NCBI RefSeq assembly: GCF_900112255.1
Contig: NZ_FOLE01000003.1
Coordinates: 1 to 64,000 of the forward strand
Length of the DNA: 64,000 nt
Origin: Flexibacter flexilis DSM 6793
GTDB lineage: Bacteria; Bacteroidota; Bacteroidia; Cytophagales; Flexibacteraceae
Reading direction: 5' to 3'
How positions within the stretch are numbered: the stretch's first letter is position 1; the number at the start of each line of letters is the position of its first letter. The notes beneath the pieces were generated by a model. That model saw only the letters and a list, made by a program, of their open reading frames with translations. It searched no databases and had not been told where the DNA came from. The position numbers were made by a program, and so were the translations under genes. Below are positions 1-64,000 of this stretch, one piece after another.

Positions 1-42
1 GGTACTGCGGTCACACGTGGGAGAGTAGGTAGCTGCCAACCT
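1..42 (+). rRNA. rrf: 5S ribosomal RNA, 3' end (partial)
   Basis: The first ~42 bases match the end of a bacterial 5S rRNA: a GGTACTGC segment, then GTGGGAGAGTAGGT, then a GCTGCCAACCTT tail that would close helix I with the missing 5' end. The rest of the gene, and presumably 23S and 16S, lie left of the window. The exact 3' end could be off by a few bases. A terminator follows 10 bases later, as expected at the end of an rrn operon. Confidence 0.85.
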
Positions 43-52
43 TATTAAGCAC

Positions 53-83
53 AGGGTCATCTTCACAAGAGATGACCCTCTTT
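53..83 (+). terminator. rrn operon terminator
   Basis: A perfect 10-bp stem (AGGGTCATCT at 53-62 pairs with AGATGACCCT at 70-79) has a 7-nt loop and is followed by a T-rich stretch. It lies just after the 5S end and is read as the rho-independent end of the rrn operon. Confidence 0.8.
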
Positions 84-142
84 GCTGTTTATACCTAATC
101 TAACTCAAATAAGGAATAGGGCAGAGAAAAAAATAACAATAA

Positions 143-174
143 AAAAGGGTCTTGCAACAATGCAAGACCCTTTT
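143..174 (-). terminator. htpG terminator (bidirectional)
   Basis: A perfect 14-bp stem (143-156 with 161-174) closes a 4-nt loop and carries A-runs on one side and T-runs on the other, so it can work on both strands. It lies 30 bases past the htpG stop and facing the rrn operon. Confidence 0.85.
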
Positions 175-204
175 CTTTTGATTTGATTACCAATTATCTT
201 TCAA

Positions 205-2034
205 TTAGTTCAGCAGGCTGACGCTGCGTTCGATAAACTCGGCTAAGGCTTGCCCTTTTAACTCGTTCTGGGATAGCAAAGCCAAATCGTACGCATGACG
301 GATTAGTTTGGTCTTGGTGGCTTCATTACTTTCTGCTAATATCTTGCCAATAAGTGGATGATTCGCATTTACCGTTACGTTTTTGCTGTCTGGCATTGCC
401 CCAAACATATTACCCATGCTGTTGGTCGCATACATTTCTTTCATACGACGCATAAATTCTGGCAAAGTAATCGTAACTGGCAAATCATCTGGAGAAAGAG
501 ATTCGACGCTAAGTGCAACTCCTTCGCCTCCGATATTTTTATTAAATATCTCTTTTACGGTTTCTTTTTCTGTATCCGAAAGTACACTGGCGATGCTTAC
601 ATCTTTGTCGATGAGTTTGTCGGCAAGGTCGGCATCCACACGTTTGAAGGCTGTTTTCTCCAAGTGTCTTTCCAAGAATGCAATATAATGGCTATCAATG
701 ATGTGATCAAAAAGCAACACATCAAAGCTGCGTTTGGTGGCAGCCTGAATATACGAACTTTGCTTTTGGGCATCGTTGCTGTAGAGCCAAACTAATTGTT
801 CGGTTTTGTCGGTTTGATTGGCTTTGGTGTGCTCTTTGTATTCGTCGAGTGTAAATAACTTGCTTTCTGTGTTTTTTAATAAAGCAAATGGCTTGGCGCG
901 TTCAAAGAATTTATCATCGCTGATAATGCCGTATTTGACAAAAACATTGATACTGTCCCATTTTTCCTCAAAACCTTTGCGGTCGTTATTGAAAATTTCG
1001 GCGAGTTTGTCGGCTACTTTTTTGGTGATATGCGCATTGATTTTCTTTACGTTCGAATCCGCTTGCAAGAAACTACGCGAAACGTTGAGGGGAATATCTG
1101 GCGAGTCAATTACGCCGTGTAATAACATCAAAAATTCAGGAACTACGTCTTTCACCTCATCTGTGATGAATACTTGGCGCGAATACAGCTGAATTTTGTC
1201 GCGATTTACCTCAAAGTTGTTATCTACTTTAGGGAAGTAAAGCACACCCGTTAGGTTGAACGGATAATCTACGTTGAGATGAATCCAGAAAAGTGGGTCT
1301 GCAGCCGTTGGGTACAGTTCTTTGTAGAAAGCAATGTAATCTTCATCTTTAAGTTCCGACGGCGATTTTGTCCATAAAGGTTGCGTATTATTGATTTTTT
1401 CGCCTTCTAACTCCACTTGTACGGGCAAGAATTTGCAGTATTTAGTCAAAATACCGCTCAAACGCCATTTGTCCAAAAACTCTTCTGAGTCTTCGGCAAT
1501 GTGTAGGATAATGTCTGTGCCGCGTTCTTGGCGTTCGGCTTCCGTGATTTCGTATTGCGTGCTACCATCGCAAGTCCAGCGTGCGGCTTGGCTGCCTTCG
1601 CGGTACGATTTGGTGATGATTTCGACCGTAGAAGCCACCATAAACGCCGAGTAAAATCCCAAACCAAAATGCCCGATGATTTGCTGTTGTCCGTCCGAAG
1701 CCTTGTCTTTGTATTTTTCCAAAAACTCACTTGCGCCCGAAAATGCAATTTGATTGATGTATTTTTTGATTTCGTCGGCAGTCATACCGATGCCGTTGTC
1801 GGAAATGGTAATTGTTTTTTGCTCTTTATCGAAAGAAACTTTTACTAATAGTTCGCCCATTTCGCCTGTAAACTCACCGATAGCGGCTAATCTTTTGAGC
1901 TTTTGGGAAGCATCTACGGCATTGGAAACCAACTCACGCAAAAAAATGTCGTGGTCAGAGTACAAGAATTTCTTAATAATAGGAAAAATGTTTTCGGTGT
2001 GAATCGAAATTGTTCCTTTTTCTTCTGCTACCAT
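205..2034 (-). CDS. htpG: Molecular chaperone HtpG (Hsp90)
   Basis: A 609-residue cytosolic Hsp90. This ATP-driven dimeric chaperone helps client proteins fold, mainly under stress. The N-terminal GHKL ATPase is clear: RELVSNAVDAS near residues 33-43 with the catalytic Glu34 and Mg-binding Asn38, DNGIGM near 79, and GHFGLGFYSAFMV near 120-135. The middle domain follows, with the conserved LNVSR near 320, then the C-terminal dimerisation domain. There is no MEEVD tail, as in bacteria generally. The length fits the Bacteroidota form. The gene stands alone, convergent with the rrn operon. No CIRCE or other heat-shock element was recognised upstream; a TAGATTTTG-like -7 element lies ~60 bases upstream but has one extra base against the consensus. 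Confidence 0.98.
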   Translation of the reverse strand: MVAEEKGTISIHTENIFPIIKKFLYSDHDIFLRELVSNAVDASQKLKRLAAIGEFTGEMGELLVKVSFDKEQKTITISDNGIGMTADEIKKYINQIAFSGASEFLEKYKDKASDGQQQIIGHFGLGFYSAFMVASTVEIITKSYREGSQAARWTCDGSTQYEITEAERQERGTDIILHIAEDSEEFLDKWRLSGILTKYCKFLPVQVELEGEKINNTQPLWTKSPSELKDEDYIAFYKELYPTAADPLFWIHLNVDYPFNLTGVLYFPKVDNNFEVNRDKIQLYSRQVFITDEVKDVVPEFLMLLHGVIDSPDIPLNVSRSFLQADSNVKKINAHITKKVADKLAEIFNNDRKGFEEKWDSINVFVKYGIISDDKFFERAKPFALLKNTESKLFTLDEYKEHTKANQTDKTEQLVWLYSNDAQKQSSYIQAATKRSFDVLLFDHIIDSHYIAFLERHLEKTAFKRVDADLADKLIDKDVSIASVLSDTEKETVKEIFNKNIGGEGVALSVESLSPDDLPVTITLPEFMRRMKEMYATNSMGNMFGAMPDSKNVTVNANHPLIGKILAESNEATKTKLIRHAYDLALLSQNELKGQALAEFIERSVSLLN

Positions 2035-2207
2035 TTGATATTTTATATAATTGGGTTAAACAAAAAATCGAAATATTTGGAGGCGTAAAGGGCAAAATCT
2101 ATTCCAAAATGATATGACTGTCAATGTGGCAGTAGTCTGCCAATACGTATTTTTTGAAGAAAATCTGATTTTTTTAAAAAAGTGAGCTATGTTTTGATTT
2201 GTGCAAC

Positions 2208-2219
2208 GCAAACGTTTTC
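2208..2219. promoter_or_regulatory. Candidate LacI-family operator 1
   Basis: GCAAACGTTTTC approximates the LacI-family pattern GCAAnCGnTTGC, with a degenerate right arm. It is GC-richer than the AT-rich surroundings and 474 bases upstream of susC. The second, better site lies 110 bases downstream. Confidence 0.3.
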
Positions 2220-2329
2220 AGATTTAGATTTGATGAAAATTAACTAAAAAAAAGCGACTTTTGTTGTTATTATTTTTAATAAAAAAATAAAATATTTATT
2301 AAAATAATAAGAAATAGGCTGCCGAAACT

Positions 2330-2341
2330 GCAAACGCTTGC
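2330..2341. promoter_or_regulatory. Candidate LacI-family operator 2
   Basis: GCAAACGCTTGC fits GCAAnCGnTTGC, the usual LacI-family operator core, in an AT-rich region upstream of the susC promoter area. LacI-type control of SusCD loci is known in Bacteroidota. No LacI gene lies in the window, so the regulator would act in trans. Confidence 0.4.
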
Positions 2342-2455
2342 GTGACGAACTATTGCAAATTTAAAAGCAATACGTTTATTTTAGACCCAAAATAAAATTT
2401 TGGAATATACTATATAGCCCTAGATAATTTTTTTTTACTGATTATTTTTTTGAAA

Positions 2456-2463
2456 TAATTTTG
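2456..2463 (+). promoter_or_regulatory. Possible susC -7 element
   Basis: TAATTTTG matches the Bacteroidota -7 consensus TAnnTTTG, but no TTTG or TTG lies 20-22 bases upstream, and the region is so AT-rich that a chance match is likely. It would give a leader of about 215 nt. Confidence 0.25.
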
Positions 2464-2681
2464 TTTAAAATAATAATTGGTTTTGTTAGCAAAATGATAA
2501 TAAAAAACTTTTTTGACTAATAAAACTGTAAAAATTAAAGATTGCTTATTGGTTATATTTCAGGCTTTTATGATTTTTTTTAAATATTATTTAACTTACA
2601 AAAAACTATGTTAAAACATTAAAAAACCAATTTCCAATAACCTAATAACAAACTATTTCACTCAAATTATAATAACCCATT

Positions 2682-5600
2682 ATGAGAAAACTATATCTGA
2701 TTACACAGGCAGTGTTTCTGACATTGTTTGTAACTCTTAGTGCAATCGCACAGGAAAAAACAATTACAGGTACAGTAACTGCTTTTGAAGACGGCAACCC
2801 AATACCAGGGGTAAACGTCGTGGTAAAAGGCACGACAACAGGTACCGCTACGGATTTAAATGGTAAGTATTCAATAAGTGTTGCCGAAGGTGTTACGCTT
2901 GTATTTAGCTCTGTTGGCTATACTAACGAAGAAGTAGTAGTGGCTGGCCAAACATCGATTGACGTAAAAATGGTGTTGAATGTATCAAGCCTTTCGGAAG
3001 TTGTTGTAGTAGGTTATGGTACACAAGAACGCCGCGACGTAACAGGCGCGATTTCTTCTGTAAAATCCACTGCCCTTAAAAATAATCCCGTAAACAGTTT
3101 TGATGCTGCTCTACAAGGCCGCACGGCTGGTGTACAAGTACAGCAATCTACAGGTATCCCTGGTTCGGCTATTCGCGTGCGCGTACGTGGTACGGCCTCT
3201 ATTGGTGGTAGTGCCGATCCTTTGTATGTAGTAGATGGTGTGCCGCTTAACACAGACCAGACAAGTGACCCTAATGCGCCAACAAGTGCAGTAAATACAA
3301 ACCCATTGTCTTCTATCAACCCTAATGATATTGAGTCTATTGAGGTGTTGAAAGATGCGGCAGCGGCGGCTATTTATGGTTCAAGAGGTGCTAATGGTGT
3401 AGTATTGATTACGACCAAACGCGGTAAAAGCGGCAAAACTGCTTTCGATTTGAGCTACATGACGGGTGTATCTTCAGCTACACATAAACTAAAAATGTTG
3501 AGTGGCTCTGAGTGGATGCAACTTTATAATGAAGCGCGTGTAAATGATGGTCTTGCGCCACTTGGCCCTAACCAAGATTTTACGATTAATGGCGTTACGA
3601 TGACTCCAAATACTATCGCTAATACTAATTGGATTGACGAGGTGTTACAAACAGGTTCTTACCAAGATGTAAACCTTTCGGCAAAGGGTGGTAGCGAAAA
3701 AACAAAATTCTTTGCAAATGGTAGCTATAACCGTAATGAAGGTATGCTGAAAGGCAATACGTTTGAGCGTTTGAGCGGTCGTTTGAATGTGGACAATCAA
3801 GCGTCTGAACGTGTAAGCATTGAAGGAGGTGTAGGTATCACTTACACCAGAAGCAAAATGCCCAAAACATCATACAATGGTGGTATTGGTGCTGCTCAAT
3901 CTGGTGCTTTAAATATTTGGCCAGTTTATAATGCTGATGGCTCGTATTTTGGTACGCAATTGGCTAACCCAGCTACTTGGTTTAACCCAATCGCTCAATT
4001 GGAAGATAAATATACTACTCATAACTACAGAACTTTGGGTAATATGAAAGCCAGTTATAAAATTCTTCCTGAATTGGTGTTAAGCTCACAAGGTTCGATA
4101 GATTTATTAACGCAAATAGAAGATAACTACTATTCTCCAGTAAACCGTTATTATAATAATAGACCATTGGGTGCATCTTCGGAGCGTCGTCTTACCAATG
4201 TAAACCTGTATTGGTCTTCGATGTTGAGCTACAACAAAACATTTAATGAGGTGCATAACATCAGTGCGGTTGTGGCTTACGACGTACAAAACTTTAGCAA
4301 CCGCGTTGCTGGTTATTATCCTCAGGGTTTTGCAGGCTTTGCCAATAGCGCATTTACCACAGGTAGTGCTAACAATCTGGTGGCCGAATGGGCTGCTACT
4401 GCTGATAAAGCCAATTCTCCGACGGTTGGATACAGCTATCTAAATAGATATGGTTTTATCTCCTATGTTAGCCGCGTGAATTATAAATACAATGACAGAT
4501 ATTTGCTTGGCTTAAGTTTCCGTTCGGATGGTTCGTCTAATTTTGGTCCTGACCACCGATTTGGTTACTTCCCTGCCGCTTCTGCGGGTTGGATTATGAC
4601 TGAAGAAGATTTCATCAAAAATATTCCTGCCATTAGCTTCTTGAAATTACGTGCAAGTTATGGTGCTACTGGTAATGCTAACATTGGTAATTCACAATGG
4701 TTTGGTTCGTATAGTGCTGGCGTTGGGTATGGAGGAAGTTCTGGTCTTTACCAAACTCGTTTGGCTAATGATGCACTTACTTGGGAGAAAAACCGTCAGT
4801 TTGATGCAGGTATTGACTATGGCTTCCTAAATAATAGAATTTCTGGTACAATTGGTTTTTATAACAAAACAAGTACCGCATTGCTATTGAGCTACCCAGT
4901 ACAAACATCAAGTGGTTTTAGTTCGTCAGTGGTAAACTCTGATGTAGTGGTGAAAAACACAGGTATTGAGTTTGATATTAAGTCTGAAAACTTAGTAGGT
5001 GATTTCAAATGGACTACGGAATTAAACATTTCATCTAACCGCAACCGTGTAACAGACGTAGCAGGTATTGCCCCTGACGGGTTTGGTGCGAGCGAAGGTG
5101 ATACACGCGTAATCAAAAACCAGCCTATTGGTATTTCATATTTGGCCAAATTTGCAGGCGTTGACCCACAAACTGGTTTGGAGATGATTTATAAAGTAGA
5201 TGCTAACGGTAACCCAACGGATGAAAAAATCGTTGCTACGGCAGATGCTGTACAAGCTAACCGTACAGCTTTGGGTCGCCCATTCCCTAAATTCACAGGT
5301 GGTTTTACCAACCGTTTTGCTTACAAAAACTTTGAATTAGAAGTATTGTTCGCCTTCTCGTATGGCAACCAAATCTATGATGATGGTGCTAAAGTTCAAA
5401 TCGGTGGTAAACTTTATGAATGGAATCAACGTGCAGAATTGCTTGACCGTTGGCAACAACCAGGTGATATTACGGACGTTCCGAAAGTAACCTTGAACCC
5501 ATTGGGTGGTAATGGCTATTCTGATAATACAAGCCGTTTCTTGTACGATGCTTCTTATATGCGTTTGCGTAATATCAAATTGAGCTATAACGTTCCTGCG

Positions 5601-5807
5601 GCTGCTTTGAAAAAAGCTAAAGTTACAAGCTGTCAAATATTTGTGGCTGCTCAAAACTGGCTAACTTTCACGAAATACAGAGGTTGGGATCCAGAAGTAG
5701 TGCGTTATAACTCAAGCAGCGCAGGTGCTAATATTGCTTTTGGTGCACCATACTTGCCTACACCACAAGCCAAAACACTTACTGTAGGTTTCAATCTTGG
5801 TTTTTAA
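2682..5807 (+). CDS. SusC/RagA-family TonB-linked outer membrane protein
   Basis: A 1041-residue outer-membrane transporter that imports oligomers (usually glycans, sometimes peptides) together with a SusD lid, powered by TonB-ExbBD. It has a signal peptide (residues 1-23, ending AIAQ), a carboxypeptidase-regulatory-like domain (~27-112, with PGVNVVVKGTTTG), the family segment VVVVGYGTQERRDVTGAIS, a plug domain (~120-230, with YVVDGVP and IESIEVLKDAAAAAIYGSRGANGVV) and a 22-strand type barrel ending in Phe. It is the first gene of a four-gene locus, 27 bases before susD. No glycoside hydrolase, sulfatase or peptidase follows, so the substrate cannot be read from context. Confidence 0.96.
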   Translation: MRKLYLITQAVFLTLFVTLSAIAQEKTITGTVTAFEDGNPIPGVNVVVKGTTTGTATDLNGKYSISVAEGVTLVFSSVGYTNEEVVVAGQTSIDVKMVLNVSSLSEVVVVGYGTQERRDVTGAISSVKSTALKNNPVNSFDAALQGRTAGVQVQQSTGIPGSAIRVRVRGTASIGGSADPLYVVDGVPLNTDQTSDPNAPTSAVNTNPLSSINPNDIESIEVLKDAAAAAIYGSRGANGVVLITTKRGKSGKTAFDLSYMTGVSSATHKLKMLSGSEWMQLYNEARVNDGLAPLGPNQDFTINGVTMTPNTIANTNWIDEVLQTGSYQDVNLSAKGGSEKTKFFANGSYNRNEGMLKGNTFERLSGRLNVDNQASERVSIEGGVGITYTRSKMPKTSYNGGIGAAQSGALNIWPVYNADGSYFGTQLANPATWFNPIAQLEDKYTTHNYRTLGNMKASYKILPELVLSSQGSIDLLTQIEDNYYSPVNRYYNNRPLGASSERRLTNVNLYWSSMLSYNKTFNEVHNISAVVAYDVQNFSNRVAGYYPQGFAGFANSAFTTGSANNLVAEWAATADKANSPTVGYSYLNRYGFISYVSRVNYKYNDRYLLGLSFRSDGSSNFGPDHRFGYFPAASAGWIMTEEDFIKNIPAISFLKLRASYGATGNANIGNSQWFGSYSAGVGYGGSSGLYQTRLANDALTWEKNRQFDAGIDYGFLNNRISGTIGFYNKTSTALLLSYPVQTSSGFSSSVVNSDVVVKNTGIEFDIKSENLVGDFKWTTELNISSNRNRVTDVAGIAPDGFGASEGDTRVIKNQPIGISYLAKFAGVDPQTGLEMIYKVDANGNPTDEKIVATADAVQANRTALGRPFPKFTGGFTNRFAYKNFELEVLFAFSYGNQIYDDGAKVQIGGKLYEWNQRAELLDRWQQPGDITDVPKVTLNPLGGNGYSDNTSRFLYDASYMRLRNIKLSYNVPAAALKKAKVTSCQIFVAAQNWLTFTKYRGWDPEVVRYNSSSAGANIAFGAPYLPTPQAKTLTVGFNLGF

Positions 5808-5834
5808 TCTAAACACATTTAAAGACGAAGTACA

Positions 5835-7226
5835 ATGAAAAAAATATATATATCAGCAGCCTTGTTTGCTGCGCTTACATTCGGGGTTAGCTGTAACAAA
5901 GTATTAGATTTTACGCCCCCAACAGAAATAGATGCCAATATTGCGATTAAAACAGCAAATGACGTACAATCTGTTTTGATGATGTCGTACCAACAAATTA
6001 CATCGGCTGGCTTTTTGACGGGTGCTGTAATTCGTACAAGCGAACTTTATGGCGACAATGTTAATCCTGCTCGTATTACTGGTGATGACAAAGCCGTGTA
6101 TGATGGTTCGGGGAGTATTTTCAATAGTGTGGGTCGTGGACTTTGGGCGAATGGTTATACTGGTATTTCAAGAGCCAACAACGTGATTTATTTATTGGAT
6201 ACCAAATCATTCCCTGAAGCTACACAAGCATTCAAAGACCAACTTAGAGGCGAAGCCTTGTTCTTGAGAGCGGTGGCGCACTTCGAATTGGTTCGTTTGT
6301 TTGCTAAGCCTTACACCAATGACCCAACCAACGATCCAGGTGTTCCGTTGAGAGTTGTTCCTATCACGACACCTGAGCAGGCAAAAATCCCTGTACCTCG
6401 TGCCAAAGTGGCGGTCGTATATGCGCAAGTAATTCAAGATTTGAAAGATGCTATTGAGCTTTTGCCTACTTCAAATGGCAGCAGAGCAAACAAAATGGCA
6501 GCTAAAGCATATTTGGCGCGTGTTCTTTTTAACAAAGAAGATTATTCGGGTGCTTATGATTATGCCAACGATGTGATTACTAATAGCGGCGTGGTAAGTG
6601 ATATGAATATTACTGCCCCATTCCGTATGATTGATAAAGAGGCTGGCGATAACGACAACTACAAAACGCGTGGTGTGTTATTCCAAGTATATTCATCTTC
6701 GAATAGCTATGATGTGAGCACTTTGCTTAGAAATGATTTCTGGAATACTTCAGCCAGTGCGGTGAGAATACCTTTTACTAATTCAGGTAGTAACAGTATT
6801 TATACTGCATTGCTTAATAATGGTGGTAGTAGATTATCGCAATTAGTAGAAGCTCCAACTGGCGAGCTTCCATATTCAAGCAAATGGCAAGGCCTAATGT
6901 TCATGAATGTACCTATTATTCGCCTTACAGAAATGTATTTGACTCGCGCAGAAGCTGGTTTGCGTGCGGGTAAAGTGGATGCAACTACTGCTGCTGCTGA
7001 TGTAAATTACGTTCGTAGCTTGGCGGGTGTATCTACCTTTACTACCGTAACACTTGAAGATATTCAGGCAGAACGCCGCGTAGAGTTGGTGATGGAAGGT
7101 GACCGTTTCCACGAACTTCGTCGTCTTAAGCAAAATGTAAGAAGCAATCCGTTCAATAGCTCGGATCTTTTGCTTAAAATTCCTGATAGTGAAACCAACG
7201 CAAATTCGGCTATCGAACAAAACTAA
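5835..7226 (+). CDS. SusD/RagB-family nutrient-binding outer membrane lipoprotein
   Basis: A 463-residue surface lipoprotein that forms the lid of the SusC channel. The lipoprotein signal peptide ends in GVSC (lipidated Cys20). The body is the TPR-like SusD fold: N-terminal DVQSVLMMSYQQ, the FLRAVAHFELVRLFAKPY helix, AAKAYLARVLF in the middle, and the characteristic end ERRVELVMEGDRFHELRRL. It is a little shorter than the usual ~500 residues but looks intact. It follows susC by 27 bases and precedes a strong hairpin that may set susCD apart from the two downstream genes. Confidence 0.95.
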   Translation: MKKIYISAALFAALTFGVSCNKVLDFTPPTEIDANIAIKTANDVQSVLMMSYQQITSAGFLTGAVIRTSELYGDNVNPARITGDDKAVYDGSGSIFNSVGRGLWANGYTGISRANNVIYLLDTKSFPEATQAFKDQLRGEALFLRAVAHFELVRLFAKPYTNDPTNDPGVPLRVVPITTPEQAKIPVPRAKVAVVYAQVIQDLKDAIELLPTSNGSRANKMAAKAYLARVLFNKEDYSGAYDYANDVITNSGVVSDMNITAPFRMIDKEAGDNDNYKTRGVLFQVYSSSNSYDVSTLLRNDFWNTSASAVRIPFTNSGSNSIYTALLNNGGSRLSQLVEAPTGELPYSSKWQGLMFMNVPIIRLTEMYLTRAEAGLRAGKVDATTAAADVNYVRSLAGVSTFTTVTLEDIQAERRVELVMEGDRFHELRRLKQNVRSNPFNSSDLLLKIPDSETNANSAIEQN

Positions 7227-7242
7227 TTTAAGTTGAAACACA

Positions 7243-7269
7243 CAGCGGCATTGTAACTTAATGCCGCTG
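7243..7269 (+). promoter_or_regulatory. Intercistronic hairpin after susD
   Basis: A perfect 10-bp stem (CAGCGGCATT at 7243-7252 with AATGCCGCTG at 7260-7269) has a 7-nt loop and no T-run. It is more likely an mRNA-stabilising or partial-attenuation hairpin than a full terminator, so the lipoprotein genes downstream may be expressed at a lower level than susCD. Confidence 0.6.
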
Positions 7270-7306
7270 TTCTCCCAAGTTTTTACGATTATCCTAAATT
7301 AAAATT

Positions 7307-7834
7307 ATGAGACATTTCAATATAAAAAATAGCTTGTTTGTGGCACTGTTGGCTTCGGCTGCTTTGGTGGGCTGCAAAAAAGATGATTATGCGCCTGTGG
7401 GCGAAAGCTATGCCATTACGTCCGAATCTGTGATGGGCTCTTGGAAATTAAGTGCTGTAACAGAAATTGATGAATCGGCTGTTTATTTGGGTTATCCTGC
7501 GGCTGTACAATCAGAAGACATAACGTCGGCTTATGCTTTTGATACTTATGAGATTTCGTTTACGACAAATGAAGATAAAGTATCTGGAGGTTATACGGTC
7601 TCTAATTCCAGTAATGCTCCCATCTTTATACCAAGCTCTGGTAGCTGGAAGTTTTATGACCCCAACGGTCCACGTCAGATAAAAATGGTTGCTACTGGCA
7701 GCCAAGATACTGTTTTAGTGGATTTCCCTTCGGCGTATCTAAAATCGCAAAACAAATTAGCATTGTCTTTCTCTCGCAAAGGCTCAGATGGCAAGGCTTA
7801 TTTAACTTACAAATACGCCTTCACAAGAAAATAA
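7307..7834 (+). CDS. Small lipoprotein of the SusCD locus
   Basis: A 175-residue predicted lipoprotein (signal peptide ending LVGC, Cys23) with the segment SVMGSWKLSAVTEIDE and a beta-rich body ending in TYKYAFTRK. The GSWKLS opening resembles the lipocalin-like small lipoproteins often found after SusCD pairs (DUF5004-type), but that assignment is from memory of the family and not tested. It is probably surface-exposed and may bind the substrate imported by SusCD. It begins 80 bases after susD, beyond the hairpin, and 31 bases before the next gene. Confidence 0.75.
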   Translation: MRHFNIKNSLFVALLASAALVGCKKDDYAPVGESYAITSESVMGSWKLSAVTEIDESAVYLGYPAAVQSEDITSAYAFDTYEISFTTNEDKVSGGYTVSNSSNAPIFIPSSGSWKFYDPNGPRQIKMVATGSQDTVLVDFPSAYLKSQNKLALSFSRKGSDGKAYLTYKYAFTRK

Positions 7835-7865
7835 TAGTATCCATCTTTAAAACACCTCAACTATT

Positions 7866-8669
7866 ATGAAATATTATTTTTCAGTCATATTAACGCTTGT
7901 GTCGTTTTGGTCTTTCGGACAAGTTATTACTACGGCTCCTTCGTCGTTCACAGGCCAAGACCAAGTTAAAATTTCCATTGATGTTACTGGTACAGCAGTG
8001 GACGGCATAGAGCCGCTTTATCTCTGGACTTGGAGCCCTGCTGAACCTCCAGGCGGCAATGGTACTTGGACTAGCTCAAACGAAACGATGAAGCTAACAA
8101 AAGAGGCTACCAATATTTGGAGTATTACTATGGTTCCAAGCCAGTATTATGGTGTACCGCCAGCTAAAATATCTCAAATTGCATTTCTTGTAAAAGCAAA
8201 AGATGGTAGTGGCAGCCCAGAAAAGAAAACAAAAGACTTGTCTGTTCCTGTAGATGCTGTAACTTACAAAGATACTGTTACTCGCGTATTTCCTACTAAA
8301 TTTACAGATAATGATGTAGTTGCATTCTATTACAATCGTACTTTGGACAAAAGTAATACGATGAAGGCTTTAGGTGCAGATGATGTGTATATGTACGCTG
8401 AAGCCAGAGTAAAAAATGCAGCAGGCACAGAGTCGCAGAAAGTAATCGTATCAAAATCACAAGTAGGAACGGTTGATGCCTTGAAAGCGACGAGTGTTTC
8501 TAACGATTTGTTCAGATTACGTATGATTCCTCGTAAGTTTTTTAACATAGCAGACGGGGAGCACATTACGCAAATAAAAGTTCAATTCCGTAGTAAAGAT
8601 GGTTCTTCTGGTGCTTTGAAAGATACCAATGCAAGTACTAACAACGATTTTGATTTTGTAGTAAGATAA
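7866..8669 (+). CDS. Secreted protein with two duplicated beta domains
   Basis: A 267-residue protein with a signal peptide (about residues 1-18) and no lipobox. It contains two similar halves, about residues 20-127 and 133-267. Each opens with a short segment around FTGQDQV or FTDNDVV and closes with a matched block: ISQIAFLVKAKDGSG in the first and ITQIKVQFRSKDGSS in the second, each preceded by MVPSQYYG or MIPRKFFN. This suggests tandem duplication of an Ig-like or carbohydrate-binding domain. Position at the end of a SusCD locus suggests a SusE/F-like binding role, but no family could be named with certainty. A terminator follows. Confidence 0.8.
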   Translation: MKYYFSVILTLVSFWSFGQVITTAPSSFTGQDQVKISIDVTGTAVDGIEPLYLWTWSPAEPPGGNGTWTSSNETMKLTKEATNIWSITMVPSQYYGVPPAKISQIAFLVKAKDGSGSPEKKTKDLSVPVDAVTYKDTVTRVFPTKFTDNDVVAFYYNRTLDKSNTMKALGADDVYMYAEARVKNAAGTESQKVIVSKSQVGTVDALKATSVSNDLFRLRMIPRKFFNIADGEHITQIKVQFRSKDGSSGALKDTNASTNNDFDFVVR

Positions 8670-8694
8670 TTCTTCGCACTAAACAATATAAACC

Positions 8695-8732
8695 AAAAAA
8701 AGCCCACAGCATTGAAGTTGTGGGCTTTTTTA
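8695..8732. terminator. Bidirectional terminator, SusCD locus / lpdA
   Basis: AGCCCACA (8701-8708) pairs with TGTGGGCT (8719-8726), flanked by A-runs and T-runs. It lies between convergent genes and can serve both. Confidence 0.85.
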
Positions 8733-8752
8733 TTTCTACTAAAAAGAGAAAA

Positions 8753-10156
8753 TTAAACGTGTAATGCGCGGTTGTCGGTTGCGGCCAAACACGCTTCTTT
8801 GAGGGCTTCCGTAAACGTTGGGTGCGCGTGCGACATACGCGAAACGTCTTCGGCAGAAGCTCTAAACTCCATGGCTACAACGGCTTCCGCTATCATGTCC
8901 GCAGCACGTGGCCCGATGATATGAACACCCAAAATTTCGTCTGTGTTTTTGTCGGCCAACACTTTCACCAAGCCGTCTAAGTCCATGCTCGCGCGTGCAC
9001 GACCCAAAGCCTTGAACGGGAACGAACCTGTTTTGTACGCACGGCCTTCAGCTTTCAACGCTTCTTCCGTTGCACCCACAGAGGCCACTTCTGGCCACGT
9101 ATAAACTACACCAGGGATAAGGTTGTAGTTGATGTGTGGTTTTTGGCCTGCAATTGTTTCAGCCACCAAAACGCCTTCTTCTTCCGCTTTGTGCGCAAGC
9201 ATCGCGCCGCGAACTACGTCGCCGATAGCGTAAATATGTGGCACGTTAGTTTGCAAATGACCGTTTACTTTAATGCGGCCTCTTTCTTCCATTTCCACGC
9301 CTGCATTTTCCAAAGCCAAACCTTTCGTGTAAGGGCTGCGGCCAATCGACACCAAGCAGTAATCACCCGAAAGTGTCACAGGTTTGCCGTTTTCGTCGTC
9401 GGCTGTTACTTGCACCGTATCGCCCAAGTTTTCTACTTTGGTTACTTTATGTTTGAAATAAAACTCGGTGTTGAGTTTTTTCATTACTTTCAAAAGCTCT
9501 TTGCCCATCGTGCCGTCCATGGTTGGGATAAGCGAACCTGCAAATTCCACGAACGAAACTTTTGCACCCAAACGCGCATAAACCGAACCCAATTCTACGC
9601 CGATTACACCGCCGCCAATCACGATAAGGTGTTTCGGTACTTCTTTGAGTTCGAGGGCTTCCGTAGAAGTAATCACGCGTGTTTTATCCACAGGAATAAA
9701 TGGCAATACCGTTGGTTTTGAACCAGTGGCGATAATGACATTTTTCGCGCCGATGTCTTCGGTTGTGCCATCTACTTTCGTGATGCGCACCGTATTTTTA
9801 TCTACAAACGAACCGATGCCGTTGTATTCAGCTACTTTATTTTTTTTCATCAAAAAGCGAATACCACCCGAAGTTTGTTGTACTACGTCGGCCTTACGCT
9901 TAATCATTTGCGCCAAATTTACTTTTGGTGCTTCGATTTCGATACCGTGTTCTTTGAAAGAATGCGCGGCATTGTAGAAATGTTCTGATGAATCTAATAG
10001 TGCTTTAGAAGGAATACAACCCACATTCAGGCAAGTGCCGCCCAAAGTGTTGTATTTCTCGATAATAGCAGTCTGCAAACCAAGTTGGGCGCAGCGAATA
10101 GCGGCCACATAGCCACCTGGGCCAGAGCCAATTATTACTACATCATACGTTGTCAT
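8753..10156 (-). CDS. lpdA: Dihydrolipoyl dehydrogenase (E3)
   Basis: A 467-residue cytosolic FAD enzyme that reoxidises dihydrolipoamide with NAD+ in the pyruvate and 2-oxoglutarate dehydrogenase complexes and the glycine cleavage system. It shows the FAD motif GSGPGG near residue 11, the redox-active disulfide in GGTCLNVGCIPSK near 39-51, the NAD motif GGGVIGVELG near 180, the second FAD motif YAIGDV near 311, and the C-terminal dimer/active-site segment HAHPTFTEA with the His-Glu pair. No E1 or E2 gene lies next to it. It starts with ATG and is transcribed away from the 21-bp repeat array. Confidence 0.97.
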   Translation of the reverse strand: MTTYDVVIIGSGPGGYVAAIRCAQLGLQTAIIEKYNTLGGTCLNVGCIPSKALLDSSEHFYNAAHSFKEHGIEIEAPKVNLAQMIKRKADVVQQTSGGIRFLMKKNKVAEYNGIGSFVDKNTVRITKVDGTTEDIGAKNVIIATGSKPTVLPFIPVDKTRVITSTEALELKEVPKHLIVIGGGVIGVELGSVYARLGAKVSFVEFAGSLIPTMDGTMGKELLKVMKKLNTEFYFKHKVTKVENLGDTVQVTADDENGKPVTLSGDYCLVSIGRSPYTKGLALENAGVEMEERGRIKVNGHLQTNVPHIYAIGDVVRGAMLAHKAEEEGVLVAETIAGQKPHINYNLIPGVVYTWPEVASVGATEEALKAEGRAYKTGSFPFKALGRARASMDLDGLVKVLADKNTDEILGVHIIGPRAADMIAEAVVAMEFRASAEDVSRMSHAHPTFTEALKEACLAATDNRALHV

Positions 10157-10234
10157 GGAAACAATATGGTTTTAATTGAAATTTATATTGTTGTTTGTTA
10201 AAGAATGTACATTAGTTGTCGTTCTCGTCGTGGG

Positions 10235-10242
10235 CAAATGTA
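10235..10242 (-). promoter_or_regulatory. Possible lpdA -7 element
   Basis: CAAATGTA on the plus strand reads TACATTTG on the minus strand, fitting TAnnTTTG. The -33 element is not convincing. It would give a leader of about 70 nt. Confidence 0.35.
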
Positions 10243-10350
10243 ACAATTGCCAGTTAAGAAAAGAATGTAAAAAGTCAGTTCTGTAAATTTATCAACAGCA
10301 AATCTTTCTTTTAGGCTTTGTTTAATTAATTTTGAAAGTACACGACCTCT

Positions 10351-10366
10351 ATTATCAGTTGATAAT
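10351..10366. promoter_or_regulatory. Short palindrome, candidate operator
   Basis: ATTATCA-GT-TGATAAT is a perfect 7-bp inverted repeat with a 2-bp spacer, 66 bases before the repeat array and ~195 upstream of lpdA. Function unknown; it could be chance in AT-rich DNA. Confidence 0.25.
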
Positions 10367-10431
10367 CTTGTTCAGGTGGCTTATTGGTAATGCCATCTAA
10401 AATGTTGAATTATCTATTATCTGGGTCAGTA

Positions 10432-10769
10432 CATACGCACGGTTGTGCTTATGTATAAGTACTTGCAACGAACAATTAGGCTATTGTATCGAACAATCTA
10501 ACACTTGCAACGAACAATTAGACTATTGTATCGAACAATCTAACACTTGCAACGAACAATCAGACTATTGTATCGAACAATCTAACACTTGCAACGAACA
10601 ATTAGACTATTGTATCGAACAATCTAACACTTGCAACGAACAATCAGACTATTGTATCAAACAATCTAACACTTGCAACGAACAATTAGACTATTGTATC
10701 GAACAATCTGACACTTGCAACGAACAATCAGACTATTGTATCAGTAAATACGCACGGTAGTGCGCATAT
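10432..10769. repeat. 21/42-bp-phased tandem array with palindromic caps (array 1)
   Basis: Seven copies of a 42-bp unit begin at 10461, 10503, 10545, 10587, 10629, 10671 and 10713. Each unit is two related 21-bp halves that share CGAACAAT, and the CG recurs every 21 bases from 10469 with only two late changes to CA. No insertions or deletions break the phase. The array is bracketed by imperfect hairpins: CATACGCAC/GTGCTTATG at 10432-10453 and AATACGCAC/GTGCGCAT at 10747-10767, each with a 4-base loop starting GGT. It is contiguous and has no unique spacers, so it is not CRISPR. On the minus strand the core reads TTGTTCG. Confidence 0.95.
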
Positions 10770-10846
10770 TCTAAGGCTTGTAGCTGTATGTAAACCATAG
10801 CGATGTATATTGTTTACAAATAACTTAACAATAAGGCTTCGTAAAC

Positions 10847-10879
10847 TTGTCTTTCTTTCCCAAATACCTATTATTTTTG
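10847..10879 (+). promoter_or_regulatory. Promoter of the mrdA-rodA-murF-dut-gldC operon
   Basis: TTG at 10847-10849, a 22-base spacer and TATTTTTG at 10872-10879 match the Bacteroidota promoter (TTG / TAnnTTTG). The mrdA ATG lies 37 bases past the -7 element. Confidence 0.6.
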
Positions 10880-10916
10880 CTCCCCCAACAACAAAATGAA
10901 CTTGCTAACCTAACGC

Positions 10917-12878
10917 ATGCTTACAGAAGGTAGAAAATATATAGTTCAGGGCGTGTTCGTCTTGGTGGGCTTGGTGTTTCTGATAAAATTGTTTTTTCTA
11001 CAAATCATCGACGACACATACAAGCAAGCCGCAGACGAAAACGCACTGCAAAAAATGGTGGATTATCCGTACAGAGGCCTCATTTATGACCGCGACGGAA
11101 AGATTATGGTTTATAACGTTCCCGTGTACGACGTGATGGTGACCCCGCGCGAAGTGCGCAAGGATATGGATACGCTTGGTTTTTGTAACTTGCTCAAAAT
11201 CACGAAAGAGGAATACATAAAATATATGCGTTCGGCCAAGATACATTCGAGCGTAAAGCCTACGCCGTTTATTAAGCAGCTTTCGCACACGGATTTTGCC
11301 AGCATCCAAGACCAACTCGTGGATTACCCTGGCTTTTTCATTATGCCGCGCACGGTGCGTTCGTATCCCAATCACTCGATGGCCAGTGCGTTGGGGTATA
11401 TTGGCGAAATTAGCCGCCGCCGCCTCGAACGCGACACGACGGGTTACTACAAAATCGGGGATTATATCGGTATCAGTGGTTTGGAAGGCGAATACGAATC
11501 GTATTTGCGTGGCCGCAAAGGTGTAAAATATATGCTCGTGGACGTGCACGGTATCCAAAAAGGTTCGTTTAAAGATGGTGCTTTCGACACGACAGCCGTG
11601 CGAGGCGAAAATCTTTATTCGTCCATTGATTTGGAGCTACAAAAATATTGCGAAAAGGTAATGCAAAATAAAGCGGGCAGTATCGTGGCCATTGAGCCTT
11701 CTACGGGTGAAATTTTGGCCTTTGTTTCTGCGCCAACCTACGACCCCGAACTACTGACGGCACGCGAATTTCCAAAGAATTATTCCCGACTCCAGAAAGA
11801 CAGCATGAAACCCCTGTTCAACAGGCCGCTCATGGCTCCCTATCCTCCAGGTTCGATTTTCAAAACCATTCAGGCACTTATCGGTTTGCAAGAAGGTGTC
11901 ATTGACTCCACGACCATTTATCCGTGTGTGCAAAACGTGGTGCATTGCCACCCGCACCCTTCGCCTTGCAATTTGCGTCAATCGCTGCAATGGTCTTGCA
12001 ACCCGTATTATTTGAATGTTTATCGCCGTATTATTAACCAAAACAGAAGCCGTAACACATTCACAGACACGCGTTTGGGTTATGAAAAATGGCGCGAATA
12101 TGTCGAAAGTTTCGGCTTAGGCCAACAACTTGGCGTAGATTTGCCCAACGAGAAAAAAGGTATTTTGCGCAAAGCCACGTATTTCGACCGCGTGTATGGC
12201 GAAAATCGTTGGAAATATTCAAACCTCTATTCGATGAGTATCGGGCAAGGCGAAATCGGGATGAATCCATTGCAAATGGCGAATTTGGCGGCCATTTTGG
12301 CCAACAGAGGTTTTTATTATACGCCGCATTTTATCCGAAAAATGGGGGATAATGGCAAAATCGCACCCGAATTTACCCAACGCCACACCACCAAAGTAGA
12401 GCCTAAGTATTTTGATGTAATCGCCAACGGCATGATGGACGCGGTGCGCAACGGTACGATTTGGTCAAAGGCACGCATGCAAAGCGTCGTAATTTGCGGC
12501 AAAACGGGTACGGCTCAAAACCCGCAAGGGGACGACCACTCCGTATTCATTGGTTTTGCACCAAAAGACAATCCTAAAATTGCAGTAGCTGTTTTTGTGG
12601 AAAATGCGGGTTTCGGGGGCTTTGTGGCTGCTCCAATCGGTTCTTTGGTTATCGAAAAATACCTGAAAGACACGATTATACGCAAGAACTTGGACATTCA
12701 CATGACAGGCCAAGACTTCATTCACCCCAAAAAGCCTAAAGTGGCAACCGTGCAAGACGCTAATAAAACGAAAAGCGAAAAAACGGCTACAAATTCAAAT
12801 AACATTCCTCTAATTACAAATCCTATCGGCAACAATGGCGGAACTCAGACGAGAAGAACGGATAGCACAGAATATTGA
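10917..12878 (+). CDS. mrdA: Penicillin-binding protein 2 (peptidoglycan transpeptidase)
   Basis: A 653-residue inner-membrane protein that crosslinks peptidoglycan during side-wall elongation, paired with RodA. One N-terminal membrane anchor (~residues 9-29) is followed by the dimerisation domain (YRGLIYDRDGKIMVYN, MASALGYIGEI) and a transpeptidase domain with catalytic SIFK (Ser313, Lys316), SCN (Ser360) and KTGTA (Lys529). The C-terminal ~60 residues are charged and Asn/Thr-rich, probably disordered. The ATG at 10917 starts close behind a good promoter. The last 44 bases overlap rodA, implying coupled translation. Confidence 0.97.
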   Translation: MLTEGRKYIVQGVFVLVGLVFLIKLFFLQIIDDTYKQAADENALQKMVDYPYRGLIYDRDGKIMVYNVPVYDVMVTPREVRKDMDTLGFCNLLKITKEEYIKYMRSAKIHSSVKPTPFIKQLSHTDFASIQDQLVDYPGFFIMPRTVRSYPNHSMASALGYIGEISRRRLERDTTGYYKIGDYIGISGLEGEYESYLRGRKGVKYMLVDVHGIQKGSFKDGAFDTTAVRGENLYSSIDLELQKYCEKVMQNKAGSIVAIEPSTGEILAFVSAPTYDPELLTAREFPKNYSRLQKDSMKPLFNRPLMAPYPPGSIFKTIQALIGLQEGVIDSTTIYPCVQNVVHCHPHPSPCNLRQSLQWSCNPYYLNVYRRIINQNRSRNTFTDTRLGYEKWREYVESFGLGQQLGVDLPNEKKGILRKATYFDRVYGENRWKYSNLYSMSIGQGEIGMNPLQMANLAAILANRGFYYTPHFIRKMGDNGKIAPEFTQRHTTKVEPKYFDVIANGMMDAVRNGTIWSKARMQSVVICGKTGTAQNPQGDDHSVFIGFAPKDNPKIAVAVFVENAGFGGFVAAPIGSLVIEKYLKDTIIRKNLDIHMTGQDFIHPKKPKVATVQDANKTKSEKTATNSNNIPLITNPIGNNGGTQTRRTDSTEY

Positions 12879-14115
12879 TTGGCTCACGGTGCTACTTTTT
12901 GCGCTAATGGTTGCCGCTGGCTGGCTCAATATTTTTGCGGCGGTGTATGATGCGCAATCTCAGCAAAGTATTTTTGATTTGGATATAAATTCGGGGAAAC
13001 AAATTCTTTGGATTGGTACGACCGTCATCATTATCACGATGTTGATGGCCATCGACTACAAGTTTTTCGATTCGTTCGCTTATGTGATTTATGGCGCAAT
13101 GATGATAATATTGATAGGCGTTTTGTTCGGCGGAAAAGTCGTGGCGGGTTCTAAATCGTGGATTGGCGTGGGAGGCTTCGGGATTCAACCTTCCGAATTT
13201 TCCAAAACGGCCTGCGCCTTGGCTTTGGCTAAGTTTTTGAGCAAACCGGGTCTGCGCCTCGACCGCACCAACGACATGTTTACGGCTGCGGCTATTATCG
13301 CGTTGCCTGCGTTGTTGATTTTGTTACAAAATGATACGGGTTCTACACTGGTTTTTAGTTCGTTTATTATCGTGCTGTACCGCGAAGGCTTGCCGCCAGT
13401 GTATCCAGTGTTAGGGATTACGGTGGTGGCCTTGTTTATCCTAACGCTTTTAGTCCCACAACTTTATCTTATCATTGGTTTGGTGGTTCTTGCCCTGATT
13501 ATCATTGCGCTGATTCCCAAAAGCATCAAAAATATTGCAGTGATTGTGGGCGGATTGGCTATCGTGGTGGCGGTGGTGATGGGTGTTGATTTCTTCGTAA
13601 ATGATGTGTTACAGCCGCACCAACAGAACCGCATCAAAGCCTTGATAGACCCCGACGGCGACCCGCTCGGCTATGGTTGGAACGTAACCCAATCCAAAAT
13701 TGCGATTGGGTCGGGCGGCTTTTTGGGTAAAGGTTTTCTGGAAGGCACGCAAACCAAATTCGATTTTGTACCCGAACAAAGCACCGATTTTATTTTCTGT
13801 ACCATCGGCGAAGAACACGGCTGGTTTGGGAGTTTTTTGGTAATTGCGGGTTTTATGACCTTGCTCATGCGCATTGTTTTCTTAGCCGAACGCCAAAAAT
13901 CGCGTTTTGCGCGGGTGTACGGCTATTCTGTCGCCTCGATTTTATTTTTTCACATGATGGTCAATATCGGCATGACTATTGGCCTGTTCCCAGTAATCGG
14001 GATTCCATTGCCGTTTTTTAGTTATGGCGGTTCGTCTTTGTGGTCGTTTACTATTTTGTTATTTATTTTATTAAAATTAGATGCGCATCGCAGCCAAATT
14101 TTGAACAGATATTAA
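12835..14115 (+). CDS. rodA: Rod shape-determining glycosyltransferase RodA (SEDS family)
   Basis: A 426-residue polytopic membrane protein that polymerises lipid II into glycan strands with PBP2. It has about ten membrane segments, the QPSEF segment near residue 118, the conserved extracellular region DPLGYGWNVTQSKIAIGSGG near 280, FVPEQSTDFIF and the final PFFSYGGSS. It starts inside the end of mrdA (44-base overlap) and ends 12 bases before the next gene. The overlap matches the close functional pairing of the two enzymes. Confidence 0.97.
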   Translation: MAELRREERIAQNIDWLTVLLFALMVAAGWLNIFAAVYDAQSQQSIFDLDINSGKQILWIGTTVIIITMLMAIDYKFFDSFAYVIYGAMMIILIGVLFGGKVVAGSKSWIGVGGFGIQPSEFSKTACALALAKFLSKPGLRLDRTNDMFTAAAIIALPALLILLQNDTGSTLVFSSFIIVLYREGLPPVYPVLGITVVALFILTLLVPQLYLIIGLVVLALIIIALIPKSIKNIAVIVGGLAIVVAVVMGVDFFVNDVLQPHQQNRIKALIDPDGDPLGYGWNVTQSKIAIGSGGFLGKGFLEGTQTKFDFVPEQSTDFIFCTIGEEHGWFGSFLVIAGFMTLLMRIVFLAERQKSRFARVYGYSVASILFFHMMVNIGMTIGLFPVIGIPLPFFSYGGSSLWSFTILLFILLKLDAHRSQILNRY

Positions 14116-14127
14116 TTTTTATAGCAT

Positions 14128-15114
14128 TTGAAAACAGCCTTTCTTCCCGAATTTTTATCGCGCAAACGTATAACGATTTGGTGGCGTTGGGCTGTTTTCT
14201 TTTTTTGTATCTTTTTTATAATCAAAGATTTACGCGCCAAAGATGCCGCCGAATGGCAACTAATCGCCCAAAGCCTTGCACAGCACAAATGGCTGTTGGT
14301 GGGGTTGCTGGCCTTTTTGCCGCTCAACTGGACGCTAGAGGCTTTAAAGTGGAAAGTTTTAGTCCGAAAATTGGAGCGCATCACGCTGCCCGAAGCCCTG
14401 AAAGGCGTCCTGACGGGCGTGGTATTTAGTTTTATTTCTCCCCAAACTATCGGCGATTACACAGGTCGTTTTTTGCACTTACAAACAGCCTCGCGCCTCA
14501 ACAGTGCGGGAGCGTTGCTTGTCGGCAATTTCGCGCAATTGTGGGTTACGCTTTGCTGCGGCACGTGGGGCTATTGGTATTTCCTGAAAACTTATACCCA
14601 AAATAGTGCACTCATTATCAATGGTTTGTTTTGGATTTTGCTCTTGGCCAACCTACTGATTTTGTTTTTTTACTTTAATGTTTCGTGGCTGTATAAGCTG
14701 GTGGCACGCATTGTTTTACTGCAAAAATTTTTGCCATATCTGGAAATTATGAGCCAATATCGCGCACCAGAACTCACGCGGGTATTGGTGTACGCACTGT
14801 TACGATATGGAATTTTTACGGGGCAATTTGTGGCGGCATTGGCTATTCTGGAAGTGAATTTGCCGCTGGGCGTGTTGCTCAATGGCATTGTCATTATTTT
14901 TTTGGTCAAATCCGTTATCCCGACGCTGAGCGCGTTCGGCGATTTGGGTTTGCGCGAGTTTTCGGCGTTGGTGTTTTTCAAACATTTTACCATTGCTACC
15001 GAAAAAGTCATTGCCGCCAGTTTGCTACTGTGGCTTATCAATATTTTGTTGCCTGCGCTGGTGGGGCTTTATTTTATTTTCAAAATAAAAATCAAACCAT
15101 CAAAAACCCGATAA
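14128..15114 (+). CDS. Lysylphosphatidylglycerol synthase-like / flippase-like membrane protein
   Basis: A 328-residue polytopic protein of the UPF0104/LPG_synthase_TM type, with the typical GVVFSFISPQTIGDYTGR segment near residues 94-111 and SVIPTLSAFGDLGLREF near 257-273. It has no C-terminal synthetase domain, so it is a membrane-only form whose substrate is unknown; relatives include MprF flippase regions. The start is TTG at 14128, the first possible codon after an in-frame TAG at 14122, 12 bases after rodA; no usable ATG exists nearby. Its place inside a wall-synthesis operon hints at moving an envelope lipid. Confidence 0.85.
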   Translation: MKTAFLPEFLSRKRITIWWRWAVFFFCIFFIIKDLRAKDAAEWQLIAQSLAQHKWLLVGLLAFLPLNWTLEALKWKVLVRKLERITLPEALKGVLTGVVFSFISPQTIGDYTGRFLHLQTASRLNSAGALLVGNFAQLWVTLCCGTWGYWYFLKTYTQNSALIINGLFWILLLANLLILFFYFNVSWLYKLVARIVLLQKFLPYLEIMSQYRAPELTRVLVYALLRYGIFTGQFVAALAILEVNLPLGVLLNGIVIIFLVKSVIPTLSAFGDLGLREFSALVFFKHFTIATEKVIAASLLLWLINILLPALVGLYFIFKIKIKPSKTR

Positions 15115-15197
15115 CTTCTTGGTTTTGGGCGTTGCATAGCGGTGGTTTATCTGTACTTTTGCGGTCAAATTCTCATTAATGCTAATTTTTTCTCGGA

Positions 15198-16478
15198 GTG
15201 GACTTATATAAATATTATTCGTCGTGTGGTGGCGTAGTCAGTACCGACACGCGTTCTATTGCCAAAGGCAGCTTATTTTTTGCCCTCAGAGGTGCAAATT
15301 TTGATGGAAACCGTTTTGCTTTAGAGGCCATCGAAAAAGGCGCGAGTTACGCCGTCGTGGACGATGCCCAACTCAAAGACCAACCTCGTTGTTTGTATGT
15401 GCCAGACGTGTTGGCCGCGTTGCAAGGACTTGCCCGCCAACATAGCCGTTTGCTCAATATTCCGATTATTGCCGTAGGCGGCTCAAACGGGAAAACAACG
15501 ACCAAAGAGTTGATAGCAAAGGTTTTATCTAAAAAATATCAAACATTTGCCACACGTGGTAACCTCAACAATCACATTGGTGTTCCGTTGAGTTTGCTTT
15601 CTATCGGTGTAGAAATAGAAATTGCCGTGATAGAAATGGGAGCAAATGGCCCTAACGAAATTGCTTTGTTGTGTGAAATTGCCGAGCCTTCGCACGGCGT
15701 AATTACTAATATTGGCCGCGACCATTTGGAAGGTTTTGGCAGCATCGAAGGCGTAGCCAAAGCCAACAGCGAGCTGTATTATTATTTGCTCAACAACGAT
15801 GGCGTGGCTTTTGTCAATACGCAAGAAGAATACCTCTCGCGCATGGCTTCGCGTTTTAGCGAGTACGTGAGCTATCCAGCCGAAAAAGATTATTACACTT
15901 GCAAACTGCATAACGCCGATATGTTTTTGCAGGTGCAAGCCGCCAACGGCGACATTATCCAAACGCAAATGATTGGAGCTTATAACTTCAATAACATTGC
16001 TACTGCGCTTTGTATTGGTAAATATTTTGGTGTGCCAGATGAGGCCGCGCACGCTGCTGTGGCCGAATATGTGCCTTCCAACAATCGTTCGCAACTTTTG
16101 CGCACGGCGCACAATACCGTGATTCTGGACGCGTACAACGCCAATCCAAGTTCGATGAAAGTGTCCGTAGAAAATTTTGCGCAAATGCGCGTGAACGGCC
16201 AAAAAGTCTTGGTATTGGGCGATATGTTTGAGCTTGGCAACGACAGCGAATCCGAACACCGCGCCTTAGGCCAACTCATCGGCCAACATTCTTTTGACAT
16301 GGTGTGTCTGTGCGGCGAGGCCATGAAATCTGCGCAAGCCGTTTTGCCGCAAGCCGTTTATTTCCCAACCCGCCAAAGCCTCGAATCTTTTTTTACGGTG
16401 TATCCCGTGCAGAATGCGTATGTGTTGCTGAAAGGTTCGCGCGGTATGAGTTTGGAAAAACTTGTGCCATTGCTATAA
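15198..16478 (+). CDS. murF: UDP-MurNAc-tripeptide--D-alanyl-D-alanine ligase
   Basis: A 426-residue cytosolic Mur ligase that adds D-Ala-D-Ala to the muramyl tripeptide, the last cytoplasmic step in the peptide stem. Visible are [10 protein letters not shown] near residues 12-21, the ATP loop [12 protein letters not shown] near 95-106, [26 protein letters not shown], the Mur middle-domain [13 protein letters not shown] and the C-terminal [11 protein letters not shown]. The start is GTG at 15198; the resulting N-terminus fits MurF. The gene lies 83 bases after the membrane protein and 10 before dut. Confidence 0.95.
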
Positions 16479-16488
16479 TTATTTGCAA

Positions 16489-16932
16489 ATGAATATGTTA
16501 AAAATAAAAGTAATCAATCAGTCAGCGCACGAGTTGCCAGCCTACCAAACGCCCTTGTCGGCGGGGCTTGACCTTCGCGCCCAACTTTCCGAGCCTGTTA
16601 CCTTAGCTCCGCTGCAACGTACACTTATCCCAACGGGTTTGTTTATCGAATTGCCCGAAGGCTACGAGGCGCAAATCCGTCCGCGTAGTGGTTTGGCTTT
16701 CAAGCATGGCGTAACCGTACTCAACAGCCCAGGCACGATAGATGCCGACTATCGCGGCGAAATAAAAGTGCTATTAGTGAATCTTTCGGACACAGAATTT
16801 GTAGTGGAAAACGGCGAACGTATTGCCCAAATGATTGTGGCACGCCACGAAACCATTGAGTGGGAAACTGCCGAGTCTCTTTCGGACACGCAACGCGGTG
16901 CGGGTGGCTATGGTAGCACAGGCAAAAAATAA
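16489..16932 (+). CDS. dut: Deoxyuridine 5'-triphosphate nucleotidohydrolase
   Basis: A 147-residue trimeric dUTPase that hydrolyses dUTP to dUMP and pyrophosphate, keeping uracil out of DNA and feeding dTMP synthesis. All five motifs are present: [43 protein letters not shown] and the C-terminal [11 protein letters not shown] that closes over the site. A TTG start nine codons upstream is possible but lies inside murF; ATG at 16489 (or 16495) fits the family better. It is 10 bases after murF and 32 before gldC. Confidence 0.96.
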
Positions 16933-16964
16933 TATCAATCAATAAATACTTCAAAATCAATAAT

Positions 16965-17309
16965 ATGCGTACTTCAGACATTACGATTCACGTATCGCTC
17001 GACGAGCAAAATATTCCTGAAAAAATTACGTGGGAAGCCACAGACGCACCCGCCGACGTACCTAATTCTACTAAAGCCTTCGCGCTTTCTGTGTGGGATT
17101 CGGAAGCCAACGGCATTATGAGAGTGGATTTGTGGACAAAAGATATGATGGTGGGCGAAATGAAAAAGTTTTTCATTCAGACGCTTGGCGCAATGGGCGA
17201 AACTATTCTTTCGGCTACTGGCGACGAAAAAATGTACCACGAAGTAAACAATACTTGTGAGCGTTTGGCGCAAATGCTTATGGAAGAAGAACGTAACGCA
17301 GCCAAATAA
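16965..17309 (+). CDS. gldC: Gliding motility protein GldC
   Basis: A 114-residue cytosolic protein matching GldC, with IHVSLDEQNIPEKITWEA at the start, LSVWDSEANGIMRVDLWTKDM in the middle (the most conserved part) and a helical C-terminus. In flavobacteria GldC is needed for full gliding, although its biochemical role is unclear. It is the last gene of the mrdA operon and is followed by a strong terminator. The link of a gliding protein to wall-elongation genes is noted separately. Confidence 0.88.
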   Translation: MRTSDITIHVSLDEQNIPEKITWEATDAPADVPNSTKAFALSVWDSEANGIMRVDLWTKDMMVGEMKKFFIQTLGAMGETILSATGDEKMYHEVNNTCERLAQMLMEEERNAAK

Positions 17310-17325
17310 TGGCAGCTAATCATAA

Positions 17326-17364
17326 AAAAAGCCTCTGCACAACAATTCGGTGCAGAGGCTTTTT
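17326..17364. terminator. Bidirectional terminator after gldC
   Basis: A 15-bp stem pairs 17326-17340 with 17350-17364 around a 9-nt loop, with A/T flanks. It closes the mrdA-gldC operon and the convergent hydrolase gene. Confidence 0.88.
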
Positions 17365-17372
17365 TGTGTCAT

Positions 17373-18377
17373 TTATTTTTTACCTAAAAATTGTTCTAAA
17401 GGTTTGATAAACAGTTCAAACGCTTCGATGTGCGGCAAATGCCCGACATTAGGCAGCAACACTAATTCCGAGTTTTTAATTTGCTTTTGCGTGGTTTTGC
17501 CAAGTTCGCGGTAGTTGCCCATCGTCTTGCGCACTTCCTCCGAAACCAGCGGTTTGCCCAGTGCTGTATTATCGCGGTCGCCGATGATGAGCAGCGTCGG
17601 ACAGGCGATTTGACCAAACTCATAACAAACAGGTTGCGTAAATATCATATCATACGTCAAAGCCGCATTCCAAGCGATTAGCGGATAATCTTTGTTAAGC
17701 GTCCAGCCTGCCAACAATTTTGCCCAACGGTCGTAGTTTTCATTCCATTTTCCATCATAATAATTGCTGGTCTGGTACTTACGGATATTGTCGTAGCTAC
17801 TTTTTAGTTCATTTTCGTACCACCACGTTACGGGTTTGTACGGAACTTTCAGCTTCCAATCTTCCAAGCCAATCGGATTCACCAACACAAGTTTTTCGGT
17901 TGTCTGCGGGAACATCAAAGCAAAGCGAGTGGCCACCATGCCGCCCATCGAATGCCCCAACACCGTTATTTTTTCAATGCCCAACGTGTCCAAGATGGCT
18001 TTTGTGTTAAGGGCTAATTGTTGGAAAGTATATTGAAAATGAGCTGGTTTGCTCGACTTTCCAAACCCGATTTGGTCGGGAATAATCACACGATAACCCG
18101 CCCCACTCAAGGCCTTAGCCGTCGTTTCCCAATACGCACCGTTAAAGTTTTTTCCGTGCAACAGCAACACACTTTTCCCGTTGGCTTTACTCGGCTTTAC
18201 GTCCATGTAAGCCATTTGCAAAGACTGATTTTGTGCCGAAATACGCAGAAACTCCACGGGATAAGGGTATTGATAATTAGACAAATTCACGTCCAAATCA
18301 ACAAGTTGCGCGGATTGGGCGCGGCTGCTCACACTCCACAGCACTAACAGCCCCCAGAGCAAAGTAATTTTTCTCAT
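17373..18377 (-). CDS. Secreted alpha/beta hydrolase
   Basis: A 334-residue protein with a signal peptide (about 1-20, ending SRAQ) and an alpha/beta-hydrolase fold. LLHGKNFNGAYW near residue 73 forms the oxyanion region, GHSMGG near 142 holds the nucleophile Ser, and NVGHLPHIEAF near 310 provides the catalytic His; the acid is probably in IIGDRDN near 270. This layout resembles 2-hydroxymuconate-hydrolase or epoxide-hydrolase-type enzymes, but the substrate is unknown. It is probably periplasmic. It is a single gene between a terminator and a divergent TonB receptor. Confidence 0.88.
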   Translation of the reverse strand: MRKITLLWGLLVLWSVSSRAQSAQLVDLDVNLSNYQYPYPVEFLRISAQNQSLQMAYMDVKPSKANGKSVLLLHGKNFNGAYWETTAKALSGAGYRVIIPDQIGFGKSSKPAHFQYTFQQLALNTKAILDTLGIEKITVLGHSMGGMVATRFALMFPQTTEKLVLVNPIGLEDWKLKVPYKPVTWWYENELKSSYDNIRKYQTSNYYDGKWNENYDRWAKLLAGWTLNKDYPLIAWNAALTYDMIFTQPVCYEFGQIACPTLLIIGDRDNTALGKPLVSEEVRKTMGNYRELGKTTQKQIKNSELVLLPNVGHLPHIEAFELFIKPLEQFLGKK

Positions 18378-18472
18378 ACATTAAAAAAATTAGTTGAAAG
18401 ATGTGCTAATAACGATTTTTTAGCCCAAAACATTTCTCTTTCTCCAAAAACTATTGACTTAGGAAACTTTTG

Positions 18473-18495
18473 TTTTTGCAATAGTGTTGCAAAAA
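18473..18495. promoter_or_regulatory. Perfect palindrome, candidate Fur/Zur-family operator
   Basis: TTTTTGCAA (18473-18481) and TTGCAAAAA (18487-18495) are perfect 9-bp arms around a 5-bp spacer, 60 bases upstream of the TonB-receptor start. Position and symmetry fit a metal-responsive repressor site, but the regulator is inferred. The palindrome overlaps a possible upstream TTG codon, which argues for the ATG start. Confidence 0.55.
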
Positions 18496-18555
18496 TCACC
18501 TACATTTGGTGTTGTTATTTCCTTTCAATCAGAAACATTTTTATTTATTTGGCTA

Positions 18556-20880
18556 ATGCGCAAGATTTTATTTGTTGTTGGATTCATTCTTTTGGTAGTA
18601 ATAAAATCGCAGGCACAAACGCCCAACTGTGAGCAGGTCTTAAGGCTAAAGATTAAAGAGGCTCAATCCCAAACGCTTTTGCCTAATGCGTTTATCTCGC
18701 TCAATAACAAGAATATAGCGGTCTCCGACCTCAACGGGAACGCCCAAATCCAACATTTATGTTTGAGCAAACGCTACACTTTAGAAATTAGCTTTGTCGG
18801 TTATCTTTCCCAACAAATTACTTTTTTGCCCGATACACTGCACGAGTTGCAAATTGCTATGCAGCCCGACATTCGCAGCCTCAAAGCCGTAGAAGTCAGC
18901 ACCTCAACGCTTCATCAGAACGCGCCAACCGACCATATTTCTGTACTTGAAAAAGAAACCTTAGACCAACAACGAGGGCTTTCGTTGGGGCAAATGCTCA
19001 AGGCCGTTACGGGAGTCAATGCCTTACAAACGGGGCCTTCTATTTTTAAACCTGTGATTCATGGTTTGTATGGAAACAGGGTGGCCATCGAACAAAACGG
19101 CGTGCGCCAAGAAGGGCAACAGTGGGGAACGGAACATGCCCCCGAAATTGATGCTTTTGCGGCTTCTCGCATCAGTGTAGTGAAGGGGGCGGGCAGTGTT
19201 CGGTATGGTGCAGACGCGCCAGGCGGCGTTATTCTGGTAGAGCCTGCGCCATTGCCCCAACAACCTATTGCAATCACGGGCGAGGCCAACGCCGTTGGCA
19301 TTACCAACGGTAGAGTAGGAGCAACCGCCTTGCGTTTGGAAGGACGATTGCCACAATATCAGTCGCTTGCGTGGCGCGTGCAGGGTTCAATCAAGCGCGG
19401 CGGCAATGTCCAAACACCCAAGTATTATCTCGACAATACAGGACTATCCGAAGCGGCTTTGTCGGCTACGGCAGCTTGGCAAAAACCAAATACAAACTTC
19501 GGAACGGAAGTGTTTTACAGTTACTATCATACCAAATTAGGTATTTTTTCGGGTTCGCATATCGGCAATCTCACGGACTTGGAAAATGCTTTGGCGCGTC
19601 CAGATTCTACCTTTGATTATTCTTTTTCTTACAAAATAAATAGGCCATACCAGCAAATCGACCATCATTTATTGAAGGCCAAAGCCTTTTGGATTTTTCC
19701 CCGCAAAGGAAAATTAATTTGGCAAATAGCAGCCCAAAGCAACAGCCGTTTGGAATACGACTTGCACAAGCCGCGCGGCGTGCCAGCCTCTTACAACAAA
19801 CCCGAATTATCCTTTTATCTCAACACCCAAAACACTAACTTAACTTTTGATTTTGAACCCATTGGCCGCTGGACATTGGCCACAGGCCTAACAGCTCAAC
19901 ACCAATCCAATTATACAAAAGGTTTGTTCCTAATTCCTGATTATGACGGAATTAATGCGGGAGGTTTTTTTACAGCACTCTGGGAAAAAGACCGACTACA
20001 AGCCGAATTGGGCGTAAGAGCTGATGCCCGAAGCCTGCAAGTAACCAACAACAAATATGCTGCGGATTCTTCCCTGTTTTTTGGTGGTTGGGCGGCGGCC
20101 ACAGGCCTAAATTATCAGCTAAATGATGTGTTCAGGTTTAGTGTACAATCGGCTTCTACGTGGCGCGCGCCGTCCGTAAATGAGTTATATAGTAGAGGCG
20201 TGCATCACGGAACGGCTTCTTACGAAGAAGGAAAAGCCGATATGCAACCCGAAAGAGCTTGGAACAGTAGCATCACCACCCAAATCAATCATGATAAATT
20301 ATTGGCCGAAATCAGCTTTTACGCCAATTATATTCATCAATACATTTACTTGCAACCACAAGCCCCGCAAACTGTTCTGACGGTACGCGGCGCATTTCCT
20401 TTTTTCAAATATCAGCAAGCAAATGTTTGGTTTCGGGGAATGGATTTTTCGGCAGAATATCACCTTACCGAACGTTGGCATTTGTCTTCTAAAATTAGTT
20501 TAGTAAGAGCCTATAATATGACTGCTGCGGATTATTTGGTATTCACGCCTGCCGACCGCTACCAACACGAAATTTCTTATCATTTACCTTCGCTCAAACT
20601 TTTGCACACACAAGAAACCGTCTTGGGCATCAATGTTACTTACGTGGATAAGCAATGGCGCACTCCCGCAACGGGAGATTACGCCGCCGCGCCTGCGGCT
20701 TATACGCTGTACGGTTTGCGTGCCAGTACACAATGGGCGGTTGGCAAACAAACATTGGGCGTAAGTCTGTCGGCAGACAATGTCTTGAACAAATTATATC
20801 GGGATTATCTCAATCGTTTCAGATATTACGCCTACGACGTAGGGCGTAGCGTGTCCCTGCGCCTCAAATGGACGTTTTAA
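18556..20880 (+). CDS. TonB-dependent outer membrane receptor
   Basis: A 774-residue receptor with a signal peptide (about residues 1-20), an N-terminal carboxypeptidase-regulatory-like domain (~27-110), a plug (~125-240) with KPVIHGLYGNRVAIEQNGV, QGQQWGTEHAPEID-type residues and VVKGAGSVRYGADAPGGVI, and a barrel ending in LRLKWTF with terminal Phe. Such plugs occur in receptors for metals or small chelates; no substrate can be proven here. The palindrome just upstream suggests metal control. A longer form from TTG at 18484 would run through that palindrome, so ATG at 18556 was chosen. It stands alone and ends in a terminator. Confidence 0.93.
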   Translation: MRKILFVVGFILLVVIKSQAQTPNCEQVLRLKIKEAQSQTLLPNAFISLNNKNIAVSDLNGNAQIQHLCLSKRYTLEISFVGYLSQQITFLPDTLHELQIAMQPDIRSLKAVEVSTSTLHQNAPTDHISVLEKETLDQQRGLSLGQMLKAVTGVNALQTGPSIFKPVIHGLYGNRVAIEQNGVRQEGQQWGTEHAPEIDAFAASRISVVKGAGSVRYGADAPGGVILVEPAPLPQQPIAITGEANAVGITNGRVGATALRLEGRLPQYQSLAWRVQGSIKRGGNVQTPKYYLDNTGLSEAALSATAAWQKPNTNFGTEVFYSYYHTKLGIFSGSHIGNLTDLENALARPDSTFDYSFSYKINRPYQQIDHHLLKAKAFWIFPRKGKLIWQIAAQSNSRLEYDLHKPRGVPASYNKPELSFYLNTQNTNLTFDFEPIGRWTLATGLTAQHQSNYTKGLFLIPDYDGINAGGFFTALWEKDRLQAELGVRADARSLQVTNNKYAADSSLFFGGWAAATGLNYQLNDVFRFSVQSASTWRAPSVNELYSRGVHHGTASYEEGKADMQPERAWNSSITTQINHDKLLAEISFYANYIHQYIYLQPQAPQTVLTVRGAFPFFKYQQANVWFRGMDFSAEYHLTERWHLSSKISLVRAYNMTAADYLVFTPADRYQHEISYHLPSLKLLHTQETVLGINVTYVDKQWRTPATGDYAAAPAAYTLYGLRASTQWAVGKQTLGVSLSADNVLNKLYRDYLNRFRYYAYDVGRSVSLRLKWTF

Positions 20881-20892
20881 ATGAAATAAGTA

Positions 20893-20927
20893 AAAGGCCT
20901 CTAACGAAATCGTGATTAGAGGCCTTT
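20893..20927. terminator. Bidirectional terminator
   Basis: A perfect 12-bp stem (20893-20904 with 20916-20927) lies around an 11-nt loop, between convergent genes. Confidence 0.85.
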
Positions 20928-20931
20928 CTTG

Positions 20932-21822
20932 TTATTTGTTTTTCTTTTTGTCTTCGGCGGCTTTGTCATAAACCAGCGTGCCTTTTTCATCAAATTCCGT
21001 TAGCAAATACGGTTCAAATTGTGCTTCAAAGCCTGTGGCGGGATATTGTGTTTCTTTCTTTAGCTTCTTTTTGTTATCGAAATACTCGCGCCAAATCCCA
21101 ACTTTGTGGTCATTCTCAAACTTTCCTTGCACAGATACCGCACCGCTCGGGAAAAAGTAAAAATAATCTCCTTCACGTTTTCCGTTTATCATCGGAATCA
21201 CTTCCTTAAACTGCTTACGGTCAGCATCATAATAACTAATCTCTGATTCTCGCGGCCAACCCTTATAATATTTCTGTTTGTCTATCAGAATATTTTCGGC
21301 TGTACCGTTGTATTTCAACCAACGCGCGTGTTTCGTCCCGACATAAAAAACGCCTTCTTCCACCATCACGCCGCCCACTAATTTCTGATAAGGGCCATGC
21401 AGCACACGCGCAAATTGTTTTTCTTTCTCAGGAATAGGGCCAATAATCAATTTGCGTTTTTGGCTATTAAACCAATAAATATCTTTGACATAAGGGTTCG
21501 GGGCTTGAAACTCTTTAAGCGTATAGAAAAGCTCCAATGTAACCTTGCTATTGCGTTCTGTGCGAGTGTAACCTTTGCGCGTTTTGAGTCCATAATAAAC
21601 CCTTTTAGGGATTTTCTTGGGCTTGGGTTGTTCGCGCTTATCGGAGGCCACCGTATCACGATAAATAAGTACGTCTTCCTCATCTACATCATCGCCTTGC
21701 GGTGGGGCAAGTGGCTTTTTCTCTTCTTTGTTAGGGCTTGGGGGCGTGGTTTGGGCGGCACTACGACTGGCCAACGCAAACACGCACAGCGCACTAATCC
21801 ATATCAAAATTTTAAATTTCAT
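20932..21822 (-). CDS. Secreted MORN/YwqK-like repeat protein, unknown role
   Basis: A 296-residue secreted protein with a signal peptide (about 1-23, ending SAAQ) and a charged, Pro-rich linker (about 24-70). The body has repeated G-Y/F motifs such as LHGPYQKLVGGVMVEEGVFYVG, INGKREGDYFYFFPSG and GKFENDHKVGIWREY, resembling the MORN-type repeats of YwqK-family proteins. It ends in a Lys-rich tail. The role is unknown; it may be periplasmic or at the outer membrane. It lies 79 bases after chrA on the same strand and may be co-transcribed. Confidence 0.78.
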   Translation of the reverse strand: MKFKILIWISALCVFALASRSAAQTTPPSPNKEEKKPLAPPQGDDVDEEDVLIYRDTVASDKREQPKPKKIPKRVYYGLKTRKGYTRTERNSKVTLELFYTLKEFQAPNPYVKDIYWFNSQKRKLIIGPIPEKEKQFARVLHGPYQKLVGGVMVEEGVFYVGTKHARWLKYNGTAENILIDKQKYYKGWPRESEISYYDADRKQFKEVIPMINGKREGDYFYFFPSGAVSVQGKFENDHKVGIWREYFDNKKKLKKETQYPATGFEAQFEPYLLTEFDEKGTLVYDKAAEDKKKNK

Positions 21823-21901
21823 ATTGTTTGATAAAAACGATTTCTGATTTTTTCAATGCGGCAATTTTACGATAAAAACGCCTTATCCTTATGATTTGTT
21901 G

Positions 21902-23182
21902 TTAGAAAATAATTCCCAGCAACACCGCCGCCACAATGAGCCAAAAGGGTTGTATTTTGGTAAATGTCAGCACTGCAAACGCCGTTACCACAATGCCAAT
22001 ATTGACGGGGTCGCCGCCAATCGGTTTGAAAAGCAAGATAACCGCCGCAAACACAAGGCCTGCACCTGTGGCGTTTACGCCCTGCAACGATGCTTTGACT
22101 ACTCTGTACTTTTTGAGTTGCTCCCAGAACCGAATGATAAAAAATATCAACAACGTGCCAGGCAAAAATATTCCGATTGTGCCCATTAGGCTGCCGAGCA
22201 GTTGCGCCCAGAAGCCATCAGGACGCATTGACAGCGCACCGATATAACTACAAAACGAAAAGACAGGGCCGGGCAACACTTGCGAAAGCGCGTACCCCGA
22301 CAAAAACTCTTCGGACGTGAGATAGTGTTTAAATTCCACAAACTCATTGTACATGGCAGGCACAAGCACTTGTCCGCCGCCAAAAATGAGGCTTCCATTT
22401 CTATAAAAGTTTTCGAATAACCGAATCGGCTTAAAAGTTGTGTAATGCCCCAAAAGAATAGCCACCACCAAGATAACGGCATACAGAATAAAGTTAGCCC
22501 ATTCGATGTGCAAGGGTTCGCGCGGCTGCGGTTCTAATTCATTTTTGTAACGAATGGCCGAAAATATGCCCGACGAAATAAGTAAAATCGGCGTAACCCA
22601 CGGCGACGGATACGCGTAGGCAATCACTGCCGAAATAATCATAACGGCGGCCATCGTTCGGCTTTGTACTACTTTGAGCATGACCGCATAACCCGAATGC
22701 AAAAGCAACGCTACCGCCACAGGCTGCATGTATCGCACAAACGACACGGACAAATCCAGCCCTTCGGCATAGTTGAGCAGAATCGCGGCCAATGTCATTA
22801 CGATTACGGCAGGCAATAGCCAAATAATCAAGGCCATAAATGCCAAACGAGGCCCTCCGATGCGAAAAGCAATAGCCGTTAGCGTTTGGGTGGAAGTCGG
22901 GCCAGGCAAAATCTGACACAAGGCAAAGAGTTCTAACAATTCCGCTTCGGACAAATAACGTCTTTTGGTTACCAAATGTCTGATAAACAACGCAATGTGT
23001 ACTTGTGGGCCTCCGAAAGTGGTTAGCGATAGGCGCAAAACATCTGTTAGGAAAATATAAAGGCGTATTTCCCTTCTCTGGCGAGGAGGGTGTGAAAGCC
23101 TGAATCGGCGACGTATCTGCCTAATAACCCTAATTTGCAAAATACAACAGTCGTAGTAGAAGAAAGGTAAGTACAAGCCCAA
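21902..23182 (-). CDS. chrA: Chromate transporter, ChrA/CHR family
   Basis: A CHR-family inner-membrane protein of up to 426 residues with the two-halves layout of long ChrA proteins. Each half opens with a conserved motif: TTFGGPQVH near residue 53 and LIFGGGQVLVPA near 266; PGP occurs in both (QILPGPTSTQT and QVLPGPVFSF). The family exports chromate or related oxyanions by proton coupling. The start is unclear: the longest ORF begins at TTG (23182), but its first ~38 residues (Arg-rich, not membrane-like) do not look like family sequence and overlap a TATTTTGC-like element. The family-like region starts near 23068, where there is no ATG, GTG or TTG. Confidence 0.88.
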   Translation of the reverse strand: MGLYLPFFYYDCCILQIRVIRQIRRRFRLSHPPRQRREIRLYIFLTDVLRLSLTTFGGPQVHIALFIRHLVTKRRYLSEAELLELFALCQILPGPTSTQTLTAIAFRIGGPRLAFMALIIWLLPAVIVMTLAAILLNYAEGLDLSVSFVRYMQPVAVALLLHSGYAVMLKVVQSRTMAAVMIISAVIAYAYPSPWVTPILLISSGIFSAIRYKNELEPQPREPLHIEWANFILYAVILVVAILLGHYTTFKPIRLFENFYRNGSLIFGGGQVLVPAMYNEFVEFKHYLTSEEFLSGYALSQVLPGPVFSFCSYIGALSMRPDGFWAQLLGSLMGTIGIFLPGTLLIFFIIRFWEQLKKYRVVKASLQGVNATGAGLVFAAVILLFKPIGGDPVNIGIVVTAFAVLTFTKIQPFWLIVAAVLLGIIF

Positions 23183-23321
23183 TACAAGGCGTGCGAATTT
23201 ACACTTTTTTCGTATTGGTACAGAAACTTCTATGTCTTGTAACGGAATTATTCAAACTACCTCACTTCTGATATTTTAACCTTATTGATTTTCAAAACTT
23301 ATTAGGTTGGTTTCTATGTAT

Positions 23322-23564
23322 TTAATTTGCCAGCAACGCGATTACTTCAAACTTATCAAACACGTTGGCGTTGTGTGGTGCGTCGGCCAACTCTTCGGTG
23401 AGGTCTTGCCCTGCCCAATGTTCATAATGTTTGCCATTGCGCCAGAGTCGCGAGCGGCTCACATCATAGATTTTTCCCTGAAAAGCACACCAAATTTCTG
23501 GGCGGTCTTGTCCGTTTCGGAGGGCTAATTGCGCACGCGTGTAGCGCGGAAGTTCTTGGCTCAT
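23322..23564 (-). CDS. Cytochrome b5-like heme/steroid-binding protein
   Basis: An 80-residue protein that is a single cytochrome b5-like domain, with the family features GKIYDVSRSRLWRNGKHYEHWAGQDLTEEL and APHN near residues 30-65. Short prokaryotic members bind heme through His and/or Tyr and act in electron transfer or ligand binding; the partner is unknown. There is no signal peptide, so it is cytosolic. Its ATG overlaps the stop of trmN6 by 4 bases, so the two genes are co-transcribed. Confidence 0.88.
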   Translation of the reverse strand: MSQELPRYTRAQLALRNGQDRPEIWCAFQGKIYDVSRSRLWRNGKHYEHWAGQDLTEELADAPHNANVFDKFEVIALLAN

Positions 23565-24274
23565 AAATGCAAATAATAAGGTTGGAGTAATGCTACAAAT
23601 TCGGGTGTGTATTGGTTGTTACTGTCTCGAATAGTTAGCGTATTAGTTTGAAAATCAGTATTTTGTTTGCGGGAATAAGTGCTAATGTGCCGAATGATTT
23701 TGCCGCCTTCTTTATCAAACAGCAAACAATTTTCTTCTAAAAATAAACCGTGTGCCTGCATTTGTTGGGCTTGTATTTGTGCCTGATACGGCGGCAACAG
23801 AATGACGGCGCGGCCATTATCGGCCAAAAGTCGCTGACAATGAAAAGCCAATTCCGCGTTGCTGAGTTGTTCGCTGTGCATGGCCAAGTTTTGGGCGTGC
23901 GTGCCGCGTTTGAGATGGTTTTCATAAAACGGCGGATTGCAAACAATCAGGTCGTAACGGTGCGGCGGCGCAAAATTTTGCAAAGCACATTCGAGCACTT
24001 GCATACGCGCCGCCCACGCGCTGGCCTCAATGTTTTGGGTGGCTTGTGCGGCGGCTTGAGTATCTATTTCGAGTGCGTCGATGTGCGTGGTGTCGGGTGT
24101 GCGTTGGGCAAGCATCAAGGCCAAAAGTCCCGTACCCGTTCCAATATCCAAAATCCGTTTTGCCTGTTCGGGCTGAATGTACGCACCCATCGCGCAAGAA
24201 TCCGTGCAAACCTTCATGGCGGTTTGTCCTTGTTCTATCCTGAAGGCTTTAAATTGAAAATATGAATTGCCCAT
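23561..24274 (-). CDS. trmN6: tRNA1(Val) adenine-N6-methyltransferase TrmN6 (YfiC-like)
   Basis: A 237-residue SAM-dependent methyltransferase that makes m6A37 in tRNA1(Val). It shows the N-terminal YFQFKAFRIEQ, the SAM loop LDIGTGTGLLALM near residues 42-54, acidic ALEID, and the catalytic motif NPPFYE near 115-120. An upstream in-frame ATG (24307) would add 11 residues but lies inside the ppc terminator hairpin, so ATG at 24274 is preferred; this also fits the family N-terminus. It is coupled to the cytochrome b5-like gene. Confidence 0.92.
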   Translation of the reverse strand: MGNSYFQFKAFRIEQGQTAMKVCTDSCAMGAYIQPEQAKRILDIGTGTGLLALMLAQRTPDTTHIDALEIDTQAAAQATQNIEASAWAARMQVLECALQNFAPPHRYDLIVCNPPFYENHLKRGTHAQNLAMHSEQLSNAELAFHCQRLLADNGRAVILLPPYQAQIQAQQMQAHGLFLEENCLLFDKEGGKIIRHISTYSRKQNTDFQTNTLTIRDSNNQYTPEFVALLQPYYLHL

Positions 24275-24304
24275 GTGTGGGGATTTTCTTCTATAAAATA
24301 AAAA

Positions 24305-24342
24305 CATTGCCTAAACTCGCTTGCGGCAGAATTTAGGCAATG
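24305..24342 (-). terminator. ppc terminator
   Basis: CATTGCCTAAA (24305-24315) pairs with TTTAGGCAATG (24332-24342); on the minus strand it is followed by TTTTTATTTTAT. It lies 30 bases past the ppc stop. Confidence 0.85.
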
Positions 24343-24372
24343 CTACAGTTTTTTTGTTGAAAAATAAATGCC

Positions 24373-26943
24373 TTACGCCGAGTTACGCGCCGCGTTGATG
24401 ATGCCAAACATACAGCGAATCACCAACTTACGGTATTTTTCTTCCTCGTCGTGGTTGCTTTCGTCGTGGCGCAAATGCGTAAGGGCAAACTGCTGAATCG
24501 CCACCAACGGCAACACGATTTTTTCCCGCAAATTCACCGAATCGCGCGTGTTGGGGCTGTTGTCCATCGTGCCGCGCAAACCCGAAACCTCTAAGGTTTT
24601 GGCAATAGAAAGTTCATATTCTTCGTACATCTTTTTCCAAATCGCCCCAAAGTCGGGGTCTTCGGCCAGATAACTGGTTGCCGAAAAATTACTTTTGGTC
24701 AAAGCCATCATGCTATTGCCCAGCAGTGTGCGGAAAAACAACGAACGTTGGTACAAATCCCTGATTTGCTCGCCTTTGGCTTTTTGGTCGAATGCCTGCA
24801 AAGCAGTACCCACACCGTAATAACCTGGAATGTTTTGTTTCATCATTGCCCACGAACCCACAAATGGAATGGCGCGTAAATCCTCAAATTTGAGGCTGCT
24901 ACCGCTACGTTTCACAGGGCGCGAACCGATGTTTGTATCGCCAAAAAAGGCCAACGGCGTGGCGCGTTCCAAGTATGGCACAAATTGCGGGTCAGATTTT
25001 AAAGCCAAATAAGCCTTGTAACCTTCTTCGGCCAACTCGTCCAACAGTTTTTTGTCCGCTTCGGTCAGGTGATTTTCTTCTTTATCAAAAACGGTATTTT
25101 CAAGCCCCGCCGAAAGCAATTGTTCCAGATTGTATTTGCAAGAAGCCACTTTTCCGAAATTAGAACTAATGGTCTGGCCTTGAATCGTGATTTGAACTTC
25201 TTGGTTTTCGATGGTGTCGCCCAGTGAAGCATAAAAATTGTGCGTGTTGCCGCCGCCTCTGGCAGGAGGGCCGCCGCGCCCGTCGAAAAACAGCGCAATA
25301 ACATCATGCTCGCGCGAGGTAGCCGTTAGGTTTTCTTTTGCCCTAAAAATAGACCAGTTGGCACGCAAATAACCGCCGTCTTTCGTGCCGTCCGAGAAGC
25401 CAAGCATAATGTGCTGTTGGTCGTTGCGGTCTTGCAGATGCGCTCTGTATTGCGGAATCGAATACAGCGTGTGCATGATGGCGGGTGCGTTGGCCAAGTC
25501 GTCGATGGTTTCAAACAACGGCACAACGTCCACGGGTACAGAATCTTTGCCGATGAGTAAACGCGCCAATACAAACACTTCTATCACGTGCGTAGCACTT
25601 TGGCAGTTGCTAATGATGTAGCGGTGCGCGCCGTCTGCGCCATTGCTCACGATAATTTGCCCGATGGCCTCAATGCTTTTGAGTGTTTCTGTGGCAAAAT
25701 CATCTTTCAAATCTAAGGCCATCAGGTTGGTTTTGAGTTCTAACAAAACCTTGATGCGCTCCAATTCGGGCAGTTCTTGCCATTGTTCCCACGAAATCAA
25801 TTCGCCTTTGGCGTGAAGCGTGTCGAAAATGGCTTTCCAAACGGCATCGTGCTTGCGACTGTCTTGGCGTATGTCGAGGCTGGCAAATGAAAATCCAAAA
25901 AGTTTTACTTTCAGAATAAACATGTCCAGCACTTCCAAAAACAGACTATCGTGTTCGCTTACAAGCAATTGACGCGCTTCCAAAAGTTCGTCTATCAGCG
26001 CGTTGGCATCGCGGAAAGTGCGTTTTTTCCCAAAAACAAAATCATAGATTTTTTGCTCAATGCCCACGATAATATCTTCCACACCCCGAAACGTGAGGCG
26101 GCGCGAAAGCTGCCTGATGTCGCGATAGTAGCATTTGAGTATGGTTTCTTGCAGCTTGTGCGCCACTTTGAGCGTGGTTTCGCTGGTTACGAATGGGTTG
26201 CCGTCGCGGTCGCCACCTGGCCAAAAACCAATGCGAATGAGGCGCGGATTTTTCCATTCTACCAAATTGATATTCAGGCCACCAGCCAAAGTACCAATGA
26301 TTTCGGGAATAGCTTTATAAAAAACGTGCTCCAAAAACCAACACAAACTTACGGCCTCATCGTAAGGCGAAGGTTTTTCTTGGTTAATAAAACCCGTTTT
26401 GCCCAGTTGTTGTAGCAGCAAATTGATTTGAGGAAAATTATTTTCGCGAATGGCGTTTTCCAAATCGTTGAGAATGCGCAACACGTGGCTTGGATAAAAT
26501 TGGGTCGGGTGCGCCGTGAGCACAAGCCGCAAACTGAAGTTTTCCAGACGTGCTTTGAGCAACTCGGTTTTGTTTTCCAGCTTGCTACGCAACAAAAGAG
26601 CAGAGATAGAGCCTTTGCCGCGCAAGTCATTGATTTGCTCAAAAGCGGCATCTTCTATCGAATCGAACAGCGCGATTTGGCGTTCGACATACTGAATAAA
26701 CTGGAACAGCATCGCGAAACGCTCTTCGTTGCTGGCTTGCGGGGCAAAGTCCACAAAAAAACGTTCCACAATGTCTTTGGCGGAAAGTCCTTGCTCAAAA
26801 CCTTTTTCGCATTCTTGTTGGAGCAGCGGCAGCAAAGTGCCTGTGCGTGAGATATTTCTGAACGGCAAATTCAGAAACAAACTGTTGCAGATATGGTAAC
26901 GAATACCTACTTCTTTGTCGTATTTGGAAGTTATCATATTCAA
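24373..26943 (-). CDS. ppc: Phosphoenolpyruvate carboxylase
   Basis: An 856-residue cytosolic enzyme that carboxylates PEP to oxaloacetate, refilling the TCA cycle. Key parts are visible: LVLTAHPTQ near residue 143 with the catalytic His, GGDRDGNPFVT near 250, SFASLDIRQDSRKH, GFSDGTKDGGYL near 522, the glycine-rich catalytic loop GRGGPPARGGG near 559, and the allosteric-site region GSRPVKRSG near 686. The C-terminus NAARNSA is close to the usual NTG ending. Length is a little below the ~880-930 common in proteobacteria but normal for Bacteroidota. It is transcribed alone. Confidence 0.97.
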   Translation of the reverse strand: MNMITSKYDKEVGIRYHICNSLFLNLPFRNISRTGTLLPLLQQECEKGFEQGLSAKDIVERFFVDFAPQASNEERFAMLFQFIQYVERQIALFDSIEDAAFEQINDLRGKGSISALLLRSKLENKTELLKARLENFSLRLVLTAHPTQFYPSHVLRILNDLENAIRENNFPQINLLLQQLGKTGFINQEKPSPYDEAVSLCWFLEHVFYKAIPEIIGTLAGGLNINLVEWKNPRLIRIGFWPGGDRDGNPFVTSETTLKVAHKLQETILKCYYRDIRQLSRRLTFRGVEDIIVGIEQKIYDFVFGKKRTFRDANALIDELLEARQLLVSEHDSLFLEVLDMFILKVKLFGFSFASLDIRQDSRKHDAVWKAIFDTLHAKGELISWEQWQELPELERIKVLLELKTNLMALDLKDDFATETLKSIEAIGQIIVSNGADGAHRYIISNCQSATHVIEVFVLARLLIGKDSVPVDVVPLFETIDDLANAPAIMHTLYSIPQYRAHLQDRNDQQHIMLGFSDGTKDGGYLRANWSIFRAKENLTATSREHDVIALFFDGRGGPPARGGGNTHNFYASLGDTIENQEVQITIQGQTISSNFGKVASCKYNLEQLLSAGLENTVFDKEENHLTEADKKLLDELAEEGYKAYLALKSDPQFVPYLERATPLAFFGDTNIGSRPVKRSGSSLKFEDLRAIPFVGSWAMMKQNIPGYYGVGTALQAFDQKAKGEQIRDLYQRSLFFRTLLGNSMMALTKSNFSATSYLAEDPDFGAIWKKMYEEYELSIAKTLEVSGLRGTMDNSPNTRDSVNLREKIVLPLVAIQQFALTHLRHDESNHDEEEKYRKLVIRCMFGIINAARNSA

Positions 26944-27041
26944 TTTTTAGCGTAAAATAATTGACATACAATGTGTTCTTGGTATTTGGCGTCCAGAACG
27001 GAGGTGTGATGTTGGTAGTCGTCGGTAATATGCACAAAAAT

Positions 27042-27081
27042 AAAAAGAAACCTTGCCAAAAATCTGACAAGGTTTCTTTTT
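27042..27081 (-). terminator. Terminator of the choice-of-anchor L gene
   Basis: A 14-bp stem (27042-27055 with 27068-27081) has T-runs on the minus-strand 3' side. It lies 22 bases past the stop of the next gene. Confidence 0.85.
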
Positions 27082-27102
27082 TTAATCAATTTTAAAGAAA
27101 GG

Positions 27103-29859
27103 TTATCGCAAAATCTCTAACCAGCTTTTCACCGCGATTTTTAGTTTTGGTGAAAGGAAATGGTAGAAGTAAGTACCCGCAGGTAGATCTTTTGCTGCCC
27201 AATCGTTTTGGTAATTGCTGCTCGAATAAACTTCGTTACCCCAACGGTTGTAAACTTTAAGTGTACCGCCATAAATCAACGATTCGCCTTTTTTGTTTTT
27301 GAATTTCAGTACGTCGTTTTTGCCGTCTTTTGTATCTGGCGTAATTACGTTTACTGGGAACGGATCTTCTGGTAATACGTTGATTATTTTCACCGTTGAG
27401 TCATAACAAACCAACTGATTTTTAGTAACAAATGCTTTTAGTTTTACGGCATAAGTTGCTGGTGTTGTCATAAGGTGCGTAAAGTTAAGCGAACCTGTAA
27501 TCATTGTGTCAATTGGTGTAAGCAATGGGCTTACCGATTGGATATGCCATTCGTAAGTAGCATTGGCAGGAGCTAAATCACCTACAAAAGTAATTTCTAC
27601 AGGAGCAACCGTATCGCCAGCCACAGGCACAGAGTATGTAAAGTCTGTACTTAAAGAATCTGCTACATCTACTGTAATTGTTTTCTTTACTTCGCAAGGC
27701 CCTTTGTTTACGGTAAGTGTATAGACAGTATTTGTTTTTGGTTGGGCAAAAGTACTGTCAGAGGTTGGGCTGAATACATTTGCATCAACTTTGTTGGCAG
27801 TCCATGTATAAGTTTCAAAACCGTCAAGGTTGCCTAATTTTGGTTGAAGAGCTACTGTGTCGCCGAAGCAGATTGAAACACGCGCAGGTACAAATGAAAC
27901 AGTTGGAGGCTCTACCACATTGATATAGATGGAATCGGTAGTAGCACAACCCAATTCGTTTGTTGCTGTTACTTTAAACCAACTGCTTGCTGTTGGTGTA
28001 ACTCTAATGATAGAGTCGGTTGTAACGCTGCCGTTATAAAGGCTGTTTTTGGTTGCATCGAAACTCCATTGATAAGTAAGCGTTCCGTTGCTTGTTCGGG
28101 CGCGAGGGTTAACACATAATGGTGTGGCTTGACAAATAGAATATGCATTACCATACTGTGGATACTGTTCCAAAGAGTCTGTAGTACCACAAGTCATTGG
28201 TAGAAAATCTATTGTAGGGAATGTATAAACTTTTACTAATACAGTATCTGTTGCCCAGCATTGACTCGTACTGTCATTAACAAAAATAACATATCGAGTA
28301 TTAATCGCTGGATTAGCTAATGGAGCTTTACAAGTATCGCAGCTTAGCGTAGGGGAAACAATTGTGTCGCCTACTGCATTAAGTTCGCGCCAACGATACG
28401 TTTGTGCATATAATGTATCTGCACTTGTTTGGTTGATAAAGGTTGGTGTACCGAGGCAAACTTTTGCAGAATCAGGCTTAATGTTATAGATAAATCGCTC
28501 ACGAATTGGCATTACCAGCGAGTCTCCGCGCAAGTTGTGCGGCGGACAAAACTCTTTCATACGAAGCACTAATGTTTCATTATCGTCTTCAATTCCATCC
28601 AAAAATACTTGTACACCTACTACTACCTCATTGGCTGTGGGAGCAATTATAATAGAGTCTGGAAGCTGTTGTAGCGTGCCGCCATCAATGGAAACCAGAT
28701 AATCGCCACCATTTGCTAAGGCATCATTGATAGCTGTACCAGCTACTTGGTAACGAGCTATAATTTCTTGACCTTCAGAACCTGGAGGACGTGTAAAAGT
28801 AATTTTTCCTTCGTTACAACCTTCTATACCCATTTTGAAACGAGGATAGAAAGAAGAGGCTGTGGCTACGGCACCGTAGCTTCTCAAACTACCCGCTTCA
28901 ATGAATACCCCCGAATCGTAGATATTGTCTCCCACGTCGGCAATGGCAAAAGTAAGGGTATATGTTTGGCAAGGAATAACCTTTACCTTGGCTGTAAGTT
29001 TTACAGTAAGTCCATCATAACGAAATCTGTTAGAACGTACGGTATCCACAGGAGCATCAATGGCGGTTAGCTCTTCACTATTATTGTTTATGTAATAAGT
29101 TGGGTTCACCGCTTGGATTGTGGTTCCAGACGGTTGTACGTAGCCTGCATGTACATTATAGATAGAAACTGTATTGGTAGCAGTACTGGTTTGAGGGATA
29201 GTTGCGATATTACGAGTATTAGCAGGTAAGCCTGTTTGTGTTACGATGCCAGGTCCTTTGATGAAAAGACCAAAAACATCATTAAAACTGCCTACAAAGT
29301 TATTATACTCTTCCGAACCAAATACGTAGTTAAATGAAACAGTATCAGCCTGTGGTACAAAATCAAATTGTATCGCTACCACATCATTTAGGCCTGCCGA
29401 GCCAGAAGGCAAGATTCCAGTGAGTAAAGTATTAGCATTCATACCATTGGCATTGCCATTACCCGTAAGACCATTTGAAGTACTGGAGTTAAAGAGTGCA
29501 TTAGAGTTTCCAACTATTCCATTTAGTAGTCCACTAGTGAGAGCTGTGCCTTTTGTGATACTATTTCCTGCGCCAGGCTTTCCTATGACACCTTCAGGGG
29601 CTTTGAATGTTCCGAAAAAGGTTGAGTTGAAGTTTGTACCAGTTCCGCCGTTTCCGATATTGGTTTTTACGTTGCTGATAACTACACCTGACCCAACCAG
29701 CGATTTGACCAAAGAATCTACTAATGGGTTAGAAGCTGCACCTGTTGGAGTGTTGTTTACAGGTTTGTTTTTTATTTGTGGGAGAACTTGTGCTGTGGCA
29801 CGCTGTGTTGTCCAGACGCAGAACAGCAGCAGCAGCCAAAGAGGTAATGATTTTTTCAT
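27103..29859 (-). CDS. Choice-of-anchor L protein with type B T9SS sorting domain
   Basis: A 918-residue secreted protein. After a signal peptide (about 1-23) comes a choice-of-anchor L domain (~45-335; NPLVDSLVKSLVGSGV and VFGSEEYNNFVG), then a Calx-beta-like segment (~355-460; GGDYLVSIDGG and DGIEDDNETLVL), several Ig/PKD-like beta domains with paired Cys (~460-820), and a C-terminal CHU_C/gliding-associated domain (~835-918; LKVYNRWGNEVY and LPAGTYFYHF). The tail marks export by the type IX system and surface attachment or release. It is likely an adhesin or surface-coat protein. It is monocistronic and ends in a terminator. Confidence 0.92.
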   Translation of the reverse strand: MKKSLPLWLLLLFCVWTTQRATAQVLPQIKNKPVNNTPTGAASNPLVDSLVKSLVGSGVVISNVKTNIGNGGTGTNFNSTFFGTFKAPEGVIGKPGAGNSITKGTALTSGLLNGIVGNSNALFNSSTSNGLTGNGNANGMNANTLLTGILPSGSAGLNDVVAIQFDFVPQADTVSFNYVFGSEEYNNFVGSFNDVFGLFIKGPGIVTQTGLPANTRNIATIPQTSTATNTVSIYNVHAGYVQPSGTTIQAVNPTYYINNNSEELTAIDAPVDTVRSNRFRYDGLTVKLTAKVKVIPCQTYTLTFAIADVGDNIYDSGVFIEAGSLRSYGAVATASSFYPRFKMGIEGCNEGKITFTRPPGSEGQEIIARYQVAGTAINDALANGGDYLVSIDGGTLQQLPDSIIIAPTANEVVVGVQVFLDGIEDDNETLVLRMKEFCPPHNLRGDSLVMPIRERFIYNIKPDSAKVCLGTPTFINQTSADTLYAQTYRWRELNAVGDTIVSPTLSCDTCKAPLANPAINTRYVIFVNDSTSQCWATDTVLVKVYTFPTIDFLPMTCGTTDSLEQYPQYGNAYSICQATPLCVNPRARTSNGTLTYQWSFDATKNSLYNGSVTTDSIIRVTPTASSWFKVTATNELGCATTDSIYINVVEPPTVSFVPARVSICFGDTVALQPKLGNLDGFETYTWTANKVDANVFSPTSDSTFAQPKTNTVYTLTVNKGPCEVKKTITVDVADSLSTDFTYSVPVAGDTVAPVEITFVGDLAPANATYEWHIQSVSPLLTPIDTMITGSLNFTHLMTTPATYAVKLKAFVTKNQLVCYDSTVKIINVLPEDPFPVNVITPDTKDGKNDVLKFKNKKGESLIYGGTLKVYNRWGNEVYSSSNYQNDWAAKDLPAGTYFYHFLSPKLKIAVKSWLEILR

Positions 29860-30179
29860 AAGATAGATAATAAAAAGGATAGTTGTAAAATATAATAAGG
29901 ATTTGTACTGAAATATGTAATAATAATTATGGTGTCAAATAAATAGACTTCATTTTATAAAAAATAGAAATTATATAGCATCTTCTTTAATAGAATTTTT
30001 GCTTTATTGGGTATGAAGCTAAGTGCTTGAGCCTAAAACACAAATATAAACAAAAAAATGGTTTTTTTGCACCTTTGCGTATTTTTTAGCTACTTTTGTT
30101 TAAATCGCGTACGCTTTAGGGCATTATGCCTTCAAATATGAAGGCTGTTTTGCTCGTTTTATTATACAAATTTGGTTGT
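29860..30179. other. AT-rich divergent intergenic region
   Basis: 320 bases between the anchor-L gene and the BatA-like gene. It holds the clear plus-strand promoter at 30066-30098 and a weak minus-strand TATATTTG at 30041-30048 (no -33). A longer start at 30126 is possible for the downstream gene. Confidence 0.6.
30066..30098 (+). promoter_or_regulatory. Promoter of the BatA-like gene
   Basis: TTTG (30066-30069), 21 bases, then TACTTTTG (30091-30098): an exact match to the Bacteroidota promoter. It is 82 bases before the chosen start. Confidence 0.7.
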
Positions 30180-32213
30180 ATGAATTTTTTATATCCTTCG
30201 TTTTTGTGGGCTTTGGCGGCTTTGGCCATACCTGTTATTATTCATTTATTTAATTTTCAACGCCCCAAAAAAGTTCTGTTCACTAACGTTCGCTTTTTGA
30301 AGAGCGTAAAAGAGGCCACCAACTCCGCCCGACAGCTTCGCCAATGGCTTATTTTGCTCATGCGTTTGCTTTTTGTGGCTTGCGTGGTGCTGGCTTTTGC
30401 CCAACCGTTTTTGGCAAGCAAAAACTCAAATGTAGCCACACAAGGCCGCATGGCCGTTTCTGCGTACATTGATAATTCGTATAGTATGCAATCCGAAACG
30501 CAACAAGGCCAAGCCCTCGATGCCGCTGCCGCGCGTTGGGAAACATTGCTTTCGGCTTATCCCCAAAATACCCAATTCCATTTGCTGACCAACGATTTTG
30601 ATGGTAAAAGCCAGTATTTTGTCAATGCCGACAAAATGCATGAACGCATTGCCGAAATAAAATTGTCTAATCATTACCGCGATTTGGCCTCTATCAACAA
30701 CCGCCAAAACAGTGCTTATGAGGCTTTGCCTTCAGCGGGAACAAAGGAAATTTTTTGGTTTTCAGACTTTCAGCGCAGCACCGCTGGCGACTTGTCCAAG
30801 CTCGAATTTGATTCTACCAAACAATATTATATAGTGCCTGTGCAAGCTCCCCAAACCGCTAATGTTTACATAGATTCGGTTTGGTTGGAAACGCCATTTG
30901 TACGCGCCAACGAAAATAACCAACTCAAAGTCAGGGTGTTTAATGCGGGAGATAAAGCCATCAGCAATTTGCCGTTGCGCTTGTTTATCGACGAAGTGCA
31001 GGTAAGTACATCGGCCATTAACTTAGAGCTGCAAGCCGCCGCCACTACGCAGTTTTCGTTTACCATTAGCAGCGAAGCCGCCCACAAAGCGCGTATTAGC
31101 CTCAACGATTTGCCTGTTACTTTCGATAATGAATATTATTTTGTCCTGAAAGGTGCGCCGCGCATGAAAGTAATGCACATTTTCGGCGAGTCCACACCTT
31201 ATATAAAAGCGGTTTTTGCCAATAACAAACTGTTCGATACGCAGCATTTTAGCCAAAATAACATTCGTTACGATGCTTTCGCGCAAGCTGATTTAGTGAT
31301 TCTGGACGGGTTGCCGAGCATAGATGCAGGCTTGGCCGACGCGCTGCAAAAATGCCTTCGTCGTGGTCAAAGTATCGCGTTGTTTCCGTCGGCAAAAGCC
31401 AATGCAGAAAGTTATAAAAGTTTGTTTACCAATAAATTAGCTTCGGTACTTTTGCAGCAAGCCACCGATACCGCGCGTCAAGCCTTACAAATGCCCGATG
31501 CCCGAAATCCGTTTTTTGAAGGCGTGTTTGAGTCGGCGGCAGCCAGTACAGGAATGCCGCAAGTGAAACCTTCGTTGGCGTGGAGTGGTTCGGGTGTGCC
31601 TTTACTCAAATACAAAAATGGCAATGCGTTTTTGAGTGTTTGGAAAAATGGCCAAAGCAAATTTTACTTGTGCGCCGCGCCACTGGACAAAACCAATCAG
31701 GATTTTGCCCAACACGCGTTTTTCGTGCCTGTTATGTATCGCATGGCGATTCTGAGCCTGCGCAATACCGAACCGCTAGCCTTTTCGTTTCAGCAACCAA
31801 GCATAGAATTGGCGGTGGATACGGTGCTGGCCGACCAAGTTTTTACACTCGAAAAAGACAAAACAAAAGTAATTCCGTCGCAACGTGTGGCCGACAAAAA
31901 ATTGTTGTTGGAACTGCCAAAATCCGAAATGGAATCGGGTTATTATGACTTGAAAATCAATAATAAAACAGTTAAAACCATCGCTTTGAATTACGGAAAA
32001 TCCGAGTCGCGAATGGCCTATTATTCTTCCGAACAATTACGCGAAATGTTTTCGGCGCATCGCAACGTAAAAGTGTTTGATACGGTTGATAAACAAAATA
32101 TTACCGACGAGTTTCGCGCCAAAAACATTGGCCAACCGCTTTGGCAATATGCTGTTATGTTGGCTTTAGTTTTCTTGTTGGGCGAAGTGCTGATTATTCG
32201 TTTTTGGAAATAA
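30180..32213 (+). CDS. BatA-domain membrane protein with VWA-like region
   Basis: A 677-residue membrane protein with the N-terminal BatA/aerotolerance domain: MNFLYPSFLWALAALAIPVI forms the first membrane segment, then HLFNFQRPKKVLFTNVRFLK, and a second segment near residues 57-75. A VWA-like region follows with YIDNSYSM near 98, and a last membrane segment lies at the C-terminus (LALVFLLGEVLIIRF). Such proteins occur across Bacteroidota, often near MoxR/Bat genes; their exact task is unproven. A start at 30126 would add 18 residues; 30180 gives the normal family N-terminus. It is followed by gldD. Confidence 0.88.
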   Translation: MNFLYPSFLWALAALAIPVIIHLFNFQRPKKVLFTNVRFLKSVKEATNSARQLRQWLILLMRLLFVACVVLAFAQPFLASKNSNVATQGRMAVSAYIDNSYSMQSETQQGQALDAAAARWETLLSAYPQNTQFHLLTNDFDGKSQYFVNADKMHERIAEIKLSNHYRDLASINNRQNSAYEALPSAGTKEIFWFSDFQRSTAGDLSKLEFDSTKQYYIVPVQAPQTANVYIDSVWLETPFVRANENNQLKVRVFNAGDKAISNLPLRLFIDEVQVSTSAINLELQAAATTQFSFTISSEAAHKARISLNDLPVTFDNEYYFVLKGAPRMKVMHIFGESTPYIKAVFANNKLFDTQHFSQNNIRYDAFAQADLVILDGLPSIDAGLADALQKCLRRGQSIALFPSAKANAESYKSLFTNKLASVLLQQATDTARQALQMPDARNPFFEGVFESAAASTGMPQVKPSLAWSGSGVPLLKYKNGNAFLSVWKNGQSKFYLCAAPLDKTNQDFAQHAFFVPVMYRMAILSLRNTEPLAFSFQQPSIELAVDTVLADQVFTLEKDKTKVIPSQRVADKKLLLELPKSEMESGYYDLKINNKTVKTIALNYGKSESRMAYYSSEQLREMFSAHRNVKVFDTVDKQNITDEFRAKNIGQPLWQYAVMLALVFLLGEVLIIRFWK

Positions 32214-32220
32214 ATTGCGT

Positions 32221-32228
32221 TACTTTTG
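32221..32228 (+). promoter_or_regulatory. Possible gldD -7 element
   Basis: TACTTTTG fits TAnnTTTG just after the BatA-like stop and 35 bases before the gldD ATG. A TTCG lies at the -33 position instead of TTTG, so it is moderate evidence. Confidence 0.4.
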
Positions 32229-32262
32229 GCTTCGTTTTGGGCTGAAATTCTGAACAAAAATT

Positions 32263-32868
32263 ATGAAAAAGAATCATTTTTATATTGTAAATATATTGAT
32301 AATGAGTGTGTTGGTGTTGGCCAGTTGTGGCGGTGGCGAATACGTGCCCAAGCCCAAAGGCTACAACCGCATAGACTTGCCCGCGCACGAATACCAAGCA
32401 TTTCCGTTGGCGGATTATCCCTACAGTTTTGAATATTCTAAACACGCAAAAGTAGTCGTGGATTCGGGGCGTTTGGCCGAGCCGTATTGGATAGATGTTA
32501 GTTATCCACAGTTTGACGCAAATGTGGAAATTACTTATAAACCATTGAATCACAATACTAAAAAGCTCTATGAGCTGATAGAAGATTCGCGCAAATTGGT
32601 TTCTAAACACCAAATTAAGGCCTATTCGATTGAAGAATATGTGGAAAAAACTAAAAGCGGGAGTAAGGCTTATTCATTTGTGTTGAGTGGCCAAGTGCCG
32701 AGCCAATACCAATTTTATGTAACAGACAGTGTCAATCATTTTTTAAGAGGCGCATTGTATTTTCGCACCGCTACTCAAAATGATTCTTTAGCTCCTGTCA
32801 TTGAATTTATTTCTGAAGATATGCAACATTTGTTTTCTACGCTGGAATGGCGCAACAAGAAAAAATAA
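32263..32868 (+). CDS. gldD: Gliding motility lipoprotein GldD
   Basis: A 201-residue predicted lipoprotein (signal peptide ending LASC, Cys22) matching GldD: VPKPKGYNRIDLPAHEYQ early, then YPYSFEYSKHAKV and PYWIDVSYPQF, and YFRTATQNDSLAPVIEF near the end. GldD is required for gliding and chitin use in Flavobacterium johnsoniae and is thought to support the T9SS/gliding machinery at the envelope. It lies 49 bases after the BatA-like gene and ends in a terminator. Confidence 0.9.
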   Translation: MKKNHFYIVNILIMSVLVLASCGGGEYVPKPKGYNRIDLPAHEYQAFPLADYPYSFEYSKHAKVVVDSGRLAEPYWIDVSYPQFDANVEITYKPLNHNTKKLYELIEDSRKLVSKHQIKAYSIEEYVEKTKSGSKAYSFVLSGQVPSQYQFYVTDSVNHFLRGALYFRTATQNDSLAPVIEFISEDMQHLFSTLEWRNKKK

Positions 32869-32876
32869 CACGCACG

Positions 32877-32902
32877 AAGGCTTACCAAAAACGGTAAGCC
32901 TT
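32877..32902 (+). terminator. Terminator after gldD
   Basis: AAGGCTTACC (32877-32886) pairs with GGTAAGCCTT (32893-32902), followed by TTATTTTTT. Confidence 0.82.
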
Positions 32903-32983
32903 TATTTTTTGCTAAAACACTTGTGTCGTCTTTCGAGTTAAGACTTTTGTAGAAAAAATTTCTTAGAACAATAGACACTCAAA

Positions 32984-34288
32984 ATGCCTACTATTTTTTG
33001 GTTTCGTCGGGACTTGCGCCTTACCGACAACGCGGGTTTATATTATGCGTTACGCGAAAAACGGCCAGTCATCTCCGTTTTTATCTTTGATACCACCATT
33101 CTGGACGCGCTTACCGACCGCGACGACCGCCGCGTAAGTTTTATTTATCAGGCCATTGAGCAACTCAAACACGATTTGGAGCAACTCGGCTCAAGTTTGG
33201 ACGTGCGTTATGGTAATCCTGTGGAATTGTTACCAAAATTAGTTACACAATATCAAGCCAAAGCGGTATTTGCCAATCACGACTACGAACCTGCTGCCAT
33301 CAGCCGAGACGGCCAAGTAGCCGACGCGTTGCAAACCCAAAACGTGGCGTTTAGAACCTACAAAGACCAAGTCATTTTTGAAAAAAGCGAGGTACTGACA
33401 GCCGCCCAAACGCCTTATTCGGTTTTTACGCCATACAGCCGCGCTTGGAAACACAAACTTTCTGATTTTTACCTAAAACCATATCCCACCGAACGGTATT
33501 TTGGGCATTTGCTGCGCTGCGCACCTTTGCCGCTTTTGCGTTTGGAAGAAATGAATTTCAAGCCCAATTTTACGGATTTGCCGCCCGCGCAAGTGTCTGA
33601 AGATTTATTGAAAAATTATGCCGAAAAACGAGATTTTCCAGCGCAAGAAGCTACTTCGCGCCTCAGCGTACATTTGCGTTTCGGAACGGTAAGTATTCGG
33701 GAAATGGTAGACAAAGCCCTGCAAACCAGCGAAATATGGCTTAATGAATTGATTTGGCGAGAATTTTACATGATGATTCTGTTCCATTATCCGCACGTGG
33801 TGGGCAAGGCTTTTCGGCCTGCTTACGACCGCATCGTTTGGCGCAACAACGAGGCCGAATTTGCGCGTTGGCGTGCGGGACAAACGGGCTATCCGATAGT
33901 AGATGCGGGAATGCGCCAACTCAACGAAACGGGTTTTATGCACAATCGTGTTCGGATGATTACGGCCAGTTTTTTGGTCAAACATTTGCTCATAGATTGG
34001 CGATGGGGCGAGGCATATTTTGCCCAAAAACTCATAGATTTTGAATTGGCTTCCAACAATGGCGGTTGGCAATGGGCGGCCAGTAGCGGCTGCGATGCCG
34101 TGCCGTATTTTCGGATTTTTAATCCTGCCCTACAAACCCAAAAGTTTGACCCACAAGGCGTTTACATTCGACGTTGGGTTTCGGAAATTGATAAAATTGG
34201 CCAATATCCGCGCCCGATGGTCGTACACGAACAGGCCAGAGCGCGAGTGTTGGCCGCCTACAAAACAGCTCTGAAAGGGGAGGAGTAG
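32984..34288 (+). CDS. phrB: Deoxyribodipyrimidine photolyase (class I cryptochrome/photolyase)
   Basis: A 434-residue cytosolic flavoprotein of the photolyase/cryptochrome family. The N-terminal antenna-binding Rossmann domain starts FWFRRDLRLTDNAGL; the FAD domain shows SRLSVHLRFGTVS, ELIWREFYMMILFHYP, WRAGQTGYPIVDAGMRQL, NRVRMITASFLVKHL and NNGGWQWAASSGCD. These match class I CPD photolyases, which use blue light to split cyclobutane pyrimidine dimers. A cryptochrome-like sensory role cannot be ruled out from sequence, but the repair set is complete. It is monocistronic. Confidence 0.93.
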   Translation: MPTIFWFRRDLRLTDNAGLYYALREKRPVISVFIFDTTILDALTDRDDRRVSFIYQAIEQLKHDLEQLGSSLDVRYGNPVELLPKLVTQYQAKAVFANHDYEPAAISRDGQVADALQTQNVAFRTYKDQVIFEKSEVLTAAQTPYSVFTPYSRAWKHKLSDFYLKPYPTERYFGHLLRCAPLPLLRLEEMNFKPNFTDLPPAQVSEDLLKNYAEKRDFPAQEATSRLSVHLRFGTVSIREMVDKALQTSEIWLNELIWREFYMMILFHYPHVVGKAFRPAYDRIVWRNNEAEFARWRAGQTGYPIVDAGMRQLNETGFMHNRVRMITASFLVKHLLIDWRWGEAYFAQKLIDFELASNNGGWQWAASSGCDAVPYFRIFNPALQTQKFDPQGVYIRRWVSEIDKIGQYPRPMVVHEQARARVLAAYKTALKGEE

Positions 34289-34380
34289 AGACGCAATGCT
34301 ATACGTATCAATTAAGTTGTATATAAAAGATAAAATTATTTTATTTGCTTAAAATTTATTTATAACAAAACTTTTAACGA

Positions 34381-34797
34381 ATGAAAATTTGGCTTGTAAA
34401 CACTAATAGTAATGCAGATAATGGAAATCCAAATGGATTTAAATTTATGCTTAGACAAAACAGAGTATCAGCATTTTATGACAGAAAAGATACTATTGAT
34501 AAAATTATGGTAGGGGATTTAGTTCTGTTATATCATAATCAGAATAGAATTATTGCAGCGGGTTTTGCCCTTGGTAATATGCTTCATGACTTTGAAGAGG
34601 TAAAATCAATAGAACATTCAGTGGATGTTAATTGGATTTGGAAAGCTGTATTTGATGAGAATTATAACCCTGTTAATTTTATTGATAGAAATGATTTGTC
34701 AATAACCACGGTCATGTCCACAGTGAATAATGTAACCAGTCAGGTTAATGGAACGAAACTTCTGGAGCTAATCGGCCAGAGACAACGTTTTTTATAA
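34381..34797 (+). CDS. Small EVE/PUA-like protein, AT-rich, unknown
   Basis: A 138-residue cytosolic protein. The opening IWLVNTN, MLRQNRVSAFYDRKDTIDKI and the block VGDLVLLYHNQNRIIAAGF resemble EVE/PUA-fold domains, which read modified bases and occur alone or as specificity domains of modification-dependent restriction enzymes. The match is from pattern only. Its codons are far richer in A/T than the photolyase before it and the lactonase after it, suggesting recent arrival. No restriction or toxin gene adjoins it. It ends 9 bases before a 50-bp perfect palindrome. Confidence 0.65.
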   Translation: MKIWLVNTNSNADNGNPNGFKFMLRQNRVSAFYDRKDTIDKIMVGDLVLLYHNQNRIIAAGFALGNMLHDFEEVKSIEHSVDVNWIWKAVFDENYNPVNFIDRNDLSITTVMSTVNNVTSQVNGTKLLELIGQRQRFL

Positions 34798-34805
34798 TAG
34801 TAGAT

Positions 34806-34855
34806 AAATCAATTCGATAGATACGCACGGCCGTGCGTATCTATCGAATTGATTT
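34806..34855. repeat. 50-bp perfect palindrome, likely bidirectional terminator
   Basis: The 25 bases at 34806-34830 are exactly complementary to 34831-34855, with no spacer; the centre is ATACGCACGG/CCGTGCGTAT. It lies between two convergent genes and ends within the lactonase stop, so it can fold on both transcripts as a terminator, although T-runs are short. The centre resembles the caps of the repeat array at 10432-10769. Confidence 0.85.
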
Positions 34856-35967
34856 TATTGTTCCACAAACACCAAACACACAGGCGAACAGAGTTCTATT
34901 TTTTTGTTGGTTGGCTCAAGTAAGCCAGTTTCTTTGTCGCGCTTAAAAATTATAATGTCGTTGGAATATTGGTGCGCTACCAAAATCAAATTTTCGTCGG
35001 GCGAAAACGTAAAATTACGAGGCCAATTGCCGCCCGTTTTTTGCTCATTGATTTTGGTAATTTGGCCGTTGGCGGGGTTTACTTTGAACGTGGCGATGCT
35101 GTTGCCTGCACCTCTATTTGTGGCGTACAAATAGCGTCCGTCGGCGGAAAGATGAATGTCGGCGGCACTGATTTCACCCGAAAAATCGGCGGCTAACATA
35201 TTGGTTTCTTGCACCAAAGAGAGTTGTCCATTTTCAAAATGCAGCACCGAAAGACTGCCGTCCAGTTCTTGAAGCAAATAAATCGTTTTGCCGTCGGGCG
35301 ACATGGCCAAATGGCGCGGTCCGCTTCCTGCTTTCAGGTCGTAGGCTTGCGCAAAAGTAAGCGTTTGTGTTCCGCCGTCGGGGTTGTAGCGATACACATA
35401 AATTTTATCCAGTCCCAAATCATTTACCAACAAATATTGGTGGTCTTGGCTGAAATGCACCATGTGAACGTGTGCGCTTTCTTGGCGTTTGGGATTGTGG
35501 CCTTTGCCTTTGTGCCGCACGATTTGTTTGGCGGTTTTGAGCTTGCCCGTTTTGGTTTTTTCAAATACGGCGATGCTTCCGCCCGTATAATTGGCTACGA
35601 TTACGTTTTTCTCGTCGTTGATGATGTGGCAAGGGTCTGCGCCTTCGGCGGCCACTTTGTTCAGGAACTTGATTTGCGTATTGTCCAAACTGAAAGCACT
35701 CACGTAACTTTCCGCGCCGTTTTCGTTGGTGGCATAAATGCGTTTTTTGTCGGCAGAAACGGTTAGGTAACTCGGATTCTGTACTTTTTGGGTATGGCTT
35801 TTGAGTTTGGCTTCAAAGTTTTGGGTGTCAAAATCAAAAACATAAATGCCTTCGCTGGCGCAAGCGTTGGTATAAGTGCCTACTACCAAATCGTAATGGT
35901 GTGGCTGTTGGGCAAAGCTGCCGAAGCTACTCAGCCCGACAAGGGCGGCTAATAATGTACGTTTCAT
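34855..35967 (-). CDS. Secreted lactonase-family beta-propeller protein
   Basis: A 370-residue protein with a signal peptide (about 1-19, ending SFAQ) and a seven-bladed propeller of the YbhE/6-phosphogluconolactonase type: VVGTYTNACASEGIYVFDFD, PSYLTVSADKKRIYATNE, GSGPRHLAMSPDGKTIYLLQE, GGNWPRNFTFSPDENLILVAHQ. Each blade carries the typical S-P/A-D-G/K pattern. Secreted members may act on extracellular lactones rather than on 6-phosphogluconolactone, which is cytosolic, so the substrate is open. The gene is monocistronic, with palindromes on both sides (34806-34855 and 36016-36036). Confidence 0.88.
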   Translation of the reverse strand: MKRTLLAALVGLSSFGSFAQQPHHYDLVVGTYTNACASEGIYVFDFDTQNFEAKLKSHTQKVQNPSYLTVSADKKRIYATNENGAESYVSAFSLDNTQIKFLNKVAAEGADPCHIINDEKNVIVANYTGGSIAVFEKTKTGKLKTAKQIVRHKGKGHNPKRQESAHVHMVHFSQDHQYLLVNDLGLDKIYVYRYNPDGGTQTLTFAQAYDLKAGSGPRHLAMSPDGKTIYLLQELDGSLSVLHFENGQLSLVQETNMLAADFSGEISAADIHLSADGRYLYATNRGAGNSIATFKVNPANGQITKINEQKTGGNWPRNFTFSPDENLILVAHQYSNDIIIFKRDKETGLLEPTNKKIELCSPVCLVFVEQ

Positions 35968-36015
35968 AGGGTTTTTGATAATAAAAAAAATAGTGCATTG
36001 TGTTAAAAAAATATC

Positions 36016-36036
36016 CTACAACGCCGCGGCGCGTAG
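36016..36036. promoter_or_regulatory. GC-rich imperfect palindrome
   Basis: CTAC and GTAG flank the perfect palindrome CGCCGCGGCG, unusually GC-rich for an intergenic region. It lies 49 bases upstream of the lactonase start and could be its operator. Confidence 0.35.
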
Positions 36037-36097
36037 AGAATTTGCAAAGCACTCAAAAAGTATCCAAATACGCTAATTTAAGGGCTGATAGGCTTTA

Positions 36098-36105
36098 TAT
36101 CTTTG
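36098..36105 (+). promoter_or_regulatory. Possible -7 element of the ECF sigma gene
   Basis: TATCTTTG fits TAnnTTTG, but there is no clear -33 TTTG. The leader would be about 300 nt to the chosen ATG. Confidence 0.4.
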
Positions 36106-36411
36106 TACGGTAATATATTAAACTTATATTAAATGTGGGTGCTCATGGGCAACTTTGGCAACGTATTTGCATAATTGTACATACATTTATTTGGGTTAAA
36201 TGCGTTTTATATAAAATGCTGTAAAACAAATGCTTAATAAGGTGCGCGAAGCCTCGCACAATGACAGAAGTATTTGAGGCTGCTATTTTGTCAGTGTCGT
36301 ATTGGCGGGCAAATGAATGTGCTAACCACTTGGAAACATCAGGAAAAGCACTTACTTTGCTTTATCCTTCGACCACATCAAAAAAATGAAAACATAAAAT
36401 CTTTTGTACCA

Positions 36412-37029
36412 ATGAACACGCCTTCTGTAACTTCCGAACATAACAGTAAACAACAACGCGATACACGTTTCGAAAAAGAAATGTTGATATACGCTGCCGC
36501 ACTGTACAATTTTGCGTTTCGCCTCACGCTCGACGAAGACGACGCGAACGACTTGGTGCAAGACACTTTTTTGAAGGCGTACCGTTTCTATGACTCGTAT
36601 CAGCCCGACACCAACGCCAAGGCGTGGTTGTATCGTATCCTCAAAAATACGTTTATAAACGAATACCGCCGCAAGAGCAAAGCTCCCGTAAAGGTGGATT
36701 ATCAGGAAGTCGAATCGTTTTATAACTCCGACGACATCGACGAGCAAATTACCAATGATTTGCGTACCGAATCCGTGCAAGACCTCATCGGTGACGAAGT
36801 GGCCAACGCTCTGAATCGCTTGGACGTGGATTTTCGCACCGCGATTATTCTCTGCGACCTCGAAGGTTTTACTTACGAGGAAATGGCCAAGATTTTGGAT
36901 ATTCCAATCGGTACGGTTCGTTCGCGCCTACACAGAGCCCGCAATTTGCTCAAAGAAAACTTGTACGAATATGCCAAAAGCATGGGTTATGTGCGTAGTG
37001 GCGAAGGCCCAGCAAGCGCAAGTGCCTAA
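36412..37029 (+). CDS. RNA polymerase ECF sigma factor
   Basis: A 205-residue sigma-70 family ECF factor with region 2 (YNFAFRLTLDEDDANDLVQDTFLKAYRFYDSY, AWLYRILKNTFINEYRRKSK) and region 4 (NRLDVDFRTAIILCDLEGFTYEEMAKILDIPIGTVRSRLHRARNLLKENL). The very conserved DYQEVESFYNSDD linker marks a sigma type found in almost all Bacteroidota. The ATG at 36412 gives the family start; the ORF is open for 46 codons more upstream without likeness. No anti-sigma gene adjoins, so it is probably controlled in another way. A terminator follows. Confidence 0.93.
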   Translation: MNTPSVTSEHNSKQQRDTRFEKEMLIYAAALYNFAFRLTLDEDDANDLVQDTFLKAYRFYDSYQPDTNAKAWLYRILKNTFINEYRRKSKAPVKVDYQEVESFYNSDDIDEQITNDLRTESVQDLIGDEVANALNRLDVDFRTAIILCDLEGFTYEEMAKILDIPIGTVRSRLHRARNLLKENLYEYAKSMGYVRSGEGPASASA

Positions 37030-37055
37030 TTAAAATATAAACTGAATTTTTCAAT

Positions 37056-37091
37056 AAAAAAGCATTGTAGTTTTGGCTGCAATGCTTTTTT
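37056..37091 (+). terminator. Terminator after the ECF sigma gene
   Basis: A 12-bp stem (37056-37067 with 37080-37091) with A/T flanks, 26 bases past the stop. Confidence 0.85.
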
Positions 37092-37121
37092 ATTTTTATT
37101 AAAAAATTATCTCAAATTTAA

Positions 37122-37154
37122 TTTGCAATAAACCGAATTTTGGTTGTAGTTTTG
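37122..37154 (+). promoter_or_regulatory. Promoter of the CX9CX3C / MbnP-MbnH module
   Basis: TTTG (37122-37125), 21 bases, then TAGTTTTG (37147-37154) followed by C: an excellent Bacteroidota promoter. It overlaps the upstream part of the next ORF and so rules against a start at 37140. Confidence 0.7.
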
Positions 37155-37178
37155 CGCAAATTAAAACCAAATAAAGAT

Positions 37179-37559
37179 TTGAAAAAAGTAATAATCATAT
37201 TCTTTGCTATGCTCATGCTCGTGCAGTCGCTGGGTAAAGTATGGATTATGGTGGCTTATCAAATCAACAAGGCGTACATAGAAGCGAATCTTTGCGAGAA
37301 CAAAGACAAGCCGCTGATGGGTTGTGCGGGCAAATGTTATCTCAAAAAACAGTTGGCCAAAGAGCAAAATGCCGTCAAGCAATTGCAAGAAACGCTTAAA
37401 GAATTTTCTGTTTTTGTACATCATCAAATAAATGATAATCAGTGGTTTAGTACTTCGAATTTGTTCTTGGGTACAAAGCCTTCTCTTAATGTTTTCTATT
37501 GGGCATTTTATGCCGAATACAGCCTTGAGGCCGTATTTCGTCCGCCCGCATTTCGCTAA
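37179..37559 (+). CDS. Small membrane protein with CX9CX3C motif
   Basis: A 126-residue protein with one N-terminal membrane segment or signal anchor (about 4-18), then Cys39, Cys49 and Cys53 in NLCENKDKPLMGC-AGKCYLKKQL, and a helical and aromatic C-terminal part. Similar small proteins with a CxGKCYL motif are common in Bacteroidota next to copper, heme or TonB genes; I know no named function. Three Cys plus a Met suggest metal binding. The longest ORF starts at 37140, inside the promoter; TTG at 37179 (KKVIIIFFA) is preferred. It leads the MbnP/MbnH group, 260 bases upstream. Confidence 0.7.
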   Translation: MKKVIIIFFAMLMLVQSLGKVWIMVAYQINKAYIEANLCENKDKPLMGCAGKCYLKKQLAKEQNAVKQLQETLKEFSVFVHHQINDNQWFSTSNLFLGTKPSLNVFYWAFYAEYSLEAVFRPPAFR

Positions 37560-37819
37560 TCTGTTTGTTGCTTGCTAATTCTGGCGTGGCCTTGTGGCAC
37601 GTCTGTGCCTTTGTGCGTCTTGGCCAAAATGGCTTTGCGTGCGGTTTGGGTCATGCTAGAATTGCATTTATTTCTTAAAAAACAATTGATTTTCTTGGCT
37701 TTTAATTTCGCTATTTTTTTACAAAAAATGGAATGAAATTACTGTGTGTTTTCTGAAAAAATCGGAAAATAAAGGCCTCTTATTTTTCTAAAAAAATAAA
37801 AATAAATTCTTAATTTAAA

Positions 37820-38638
37820 ATGAAAAAAATTACCTCATATATTCGTTTAGTGCTTATTGCTTCTACACTTTCTTTTGCTGTTTCTTGTGATAAAGACGAA
37901 ACAGAACCTACCATTGCCACAGGCGAAAAAGGTAGCTTAGACATTGAATTTGATGCCGTAGTAGAGGGTGCGCAACTTGACTTTAACACAACATACACCA
38001 ACGCCAACGGCGAAGCGTTGAAAGTCTCGAAATTTCAATATTATGTAAGTAACTTCAAGCTAACCAAAACCGACGGAACGGTTTATACTTACCCGCAAGA
38101 CTCAAGTTATTTTGTGATTGATTCGCCTAACAATGAGACGATTACACTCAAAAACGTGCCTGCTGCCGACTATAATAAAGTTACATTTACTATTGGCGTA
38201 GATAGTGCGCGTTCGGTGGCCGACATTTCCAAGCGCACGGGTGTGTTAGACCCAAGCAATGCTAAGGCAATGTACTGGAGCTGGAATTCAGGTTACATTT
38301 TCGTAAAACTGGAAGGCACTTCTACGGCTACGCCGATGGGCTCGTTTGCGCGTCATATCGGTTTGTACGGCGGTTATTCGGGCGACACAAGTTCTGTTCG
38401 CAAAATCAATAACATTAAAATAAAAGAACTTTCGATGGGTACCGCTTCGGCCAAAGTGCGTAAAGACATCACGCCAGAAGTACACGTAATTGTAAATCCA
38501 TTAAAAGTATTTAAGGCAACGGATACGACGGTTTCTATCAAAAATAAACCGATGATTATGGTGGCTAAAGAATCGAAAAACGTAGCGAATAATTACGCTA
38601 CAGACATGTTCGTGTTCGGGCATGTCCACAACGACTAA
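37820..38638 (+). CDS. MbnP-like copper-associated lipoprotein
   Basis: A 272-residue lipoprotein (lipobox VSC, Cys23) of the MbnP family. The diagnostic segment MYWSWNSGY is at residues 151-159, with KFQYYVSNFKL near 71 and NVPAADYNKVTFTIGVD near 112-128; His occurs at HIGLYGGYS and in the C-terminal FGHVHND. In methanotrophs MbnP is a copper-binding periplasmic protein whose Trp is converted to kynurenine by the diheme enzyme MbnH. The matching mbnH-like gene follows here after a strong hairpin. No methanobactin precursor gene was seen nearby. Confidence 0.85.
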   Translation: MKKITSYIRLVLIASTLSFAVSCDKDETEPTIATGEKGSLDIEFDAVVEGAQLDFNTTYTNANGEALKVSKFQYYVSNFKLTKTDGTVYTYPQDSSYFVIDSPNNETITLKNVPAADYNKVTFTIGVDSARSVADISKRTGVLDPSNAKAMYWSWNSGYIFVKLEGTSTATPMGSFARHIGLYGGYSGDTSSVRKINNIKIKELSMGTASAKVRKDITPEVHVIVNPLKVFKATDTTVSIKNKPMIMVAKESKNVANNYATDMFVFGHVHND

Positions 38639-38688
38639 TTAGCCAATGCGCTCTTTTGATTAAATTTTGTGATTTATAACAGGCTCTC

Positions 38689-38723
38689 AATTGGTTAGGT
38701 CAGCTTTGACCTAACCAATTTTT
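38689..38723 (+). terminator. Strong hairpin between mbnP-like and mbnH-like genes
   Basis: AATTGGTTAGGTCA pairs with TGACCTAACCAATT, then TTT, 51 bases past the MbnP stop. It is strong enough to end many transcripts, so MbnP may be made in excess over MbnH, or read-through may be controlled. Confidence 0.75.
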
Positions 38724-38746
38724 GAGAAATAAATAAAAACAATGCC

Positions 38747-39772
38747 ATGAAAAAAATATATGGATTGGCTCTACTGGGATTCTTGGGTTTGGTGGCTTGC
38801 GACAAAAGCAATGAAAAACCACCGTTAGTTTTTACTGCGCCAAGTCATTTTCCTACTCCCGTTTATAAATTTGAAAATAACCCTATCAATCAGGCGACGT
38901 TTGATTTGGGAAAAGCTTTGTTCTACGACGGCATTCTTTCCCGCGATGGCTCGATTAGTTGCGGAAGTTGCCACCAACAAGCAGTAGCTTTTGTGCATGG
39001 TGGCCACAATGTAAGTCATGGTATTGATGATAAGTTAGGCGTGCGTAATGCACCACCTGTTTTTAACTTGGCTTGGCAACCCGAATTTTTTTGGGACGGA
39101 GGTGTTAGCGATTTAGATTTGTTTTCCATTGCCCCCATTACCAATGTGGTGGAAATGGACGAGAAAATGCCCAACGTCATACAAAAGCTACAAAATAGCA
39201 CGCGCTACAAGGCTTTGTATAAAGAGGCATTCGGCACAAGTGAAGTAACCACCGCCCGAACCATGAAGGCTTTGTCGCAATTTATGTTAATGATAGTTTC
39301 GGCAAATTCGCGCTACGACCAATACAAACAAGGCAACCCGACGGCTCTCAATGCCCAAGAAATCAGAGGCTTAAATCTTGTCAGAGAAAAATGTAATTCG
39401 TGCCACAGCGGAGAACTTTTTACCAATTATTCCTATCAAAACAATGGGCTTCGGTTACGTGCGCAACCTGATTCAGGCCGTTATCGCATTACGCTATTAG
39501 ACAAAGATTTATACCGCTTCAAAGTCCCGACCTTGCGCAATGTGGCAGTTACTGCGCCGTATATGCACGATGGCCGCTTTTATACGCTCGAAGAGGTACT
39601 CGAACATTATGCCACTGGCGTACAACCAACTTTAAATTTAGCTCCCGAACTGGTTAAAGCCGACGGAAGTCATGGCATCGCGCTTTCCGCACAAGAACAA
39701 CAAGACATTATTGCGTTTCTGAAAGCACTGACCGACCAAACGCTGCTCCGAGACACACGTTTTTCGGAATAG
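38747..39772 (+). CDS. MbnH-like diheme cytochrome c peroxidase/MauG-family lipoprotein
   Basis: A 341-residue predicted lipoprotein (lipobox LVAC, Cys18) with two c-type heme motifs, CGSCH (72-76) and CNSCH (216-220), and the typical FDLGKALFYDGILSRDGSIS opening and KVPTLRNVAVTAPYMHDGRF segment of the CcP/MauG family. Next to an MbnP-like gene, it is most likely MbnH-type, which uses peroxide and a bis-Fe(IV) state to modify a Trp of MbnP; a plain peroxidase role is the alternative. It acts in the periplasm. The gene ends 34 bases before a barrel-like protein. Confidence 0.9.
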   Translation: MKKIYGLALLGFLGLVACDKSNEKPPLVFTAPSHFPTPVYKFENNPINQATFDLGKALFYDGILSRDGSISCGSCHQQAVAFVHGGHNVSHGIDDKLGVRNAPPVFNLAWQPEFFWDGGVSDLDLFSIAPITNVVEMDEKMPNVIQKLQNSTRYKALYKEAFGTSEVTTARTMKALSQFMLMIVSANSRYDQYKQGNPTALNAQEIRGLNLVREKCNSCHSGELFTNYSYQNNGLRLRAQPDSGRYRITLLDKDLYRFKVPTLRNVAVTAPYMHDGRFYTLEEVLEHYATGVQPTLNLAPELVKADGSHGIALSAQEQQDIIAFLKALTDQTLLRDTRFSE

Positions 39773-39806
39773 GGTTTAATAATTTATCAATTAAAACGCA
39801 TCGACT

Positions 39807-40727
39807 ATGAACAAAATATATAGTATTCTAACGGTTGTGGTGTTGCTTTTTTCGGCACAAAAAACACAGGCTTGTAGTATATGTGGCTGTGGTTCTGGAG
39901 GTTATTATTTGGGCGTAACGCCTCAAATCCAAAAAAATATTATTGGCCTTCGTTACCGTCATTTGTCGTTCAACTCCTACGAAAACATGGGCGATTTCAG
40001 GTCGTCGAGTTCCGAGCAGTTCGCCTCTGCCGAAGTCTGGGGACGTTATTATTTCCGCACGCGCTGGCAGGTTACGGCCTTTTTGCCTTTTCAGATGAAT
40101 AAACGTGTGGACGACGGCGTAACCAAACACCTCAACGGCTTGGGCGACGCGATGGCGATGGTACAATACAATTTGTTTAACTCGTTTTTGCGCGTGGACA
40201 CGGTGGGCCGTTTGTTTCAACACAATTGGTTTGTGGGTGGTGGCGTGAAAGCTCCTTTCGGCAAATACAACCACACCGATGCGAACAACGAAAAAATAAA
40301 CCCCAACTTTCAGTTAGGAACAGGCAGTTGGGATTTTTTGCTGACTACCTCTTACACGTTGCGTTACAAACAAGTCGGCTTCACGACGGATATTTCTTAC
40401 AAAAGCAATACAGAAAACAGCAACATATATCGTTTCGGGGACAAAACCGCCGTCAATGCGTCGTTTTTCGGGCTTATCAATCAAAAAATGTGGACAGTGA
40501 TGCCGTCGGTCGGTACGTCGTTCGAACACAGTTTTGCCAATTACAGCAAACATTATAAAGTAGATAACACTGGCGGAACGGTTACGTTTGCCAACCTTGC
40601 TACCGATGTTTTTTATAAGGATTGGACGGCTGGCGTGTTGTGGCAACTGCCCGTACACAAACATTTAGGCGAAGGCAACATCACACCCAACAACCGCCTG
40701 ATGTTGCAACTGGCGTATATATTCTAA
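39807..40727 (+). CDS. Barrel-like secreted protein with N-terminal CSICGC motif
   Basis: A 306-residue protein with a signal peptide (about 1-22). The mature N-terminus would begin with CSICGCGSGG (Cys23, Cys26, Cys28), a likely metal site. The rest is beta-rich with many alternating aromatic residues (GLRYRHLSF, WGRYYFRTRWQVTAFLPF, LRYKQVGFTTDISYK) and ends LMLQLAYIF, which suggests an outer membrane barrel. The residues before Cys23 (TQA) do not make a standard lipobox. It belongs to the MbnP/MbnH module and could pass copper across the outer membrane; this is inference. A terminator follows. Confidence 0.78.
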   Translation: MNKIYSILTVVVLLFSAQKTQACSICGCGSGGYYLGVTPQIQKNIIGLRYRHLSFNSYENMGDFRSSSSEQFASAEVWGRYYFRTRWQVTAFLPFQMNKRVDDGVTKHLNGLGDAMAMVQYNLFNSFLRVDTVGRLFQHNWFVGGGVKAPFGKYNHTDANNEKINPNFQLGTGSWDFLLTTSYTLRYKQVGFTTDISYKSNTENSNIYRFGDKTAVNASFFGLINQKMWTVMPSVGTSFEHSFANYSKHYKVDNTGGTVTFANLATDVFYKDWTAGVLWQLPVHKHLGEGNITPNNRLMLQLAYIF

Positions 40728-40743
40728 GCGTTTCATAAATCTT

Positions 40744-40785
40744 AAAAAAAGCCGCTGCAAATTATCTTTTGCAGCGGCTTTTTTT
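40744..40785. terminator. Bidirectional terminator
   Basis: A long stem around GCCGCTGCAAA / TTTGCAGCGGC with A- and T-runs (40744-40785) lies between convergent genes. Confidence 0.88.
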
Positions 40786-40793
40786 GCAGTGAA

Positions 40794-42092
40794 TTAAAAA
40801 TTGAGTTGGGCTTGTAGCCGAAGCAAACGGCCTTGCTGAAGGTTGTTTTGCTTGCTAAAATCCTCATAACGGCGTTTGGAAATCGCGTACATGGCCACCA
40901 ATTCAAATTGTTTGTAAGGCTGCCATTCCAGCCCAATATCTATATCATTTACCTGATAACTGCGGGCATCCAATTCGTATTTTTTACCACCATCAAAATA
41001 AGAATAGCGGGCAAACGGAAACAGTATGTGTTTTCCAAAATCTAAGCGGTACATAGTTTGTACATAACCGCCAGATTGCTTCTTATTCCGAATAGAAAGG
41101 GTGTTTTTATCAAAAGTAGGGCCATTGCCAATACTGTATTCTGCCTGAAAACCAAATGGTTGAGCATACATAATGAAGCTGCCAGCAAGACGTTGGTCTC
41201 GATAAGAATTATTATTTGTAGTGCTTACTCCCGTACTTACTTGCGGAATAACGTATTTACCGCTATAGGCTTGTACCGATGTTTCAAAGATTTGTTCTTT
41301 TATCTTAAATGGCCACGTCAGCCGCGCAACCGCGTAAAGTTTGTCGTTCAATTCGGGCATGTTTCCATTTTGGCCATTATATACACCAAACGCAAAAACG
41401 CCATAATCGCCACTGCCTTTTAGGCGAGCATTGGCCAAAAAGGAAAATAGTTTGCGCTGCTTCGTAGATGCCCAATAAAAAAATACGCCTAAATCTCTTT
41501 CATTTAGAGCCGCACTGTTCAGCCCGTCGTTGCGGTCGAGTGGTAGCCGATTTTGAGACGATTGCAAATTCTCGAATCCAAACGGAATTTTTGATTGACC
41601 AATTCGCACCCTAAACTGATTCGTTTTTTCCAGACCAATATCCATGTAAGCATCGCGGAGCTGCAAAAAATTGACTTTGTCCGAAAAAACGGAAGAGGCA
41701 AAGTCGGGCTGTAGCGAAAAGAAAACAGTAGGCGAGATTTGCCCCGAAAATACAATACGCGCCCGTCGGATAAAAAAACCACCATTTCTGCCCCACGATT
41801 TGTCGCATTGTTCGCAACCTAATGCATCATTGGTTTCCAATAGTCGATTGTATCGTGTCTGAATGTACCCGCGTACCCCAATAACTTCGTACCATTTTTT
41901 TTCGGTTACTGCTTTTTCCGTGCTTTGTCGCGTGGCAAGTAATTCCTCTACTCGTTTCTGAATATAAACATCAAGGTCTTTTTTACTGATACTGTCGTTT
42001 GTGTGGGGTTGATTTTGGGCAAAACCAACAAAAGAAAAACACTGTAAGGCCACTAGTGCTAGTCGCCTTTTTGAGTTGAAAAAAGTTTGCAT
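40794..42092 (-). CDS. Phosphate-selective porin O/P family protein
   Basis: A 432-residue outer membrane protein with a signal peptide (about 1-25, ending GFAQ), a short charged coiled-coil-like segment (~30-65) and an OprO/OprP-type barrel: RGYIQTRYNRL, GFFIRRARIVFSG, QLRDAYMDIGLEKTNQFRVRIGQSKIPFGFENLQSS, ending LLRLQAQLNF with terminal Phe. The CEQC pair near residues 93-96 in the loop is unusual for such porins. Specificity for phosphate is known only for a few members, so it should be read as an anion or general porin. It is monocistronic. Confidence 0.88.
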   Translation of the reverse strand: MQTFFNSKRRLALVALQCFSFVGFAQNQPHTNDSISKKDLDVYIQKRVEELLATRQSTEKAVTEKKWYEVIGVRGYIQTRYNRLLETNDALGCEQCDKSWGRNGGFFIRRARIVFSGQISPTVFFSLQPDFASSVFSDKVNFLQLRDAYMDIGLEKTNQFRVRIGQSKIPFGFENLQSSQNRLPLDRNDGLNSAALNERDLGVFFYWASTKQRKLFSFLANARLKGSGDYGVFAFGVYNGQNGNMPELNDKLYAVARLTWPFKIKEQIFETSVQAYSGKYVIPQVSTGVSTTNNNSYRDQRLAGSFIMYAQPFGFQAEYSIGNGPTFDKNTLSIRNKKQSGGYVQTMYRLDFGKHILFPFARYSYFDGGKKYELDARSYQVNDIDIGLEWQPYKQFELVAMYAISKRRYEDFSKQNNLQQGRLLRLQAQLNF

Positions 42093-42189
42093 CGAAAATA
42101 ACTACAATAATGGGTTATAGGGATTGGTATTTTTCTTTTATAAATTTGCCTGTAAGTGTCATTGTTTCAGGGCTTTGGTAATGGCGATG

Positions 42190-42219
42190 CAAAAATAAAA
42201 ATTAGCTTAAGATGCACAA
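42190..42219 (-). promoter_or_regulatory. Possible promoter of the porin gene
   Basis: On the minus strand, TTG (42219-42217), 19 bases, then TATTTTTG (42197-42190). The spacing is near the lower limit. It gives a leader of ~95 nt. Confidence 0.4.
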
Positions 42220-42260
42220 TTTTTGAGGAGGAATAACCTAAACATTCCTCCGCCAAACGA

Positions 42261-42872
42261 CTATTTTTGCATGCCTCGCATATACTCAGCCACCAGTTGG
42301 GTGTTGGGGTCGGGGCTTCCCGACAGGCTGCGCATGATATTTTCGCGTTCGCTTCGGGTTTTGTTTTGGCTCAATTTCTTTTTGCCTTGCAGCTCCGTAA
42401 CCCTGATTTTCAACCCAATCATGTCGCGCATTAGGCCGCTTTTATATTTTTCGGGCAACTTTTCCCATTGCTGAAAATACTCGGCTTCAAAACAACAAAT
42501 GGTTGTTTCCAGTAGCTGCCGCACTTGGTCGGGTTCGCGGATGAGTTGGCCTGTTCCGTAGGCATGAACGGCCACATAATCCCACGTTGGCACATTCAAT
42601 TCTTTTTCGTAAAGCGAAGGCGAAATGTAGGCATGCGGTTGACTGAAAATGACCAATACTTGCTCATTTTCAAGTTGTTGTACTTGTTCGTTGGCGGTGG
42701 CCAAATGCGAAATCAACGTTACTTCGCCGTCATTTTCTTGCACCACAAAGGGCAAATGTGTAGCCACAGGCACACTATTTTGTGTTGTAACGAGTGTGGC
42801 AAAATGAAAACGCTGCATAAACGCGACAGTTTCGGCGGTGTCGTTGATGCGGTCAGATTTGGGAATGTACAT
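42261..42872 (-). CDS. PaiB-family FMN-binding protein
   Basis: A 203-residue protein of the PaiB/FMN-binding split-barrel family: MYIPKSDRINDTAETVAFMQRFHFATLVT at the start, HLPFVVQ, ISHLATANEQV, VIFSQPHAYISPSLYE, NVPTWDYVAVHAYG, and LMRDMIGLKIRVTELQGKKKLSQN near the end. Bacillus PaiB was described as a negative regulator of sporulation and protease genes; most homologues probably bind FMN or heme and have unknown roles. It lies between the porin gene and a 21-bp repeat array that sits upstream of it. Confidence 0.9.
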   Translation of the reverse strand: MYIPKSDRINDTAETVAFMQRFHFATLVTTQNSVPVATHLPFVVQENDGEVTLISHLATANEQVQQLENEQVLVIFSQPHAYISPSLYEKELNVPTWDYVAVHAYGTGQLIREPDQVRQLLETTICCFEAEYFQQWEKLPEKYKSGLMRDMIGLKIRVTELQGKKKLSQNKTRSERENIMRSLSGSPDPNTQLVAEYMRGMQK

Positions 42873-43000
42873 AAGCTGAATAAGGTTTTATTTTCTTTCA
42901 AATCAAGCAAAATAGGGGAGAATATGGATACATAATGAATAGGAAGAAAATGTTTAAGGCTTAGGCCATTGATTTTTTCTTTGGATAAAACCGCAAACAA

Positions 43001-43273
43001 CCAACCTGTTTTTAATTTAAAACGAATAACTTTTAATTTCACACGGGTAATTCTTAAGTTAGAACGAATAACTTTTAAGTTAGCACGGGTAGTTTTTAAT
43101 TTAAAACGAATAACTTTTAAGTTAGCACGGGTAGTTTTTAATTTAAAATGAATAACTTTTAAGTTAGCACGGGTAATTCTTAAGTTAGAACGAATAACTT
43201 TTAAGTTTACACGAGTAATTTTTAAGTTAGAACGAGTAACTTTTAATTTAACACGGGTTAATTGGGTAAACAA
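43001..43273. repeat. 21-bp-phased tandem array (array 2)
   Basis: ACG opens units at 43022, 43043, 43064, 43085, 43106, 43127, 43148 (ATG), 43169, 43190, 43211, 43232 and 43253: twelve units exactly 21 bp apart, plus one degenerate unit on the left (43001). Units alternate between types ACGAATAACTTTTAA and ACGGGTAGTTTTTAA, giving a looser 42-bp order. On the minus strand the core is AAAARTTAYYCGT, which includes the same AAAAGTTATTCGT seen in array 3. It is AT-rich, with no insertion or deletion. Confidence 0.95.
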
Positions 43274-43295
43274 AGAGGTTGCTTGATAAATAAAA

Positions 43296-43327
43296 ATTCC
43301 CAGCCTTCGACTGTAAAGACTGGGAAT
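43296..43327 (-). terminator. dsbD terminator
   Basis: ATTCCCAG and CTGGGAAT form an 8-bp stem around a 16-nt loop, followed on the minus strand by a T-run. It lies 23 bases past the dsbD stop. Confidence 0.75.
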
Positions 43328-43350
43328 AGGATATTGGTTATAGTAACTAA

Positions 43351-45495
43351 TTATTTTTTGGCTTTGAATTGGGCTACGCCTTCATCCAAAAAGGCTTTGA
43401 AGCGGTTCACATCCAAATCGTAGGCTTTCGGTTCAATAATTTTCTCACCGTCGGGCGAAAGCAACACATAAAACGGTTGCGCGTTGGCATTGAAGCGCGA
43501 AAGCTGAAAATCAAAATTTTTCTTGCCGATAGTCTTTTTTACTTCGCCATCGTATTTGGACGTAATCCACTGATTTTCTGGCAATTCTGTTTTGTCGTCC
43601 ACGTACAAAGCCAACATCACGTAGTTGTTTTGTAAGCGGCTCAACACTTCGGGGTCAGCCCAAACATTTTCTTCCATTTTGCGGCAATTGGCGCAGCCGT
43701 GTCCCGTAAAGTCAATGAAAATCGGTTTGTTTTGTTGTTTGGCGCAAGCAATGGCTTGGTCATAGTCAAAATAACCTTGCAGCCCGTGCGGGAAATGCAG
43801 AATGTCGGTGTATTTGGGTGTGTCGCATAACTGGCTGGCTGGTTGCGTGCCCGTACTGGCTACTGCTTTGTGTTTGGCTGGTGGCAAATAGCCCGCCAAC
43901 AATGGCAACGGATTGCCCAAAAGCCCATAAATCAAATACACAGTAAAGGCAAAAGAAGCAATCGACATGAGCAGGCGTGGCACAGAAACATATTGCATCG
44001 GCGAGTCGTGCGAAAGCTGAATTTTACCCAATAGATAAAAACCAATCATCGCGAAAAGTACCACCCAAATCGCTAAAAATGCCTCGCGGCTCAACAAATC
44101 CCAGTGGTAGGCTTGATCGGCGGTAGTCAAAAATTTGAGAGCCAAAGCCAATTCCAACAAACCTAACACTACTTTTACGGAATTGAGCCAGCCGCCCGAT
44201 TTTGGTAAATTATTGAGCCAAGAAGGGAAAATCGCAAACAACGTAAACGGAATGGCGAAGGCCATCGAAAAGGCAAACATGCCCGCAATCGGTTTGAGAA
44301 TCGCGCCGCCAAACGACTGAATCAGGATAGAACCCACAATCGGCCCCGTACAAGAAAACGACACCAACGCCAGCGTTAAGGCCATGAAAAATACGCCGTA
44401 ATAGCCGCCTTTGTCGGCTTGTGCGTCGGCTTTGTTTACCAAACTGCTGGGCAACGTAATTTCGAAAGCACCCAAAAACGAAATGCCAAACACAATGAAA
44501 ATGACGAAAAACAATAGGTTCGGAATCCAGTGTGTACTCAAAAAGTTAGCAAATTCGGGGCCGTTGAGGCGTGCCACCAACGTACCGACTACAGTATAAA
44601 TAAACACAATCGAAAATCCATAAAACAAAGCCTTTTGAATGCCTTGTGCGCGTGTGCCTGCTCGTTTGGTGAAGAAACTCACCGTCATCGGGATAAGTGG
44701 AAACACGCAAGGCGTAAGCAACCCGAACAGCCCAAACAAGAAGGCTTCTAACATGAAACGCCACAACGAATAATCCGCATAAGCGTCTGTTTGTGTGGGT
44801 GTTGTAGGTGTTTTTGCGCTGGCTTCTGGCGCGGCAGCTGTGCTCACCGAATCTGTTTTTGGTGAGGCTACTTTTGCCGTAACGCTGTCTTTGGCTACCT
44901 TGTCCGTGTCTGCGGCGATGTCGTCGGGGACGGTGGTCGCGCTTGGTGCAGGCGTAATTTTTTCGGTTGCAACCGCTTCTTTTTTAGGGGCAACGGCTGG
45001 CGTTTTGGCGGTGCTGACTTTGGATTCGGTGGCTTCTACCTCCAAACTGAAAGGCCCGCTCACAGGTACGCATTGGCCGTCTTTGTCGCTACAAACTTGC
45101 CCATCGTAACTGCCCGCAATGGTGGCTTTGGTTTTCAGGATTTTGATGCGTTGGCGAAACTCTGCGGATTTGGTGAAATAACGCACTTCGCCACCCCAAA
45201 TTTCGTCGTGCTTTTTCTTTGCACCAACGGGTTTCACTTTGCCGATAGGCTGAAACGTGCCGTTGTCGGTGTAGGTAAAAGATGCCACGATTGGCCCCAA
45301 ATTCGGGTCAAAGTCCGAGGAATACAAATACCAATTTTGGTCAATTTTTACCCTAAAAATAAGGTCAATTTCTTGGCCAACGCTTGGGTGTTTTTCTGAA
45401 AGTTCAAACGTCCATTTGCTTGGCGTAACTAACTGTGCGTAAGTTGTTTGTAGTAAAAAGAGTAAGCCCAAAAGGGCGATTGCATATTTTTTCAT
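43351..45495 (-). CDS. dsbD: Thiol:disulfide interchange protein DsbD-like
   Basis: A 714-residue inner-membrane protein that carries electrons from cytosolic thioredoxin to periplasmic thiols. A signal peptide (1-20) leads to an N-terminal DsbD-alpha-like domain (~25-155) with C-D-KDGQC in QVCSDKDGQCVP, a long Ala/Thr/Pro-rich linker (~160-240), a core of eight or so membrane segments with LLTPCVFPLIP and SFSCTGPIVG (the paired membrane Cys), and a C-terminal thioredoxin-like domain with CANC (Cys601, Cys604). The layout is that of bacterial DsbD. It fits with c-type cytochrome and copper-protein maturation, though the MbnP/MbnH group is not adjacent. It is last in the minus-strand run from purK. 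Confidence 0.93.
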   Translation of the reverse strand: MKKYAIALLGLLFLLQTTYAQLVTPSKWTFELSEKHPSVGQEIDLIFRVKIDQNWYLYSSDFDPNLGPIVASFTYTDNGTFQPIGKVKPVGAKKKHDEIWGGEVRYFTKSAEFRQRIKILKTKATIAGSYDGQVCSDKDGQCVPVSGPFSLEVEATESKVSTAKTPAVAPKKEAVATEKITPAPSATTVPDDIAADTDKVAKDSVTAKVASPKTDSVSTAAAPEASAKTPTTPTQTDAYADYSLWRFMLEAFLFGLFGLLTPCVFPLIPMTVSFFTKRAGTRAQGIQKALFYGFSIVFIYTVVGTLVARLNGPEFANFLSTHWIPNLLFFVIFIVFGISFLGAFEITLPSSLVNKADAQADKGGYYGVFFMALTLALVSFSCTGPIVGSILIQSFGGAILKPIAGMFAFSMAFAIPFTLFAIFPSWLNNLPKSGGWLNSVKVVLGLLELALALKFLTTADQAYHWDLLSREAFLAIWVVLFAMIGFYLLGKIQLSHDSPMQYVSVPRLLMSIASFAFTVYLIYGLLGNPLPLLAGYLPPAKHKAVASTGTQPASQLCDTPKYTDILHFPHGLQGYFDYDQAIACAKQQNKPIFIDFTGHGCANCRKMEENVWADPEVLSRLQNNYVMLALYVDDKTELPENQWITSKYDGEVKKTIGKKNFDFQLSRFNANAQPFYVLLSPDGEKIIEPKAYDLDVNRFKAFLDEGVAQFKAKK

Positions 45496-45583
45496 GAAAT
45501 TTTGAGTATTAAAAATGAAAAGGCAATTGTACTACCCCAACATCTATTTTATACAATCTGTTCCGTATTATCACCCACAAGGT

Positions 45584-46750
45584 TTAAAGATTTGCGGCTT
45601 CCACGCGTAACAGGCCTTTGAGTGTTTGTATTTTTTGTTGTAAATCTTCTTGCGGATTAGGGCTTTCGGCGGTGGCCGTTACGGTGATATGCCCCATTTT
45701 GCGTTGCGGTTTGGTGGTGGCTTTTCCGTACAAATGCACATACACACCTTTCATTCCCAACACTTTATCCAAACCTTTGTACGCCACATTCCCACTGTGG
45801 CCAGCTTCGCCCAAAATGTTGAGCATGGCCGCCGCTTGCAGCGTGTCGGTTGCGCCCAACGGCAAACCTAAAATAGCGCGTAAATGCTGTTCAAATTGTG
45901 AAGTTACGTTGGCCTCAATGGTGTGATGGCCGCTGTTGTGTGGGCGTGGCGCAACTTCATTGACAAGCACTTTTCCGTCTTTGGTTACAAAAAGTTCTAC
46001 GGCCAAAATCCCGACCATGTCCAGCCGCGTGATGATTTCGGTAGCGATGCGATTGGCTTCGGCGGCAATGGTTTCGGGCAGCTCGGCGGGCGCAATCAAG
46101 TAATCCACCAAGTTATACACAGGGTCTAACACCTGCGCTACGGGCGGAAACAATGCGATTTCGCCGCGTGTATTTCGTGCCACGATAACCGATATTTCTT
46201 GCTCAAAATCAATGAGTTGTTCCAGCACTGACGGGCTGTCAAAGCCTTTGTGTAGCTCGTCGGCGTGTTGGAGTTTTTGCACGCCTCTACCGTCGTAGCC
46301 TGCTTTGCCGAGTTTATGCACGGCTGGCAACAAATGCGTGTGCGCGTGCAAATCCTGTTGCGTGTCGGTGAGTACGAACGGCGCAGTTGGAATGTTATTT
46401 TCCTGATAAAATTGTTTCTGTAATCTCTTGTCCTGAATCAGTGCCAGTACTTGCGGCTGCGGATAAACAGCCACGCCTTCGGCTTGCAACTGCGCGAGAG
46501 CTTCCACGTTTACGTTTTCAATCTCGACGGTGATGAGATTTTTGTCTTTGCCAAACTGATAAACCGTGTCAAAATCTGTAATCGAACCTTGCACGAATTG
46601 GCTACAAAATGGCCGACAAGGTGCGTTGGCGTCGGGGTCGAGTATGTGTACGTCTATGGCGAGTTTGGAGGCTTCGGGCAGCAGCATACGCCCCAATTGG
46701 CCGCCGCCGAGCAATCCCAAACGGAACGGGTAAATGATTGATTCTGACAT
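45584..46750 (-). CDS. purK: 5-(carboxyamino)imidazole ribonucleotide synthase
   Basis: A 388-residue ATP-grasp enzyme that makes N5-CAIR from AIR, bicarbonate and ATP in purine synthesis. GLLGGGQLGRML opens the protein; KLGKAGYDGRGVQ near residue 150 is the ATP-binding loop; EQLIDFEQEISVIVARN, ILAVELFVTKDGKVLVNEVAPRPHNSGHHTIEA and LNILG follow. purE is not next to it. It is 31 bases downstream of the YbbR-like gene and 88 upstream of dsbD, probably in the same transcript as the genes before it. Confidence 0.95.
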   Translation of the reverse strand: MSESIIYPFRLGLLGGGQLGRMLLPEASKLAIDVHILDPDANAPCRPFCSQFVQGSITDFDTVYQFGKDKNLITVEIENVNVEALAQLQAEGVAVYPQPQVLALIQDKRLQKQFYQENNIPTAPFVLTDTQQDLHAHTHLLPAVHKLGKAGYDGRGVQKLQHADELHKGFDSPSVLEQLIDFEQEISVIVARNTRGEIALFPPVAQVLDPVYNLVDYLIAPAELPETIAAEANRIATEIITRLDMVGILAVELFVTKDGKVLVNEVAPRPHNSGHHTIEANVTSQFEQHLRAILGLPLGATDTLQAAAMLNILGEAGHSGNVAYKGLDKVLGMKGVYVHLYGKATTKPQRKMGHITVTATAESPNPQEDLQQKIQTLKGLLRVEAANL

Positions 46751-46781
46751 TTTTACAAAAAAAAATATATGAAGTTTTTGA

Positions 46782-47489
46782 TTAAGGCTTTTTCAAAATA
46801 ATCTCGACCTTCACTTGGGTTGGGTAAATGGTTACGCCCAAATCGTCGGGGCAATTGATAGGCAAATTTTGGATAAAATCTTCCTCCCGAACCGAGTCGG
46901 CCATCGTTACGATAATTTGCGAAGGCAACGAATTAACGGCACTGCGTCCGCCAGTTACTTCTACTTTGGCTGGCGAAAGCTGTATTTTTCGGATATTAAA
47001 ACAAGAATCAATGCGTAGATGCGCCGTGTCCAACACCACAGGAATTGCGCGTGTAATGATGGGCTCAAAAGCCAAACGCAACGTATCGGTAATCACAAAA
47101 TCGGTTTTTACGTCTTGCACCTGCTCGGCGATGAGCGGCAAAAGCTGCGTGCCAAGCAAATAATGCGCGTTGGGCGTAGCCACACGCACGGCAATAGGCT
47201 GTAAATCAGCCACTCTTAAATTTCTTCGGAGCAAATTCCAACCCACACCCGTTGCGTTTATTTCCACGTAACGAGGCAATGAGCTGAGTGGTTTCATTTT
47301 AGTAGAGTCATAAGAAATTTGGATTGGTTGGCGTAGGCGCGTCGTAAATTTGCGGTTCATGGCCTGCAAAAACCAAATAGTGGCAGCCACTATTACACAA
47401 ATGACTGCCACTTTCCATTCGTCTCTTTTTTTGAGAAAAAAGGCTTTAAAAATTCGTCTTGCTATGATAACAGCGTAATTCACAAGCAA
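46782..47489 (-). CDS. YbbR-like membrane protein
   Basis: A 235-residue protein with one N-terminal membrane segment (VAVICVIVAATIWFLQAM, about 27-44) and an extracytoplasmic beta-rich part with two or more YbbR-like units. In Firmicutes YbbR (CdaR) controls the c-di-AMP cyclase; in Bacteroidota the gene is usually found with yajC and nusB/coaE and its role is less clear. The start is TTG directly after the yajC stop, or GTG at 47483. The tight junction implies coupled translation. Confidence 0.8.
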   Translation of the reverse strand: MLVNYAVIIARRIFKAFFLKKRDEWKVAVICVIVAATIWFLQAMNRKFTTRLRQPIQISYDSTKMKPLSSLPRYVEINATGVGWNLLRRNLRVADLQPIAVRVATPNAHYLLGTQLLPLIAEQVQDVKTDFVITDTLRLAFEPIITRAIPVVLDTAHLRIDSCFNIRKIQLSPAKVEVTGGRSAVNSLPSQIIVTMADSVREEDFIQNLPINCPDDLGVTIYPTQVKVEIILKKP

Positions 47490-47801
47490 TTAGACTTTAG
47501 TGCGTTTAGAAGATTCTACCGAAATAGCCGATTTCTCAAATTTGAGTTTCACGCCTTTGTCCACTTCTATCGTCACGGAAGTTTCTTCTACGCTGGCCAC
47601 TTTGCCGTGCAAACCGCCAATCGTTACAACGTCAGCTCCTTTTTGCAAACTTGCCAAAAAGTCTTTTTGTTCTTTCGATTTTTTCTGTTGCGGGCGGAAC
47701 ATGAAAAAATAAAACACGATACCCATCAGACCGAACAGGATAAGCGTTTGTACCAAACTGCCGCCTTGTTGGGCTTGCGCTAAAATAAATTGCAGATTCA
47801 T
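47490..47801 (-). CDS. yajC: Preprotein translocase subunit YajC
   Basis: A 103-residue protein with one membrane segment (TLILFGLMGIVFYFFMFRPQQKKSKEQ, about 18-42) followed by a small beta domain with LQKGADVVTIGGLHGKVASVEE, the YajC signature. It joins SecDF in the accessory translocase. It is directly followed by the YbbR-like gene and preceded by the DUF1573 gene (99 bases), the usual Bacteroidota order. Confidence 0.94.
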   Translation of the reverse strand: MNLQFILAQAQQGGSLVQTLILFGLMGIVFYFFMFRPQQKKSKEQKDFLASLQKGADVVTIGGLHGKVASVEETSVTIEVDKGVKLKFEKSAISVESSKRTKV

Positions 47802-47900
47802 ATATTGTTGATAAATAATTTTTTGATGAAAAAAACAGAACGGCGTTTATCATCATCGCGCCTGTAAGTTGTTATAAATCAGTTTTATAAACCAAAAGGA

Positions 47901-48401
47901 TTATTCTTTGATTGGGCCTTTTTCCAAAATCGGAAGTACTTCGCCTTTCAAACGCAACATCGTCGTATTCGGGTTGGTGTTGGCCGTAATGGTTACGTGT
48001 TTGTCTTGTTGGCCGATGCGGTTGGCACTGTTAAACTCCACGTAAATAGAAGCCGTATCGTTTGGCGCGATAGGCTCAGAAGGCCATTGCGGAACGGTAC
48101 AGCCACATGAAGCCTGCGCGTTTTGGATTACCAACGGAGCTTTGCCCGTGTTTTTGAAACGAAAACGATGTATGACCACCTCGCCATCTGTTACTTTGCC
48201 AAAGTCGTATTCCAACTCATCGAAAGTGAGTGCTGGCGCGTCCACATCAATTGTTCCAGATTCGTTGTTGGCTGTGTTTGGGTTGGTAATCAACTCTTTA
48301 GCCGAAACATCATCTTGTTTTTTTTCGCTTTGGCAAGCCGTAAAGCTGCCCGCCGCGACCAAAAGAGCTATTGCCCAATAGCGATAAATAGTTCTTTTCA
48401 T
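47901..48401 (-). CDS. DUF1573 lipoprotein
   Basis: A 166-residue predicted lipoprotein (lipobox FTAC, Cys23). The body is one DUF1573/ASH-like beta domain: FDELEYDFGKVTDGEVVIHRFRFKNTGKAPLVIQNAQASCGCTVPQWP, then NRIGQQDKHVTITANTNP. The SCGCT centre is typical. The role of the family is unknown; it is a small surface or periplasmic protein often next to yajC. It lies 58 bases downstream of the YtxH gene. Confidence 0.9.
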   Translation of the reverse strand: MKRTIYRYWAIALLVAAGSFTACQSEKKQDDVSAKELITNPNTANNESGTIDVDAPALTFDELEYDFGKVTDGEVVIHRFRFKNTGKAPLVIQNAQASCGCTVPQWPSEPIAPNDTASIYVEFNSANRIGQQDKHVTITANTNPNTTMLRLKGEVLPILEKGPIKE

Positions 48402-48459
48402 TGTGTTATTGAGAATTTATGAGGTGATTGAGAGTAAACAATAAAGTCAATTACCGAAA

Positions 48460-48759
48460 TTATTTTTTCACTTTGATTTGGTCTATCAAAGACTCCACGT
48501 CATTCAAAAGTTTTTCGGCTTGAATTTTCGTATCCGAAATAACACGCTGACTCTCAGACTTTGCCGCATTTACTGGCAACTCTTCTTGCGTGCGCAAATT
48601 TTTGAGAAGCTCTAATAATTTTTCGCGGTATTTGTCGAGTTGGAAACTCAATTTTTGGCGTGTATTCTTTCCTTCGTCTGGGGCATAAAGAACACCCAAT
48701 GCCGCGCCAGCCGCAACGCCAGCCAAGAACACTAATAAGGTTTTGCTATTTTTATTCAT
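48460..48759 (-). CDS. YtxH-domain protein
   Basis: A 99-residue protein with one glycine-rich membrane segment (LLVFLAGVAAGAALGVLYAPDEGKNTRQKL, about 8-37), the YtxH signature, followed by a charged coiled-coil-like helix. YtxH-type proteins are linked to general stress responses but have no defined biochemical function. It is first in the minus-strand run and faces comM across a divergent promoter region. Confidence 0.88.
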   Translation of the reverse strand: MNKNSKTLLVFLAGVAAGAALGVLYAPDEGKNTRQKLSFQLDKYREKLLELLKNLRTQEELPVNAAKSESQRVISDTKIQAEKLLNDVESLIDQIKVKK

Positions 48760-48929
48760 GAGTTTGATAGTTTTGCTGCAAATTTGGCAGAATTAAGCCC
48801 GAAAGTTAAAGTTATTTTTTGAAAACGGCCTGAAAAAAGCCAAAAATATAGAGTCGTTTTGTGTTTAAGTAATAATTTTCTTAATGAAAAATATAGACTC
48901 AATGCCATTTCCCCAAAATCATCTATAAA

Positions 48930-48962
48930 TTTGCTTCCAACAGAAAGTTTTTTCTACCTTGC
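48930..48962 (+). promoter_or_regulatory. Promoter of comM
   Basis: TTTG (48930-48933), 21 bases, then TACCTTGC (48955-48962), one T short of TAnnTTTGC. The comM ATG is 45 bases beyond. Confidence 0.55.
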
Positions 48963-49006
48963 AAATTTAGGAAATATCACTCTTAAAATTCTTAACACAA
49001 GACATT

Positions 49007-50548
49007 ATGCTGGCCAAAACATTTGGAAGTGCCGTTTTTGGCGTAAATGCCTACACCATTACCATTGAGGTAAACGTGGGGCAAGGAACTAAATTTTTTA
49101 TGGTGGGGCTGCCCGACAGTGCCGTCAAAGAAAGCGAACAGCGTGTGGAATCGGCCATCAAACACGCGGGTTTTATGATGCCGCGCCAAAAAACAGTCGT
49201 GAATTTAGCTCCCGCCGACATACGCAAAGAAGGTTCGGCCTACGATTTGCCCATCGCGCTGGGCGTGCTGGCCGCTTCCGAACAACTGCTTCCCAAACTG
49301 CCTCTTGAACAATACATTATCATGGGCGAATTGGCTCTGGATGGCACGTTGCGCCCCATCAAAGGCGCGTTGCCGATTGCCATCGAAGCCCGCAAACAAG
49401 GTTTTAAAGGTATTGTGTTGCCTGCGGCCAATGCCGAAGAAGCTGCCATCGTGAACAATTTGGACGTTATCGGCGTGGAAACCATGACCGAAGCCATCGA
49501 ATTTTTTGAAGGCCGAAATCTTGTTGAGCCGTTAGTTCGCGACACCAGAGACATATTTTTTAGTACCCTCAACGCCTACGAAGCAGATTTTGCGCACGTA
49601 CAAGGCCAAGAAAATATTAAACGTGCGCTGGAAATTGCCGCCGCAGGTGGCCACAACGTCATTATGATTGGCCCGCCTGGAGCAGGTAAAACCATGTTGG
49701 CCAAGCGTTTGCCGTCTATTTTGCCGCCGCTCACGCTGCAAGAAGCCTTAGAAACCACCAAAATTCATTCGGTGGCGGGCAAGTTGGGCAAAATGGCTTC
49801 GCTTATCTCGACGCGTCCGTTTCGTGCGCCGCACCATACCATTAGCGATGTGGCTTTGGTGGGCGGTGGAGCAGTGCCCCAACCTGGTGAAATTTCGTTG
49901 GCGCACAATGGCGTTTTGTTTCTGGACGAGTTGCCCGAATTTAAACGCACGGTGCTGGAAGTAATGCGCCAACCGCTCGAAGACCGACACGTAACTATTT
50001 CGCGTGCAAGGCTTTCAGTGGATTTCCCGACAAATTTTATGCTTATTGCCAGCATGAATCCGTGCCCGTGTGGATATTACAATCACCCCGAAAAAGAATG
50101 CGTTTGTTCGCCGCAAACCGTGCAAAGATATTTGAGTAAAGTAAGTGGCCCGTTGCTCGACCGCATAGATTTGCACGTGGAAGTTACGCCCGTGAATTTT
50201 GATGCCATGACGGCCAACAAGCGCACAGAAAGCAGCGAGCAAATTCGCGAACGCGTCATTAAAGCCCGTGAAATTCAGATAGAAAGGTTCAAGGATTTTA
50301 AAGAAATTCATTGCAACGCCATGATGCCTTCGCAAATGGTGAAAGACGTTTGTGAAATTTCGACGGCAGGAAAAACTTTGCTCAAAACCGCCATGGAACG
50401 TTTGGGGCTTTCGGCGCGCGCCTACGACCGCATTTTGAAGGTTTCGCGCACGATTGCCGACCTTGCCGCCAGTCCCGAAATCAAAATAGAACACTTGGCC
50501 GAAGCCATTCAATACCGCAGCCTCGACCGCGACAACTGGGCAGGCTAA
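49007..50548 (+). CDS. comM: YifB/ComM-family Mg-chelatase-like AAA+ ATPase
   Basis: A 513-residue AAA+ protein. The N-terminal Lon-like domain has GLPDSAVKESEQRVESAIK (about 33-51); the ATPase core has Walker A GPPGAGKTMLAKRLP near residues 223-237, Walker B VLFLDELPEF near 305, and the zinc-like NPCPCGYYNHPEKECVCSP near 350. The C-terminal domain is the Mg-chelatase type. In naturally competent bacteria ComM is a hexameric helicase that helps branch migration when foreign DNA is integrated; it is widely kept in other species too. It stands alone. Confidence 0.94.
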   Translation: MLAKTFGSAVFGVNAYTITIEVNVGQGTKFFMVGLPDSAVKESEQRVESAIKHAGFMMPRQKTVVNLAPADIRKEGSAYDLPIALGVLAASEQLLPKLPLEQYIIMGELALDGTLRPIKGALPIAIEARKQGFKGIVLPAANAEEAAIVNNLDVIGVETMTEAIEFFEGRNLVEPLVRDTRDIFFSTLNAYEADFAHVQGQENIKRALEIAAAGGHNVIMIGPPGAGKTMLAKRLPSILPPLTLQEALETTKIHSVAGKLGKMASLISTRPFRAPHHTISDVALVGGGAVPQPGEISLAHNGVLFLDELPEFKRTVLEVMRQPLEDRHVTISRARLSVDFPTNFMLIASMNPCPCGYYNHPEKECVCSPQTVQRYLSKVSGPLLDRIDLHVEVTPVNFDAMTANKRTESSEQIRERVIKAREIQIERFKDFKEIHCNAMMPSQMVKDVCEISTAGKTLLKTAMERLGLSARAYDRILKVSRTIADLAASPEIKIEHLAEAIQYRSLDRDNWAG

Positions 50549-50584
50549 AGCCAACAAGTTGTTTATCAATAAAAACAATACTGA

Positions 50585-50612
50585 TTGGCAAGATTTGGGA
50601 ATATTTTGCCAA
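50585..50612. promoter_or_regulatory. Inverted repeat upstream of arcA
   Basis: TTGGCAA (50585-50591) and TTGCCAA (50606-50612) are perfect 7-bp arms around a 14-bp spacer, ~85 bases upstream of arcA; the right arm overlaps a TATTTTGC element. It may be an operator for arcA. Confidence 0.35.
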
Positions 50613-50696
50613 CTTGCCGCCAATCTGATGTATTTGGAGAAAACTATTAGCAATACACCATAATAATACCATATTAGCCAACATAAATTATATTTT

Positions 50697-51959
50697 ATGA
50701 ACTTAAGATTAAATTCAGAGTTTGGAACACTCAAAGCCGTGCTAATGCACCGCCCAGGTAGGGAAATCGACCGCCTAACGCCTTATAATGTGCATGAGTT
50801 TTTGTTTGAGGATATGCCATATCTGGAAATTATGCAACGCGAACACGACGAGTTCCGCAGCCTCATCAAAGGCGCGACAGGCGCGACGGTGTATCGTTTG
50901 CATGAATTATTGATTGAGGTTTTGATAGACGATGCGCTTTTGCTCAACGCCTTCAAAATCGCGCTTTCTGATGCAAAACTCCAACACTTAGCCGAAGATA
51001 TTATCGTTCGTTTTTCTACGGCAGAATGTGCCAATGCGCTATTGGCTGGCGTAAAAGTACGCGAACTAAAACGCCGCATGAATCATCGTTCGTTGGATGA
51101 AATGTCTGATAATGAGTTTGTTATCTCTCCGAATCCGAATTTTTATTTCATGCGCGATGCGGCAGCTGTTATCCAAAACGGCGTGATTTCGTGTCAAATG
51201 AAACACCCAGCACGCCGCCGCGAAACGTTGGCTTTGCGCATGATTTACGAAAATCACCCACTTTTCAAGGAAAATGCTAAAATCATTTATCCAAACGAAC
51301 ATACGCAGCAAAGACCAGACGGAACTTTTCCGTGTATTGAAGGTGGCGATATTATTGTACTGACGGACAAGGCATTAGCCATCGGCAACTCAGAGCGCAC
51401 CGACTCGGAAGCGATTATGGAAGTGGCCAAACAAGTGCTAAAAAATGGTAAAGTGGAGCGCGTGTACGAAGTGTTATTGCCTAAAAAGCGCAACTTCATG
51501 CACTTGGATACTGTTTTTACTATTATTGATGAAAACTTGGTGGTAACTTACCCAGACGCTTTGCAAAACGTGTTGGAAACGCGCGTACACCGCAAAGAAG
51601 GCGTGGACGAAAACGGCAATGTGATTCTTTCGACGGAAGTTTTGAAAGAGTCGTTGCTCTCAACGCTTCGTAACGAAATTGATTATTTGGAAATCATCGA
51701 GACAGGCAACGGAAACCCTGAATACGCCTCGCGCGAACAGTGGTTTGATGGTGCAAACGTGTTTGCTATCGGGCCTCGTCGCGTAATTTCTTATAACCGT
51801 AACAAATACACGAACAGAGCTTTACGCGAAGCGGGTGTAGAAGTGTTACAAATCCCGTCGTCGGAACTTTCGCGCGGCTTGGGTGGTCCTCGTTGTATGA
51901 CGATGGCTCTTGACCGCCAAGATTTCCACTGGACTCCGAGTCTTTCGGGACGTTATTAA
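50697..51959 (+). CDS. arcA: Arginine deiminase
   Basis: A 420-residue cytosolic enzyme that hydrolyses arginine to citrulline and ammonia. Catalytic signatures are visible: PNPNFYFMRDAA near residue 148 (substrate-binding Asp), CIEGGD near 217, RNFMHLDTVFT near 264 (catalytic His-x-Asp), and the nucleophile in GGPRCMTM (Cys400). The arcB and arcC genes of the energy-yielding pathway are not beside it, so here it may serve nitrogen release, acid tolerance or arginine turnover. It is monocistronic, with an inverted repeat upstream and a GC-rich terminator after. Confidence 0.93.
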   Translation: MNLRLNSEFGTLKAVLMHRPGREIDRLTPYNVHEFLFEDMPYLEIMQREHDEFRSLIKGATGATVYRLHELLIEVLIDDALLLNAFKIALSDAKLQHLAEDIIVRFSTAECANALLAGVKVRELKRRMNHRSLDEMSDNEFVISPNPNFYFMRDAAAVIQNGVISCQMKHPARRRETLALRMIYENHPLFKENAKIIYPNEHTQQRPDGTFPCIEGGDIIVLTDKALAIGNSERTDSEAIMEVAKQVLKNGKVERVYEVLLPKKRNFMHLDTVFTIIDENLVVTYPDALQNVLETRVHRKEGVDENGNVILSTEVLKESLLSTLRNEIDYLEIIETGNGNPEYASREQWFDGANVFAIGPRRVISYNRNKYTNRALREAGVEVLQIPSSELSRGLGGPRCMTMALDRQDFHWTPSLSGRY

Positions 51960-51995
51960 AAGTCTTTTTTTGAGATTACTCAATACAATCTCTCT

Positions 51996-52036
51996 GTGCG
52001 CCGCTGACACAGTCGAACTGCGCGGCGCACTTTTTT
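51996..52036 (+). terminator. arcA terminator
   Basis: GTGCGCCGC (51996-52004) pairs with GCGGCGCAC (52022-52030) around a 17-nt loop, then TTTTTT. Confidence 0.85.
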
Positions 52037-52089
52037 ATTTTAAATACAAAACCAACTAATAGGCTTTGCCTTTATGCTGCACTAAGCCC

Positions 52090-52809
52090 ATGACCCGATT
52101 AAGCGTAAATATTAACAAAATCGCTACGTTGCGCAACGCGCGTGGTGGTAATAACCCAGACCTAATACAAGTCGCCAAAGATTGTGAACGTTTTGGTGCA
52201 CAAGGTATTACGGTTCATCCGCGCCCTGATGAGCGTCATATCCGTTACGCGGATGTGTTGGCGTTGGCCGAAGTGGTGCGTACCGAATTTAACATCGAAG
52301 GTTATCCCGATGCGCGTTATATGGCCTTGATTAAGCAGGTGCGCCCTGCACAAGCGACACTCGTGCCAGACCCGCCCGACGCGATTACGTCCAACACGGG
52401 TTGGGACACGATAGCGCACCAACAGCAATTGGCCGACATCATTGCCGAACTGAAAAGTTATGGCGTGCGCACGTCTATTTTTGTGAATGCGGAAGAAGAA
52501 ATGATTGAAGCGGCGGTGCGCACAGGCACAGACCGCGTAGAACTTTACACAGAGCCTTACGCACAAGGTTTTTTGCATAATCCTGCCGAAGCCGTTGCGC
52601 CGTATGCGAGTTGTGCGGCACTTGGCCACTCGTTAGGCTTGGGCATCAACGCTGGCCACGACCTTGATTTGCATAATTTGGCCTATTTTCAGCGCAATGT
52701 TCCGCATCTGGACGAAGTGTCGATTGGGCACGCACTCATTTGCGACGCGCTGTATTTGGGACTGGAAAATACGGTTCGGCTTTACCGCAGACAATTGGAA
52801 CAAGAATAA
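52090..52809 (+). CDS. pdxJ: Pyridoxine 5'-phosphate synthase
   Basis: A 239-residue TIM-barrel enzyme that condenses 1-deoxyxylulose 5-phosphate with 3-amino-2-oxopropyl phosphate to pyridoxine 5'-phosphate. [15 protein letters not shown] opens the family N-terminus; [18 protein letters not shown] near 40-57, [43 protein letters not shown] and [13 protein letters not shown] follow. A start at 52066 would add eight residues not seen in the family; ATG at 52090 is used. A terminator follows. Confidence 0.95.
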
Positions 52810-52819
52810 TTTTGCATAA

Positions 52820-52853
52820 AAAAAGGCTTCTGCTAACCAACAGAAGCCTTTTT
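52820..52853. terminator. Bidirectional terminator after pdxJ
   Basis: AAAAAGGCTTCTG (52820-52832) pairs with CAGAAGCCTTTTT (52841-52853). A near copy lies at 55887-55919. Confidence 0.88.
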
Positions 52854-52885
52854 ATTGTTTTATCTGATAAAAGCAAAAATTATAA

Positions 52886-53614
52886 TTACGCGCCCAAATG
52901 AATAAGCGGTTGTTCCATGTCGTGGTACAAAAGAATTGTCCAGTGTTCGGTAGAACCTGACTTTTGCCATCTTTGGCGCAGCTCTAAAGCGCGTTTGCCG
53001 TCGGTGTTGCTTTTGTAGGCTACCTGATGTTTGAGATAATATTGTTGTGGCAAATTGTCCGCGCCATAAAAGGCCACTTGCGTTTGATTTTTTATCCAAA
53101 ATACCTGATGAAAAAGACTGTGTCCGCCAGTTACTTCAAAGAAAATATCGTCGCCGATTTGACCTTTGTCAGCGTTGAGCCACGCCACTTTTAGCGTCGG
53201 GATTTGGGCAATCAGTGCCGTGTTATACGACAAATTATTTGTTTGCTCCAAAGCAAATTCGTATTCACGTTGTTGCAAATACACTTTTGCGTTTGGGAAA
53301 TGAGGTTTTAGCGTTTTTCCGTCAAACTCGCCGATGCCTTCGATGTGGTCTTTGTGCAAATGCGAAATCAATACTTTGGTAATTTGTTCGGGTGCTACAC
53401 CCGCTTGGCTCAAACATTCGTGTATGAGCGGCTTGCCATTGACTTGCCCCGCCAAACCCGTATCCAACAAAATGTAGTCTTTATCCGTAATGACCAAAAA
53501 TGGTTGTACGGCCATTTTCAATTCGCCTGTAGGGTCTGCCACAGTATGTAACAGTCTGAATTCCTTCTGTTTATTTACAGAGTAATTCCCCTCTTTTAGT
53601 GGTATTATTTTCAT
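52886..53614 (-). CDS. Metallo-beta-lactamase-fold hydrolase
   Basis: A 242-residue cytosolic MBL-fold enzyme with the zinc motif SHLHKDHIEG near residues 83-92 and later ligands in TGGHSLFHQVF near 161 and YHDMEQP near 231. The overall plan resembles lactonase-type hydrolases, but no substrate can be set. It overlaps the upstream MFS gene by 44 bases, so the two are probably translationally coupled and share a substrate. The pair is divergent from a LysR regulator. Confidence 0.86.
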   Translation of the reverse strand: MKIIPLKEGNYSVNKQKEFRLLHTVADPTGELKMAVQPFLVITDKDYILLDTGLAGQVNGKPLIHECLSQAGVAPEQITKVLISHLHKDHIEGIGEFDGKTLKPHFPNAKVYLQQREYEFALEQTNNLSYNTALIAQIPTLKVAWLNADKGQIGDDIFFEVTGGHSLFHQVFWIKNQTQVAFYGADNLPQQYYLKHQVAYKSNTDGKRALELRQRWQKSGSTEHWTILLYHDMEQPLIHLGA

Positions 53615-54857
53615 AAGATTCTACGGTTTGTTGGGTTTGACTATTGGTTTCAAGTATTTTGTATAAAATAATTACAGGTAAGGTGTTGAGCAATGCCAAG
53701 CCGCAGAGAATATCCAAAAACACATTCGTGTTGAAATGTAGGATAATCAGTCCGCCAAAAAATGGCGTGAGTGCTTGCGCAATAAGTGGTAGTCTGGCCA
53801 GCTTGCCAATAACGAGGGCGTAACTTTCTTGGCCGTAAATCCAAAGTGGCAAAGTGCCACGCAAAATCGAACGCATTCCGTTGCCTAACCCGAACATTAC
53901 AACACCGATTACCGCAACCGAAGGGTTGAGGTGCAGTATCGTAAGGCCAATCAGAATCGCGAAAGCCGCTATAATGGCGGTTCGGATGGGTGTTTTGGGA
54001 GCAAGGAACATATCCAAAGCCCGAACACCTACTTGACTTGGACCGAGCATCGCCCCGACGGCAATGGCCTCATTTACAGACAAATGATTGTTGGTCAGGA
54101 TGTCGATGAGGTAAATGTAAACCCCCGTCATCAGGACAGAACCAATCTTAAAATTTATCAGTAACAAATAATACACATTGGACGAGTGAAGAAAGGCGGC
54201 TGTTGTTGGTTGTTGCGTTTCTGAATTAAGTTGCGGTTTTTGAGTGCTTTTATTTTCTGAATGAAATAGCGTAAAATAATGAATCGGCAGAATCAGGACG
54301 GCCAGTGCTGCGGCATACATCAGGCAAGCGTCGCGCCATCCGAAGCGCGTCAGCAAAAACGAGAGAGTAGGCCAAACAAGCGTTGTCGTAAACCCCGAAA
54401 TCAAGGTAATTTGTACAATAAACTGCTTGGCATTTGCGCCATATTTTTTGCCTAAAGAAGCAAAAAGCGCATCGTACAAGCCCATTCCCATCGCTACGCC
54501 AATGATTACCCAGCCCAACATAAAAACCCATTGGTTATACGAAAAAGCGAGGGTTGCGATACCTGCGGCCATCACAAGGCCAGCGAACAGCAGAATATAA
54601 TTTTTGTTCGTGAAATTGATTTTTTGCCCAACAAATGGCGAAATCAGTCCAGAAATCAAAATAGCCACCGACAAAGCCCCATAAATGTATTCGTGCGACC
54701 AACCCGTTTCGTGCATCATCGGTTCGCCCAGAATCGAAAGCAGAAAAAATGAGCCTCCCCATAACATTACTTGAGCAAACCCCAGTGTCAAACTTTCTGC
54801 CAGTTGTTTAACACTTATATTTTTTAATAAACTAAACACTGTCTTTTTTTTAAACAA
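53571..54857 (-). CDS. MFS transporter
   Basis: A 12-segment major facilitator protein of up to 428 residues, with a central loop of charged residues (about 205-225) and the family-like GQKINFTNKNY in loop 2-3. It resembles oxalate/formate or monocarboxylate-type MFS proteins only loosely. The longest ORF starts with TTG at 54857; GTG at 54839 is another possibility. It is coupled to an MBL hydrolase and divergent from lysR; the group could be one uptake-and-hydrolysis unit. Confidence 0.85.
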   Translation of the reverse strand: MFKKKTVFSLLKNISVKQLAESLTLGFAQVMLWGGSFFLLSILGEPMMHETGWSHEYIYGALSVAILISGLISPFVGQKINFTNKNYILLFAGLVMAAGIATLAFSYNQWVFMLGWVIIGVAMGMGLYDALFASLGKKYGANAKQFIVQITLISGFTTTLVWPTLSFLLTRFGWRDACLMYAAALAVLILPIHYFTLFHSENKSTQKPQLNSETQQPTTAAFLHSSNVYYLLLINFKIGSVLMTGVYIYLIDILTNNHLSVNEAIAVGAMLGPSQVGVRALDMFLAPKTPIRTAIIAAFAILIGLTILHLNPSVAVIGVVMFGLGNGMRSILRGTLPLWIYGQESYALVIGKLARLPLIAQALTPFFGGLIILHFNTNVFLDILCGLALLNTLPVIILYKILETNSQTQQTVESYENNTTKRGELLCK

Positions 54858-54873
54858 ATGTCGGCATCTTTGT

Positions 54874-54881
54874 TAAATTTG
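54874..54881 (+). promoter_or_regulatory. Possible lysR -7 element
   Basis: TAAATTTG fits TAnnTTTG, 51 bases before the lysR ATG, but lacks a clear -33 element. Confidence 0.35.
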
Positions 54882-54907
54882 TAAAACGCTTTTTTTCGAT
54901 AAAAACC

Positions 54908-54922
54908 ATCGGTAAAACCGAT
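54908..54922. promoter_or_regulatory. LysR-type T-N11-A operator
   Basis: ATCGGT-AAA-ACCGAT is a perfect inverted repeat that contains the LysR pattern T-N11-A (TCGGTAAAACCGA). It lies just before the lysR ATG in the divergent region and is likely the autoregulatory site. GATAAAA copies flank it on both sides. Confidence 0.6.
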
Positions 54923-54931
54923 TGATAAAAT

Positions 54932-55801
54932 ATGGAACTCCGACAACTTCGTTATTTTCTCAAAGCCAAAGAGCTGCTCAATTTTACGGAAGCGGCCAAC
55001 AGTTTGTACATTAGCCAAAGTACATTATCTCAGCAAATCAGGCAGTTAGAAGACGAACTGGGTTTGCCACTTTTCGATAGGGTAGGCAAAAAAGTAGCTC
55101 TCACGGAAGCGGGGGAGGTGTTTGCCGAATACGCATTTCATAGCCTCCAAAAAGCGAAAGACGGCTATTTGGCACTCAAAGATTTGAACGAAATGCTCGG
55201 CGGAAGCCTGCAAATCGGTGTAACTTATGGTTTGCGCTCTACGTTTACGCCTGCGTTGGTGGCTTTTGTCCGAAAATATCCGCAAGTAAAAGTGAATGTG
55301 GTGTTTGCAACATCGGCGGAACTGCTGGAAAAGCTCAATAAATTTGAGTTGGATTTTGTGTTGAGTTTCAGCGAAGATACGGACGCTAAACACCTGAAAT
55401 ATCAGGAGTTGTACTCATCGCAATTGGTGTTGGTTACTTCGCCCAACTCCGAGTTGGCCAAGCGCACGCACATTACACTGGACGAAGTGGCCGCCTTGCC
55501 CTTGGCTTTGCCTGAGCAAGGTTACAGCACCACGCATTTTGTGTTAAAGGCTTTTCGGCAAAGCCATTTGCAACCCAATATTTCGGTGGTAATCAATGAT
55601 ATTCCGACGCTGCTCGAACTGGTCAGAAGTGGTGACTGGAATACGATTTTGACGCAAGCCACCATTGCGGACGATAGCACGCTTTCGGGCGTTCGGATAG
55701 ACGGCGCAGACATGACGCGCCACGCCATGATTGTTTCGCTCAAAGAAATGTACGAGAAACGCGCTTCTGCGGCGTTTTTTAAATTGCTTATGAATAGATA
55801 A
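54932..55801 (+). CDS. LysR-family transcriptional regulator
   Basis: A 289-residue regulator with an N-terminal winged helix (MELRQLRYFLKAKELLNFTEAANSLYISQSTLSQQIRQLE is the typical start, helix-turn-helix about 18-40) and a C-terminal substrate-binding domain (~90-289). The domain resembles CynR/CysB-type binding folds; the inducer is unknown. It is divergent from the MFS-MBL pair, its probable target, with a T-N11-A box between. Confidence 0.93.
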   Translation: MELRQLRYFLKAKELLNFTEAANSLYISQSTLSQQIRQLEDELGLPLFDRVGKKVALTEAGEVFAEYAFHSLQKAKDGYLALKDLNEMLGGSLQIGVTYGLRSTFTPALVAFVRKYPQVKVNVVFATSAELLEKLNKFELDFVLSFSEDTDAKHLKYQELYSSQLVLVTSPNSELAKRTHITLDEVAALPLALPEQGYSTTHFVLKAFRQSHLQPNISVVINDIPTLLELVRSGDWNTILTQATIADDSTLSGVRIDGADMTRHAMIVSLKEMYEKRASAAFFKLLMNR

Positions 55802-55886
55802 TAGATTGGTTTTTAGTGGTTTGTTGTATTGTGGTCTGTGAAGACACAGACCATGGAAATAGATTGATTTTGAATGGTAGTAATAA

Positions 55887-55919
55887 AAAAAGGCTTCTGC
55901 TAACAACAGGAGCCTTTTT
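55887..55919. terminator. Terminator after lysR (near copy of 52820-52853)
   Basis: AAAAAGGCTTCTG pairs with CAGGAGCCTTTTT with one wobble. Both strand sides have A/T runs, so it can also serve the convergent 131-residue gene. Confidence 0.8.
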
Positions 55920-55957
55920 ACTTTCCAAATTAATAACTGTTAAACTATATAACCAAA

Positions 55958-56353
55958 TTAGAAAACTATACTTTTTTCGGTGCGCTCAACGCCATTGTCC
56001 ACAACCAAACGGTATTGACCAGAAGCCAATTCCGAAACGTCGTAAGTACGGCGGAACGAATGCAAACCACTCAAACGCTCAGAAAACACTACGCTACCGT
56101 GCGCATCGGCGATAGAAATTTTTACGCCTTTGTCTGCCTTGTTCAGACAAGTGAGTTGCAGGGTATTGAGGCGGTGTTGTGCGTGCGATGTAGCGATGTT
56201 GGCCACAAGGCTGGTTGCGGTTGTTTTTGGAGTTTCGTCGGCGGCAGGCTCAGAAACTGGAGCAGTATAAGCCAACGCTTGGGCTTGGGCAGTCGCGGAG
56301 CTAACTACGAAAGCCGCAACCCAAAATGCTGATTTTACAAGAGAGTTTTTCAT
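55958..56353 (-). CDS. Small secreted protein with T9SS-like C-terminal fold
   Basis: A 131-residue protein with a signal peptide (about 1-24, ending AQAQ), a short Ala/Thr/Pro-rich linker and a beta-rich end (VKISIADAHGSVVFSERLSG, then YDVSELASGQYRLVVDNG and SIVF). The end resembles the beta-sandwich of type A T9SS sorting domains or DUF3244-type small proteins. No other domain is present, so the protein could be a sorting-domain-like fold alone. Its role is unknown. Confidence 0.7.
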   Translation of the reverse strand: MKNSLVKSAFWVAAFVVSSATAQAQALAYTAPVSEPAADETPKTTATSLVANIATSHAQHRLNTLQLTCLNKADKGVKISIADAHGSVVFSERLSGLHSFRRTYDVSELASGQYRLVVDNGVERTEKSIVF

Positions 56354-56895
56354 GTGATTTAACGTATTTATGATTTTTGATGATACATTTTAATAAAAAC
56401 GCATTGCTTTTGATAAAATTGCAAAATGATTGTAAATATATTTTTAATATTTGAATACTTAATCTTTTTATTGATTAATATTTTATTAAAAAATACTTGA
56501 ATATGTTGCTAATAATAAAATGATAAAGCGTTTTTGTTGTCAATATCTTTTTTTGATTGACAATGCAAATTTAGTGGGTTTAATCGTTTATTTGTTATTA
56601 AAAATATAAAAAATAAACCTGAATGTTAGATTATTTTTTCTCACTCGTTTGCGTTGCATAAAATATAAATTACGCAAATTGTATATTGCGTGAAATTTTA
56701 TTCCGTAAAATTGTATTATTTAAAAATATTTATCGCAACGCAACGATTTGATAAAATAAAAAACTATACATATGGCTTATGTTATGTTGTTTTTATTTTT
56801 GAGTATAATGTAAGATATTTGTCAAATTTTAAGAATTTTACCTAACGCCCGTCATTGGATTCCAGCTACTTATCACTGAACTATCAATCTTTCCC
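56354..56895. other. Very AT-rich divergent intergenic region
   Basis: 542 bases with no gene. Contains a hairpin (TTGTCAAT / ATTGACAA, 56537-56563) and a palindrome (56672-56691), with few other features. Promoters of both flanking genes must be here; no confident TAnnTTTG site was found. Confidence 0.65.
56672..56691. promoter_or_regulatory. Palindrome, candidate operator
   Basis: ACGCAA (56672-56677) and TTGCGT (56686-56691) flank an 8-bp AT spacer, ~200 bases upstream of the unknown membrane protein gene. Confidence 0.3.
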
Positions 56896-58557
56896 ATGCA
56901 AAACCCCCTATTTGATAGGATTTTTTTATCTCGTTTGTACGATAGATACCAACTGATTATCACCTTTTTAATCGTATTATTAGCCGTACTTCTTGCTGAT
57001 ATAAGCTTACACTATGTAAGTGCCTCTATTTTAGATATTCCACTTTTTGAGCACATGATTGAGCGGGAGCAAGCCACCAGCATTCCGCAAGATTTGTTTG
57101 AGGCGGAAGTTTGGCTTGGGGCTTTGAGTCTGATTTTGGGTACGCTTATCATCGTTATTTCCATTGCCTCGCAAAGCACGCCCAAACTCATCGACCTATA
57201 TATTAGCGACCAAATCAGTTTGTTTTATGTGTGGTTTTTAGTGATTGGTACGCTGCACAGTTACGCCATACAAGTAATGGCCAGTACGATGCCGCATTTG
57301 CGCGTCAGTAGTGTGTTTCTGAACACGTACATTATGCTGCCGCTGTCTTTTTTGATGGCTATTCCGTATATTTTGTATATCCTGAAATATACCAAAACCA
57401 GCAACGTAATTGCCAAGATTCAGAACGATAATGTAAAGAGAATCAATTATTTATCAAAACAAAAGCATTACGATAATTTTAGCGATAAACATTTGATTGC
57501 CAGCTATCAGTACCGAATGTTTGAGTCTTTGAACCAGCTCGACGACTTGCTTGAATACGTGGAATTTAAAGAACCGAAGGGCGATATTATTCACAAAATC
57601 GGCCAAACGGTGCGCTATTATGTGATCAAAAAAGCACAGATAAACCCCGCTTTTTTTGCGTTGAGTGAGCGCATTCGCAACGATATTTCTTTCAAAACAA
57701 TGGTTGGGCAGTTTGAAGAGATTCAGCATACTCGCATTTTTTACGAGCAAAAAGCCTTTCGTTTGCTTGGTAATGCCTACATCAAATTGATAGAAAACGG
57801 CGATTTTGATTTGGCTTCGTTGTGCGCCGCCGAGATTTCGGAATGTGGCGCGGAAGCTATTCGCCAAAAAGATGATGCACTGTTAGATGCTATTATTGTC
57901 CGATTCAATACGTTGTTGCGGTTTGGCATCAAGCACGGTTTGCGCAACGGCGAACTACGCAATATTTATAACACAGTGTTTCATTACAGTAGCCTCATTA
58001 ATGAAATGGTGCAGGCTGGTAAAACGGCGCATATTCGCAGAAGCTGTAATTATCTCAAAATTTATGGCTCGGAAATTCACCGCCATGCGCAAAAAGAACC
58101 ATCTTTTAATTTTTTGGTTGACGTGTTCGCGCTCGCGCTCAAAGACATTCTGATTACGTTGCATTACAAGCAAGCCGAGGAGAAACTACAAAAAGAAGTA
58201 CTGGACTTTTTCTTGCAACTCGACTCGCCACCCGACCTAAGCGACACGGGCGAAGTGCGCGGTGTAAGTGATGGTGTGCGGGTGTTGCAAGTGGCGTTGG
58301 CTTTGTTTTATTTGAGTGTGGAGCATTTGGCTTTTGTGGATTTGATTATCAAAGATTTGCTGGAAGACGAAGCGATTTTGGGGAAAGAAAAACTTTTGGC
58401 GGGCATCGTGGCCACAGGCAAACGCCTACAAAAATCGACTCCAACTTTCTGGGAAGACACTGACAGAGGCAACACGAATATTTACTATTCTTCGCACCAA
58501 ATGTTTATCCCTGTATTTGTGGAACGTTTCCAGAAAAAGTTACAAACTGGCCACTAA
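56896..58557 (+). CDS. Unknown membrane protein with DUF2254-like plan
   Basis: A 553-residue protein with four membrane segments in the first third: about 20-40 (LIITFLIVLLAVLLADISLHY), 73-95, 110-130 and 145-168. A long cytosolic, mostly helical part (~170-553) follows. The plan, with paired membrane segments around SQSTPKLIDLYISDQISLFYVWFLVIG, resembles DUF2254-type membrane proteins, but this is only by pattern. There is no catalytic motif. It stands alone after a long AT-rich region. Confidence 0.75.
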   Translation: MQNPLFDRIFLSRLYDRYQLIITFLIVLLAVLLADISLHYVSASILDIPLFEHMIEREQATSIPQDLFEAEVWLGALSLILGTLIIVISIASQSTPKLIDLYISDQISLFYVWFLVIGTLHSYAIQVMASTMPHLRVSSVFLNTYIMLPLSFLMAIPYILYILKYTKTSNVIAKIQNDNVKRINYLSKQKHYDNFSDKHLIASYQYRMFESLNQLDDLLEYVEFKEPKGDIIHKIGQTVRYYVIKKAQINPAFFALSERIRNDISFKTMVGQFEEIQHTRIFYEQKAFRLLGNAYIKLIENGDFDLASLCAAEISECGAEAIRQKDDALLDAIIVRFNTLLRFGIKHGLRNGELRNIYNTVFHYSSLINEMVQAGKTAHIRRSCNYLKIYGSEIHRHAQKEPSFNFLVDVFALALKDILITLHYKQAEEKLQKEVLDFFLQLDSPPDLSDTGEVRGVSDGVRVLQVALALFYLSVEHLAFVDLIIKDLLEDEAILGKEKLLAGIVATGKRLQKSTPTFWEDTDRGNTNIYYSSHQMFIPVFVERFQKKLQTGH

Positions 58558-58564
58558 AGTTACA

Positions 58565-58610
58565 AATATGTTATAATACAAAACAGTGCTAATATGCTAT
58601 AATACAGTGC
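58565..58610. repeat. Short direct repeat upstream of acyl-CoA dehydrogenase
   Basis: AATATGTTATAATACA...CAGTGC (58565-58589) is followed by AATATGCTATAATACAGTGC (58591-58610). The two copies are nearly identical apart from a 5-base difference inside the first. Function unknown. Confidence 0.6.
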
Positions 58611-58668
58611 ATTAAAAAAGTTTTTAGTAAAAAAAGGCAAGGATATTTCTTTTAAAAGTATAAAATTT

Positions 58669-58676
58669 TACCTTTG
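58669..58676 (+). promoter_or_regulatory. Possible acyl-CoA dehydrogenase promoter
   Basis: TACCTTTG fits TAnnTTTG exactly, 71 bases before the ATG, with no good -33. Confidence 0.45.
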
Positions 58677-58747
58677 AAACCGTTTGCGTACCTGCTGTGC
58701 AAGTCTGCAAGGCAAAATCATATTGAGCAAAAAAATCTTAAAAACAC

Positions 58748-59887
58748 ATGAACTTTCAATTAACAGAAGAACAAGCCGCGGTGCAAGCTGCTGCTCGTGA
58801 ATTTGCACAAACAGAATTACTTCCTGGCGTAATCGACCGCGACGAAGACCAAATTTTCCCTGCTGAACAAGTGAAGAAAATGGGTGAATTGGGCTTTTTG
58901 GGCATGATGACCTCTCCAGCGTATGGCGGTGGCGGCATGGATACGGTTTCTTATGTGTTGGCTATGGAAGAACTTTCTAAAGTTGATGCGTCGGCTTCGG
59001 TGGTAATGTCAGTGAACAACTCATTGGTTTGCTGGGGTTTGGAAAAATACGGCACTGAAGAGCAAAAGAAAAAATATTTAACACCATTGGCCAAAGGCGA
59101 AATTATTGGTGCGTTCTGTTTGTCTGAGCCAGAAGCAGGTTCGGATGCAACTTCGCAACGCACTACTGCCGAAGACAAAGGCGACCACTACCTTATCAAT
59201 GGTACTAAAAACTGGATTACGAACGGCGGAACGGCTTCTGTGTATTTGGTAATTGCTCAAACACACGTAGAAAAAGGCCACAAAGGCATTAATGCCATTA
59301 TCGTAGAAAAAGGTACACCAGGTTTTGTGGTAGGTAAGAAAGAAAACAAACTTGGGATTCGTGGTTCTGATACGCATTCTTTGATGTTTACGGACGTGAA
59401 AGTGCCAAAAGAAAACCGCATCGGAGAAGATGGTTTTGGTTTTACTTTTGCCATGAACGTACTAAACGGTGGCCGTATCGGTATTGCGGCGCAAGCCTTG
59501 GGTATCGCTTCGGGTGCTTATGAGTTGGCCGTAAAATATTCTAAAGAGCGTAAAGCATTTGGCAAACCAATTTCGCAACATCAAGGTATTCAGTTCAAAT
59601 TAGCGGACATGGCTACCAAAATTGAGGCGGCTCGTTTGCTTTGCTTGCAAGCAGCTTCTCTAAAAGATGCGCACCAAGATTATGCTAAAGCTGGTGCAAT
59701 GGCTAAATTATTTGCTTCGCAAGTGGCGATGGAAGTAACGGTAGAGGCCGTACAAGTGCACGGAGGTTACGGATTTGTGAAGGAATATCACGTAGAACGT
59801 CTGATGCGTGATGCAAAAATTACACAGATTTACGAAGGAACTTCAGAAATACAAAAGATTGTAATTTCTCGTGAAGTTTTGAAGTAA
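58748..59887 (+). CDS. Short/branched-chain acyl-CoA dehydrogenase
   Basis: A 379-residue FAD enzyme that oxidises acyl-CoA to trans-2-enoyl-CoA, passing electrons to ETF. It shows MMTSPAYGGGGMD near residue 57, FCLSEPEAGSD near 123 (flavin contact), WITNGG near 156, RKAFGKPISQHQGIQFKLADM near 270, and YEGTSEIQ with the catalytic Glu363. It matches butyryl-CoA or similar short-chain dehydrogenases; exact chain length is not readable. It is monocistronic. Confidence 0.94.
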   Translation: MNFQLTEEQAAVQAAAREFAQTELLPGVIDRDEDQIFPAEQVKKMGELGFLGMMTSPAYGGGGMDTVSYVLAMEELSKVDASASVVMSVNNSLVCWGLEKYGTEEQKKKYLTPLAKGEIIGAFCLSEPEAGSDATSQRTTAEDKGDHYLINGTKNWITNGGTASVYLVIAQTHVEKGHKGINAIIVEKGTPGFVVGKKENKLGIRGSDTHSLMFTDVKVPKENRIGEDGFGFTFAMNVLNGGRIGIAAQALGIASGAYELAVKYSKERKAFGKPISQHQGIQFKLADMATKIEAARLLCLQAASLKDAHQDYAKAGAMAKLFASQVAMEVTVEAVQVHGGYGFVKEYHVERLMRDAKITQIYEGTSEIQKIVISREVLK

Positions 59888-59931
59888 TTTTATGTTGTGT
59901 GATATTTTAGTCGTGTAATTCGACTATTTCG

Positions 59932-59971
59932 CCCCCTTATTTGGTCATTTGGCCGAGTAAGGGGGTTTTTT
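59932..59971 (+). terminator. Acyl-CoA dehydrogenase terminator
   Basis: CCCCCTTA (59932-59939) pairs with TAAGGGGG (59958-59965), then TTTTTT. Confidence 0.85.
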
Positions 59972-60062
59972 GATGTTGTTTTTTATTAGCTATGTATTGC
60001 ACGCACGCTGCTAAAAGTTCAAAAAAATAAGAATTATAGTACATCATTTTTTTTCAAACCAC

Positions 60063-60093
60063 TTGGAAAGTACAAGGCGAGTCATTAGTTTTG
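60063..60093 (+). promoter_or_regulatory. Promoter of the AraC-family gene
   Basis: TTG (60063-60065), 20 bases, then TAGTTTTG (60086-60093). This is a full Bacteroidota promoter. Confidence 0.6.
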
Positions 60094-60220
60094 TCCAAAA
60101 TCAGGAAAACATACAATTTGGCTCTGTATCATCCCTGTTTTTTGTTCAATCAGACCTTTATACTCCGCTTTTATTTAATTTACTAAAACTTAACACAGTT
60201 GTTTTCGCACTATTATTACT

Positions 60221-61141
60221 ATGGAAGACTACAATAAAATTATCGAATCGTTAGGGGTACGCTTTATTAAAGCACGCAACATCAAGGTGTTGAAACCCTT
60301 CAAATTGGAAAACTACTACGACGTAGAAAACACTATTATCCTTATTCACAGAGGCGAAATCGTGATTGACAGTACGCAAGAGCGCGTAGGTTCGGGTGAC
60401 ATTTTGTTTATCCCTGCCAACCGCCAAGTGTCGTTCACGTATGGCGAAAAAGCTCCTTCTATCAATTATGAGGAGTTCATGGAAAACAACGCGGGTTTCT
60501 ATGAAATGAACAAAGTAGTTACGCCAGATAAAATTGATGGCGATAATTATACTTATGTTACTTTCGAGGCCAAAGTTTTTGATTCTGTAAATTTCTTTTC
60601 GTCTTTGGACATTCCTGCTTTCGTAATTCCTGCGCATTCTACTTTGACTTCGCACATTACTGAAATCGTGAAAGAAAACATTAGCAGCGAGCCAGGCCGC
60701 GACCGTATTATCAAAAATAATACAGAACGTATTGCTATTGAAGTGTTACGTTTTATTTTACAAAAACGTTTGTTTGTGGAGCAGTTGGCAACCAACAGCA
60801 CGTACTTCAAAGATCCACGTCTTATCAACATTTTCGCTTACATCAAAGAAAATTTGGGTGGCGATCTTTCAAACAAAGTGTTGGCGAGCGTAGCGCAAGT
60901 ATCGGAAGATTATGTAGGTCAGTATTTCAAAATGCTTACGAGCATCAACCCACAAGACTACATCGAGTACCAACGTATGGAAGCTGCCGTATCGTTGTTG
61001 CGCACTACGAAGAAAAGCATTCGCGACATCGGTCGTGAAGTAGGCTACAAAGATACTGCTTACTTCTGCCGTCGTTTCAAAATGATGTTCGGTATTCCTG
61101 CGGGCAAAATGCGCCGTCGTGAATCATTGATGAACTTATAG
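60221..61141 (+). CDS. AraC-family transcriptional regulator
   Basis: A 306-residue regulator with an N-terminal cupin-like sensor domain (about 20-180; GSGDILFIPANRQVSF near 57-72) and a C-terminal AraC-type pair of helix-turn-helix units (about 205-302; LASVAQVSEDYVGQYFKMLTSINPQDYIEYQRMEAA, then SIRDIGREVGYKDTAYFCRRFKMMFGIPAGKMR). The whole architecture is normal for AraC proteins. The ligand is unknown and no obvious target adjoins. A terminator and then the third repeat array follow. Confidence 0.92.
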   Translation: MEDYNKIIESLGVRFIKARNIKVLKPFKLENYYDVENTIILIHRGEIVIDSTQERVGSGDILFIPANRQVSFTYGEKAPSINYEEFMENNAGFYEMNKVVTPDKIDGDNYTYVTFEAKVFDSVNFFSSLDIPAFVIPAHSTLTSHITEIVKENISSEPGRDRIIKNNTERIAIEVLRFILQKRLFVEQLATNSTYFKDPRLINIFAYIKENLGGDLSNKVLASVAQVSEDYVGQYFKMLTSINPQDYIEYQRMEAAVSLLRTTKKSIRDIGREVGYKDTAYFCRRFKMMFGIPAGKMRRRESLMNL

Positions 61142-61160
61142 TAACATTTAAGTTTTAAAT

Positions 61161-61195
61161 AAAAGCCTCTGTGTGTTTGACATACAGAGGCTTTT
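61161..61195 (+). terminator. AraC gene terminator
   Basis: AAAAGCCTCTGT (61161-61172) pairs with ACAGAGGCTTTT (61184-61195), 20 bases past the stop. Confidence 0.85.
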
Positions 61196-61241
61196 ATGTT
61201 TTGAAATCGCTGGGAATGGAAGCCTATTTGCTACATTTACT

Positions 61242-61409
61242 CGTGTGAAAGTAAAAGTTATTCGTGCGTAATACAAAATTATTCGTTTATACTAAAAAAT
61301 TAACCGTGTAAAAATAAAAGTTACTCGTGTATAATACAAAATTACTCGTTTATACTAAAAAATTAACCGTGTGAAAGTAAAAGTTATTCGTGCGTAATAC
61401 AAAATTATT
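61242..61409. repeat. 21-bp-phased tandem array (array 3)
   Basis: CG opens units at 61242, 61263, 61284, 61305, 61326, 61347, 61368 and 61389: eight units exactly 21 bp apart. Three unit types recur in the order A B C A' B' C A B, a 63-bp higher order. Cores read TTATTCG, TTACTCG or TTAACCG; AAAAGTTATTCGT, shared with array 2, occurs here (61253-61265 and near the right end). No insertion or deletion. Confidence 0.95.
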
Positions 61410-61590
61410 AGGGAAAAGGTAAATACAACAGCCCCTATTCCTCAATCAAATAAAAAATAAACTGCATGGTGTAGGCATAGGTTTAGCGTGGCAATGTGAT
61501 ATGTTAGTGGTATGCCGCGTTATTGCTCTTTCACCTGATTGATTTGGAAAAGCTATGCGCTAGTTGCTGCCGCAGGTACGCTATTTTTAA

Positions 61591-61598
61591 TAAATTTG
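61591..61598 (+). promoter_or_regulatory. Possible histidine kinase promoter
   Basis: TAAATTTG fits TAnnTTTG; a TTG at 61564-61566 lies 24 bases upstream, slightly far. The chosen ATG is ~100 bases on. Confidence 0.4.
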
Positions 61599-61696
61599 AT
61601 AGAAAAACAGCCAAAAATTCATAAACACTTTGAGTTATAGACTTATGGGGGCGGTTTTTCTGAGTGCATAGAATGACATAAGTGCGAGATTTTCCG

Positions 61697-63643
61697 ATGA
61701 AAAAGATTTTAATAATAAGCTTCTTGTTGTGGAGTGTAGTGGTGTTGGCTCAACCGCAATTGACTATCGAAGAATTTGGGCAACTTAGTGGCACGCAACA
61801 ACGTATTGATTTTATGGCCGACTCGAATATGTTGCGGATAGATTGGCCTACTTATCAACTGATATTAAAAGATATTCAGGCCAAAAATGACCCCAAAGCC
61901 GAAATTTTTTGGCATTATCAGTGCGTACGACACCTTGATTATTTCCAGAAGTCAGAGATATTCAATCAGGAAATAGAAGTGATGCTTCGATTTGCCCAAG
62001 AAAATGATTTGAAAGCCGAGCTTGTCATCGCACAATTTTACAAGACCTTGCGACTTTTTGGGGGTGGAGAACTGACAGAACAACAGGCTTATTCGGAATA
62101 TCTGAATGGTTTTGAACAAATAAAATTCTTGGGAGTGGAAGCCTTTCGAGACTATAATCTGTTTGTGGTGTTGCATGAAATTGGGCGCAATTTTTATCAG
62201 TTGGGCGACAATGAAAAGGCCTTGGAAACGCTGCTGTTGGCCGAAAAAGTAGCCAAAAAAGGTACTCATTTCCAGACGCTTATCCTAAATTTGATAGAGT
62301 CTATTTATGCCGACAAAAAAGACTACCCCAATGCCATTATCTATGCCAAAAAAATCTATGCGTTGAATCTTACCAATAAATTTAGCTCAGTACAAGACCC
62401 CAAAAACTGGTATCCGATTTTTTGGCAGGGGTTGGCCCTGCTGGATCTTGCGCAATATGAGTTTGCGTTGGGCAATTTTGCGGAAGGCGAAACGTATGCC
62501 GATCAAGGTTATAAACGCTATCAAGCCCAAGAAGATGTAAATGACCAAGATAAAGTAATCGCGGCGTTTGATGCGTTGCAAGTTTTGATAAAAATAAAAT
62601 TGAAGTTGGGGAAGTTGCGTGAGGTAGAGCCATTGCTCAAAAAAGTAGAATTTTTGAAGCAACACATCAATTTTTCGGAGGATATTAATTATTTCAAACC
62701 GCTACGATTTTATCAAAATTATACGAGTTATTACGAAGCGAAAAAAGATTATACGAATGCGTACCGTTACATGAAATTGGCTTCGCAAATGGAAGATAGC
62801 CTCAAAAGCCGCAACGACAAACGGACACTTTGGCAAACGGAAATGCGCGTGAAAGCCAGCCGCTACCAAGAGCAAATCAGGTCGGTGGAAGAGGATAGCC
62901 GCGTACAACAGCAATTGCGTAATGTGGTAATTGCGGGTTTGGTTGTGTTGACTATTTTTGGTTTGGTGTTTTACTTACGCATCAGAAAAGATAACAAGAC
63001 GATTTCGGAACAAAAAACGATGCTAGAAAAGTCGTTGGTAGAAAAAGAAACGCTATTGAAAGAGATTCATCATCGCGTAAAAAATAACTTGCAAATTATC
63101 TCGGGGCTTTTTGACAAGCAAGCCCGCGTAGCCAAAGATGAAACGACCAAACGACTGATGCGTGAAGGCCAAGACCGCGTGTTTTCGATTGCGTTGGTTC
63201 ATCAAAACTTGTATCAGTCGGAGAATTTGGCCACCATCGAAATGAAGTCGTACTTGAAAACATTGGTCAAAAACATAGAGAAATCGCAAAAAAGCGAATA
63301 CCAGAACATTCGTGTCGTTTTGGAAATAGATGAAACCGTCGTGGATATTGATACGGCGATTCCTTTGGGGCTGATCTTGAATGAATTGATTACCAATTGC
63401 TACAAATACGCCTTCGCAGATCGAATGGAAGGCGAAATGAAAATCCAATTTAGCCAGCAAATCAATGAAATTACGTTTAGTGTGGCCGACGATGGGGTTG
63501 GATTGCCTGCGGATTTTGACATACAGAAAACACGTTCGTTGGGCATGAATTTGGTACGCGGTTTGGTGCGCCAGTTGGGCGGCAAACTAACTTTTACGAG
63601 TAGCGAATCGGGGACGATATTTACTATTTACTGTTTGAAGTAA
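61697..63643 (+). CDS. Sensor histidine kinase (TPR-like sensor, HisKA_2)
   Basis: A 648-residue membrane kinase. After a signal peptide (about 1-18) comes a long helical region (~20-400) with TPR-like repeats, one membrane segment (about 408-427; VVIAGLVVLTIFGLVFYLRI), a short coiled coil, then the HisKA_2 dimer/phospho-acceptor region with EIHHRVKNNLQIISGLF (His near 460) and the HATPase domain (LGLILNELITNCYKYAF, VADDGVGLP, LGMNLVRGLVRQLGGKL). The kinase probably phosphorylates the next gene product. A GTG start at 61682 is open, but ATG at 61697 gives the normal signal peptide. Confidence 0.9.
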   Translation: MKKILIISFLLWSVVVLAQPQLTIEEFGQLSGTQQRIDFMADSNMLRIDWPTYQLILKDIQAKNDPKAEIFWHYQCVRHLDYFQKSEIFNQEIEVMLRFAQENDLKAELVIAQFYKTLRLFGGGELTEQQAYSEYLNGFEQIKFLGVEAFRDYNLFVVLHEIGRNFYQLGDNEKALETLLLAEKVAKKGTHFQTLILNLIESIYADKKDYPNAIIYAKKIYALNLTNKFSSVQDPKNWYPIFWQGLALLDLAQYEFALGNFAEGETYADQGYKRYQAQEDVNDQDKVIAAFDALQVLIKIKLKLGKLREVEPLLKKVEFLKQHINFSEDINYFKPLRFYQNYTSYYEAKKDYTNAYRYMKLASQMEDSLKSRNDKRTLWQTEMRVKASRYQEQIRSVEEDSRVQQQLRNVVIAGLVVLTIFGLVFYLRIRKDNKTISEQKTMLEKSLVEKETLLKEIHHRVKNNLQIISGLFDKQARVAKDETTKRLMREGQDRVFSIALVHQNLYQSENLATIEMKSYLKTLVKNIEKSQKSEYQNIRVVLEIDETVVDIDTAIPLGLILNELITNCYKYAFADRMEGEMKIQFSQQINEITFSVADDGVGLPADFDIQKTRSLGMNLVRGLVRQLGGKLTFTSSESGTIFTIYCLK

Positions 63644-63696
63644 TAATGTCTTTCATATACGATCTAATTAACTAACAAGCACTTTTTATATTTTTT

Positions 63697-64000
63697 ATGC
63701 GTAAAAATATCCGAATACTAATAGTAGAAGATGAGTTTGTAACGTTGGATTTGCTGCGTGATTATCTGGAAGAAAGCGGCTACGAAATTTCGGGCGATGC
63801 CATGAGTGCCGCCGAAGCCCTCGAAGTATTGGAGCAAGGGCAAACGGATTTTGCTATGCTGGACATCAATATTAAAGGCGATAAAGATGGGATTTGGCTG
63901 GCGGAACAAATTCAAGAAAAATACCATATTCCGTTTGTGTTCCTGACGGCTTTTAGCGACGCGCCGACGGTGAAAGCCGCTTCACGTACGCACCCTTACG
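63697..64000 (+). CDS. Response regulator, receiver domain (partial, runs off window)
   Basis: 101 codons from ATG to the window edge. RILIVEDEFVTLDLLRDYLEESGYEI at the start holds the acidic pair; FAMLDINIKGDKDGIWLAEQI holds the phospho-acceptor Asp, and FVFLTAFSD the conserved Thr/Ala. It lies 53 bases after the HisKA_2 kinase and is its probable partner. The output domain is outside the window; LytTR-type or single-domain forms are both possible. Confidence 0.9.
   Translation, partial: MRKNIRILIVEDEFVTLDLLRDYLEESGYEISGDAMSAAEALEVLEQGQTDFAMLDINIKGDKDGIWLAEQIQEKYHIPFVFLTAFSDAPTVKAASRTHPY

What the first reader, a model, noticed from the sequence alone, without database searches (positions are those of the whole stretch)
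10432..10769. Palindrome-capped array of 42-bp units built on a strict 21-bp phase
Seven 42-bp copies, each made of two related 21-bp halves, run without a single insertion or deletion from 10461. A CG occurs at 10469 and every 21 bases after (two late units changed to CA). Both ends carry near-matching hairpins (CATACGCAC...GTGCTTATG and AATACGCAC...GTGCGCAT) with GGTN loops. The caps make it look like a defined element with borders rather than a random slippage tract. It sits between the divergent lpdA and mrdA promoters. 21 bp is two helical turns, so a protein bound at each unit would face one side of the DNA.
Basis: partly seen in the sequence, partly recalled or inferred. Interest (0 to 1): 0.85.

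Follow-up and report, generated by a model that had tools for sequence, protein, structure and literature searches.

The report
Hairpin-bordered arrays of 21-base repeats
In this Bacteroidota-type bacterium, short non-coding DNA repeats are laid out on a strict 21-base grid and are often bordered by a shared hairpin sequence, which suggests a defined element rather than random stuttering, though its function is untested.

Summary
Window 10461-10742 is an indel-free 42-bp array (6.7 copies, two 21-bp halves) with related imperfect palindromes at 10432-10453 and 10747-10768. It is not alone: 2.83 of 4.25 Mb of the genome gave 23 arrays judged non-coding with periods that are multiples of 21, in several unrelated sequences. 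The cap belongs to a dispersed palindrome family (consensus GTAGATACGCAC-N4-GTGCGTATCTAC), found in 9 of 46 array flanks against 0.03 expected. Palindrome-to-palindrome distances across arrays are exact multiples of 21 bp in 7 of 9 intervals, or 5 of 7 once two trivially periodic ones are removed. Three dispersed sister arrays are alike from the cap inwards and unrelated outside it; a fourth, short sister has no cap. Solitary palindromes lie between convergent ORFs (13 of 14), capped arrays do not (1 of 9). Closest known: constant-size bacterial satellites and REP palindromes; the combination and the shared register look new. Best explanation: a dispersed, hairpin-bordered satellite growing in 21-bp steps, perhaps held in helical phase by a protein. 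The protein is inference only.

The parts
10432..10453 (.). left cap, imperfect palindrome of hairpin family A
   Evidence: found at E 0.04 by a covariance model built only from 12 solitary copies
10461..10742 (+). 42-bp tandem array of two 21-bp half-units, CG lattice at 10469+21k, judged non-coding
10747..10768 (.). right cap, imperfect palindrome of hairpin family A, centre 315.0 bp from the left cap centre
   Evidence: E 0.02 with the same model
34820..34841 (.). solitary perfect copy of hairpin A, between convergent ORFs
43009..43263 (+). second array of the window, 42/21 bp, no hairpin A in its flanks
61242..61409 (-). third array of the window, 63/21 bp, same superfamily as 43009 and C1:820731, no hairpin A in its flanks

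Best explanation
A dispersed non-coding element: a REP-like palindrome as border, followed (in a few copies also closed) by an array of 21-bp units. Shown by sequence: the palindrome is the edge of likeness between three dispersed sister arrays and stands in one register to their units; arrays of unrelated sequence share the 21-bp step and the palindrome; substitutions are many and indels nearly absent in the pure arrays. Inferred: border and first units were copied to new intergenic places as one piece; arrays then grew and shrank by slippage or unequal exchange in whole 21-bp steps; and the two-helical-turn phase is kept because a protein binds unit after unit on one face of the DNA, as a local scaffold or insulator. 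No such protein is identified.
For: TRF rows with score >=100 peak at periods 21, 42 and 63 (13, 9 and 6 rows, some overlapping, one coding). Hairpin A (<=3 of 18 mismatches) in 9 of 46 flanks, 0.03 expected from 6000 random intergenic windows; palindrome B (CCTCCCC-N2-4-GGGGAGG, <=2 of 14) in 10 of 46, 0.12 expected. A model from 12 solitary copies finds 35 places (my count of the 67 rows); 11 lie beside an array, among them one on contig C15 that was found by its hairpin first. Distances between successive palindromes across 21/42-bp arrays: exact multiple of 21 in 7 of 9, within 1 bp in 8 of 9; without two trivially periodic C2 intervals 5 of 7 and 6 of 7, p 1e-4 and 5e-5. Sister arrays: 1-9 of 15 matches per 15-bp block outside the cap, 7-15 at and inside it. 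Eighteen pure arrays: about 209 mismatches to 0 indels in TRF percentages, against 122 to 30 in 15 arrays of other period.
Against: No binding protein and no expression data. The shared register can follow from descent: if the ancestral border plus unit was a multiple of 21, growth by whole units keeps it. Seven of the nine phase intervals are of family B, whose units are related, so the p-values are too small. C3:265432, with hairpin A on both sides, is 4.5 bp off, and its array holds a 1-bp insertion that the TRF percentages hide. Over all 26 lattice rows the count is 361 mismatches to 40 indels, p 0.004 against the other arrays, nearly all indels from one composite array, C6:157559. Eight of 23 arrays have neither palindrome in the flanks, though three of these eight (C2:608167, C5:60100, C7) hold B inside the unit. 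The fourth sister, C6:147237, has no hairpin A in 3 kb.
Confidence: 0.5

Rival explanations
1. Neutral by-product: palindromes stall replication and seed slippage of the DNA next to them; arrays and caps have no function and the 21-bp step is inherited from founders.
For: Palindromes flank arrays of unrelated sequence. Family B units continue the sequence beside the B palindrome, and 63-bp and 84-bp units contain it. The array is absent from 97 other genomes.
Against: Does not by itself explain one step size in unrelated arrays, nor so few indels in the pure arrays while other arrays of the genome have them.
Confidence: 0.33
2. Transcribed cassette: the array makes a repetitive RNA and the caps are bidirectional terminators that separate it from neighbouring genes.
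For: Solitary hairpin A copies lie between convergent ORFs, 13 of 14. The C15 cap is followed by a T run. Satellites of Bacillus coagulans are transcribed (PMC8625621 abstract; PMC8161180 section 4.1).
Against: Only 2 of 14 solitary copies have five T in a row in the 25 bases printed after them, plus strand only. Caps of array 1 are weak hairpins. No Rfam match up to E 1 in 10100-11000. No exact TTTG-N17-23-TAnnTTTG promoter (motif recalled) in 10156-10917.
Confidence: 0.1
3. Coding repeat: the 105-aa ORF 10443-10760 with 14-residue repeats.
For: One frame is open through the array; the period is divisible by 3.
Against: 51 open frames over 23 arrays, 61 expected from shuffled units; three arrays, including sister C6:44310, have no open frame; only 12 residues of the ORF lie outside the array.
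Confidence: 0.03
4. A local regulator of lpdA and mrdA only.
For: Lies between their divergent starts, 305 bp and 175 bp away.
Against: Sister arrays lie beside other genes. In 16 mrdA loci of other records no lpdA was found at E 1e-10 in the DNA held, and TRF found no period-21 or 42 array upstream of mrdA (L200 holds no upstream DNA).
Confidence: 0.04

Closest known systems
Constant-size non-coding bacterial satellites (Subirana and Messeguer): PMC8161180, parts 1-2 of 5, section 4.1 and passages seen; PMC6749651, abstract, one section and passages seen. A 2020 J. Bacteriol. paper on 22/44-nt repeats is recalled; the DOI I recalled for it is not held
   Same: Non-coding, one unit size (20-21 or 52 nt in Bacillus, 20-23 nt in other groups) in several sequence families of one genome, species-specific, short cores shared between units
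   Different: No palindromic border or shared register in what I saw; the words palindrom, hairpin and flank do not occur in the main text of PMC8161180; in PMC6749651 palindrom occurs twice, both in the name CRISPR, and hairpin and flank not at all
REP elements, GTAG superfamily (PMC3733652, passages seen)
   Same: Short intergenic palindrome, GTAG foot in 7 of 12 aligned solitary copies; REPs are mostly between unidirectional and convergent ORFs (passage)
   Different: About 35 places; CTAC foot also on the other side in 9 of 12; no PF01797 gene beside it
BIME and REPIN clusters (recalled; only titles and abstract starts seen)
   Same: Composite of palindromes and the DNA between them
   Different: Here most of the element is a 21-bp array, with hairpin A at the ends
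Iteron arrays of plasmid origins (recalled)
   Same: Direct repeats of about two helical turns
   Different: Many chromosomal places; no match in 72,556 plasmid records

Membership tests
Constant-size bacterial satellites | non-coding tandem arrays of one unit size | tested here: met
   non-coding judged from ORFs, not annotation
Constant-size bacterial satellites | several unrelated sequence families of one size in one genome | tested here: met
Constant-size bacterial satellites | species-specific sequence | tested here: met
   match in the own genome only, 0 of 97 others at E<=0.001; no genus mate in the set
GTAG REP elements | 20-40 bp intergenic palindrome with GTAG at one end | tested here: met
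   solitary copies intergenic, 14 of 14, GTAG in 7 of 12; the caps of array 1 read GTAC and GTAA instead
GTAG REP elements | high copy number | tested here: not met
   35 places at E<=5, my count from 67 rows; only 150 of 2044 first-look candidates were scored
GTAG REP elements | RAYT gene flanked by the same palindrome | tested here: not met
   three PF01797 hits (one broken), none with hairpin A at <=5 mismatches within 1.5 kb
CRISPR | repeats separated by unique spacers | tested here: not met
   both halves of the 42-bp unit repeat
Plasmid iteron origin | beside a rep gene, with plasmid relatives | tested here: not met
   three neighbouring proteins are lpdA-, mrdA- and RodA-like; no plasmid match
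MITE | terminal inverted repeats with a target-site duplication | tested here: inconclusive
   no duplication seen by eye; not tested systematically
   solitary copies at convergent ends but 2 of 14 with a T run; array 1 between divergent ORFs; C15 cap with T run
Protein-bound phased array | a protein that binds the units | not testable with these tools
   none

The most novel reading that the evidence does not exclude
A new kind of bacterial chromosomal element: palindrome-bordered satellites in which borders and units share one 21-bp helical grid, spread through the genome as pieces and read by an unknown protein that polymerises along one face of the DNA.
Probability: 0.27. Interest if true: 0.85.

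Novelty: new variant of a known kind. Interest (0 to 1): 0.58.

Why it matters
Constant-size bacterial satellites are an open puzzle: why about 21 bp, and how do they start and spread? A REP-like palindrome as border, in one register with the units, gives a concrete handle on both: a founding site, a unit of spread and a testable helical-phase rule, with several sister arrays in one genome for comparison.

Tried and rejected
Coding repeat: disfavoured. Uptake-signal pairs: the single arm GATACGCAC occurs 54 times against 36.3 expected, 27 of them in listed hairpins, so no strong free motif. RAYT mobilisation of hairpin A: no such gene beside it; the PF01797 gene on C5 is flanked by another palindrome. 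Known RNA: none. Plasmid or phage origin: no match. Relatives: array in 0 of 97 others; hairpin A at E<=0.01 in 6 of 97 others, none of the 10 of the same family, best in G063 of another family; stricter filters were used there. Literature: the eight searches listed no paper that, by title and start of abstract, is about palindrome-bordered 21-bp bacterial satellites; lists were capped (15 of 131) and only open-licence papers are held.

Rows dropped or judged: two arrays inside long ORFs (C1:454129, C9:17928) were dropped from 25 merged arrays. C1:176094 lies in a 282-aa ORF with 168 residues outside the array; I kept it as non-coding because its sister C6:44310 has no open frame. The C7 array starts at the edge of the fetched DNA, so 45 of the 46 flanks held sequence. 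The 18 'pure' arrays leave out 8 of 26 rows: those with palindrome B in the unit and the pure 21-bp pieces in the same composites at C6 and C7. The control of 15 other arrays includes a tandem tRNA gene array (C1:554892). ORFs, contexts and 'intergenic' rest on a longest-ORF mask of mine, not on annotation.

Full report
The window is the first 64 kb of contig C3 of a 4.25-Mb genome in 48 contigs. The 16 named loci with a related mrdA, at 49-66% identity, are labelled Cytophagaceae, Spirosoma, Sporocytophaga, Cytophagales, Chitinophagaceae, Hymenobacteraceae or Bacteroidetes, so this is a Bacteroidota, probably of the order Cytophagales. I have no name for the species.

The array is as described: 42-bp units, 6.7 copies, no indels, CG on a 21-bp lattice except two CA, caps at 10432-10453 and 10747-10768. 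It lies between divergent lpdA-like and mrdA-like ORFs.

It belongs to a genome-wide pattern. TRF on 2.83 Mb (67% of the genome) gave rows peaking at periods 21, 42 and 63 (13, 9 and 6 rows at score >=100; rows overlap). Merging rows whose period is a multiple of 21 (score >=80) gives 25 arrays, 23 after two coding ones are dropped. Units fall into several unrelated families, among them ACTTGCAACGAACAATTAGAC, CATATTTCTTTTTACCCATAG, AAGGCAAAAGGTAAGTTCAGG, ATGCCGTTGCGCTAGATTTTC and TAACAGGAATTGCAGGAAGGA. Two further arrays lie in the window, at 43009-43263 and 61242-61409; the latter matches the former and C1:820731 at 71-75%.

Palindromes border many of the arrays. Hairpin A, GATACGCAC-N3-5-GTGCGTATC with up to 3 of 18 mismatches, is in 9 of 46 flanks of 75 bp (0.03 expected); palindrome B, CCTCCCC-N2-4-GGGGAGG with up to 2 of 14, in 10 of 46 (0.12 expected). 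At that threshold 2 of 23 arrays carry A on both sides: this one and C3:265432. With A at <=5 or B at <=2, 15 of 23 arrays have a palindrome in a flank and 8 have none; three of these 8 hold B inside the unit. A covariance model built from 12 solitary copies only gives 67 rows at E<=5 in the whole genome, 35 places by my count; the caps of array 1 come at E 0.02 and 0.04. Eleven of the 35 lie beside an array: ten in the 2.83 Mb and one on contig C15, where seven or so 21-bp units follow the hairpin. Two of the 35 (C8:127927, C22:3226) lie on DNA I did not read. A further hairpin, C1:797304 (3 mismatches), stands beside a weak 21-bp array (3 copies, 65% matches, score 64) that was below my threshold.

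Shared register. In nine intervals in which a 21/42-bp array fills at least half of the distance between two successive palindromes of one kind, the centre distance is an exact multiple of 21 in seven and within 1 bp in eight. Two of these, on C2, are units of a 126-bp repeat that contains the palindrome and so are trivially periodic; without them it is five of seven and six of seven, p 1e-4 and 5e-5 against chance residues. Only two of the nine are family A: this array (315.0 = 15 x 21) and C3:265432, which is 4.5 bp off. Two pairs picked after the fact, with a degenerate second copy, also fit: C3:175347, 231.0 = 11 x 21, and C15, 189 = 9 x 21 by my reading; I give them little weight. Of 39 other successive distances 16 are exact, mainly 63-bp and 84-bp units that contain palindrome B.

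Border. In array orientation the upstream ends of three sister arrays (this one, C6:44310, and C1:176094 on the minus strand), aligned on the cap centre without gaps, are not alike outside the cap (local alignment P 0.08-0.6 against 300 shuffles) and are alike inside it (P <=0.0033); the resolution is 15 bp. All four caps lie at the same register to the lattice CG. This is the strongest evidence that the cap is the edge of a copied piece. The right cap of array 1 matches the C1 cap exactly over the 15 bases at the cap centre and at 11 of 15 bases just outside, but not farther. The fourth sister, a stretch of about three units at C6:147237 (49 bp matched), has no hairpin A in its 3-kb locus.

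Constraint. Eighteen pure 21-lattice arrays show about 209 mismatches and no indel in TRF percentages; 15 arrays with periods not divisible by 3 show about 122 and 30. A 1-bp insertion in C3:265432 is visible and lost by rounding. With the eight composite rows included the lattice count is 361 to 40 (p 0.004), nearly all indels from C6:157559.

What the palindrome does elsewhere. Solitary copies with at most 2 mismatches lie between convergent ORFs in 13 of 14 cases, 7 of 14 within 30 bp of both ORF ends; 13.5% of intergenic bases are convergent. That is the place of a bidirectional terminator or a REP. A-capped arrays are convergent in 1 of 9, tandem in 5, divergent in 3. So the caps are kin of those hairpins but, at least for the divergent arrays, cannot end the flanking genes. 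The C15 cap, with a TTCG loop and a T run, does look like an intrinsic terminator, so a mixed origin is possible.

Reading. I commit to a dispersed, hairpin-bordered satellite that changes length almost only in 21-bp steps; that part rests on sequence. That the phase is held by a protein on one face of the DNA is inference, in line with the polymerising-protein idea that Subirana and Messeguer offered for constant-size satellites (PMC8161180 section 4.1). A neutral origin by slippage beside palindromes remains a serious rival.

Noticed in passing
window 34810-34851: A 42-base perfect palindrome around a solitary hairpin A, between convergent ORFs, folds to -20.1 kcal/mol as DNA.
   Followed up: yes
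L129 (G000:C5:269491-269832): Y1 transposase domain (PF01797) with the palindrome CGCCCACGGTTTAAACCGTGGGC on both sides within 100 bp, a REPtron-like unit with its own palindrome.
   Followed up: partly
G000:C6:157559-159045 and C5:55300-55782: Composite arrays in which palindrome B plus a 21-bp unit makes 63-64-bp repeats beside pure 21-bp arrays.
   Followed up: partly
G000:C4:172253-172667: A 58-bp array of palindrome B copies that does not follow the 21-bp grid.
   Followed up: no
G063 (same order, other family): Carries hairpin A at E 2.5e-8 while none of ten genomes of the window's own family shows it at E<=0.01.
   Followed up: no
L102 1495-1705 (G000:C15): A hairpin A with TTCG loop and T run followed by 21-bp units (GCCTCCATAAACTTCTGTATA type); found through the hairpin.
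   Followed up: partly
window 43009-43263, window 61242-61409, G000:C1:820731, G000:C2:40494: Units of these four arrays without caps carry 6-9 bases of the hairpin A arm (GATACGCACGG); shuffled units reach that in 0 to 5%.
   Followed up: partly
L193 10754-11058 and L195 6619-6968: Repeats of 60-63 bp some 4 kb downstream of mrdA in two relatives; probably coding, not tested.
   Followed up: no
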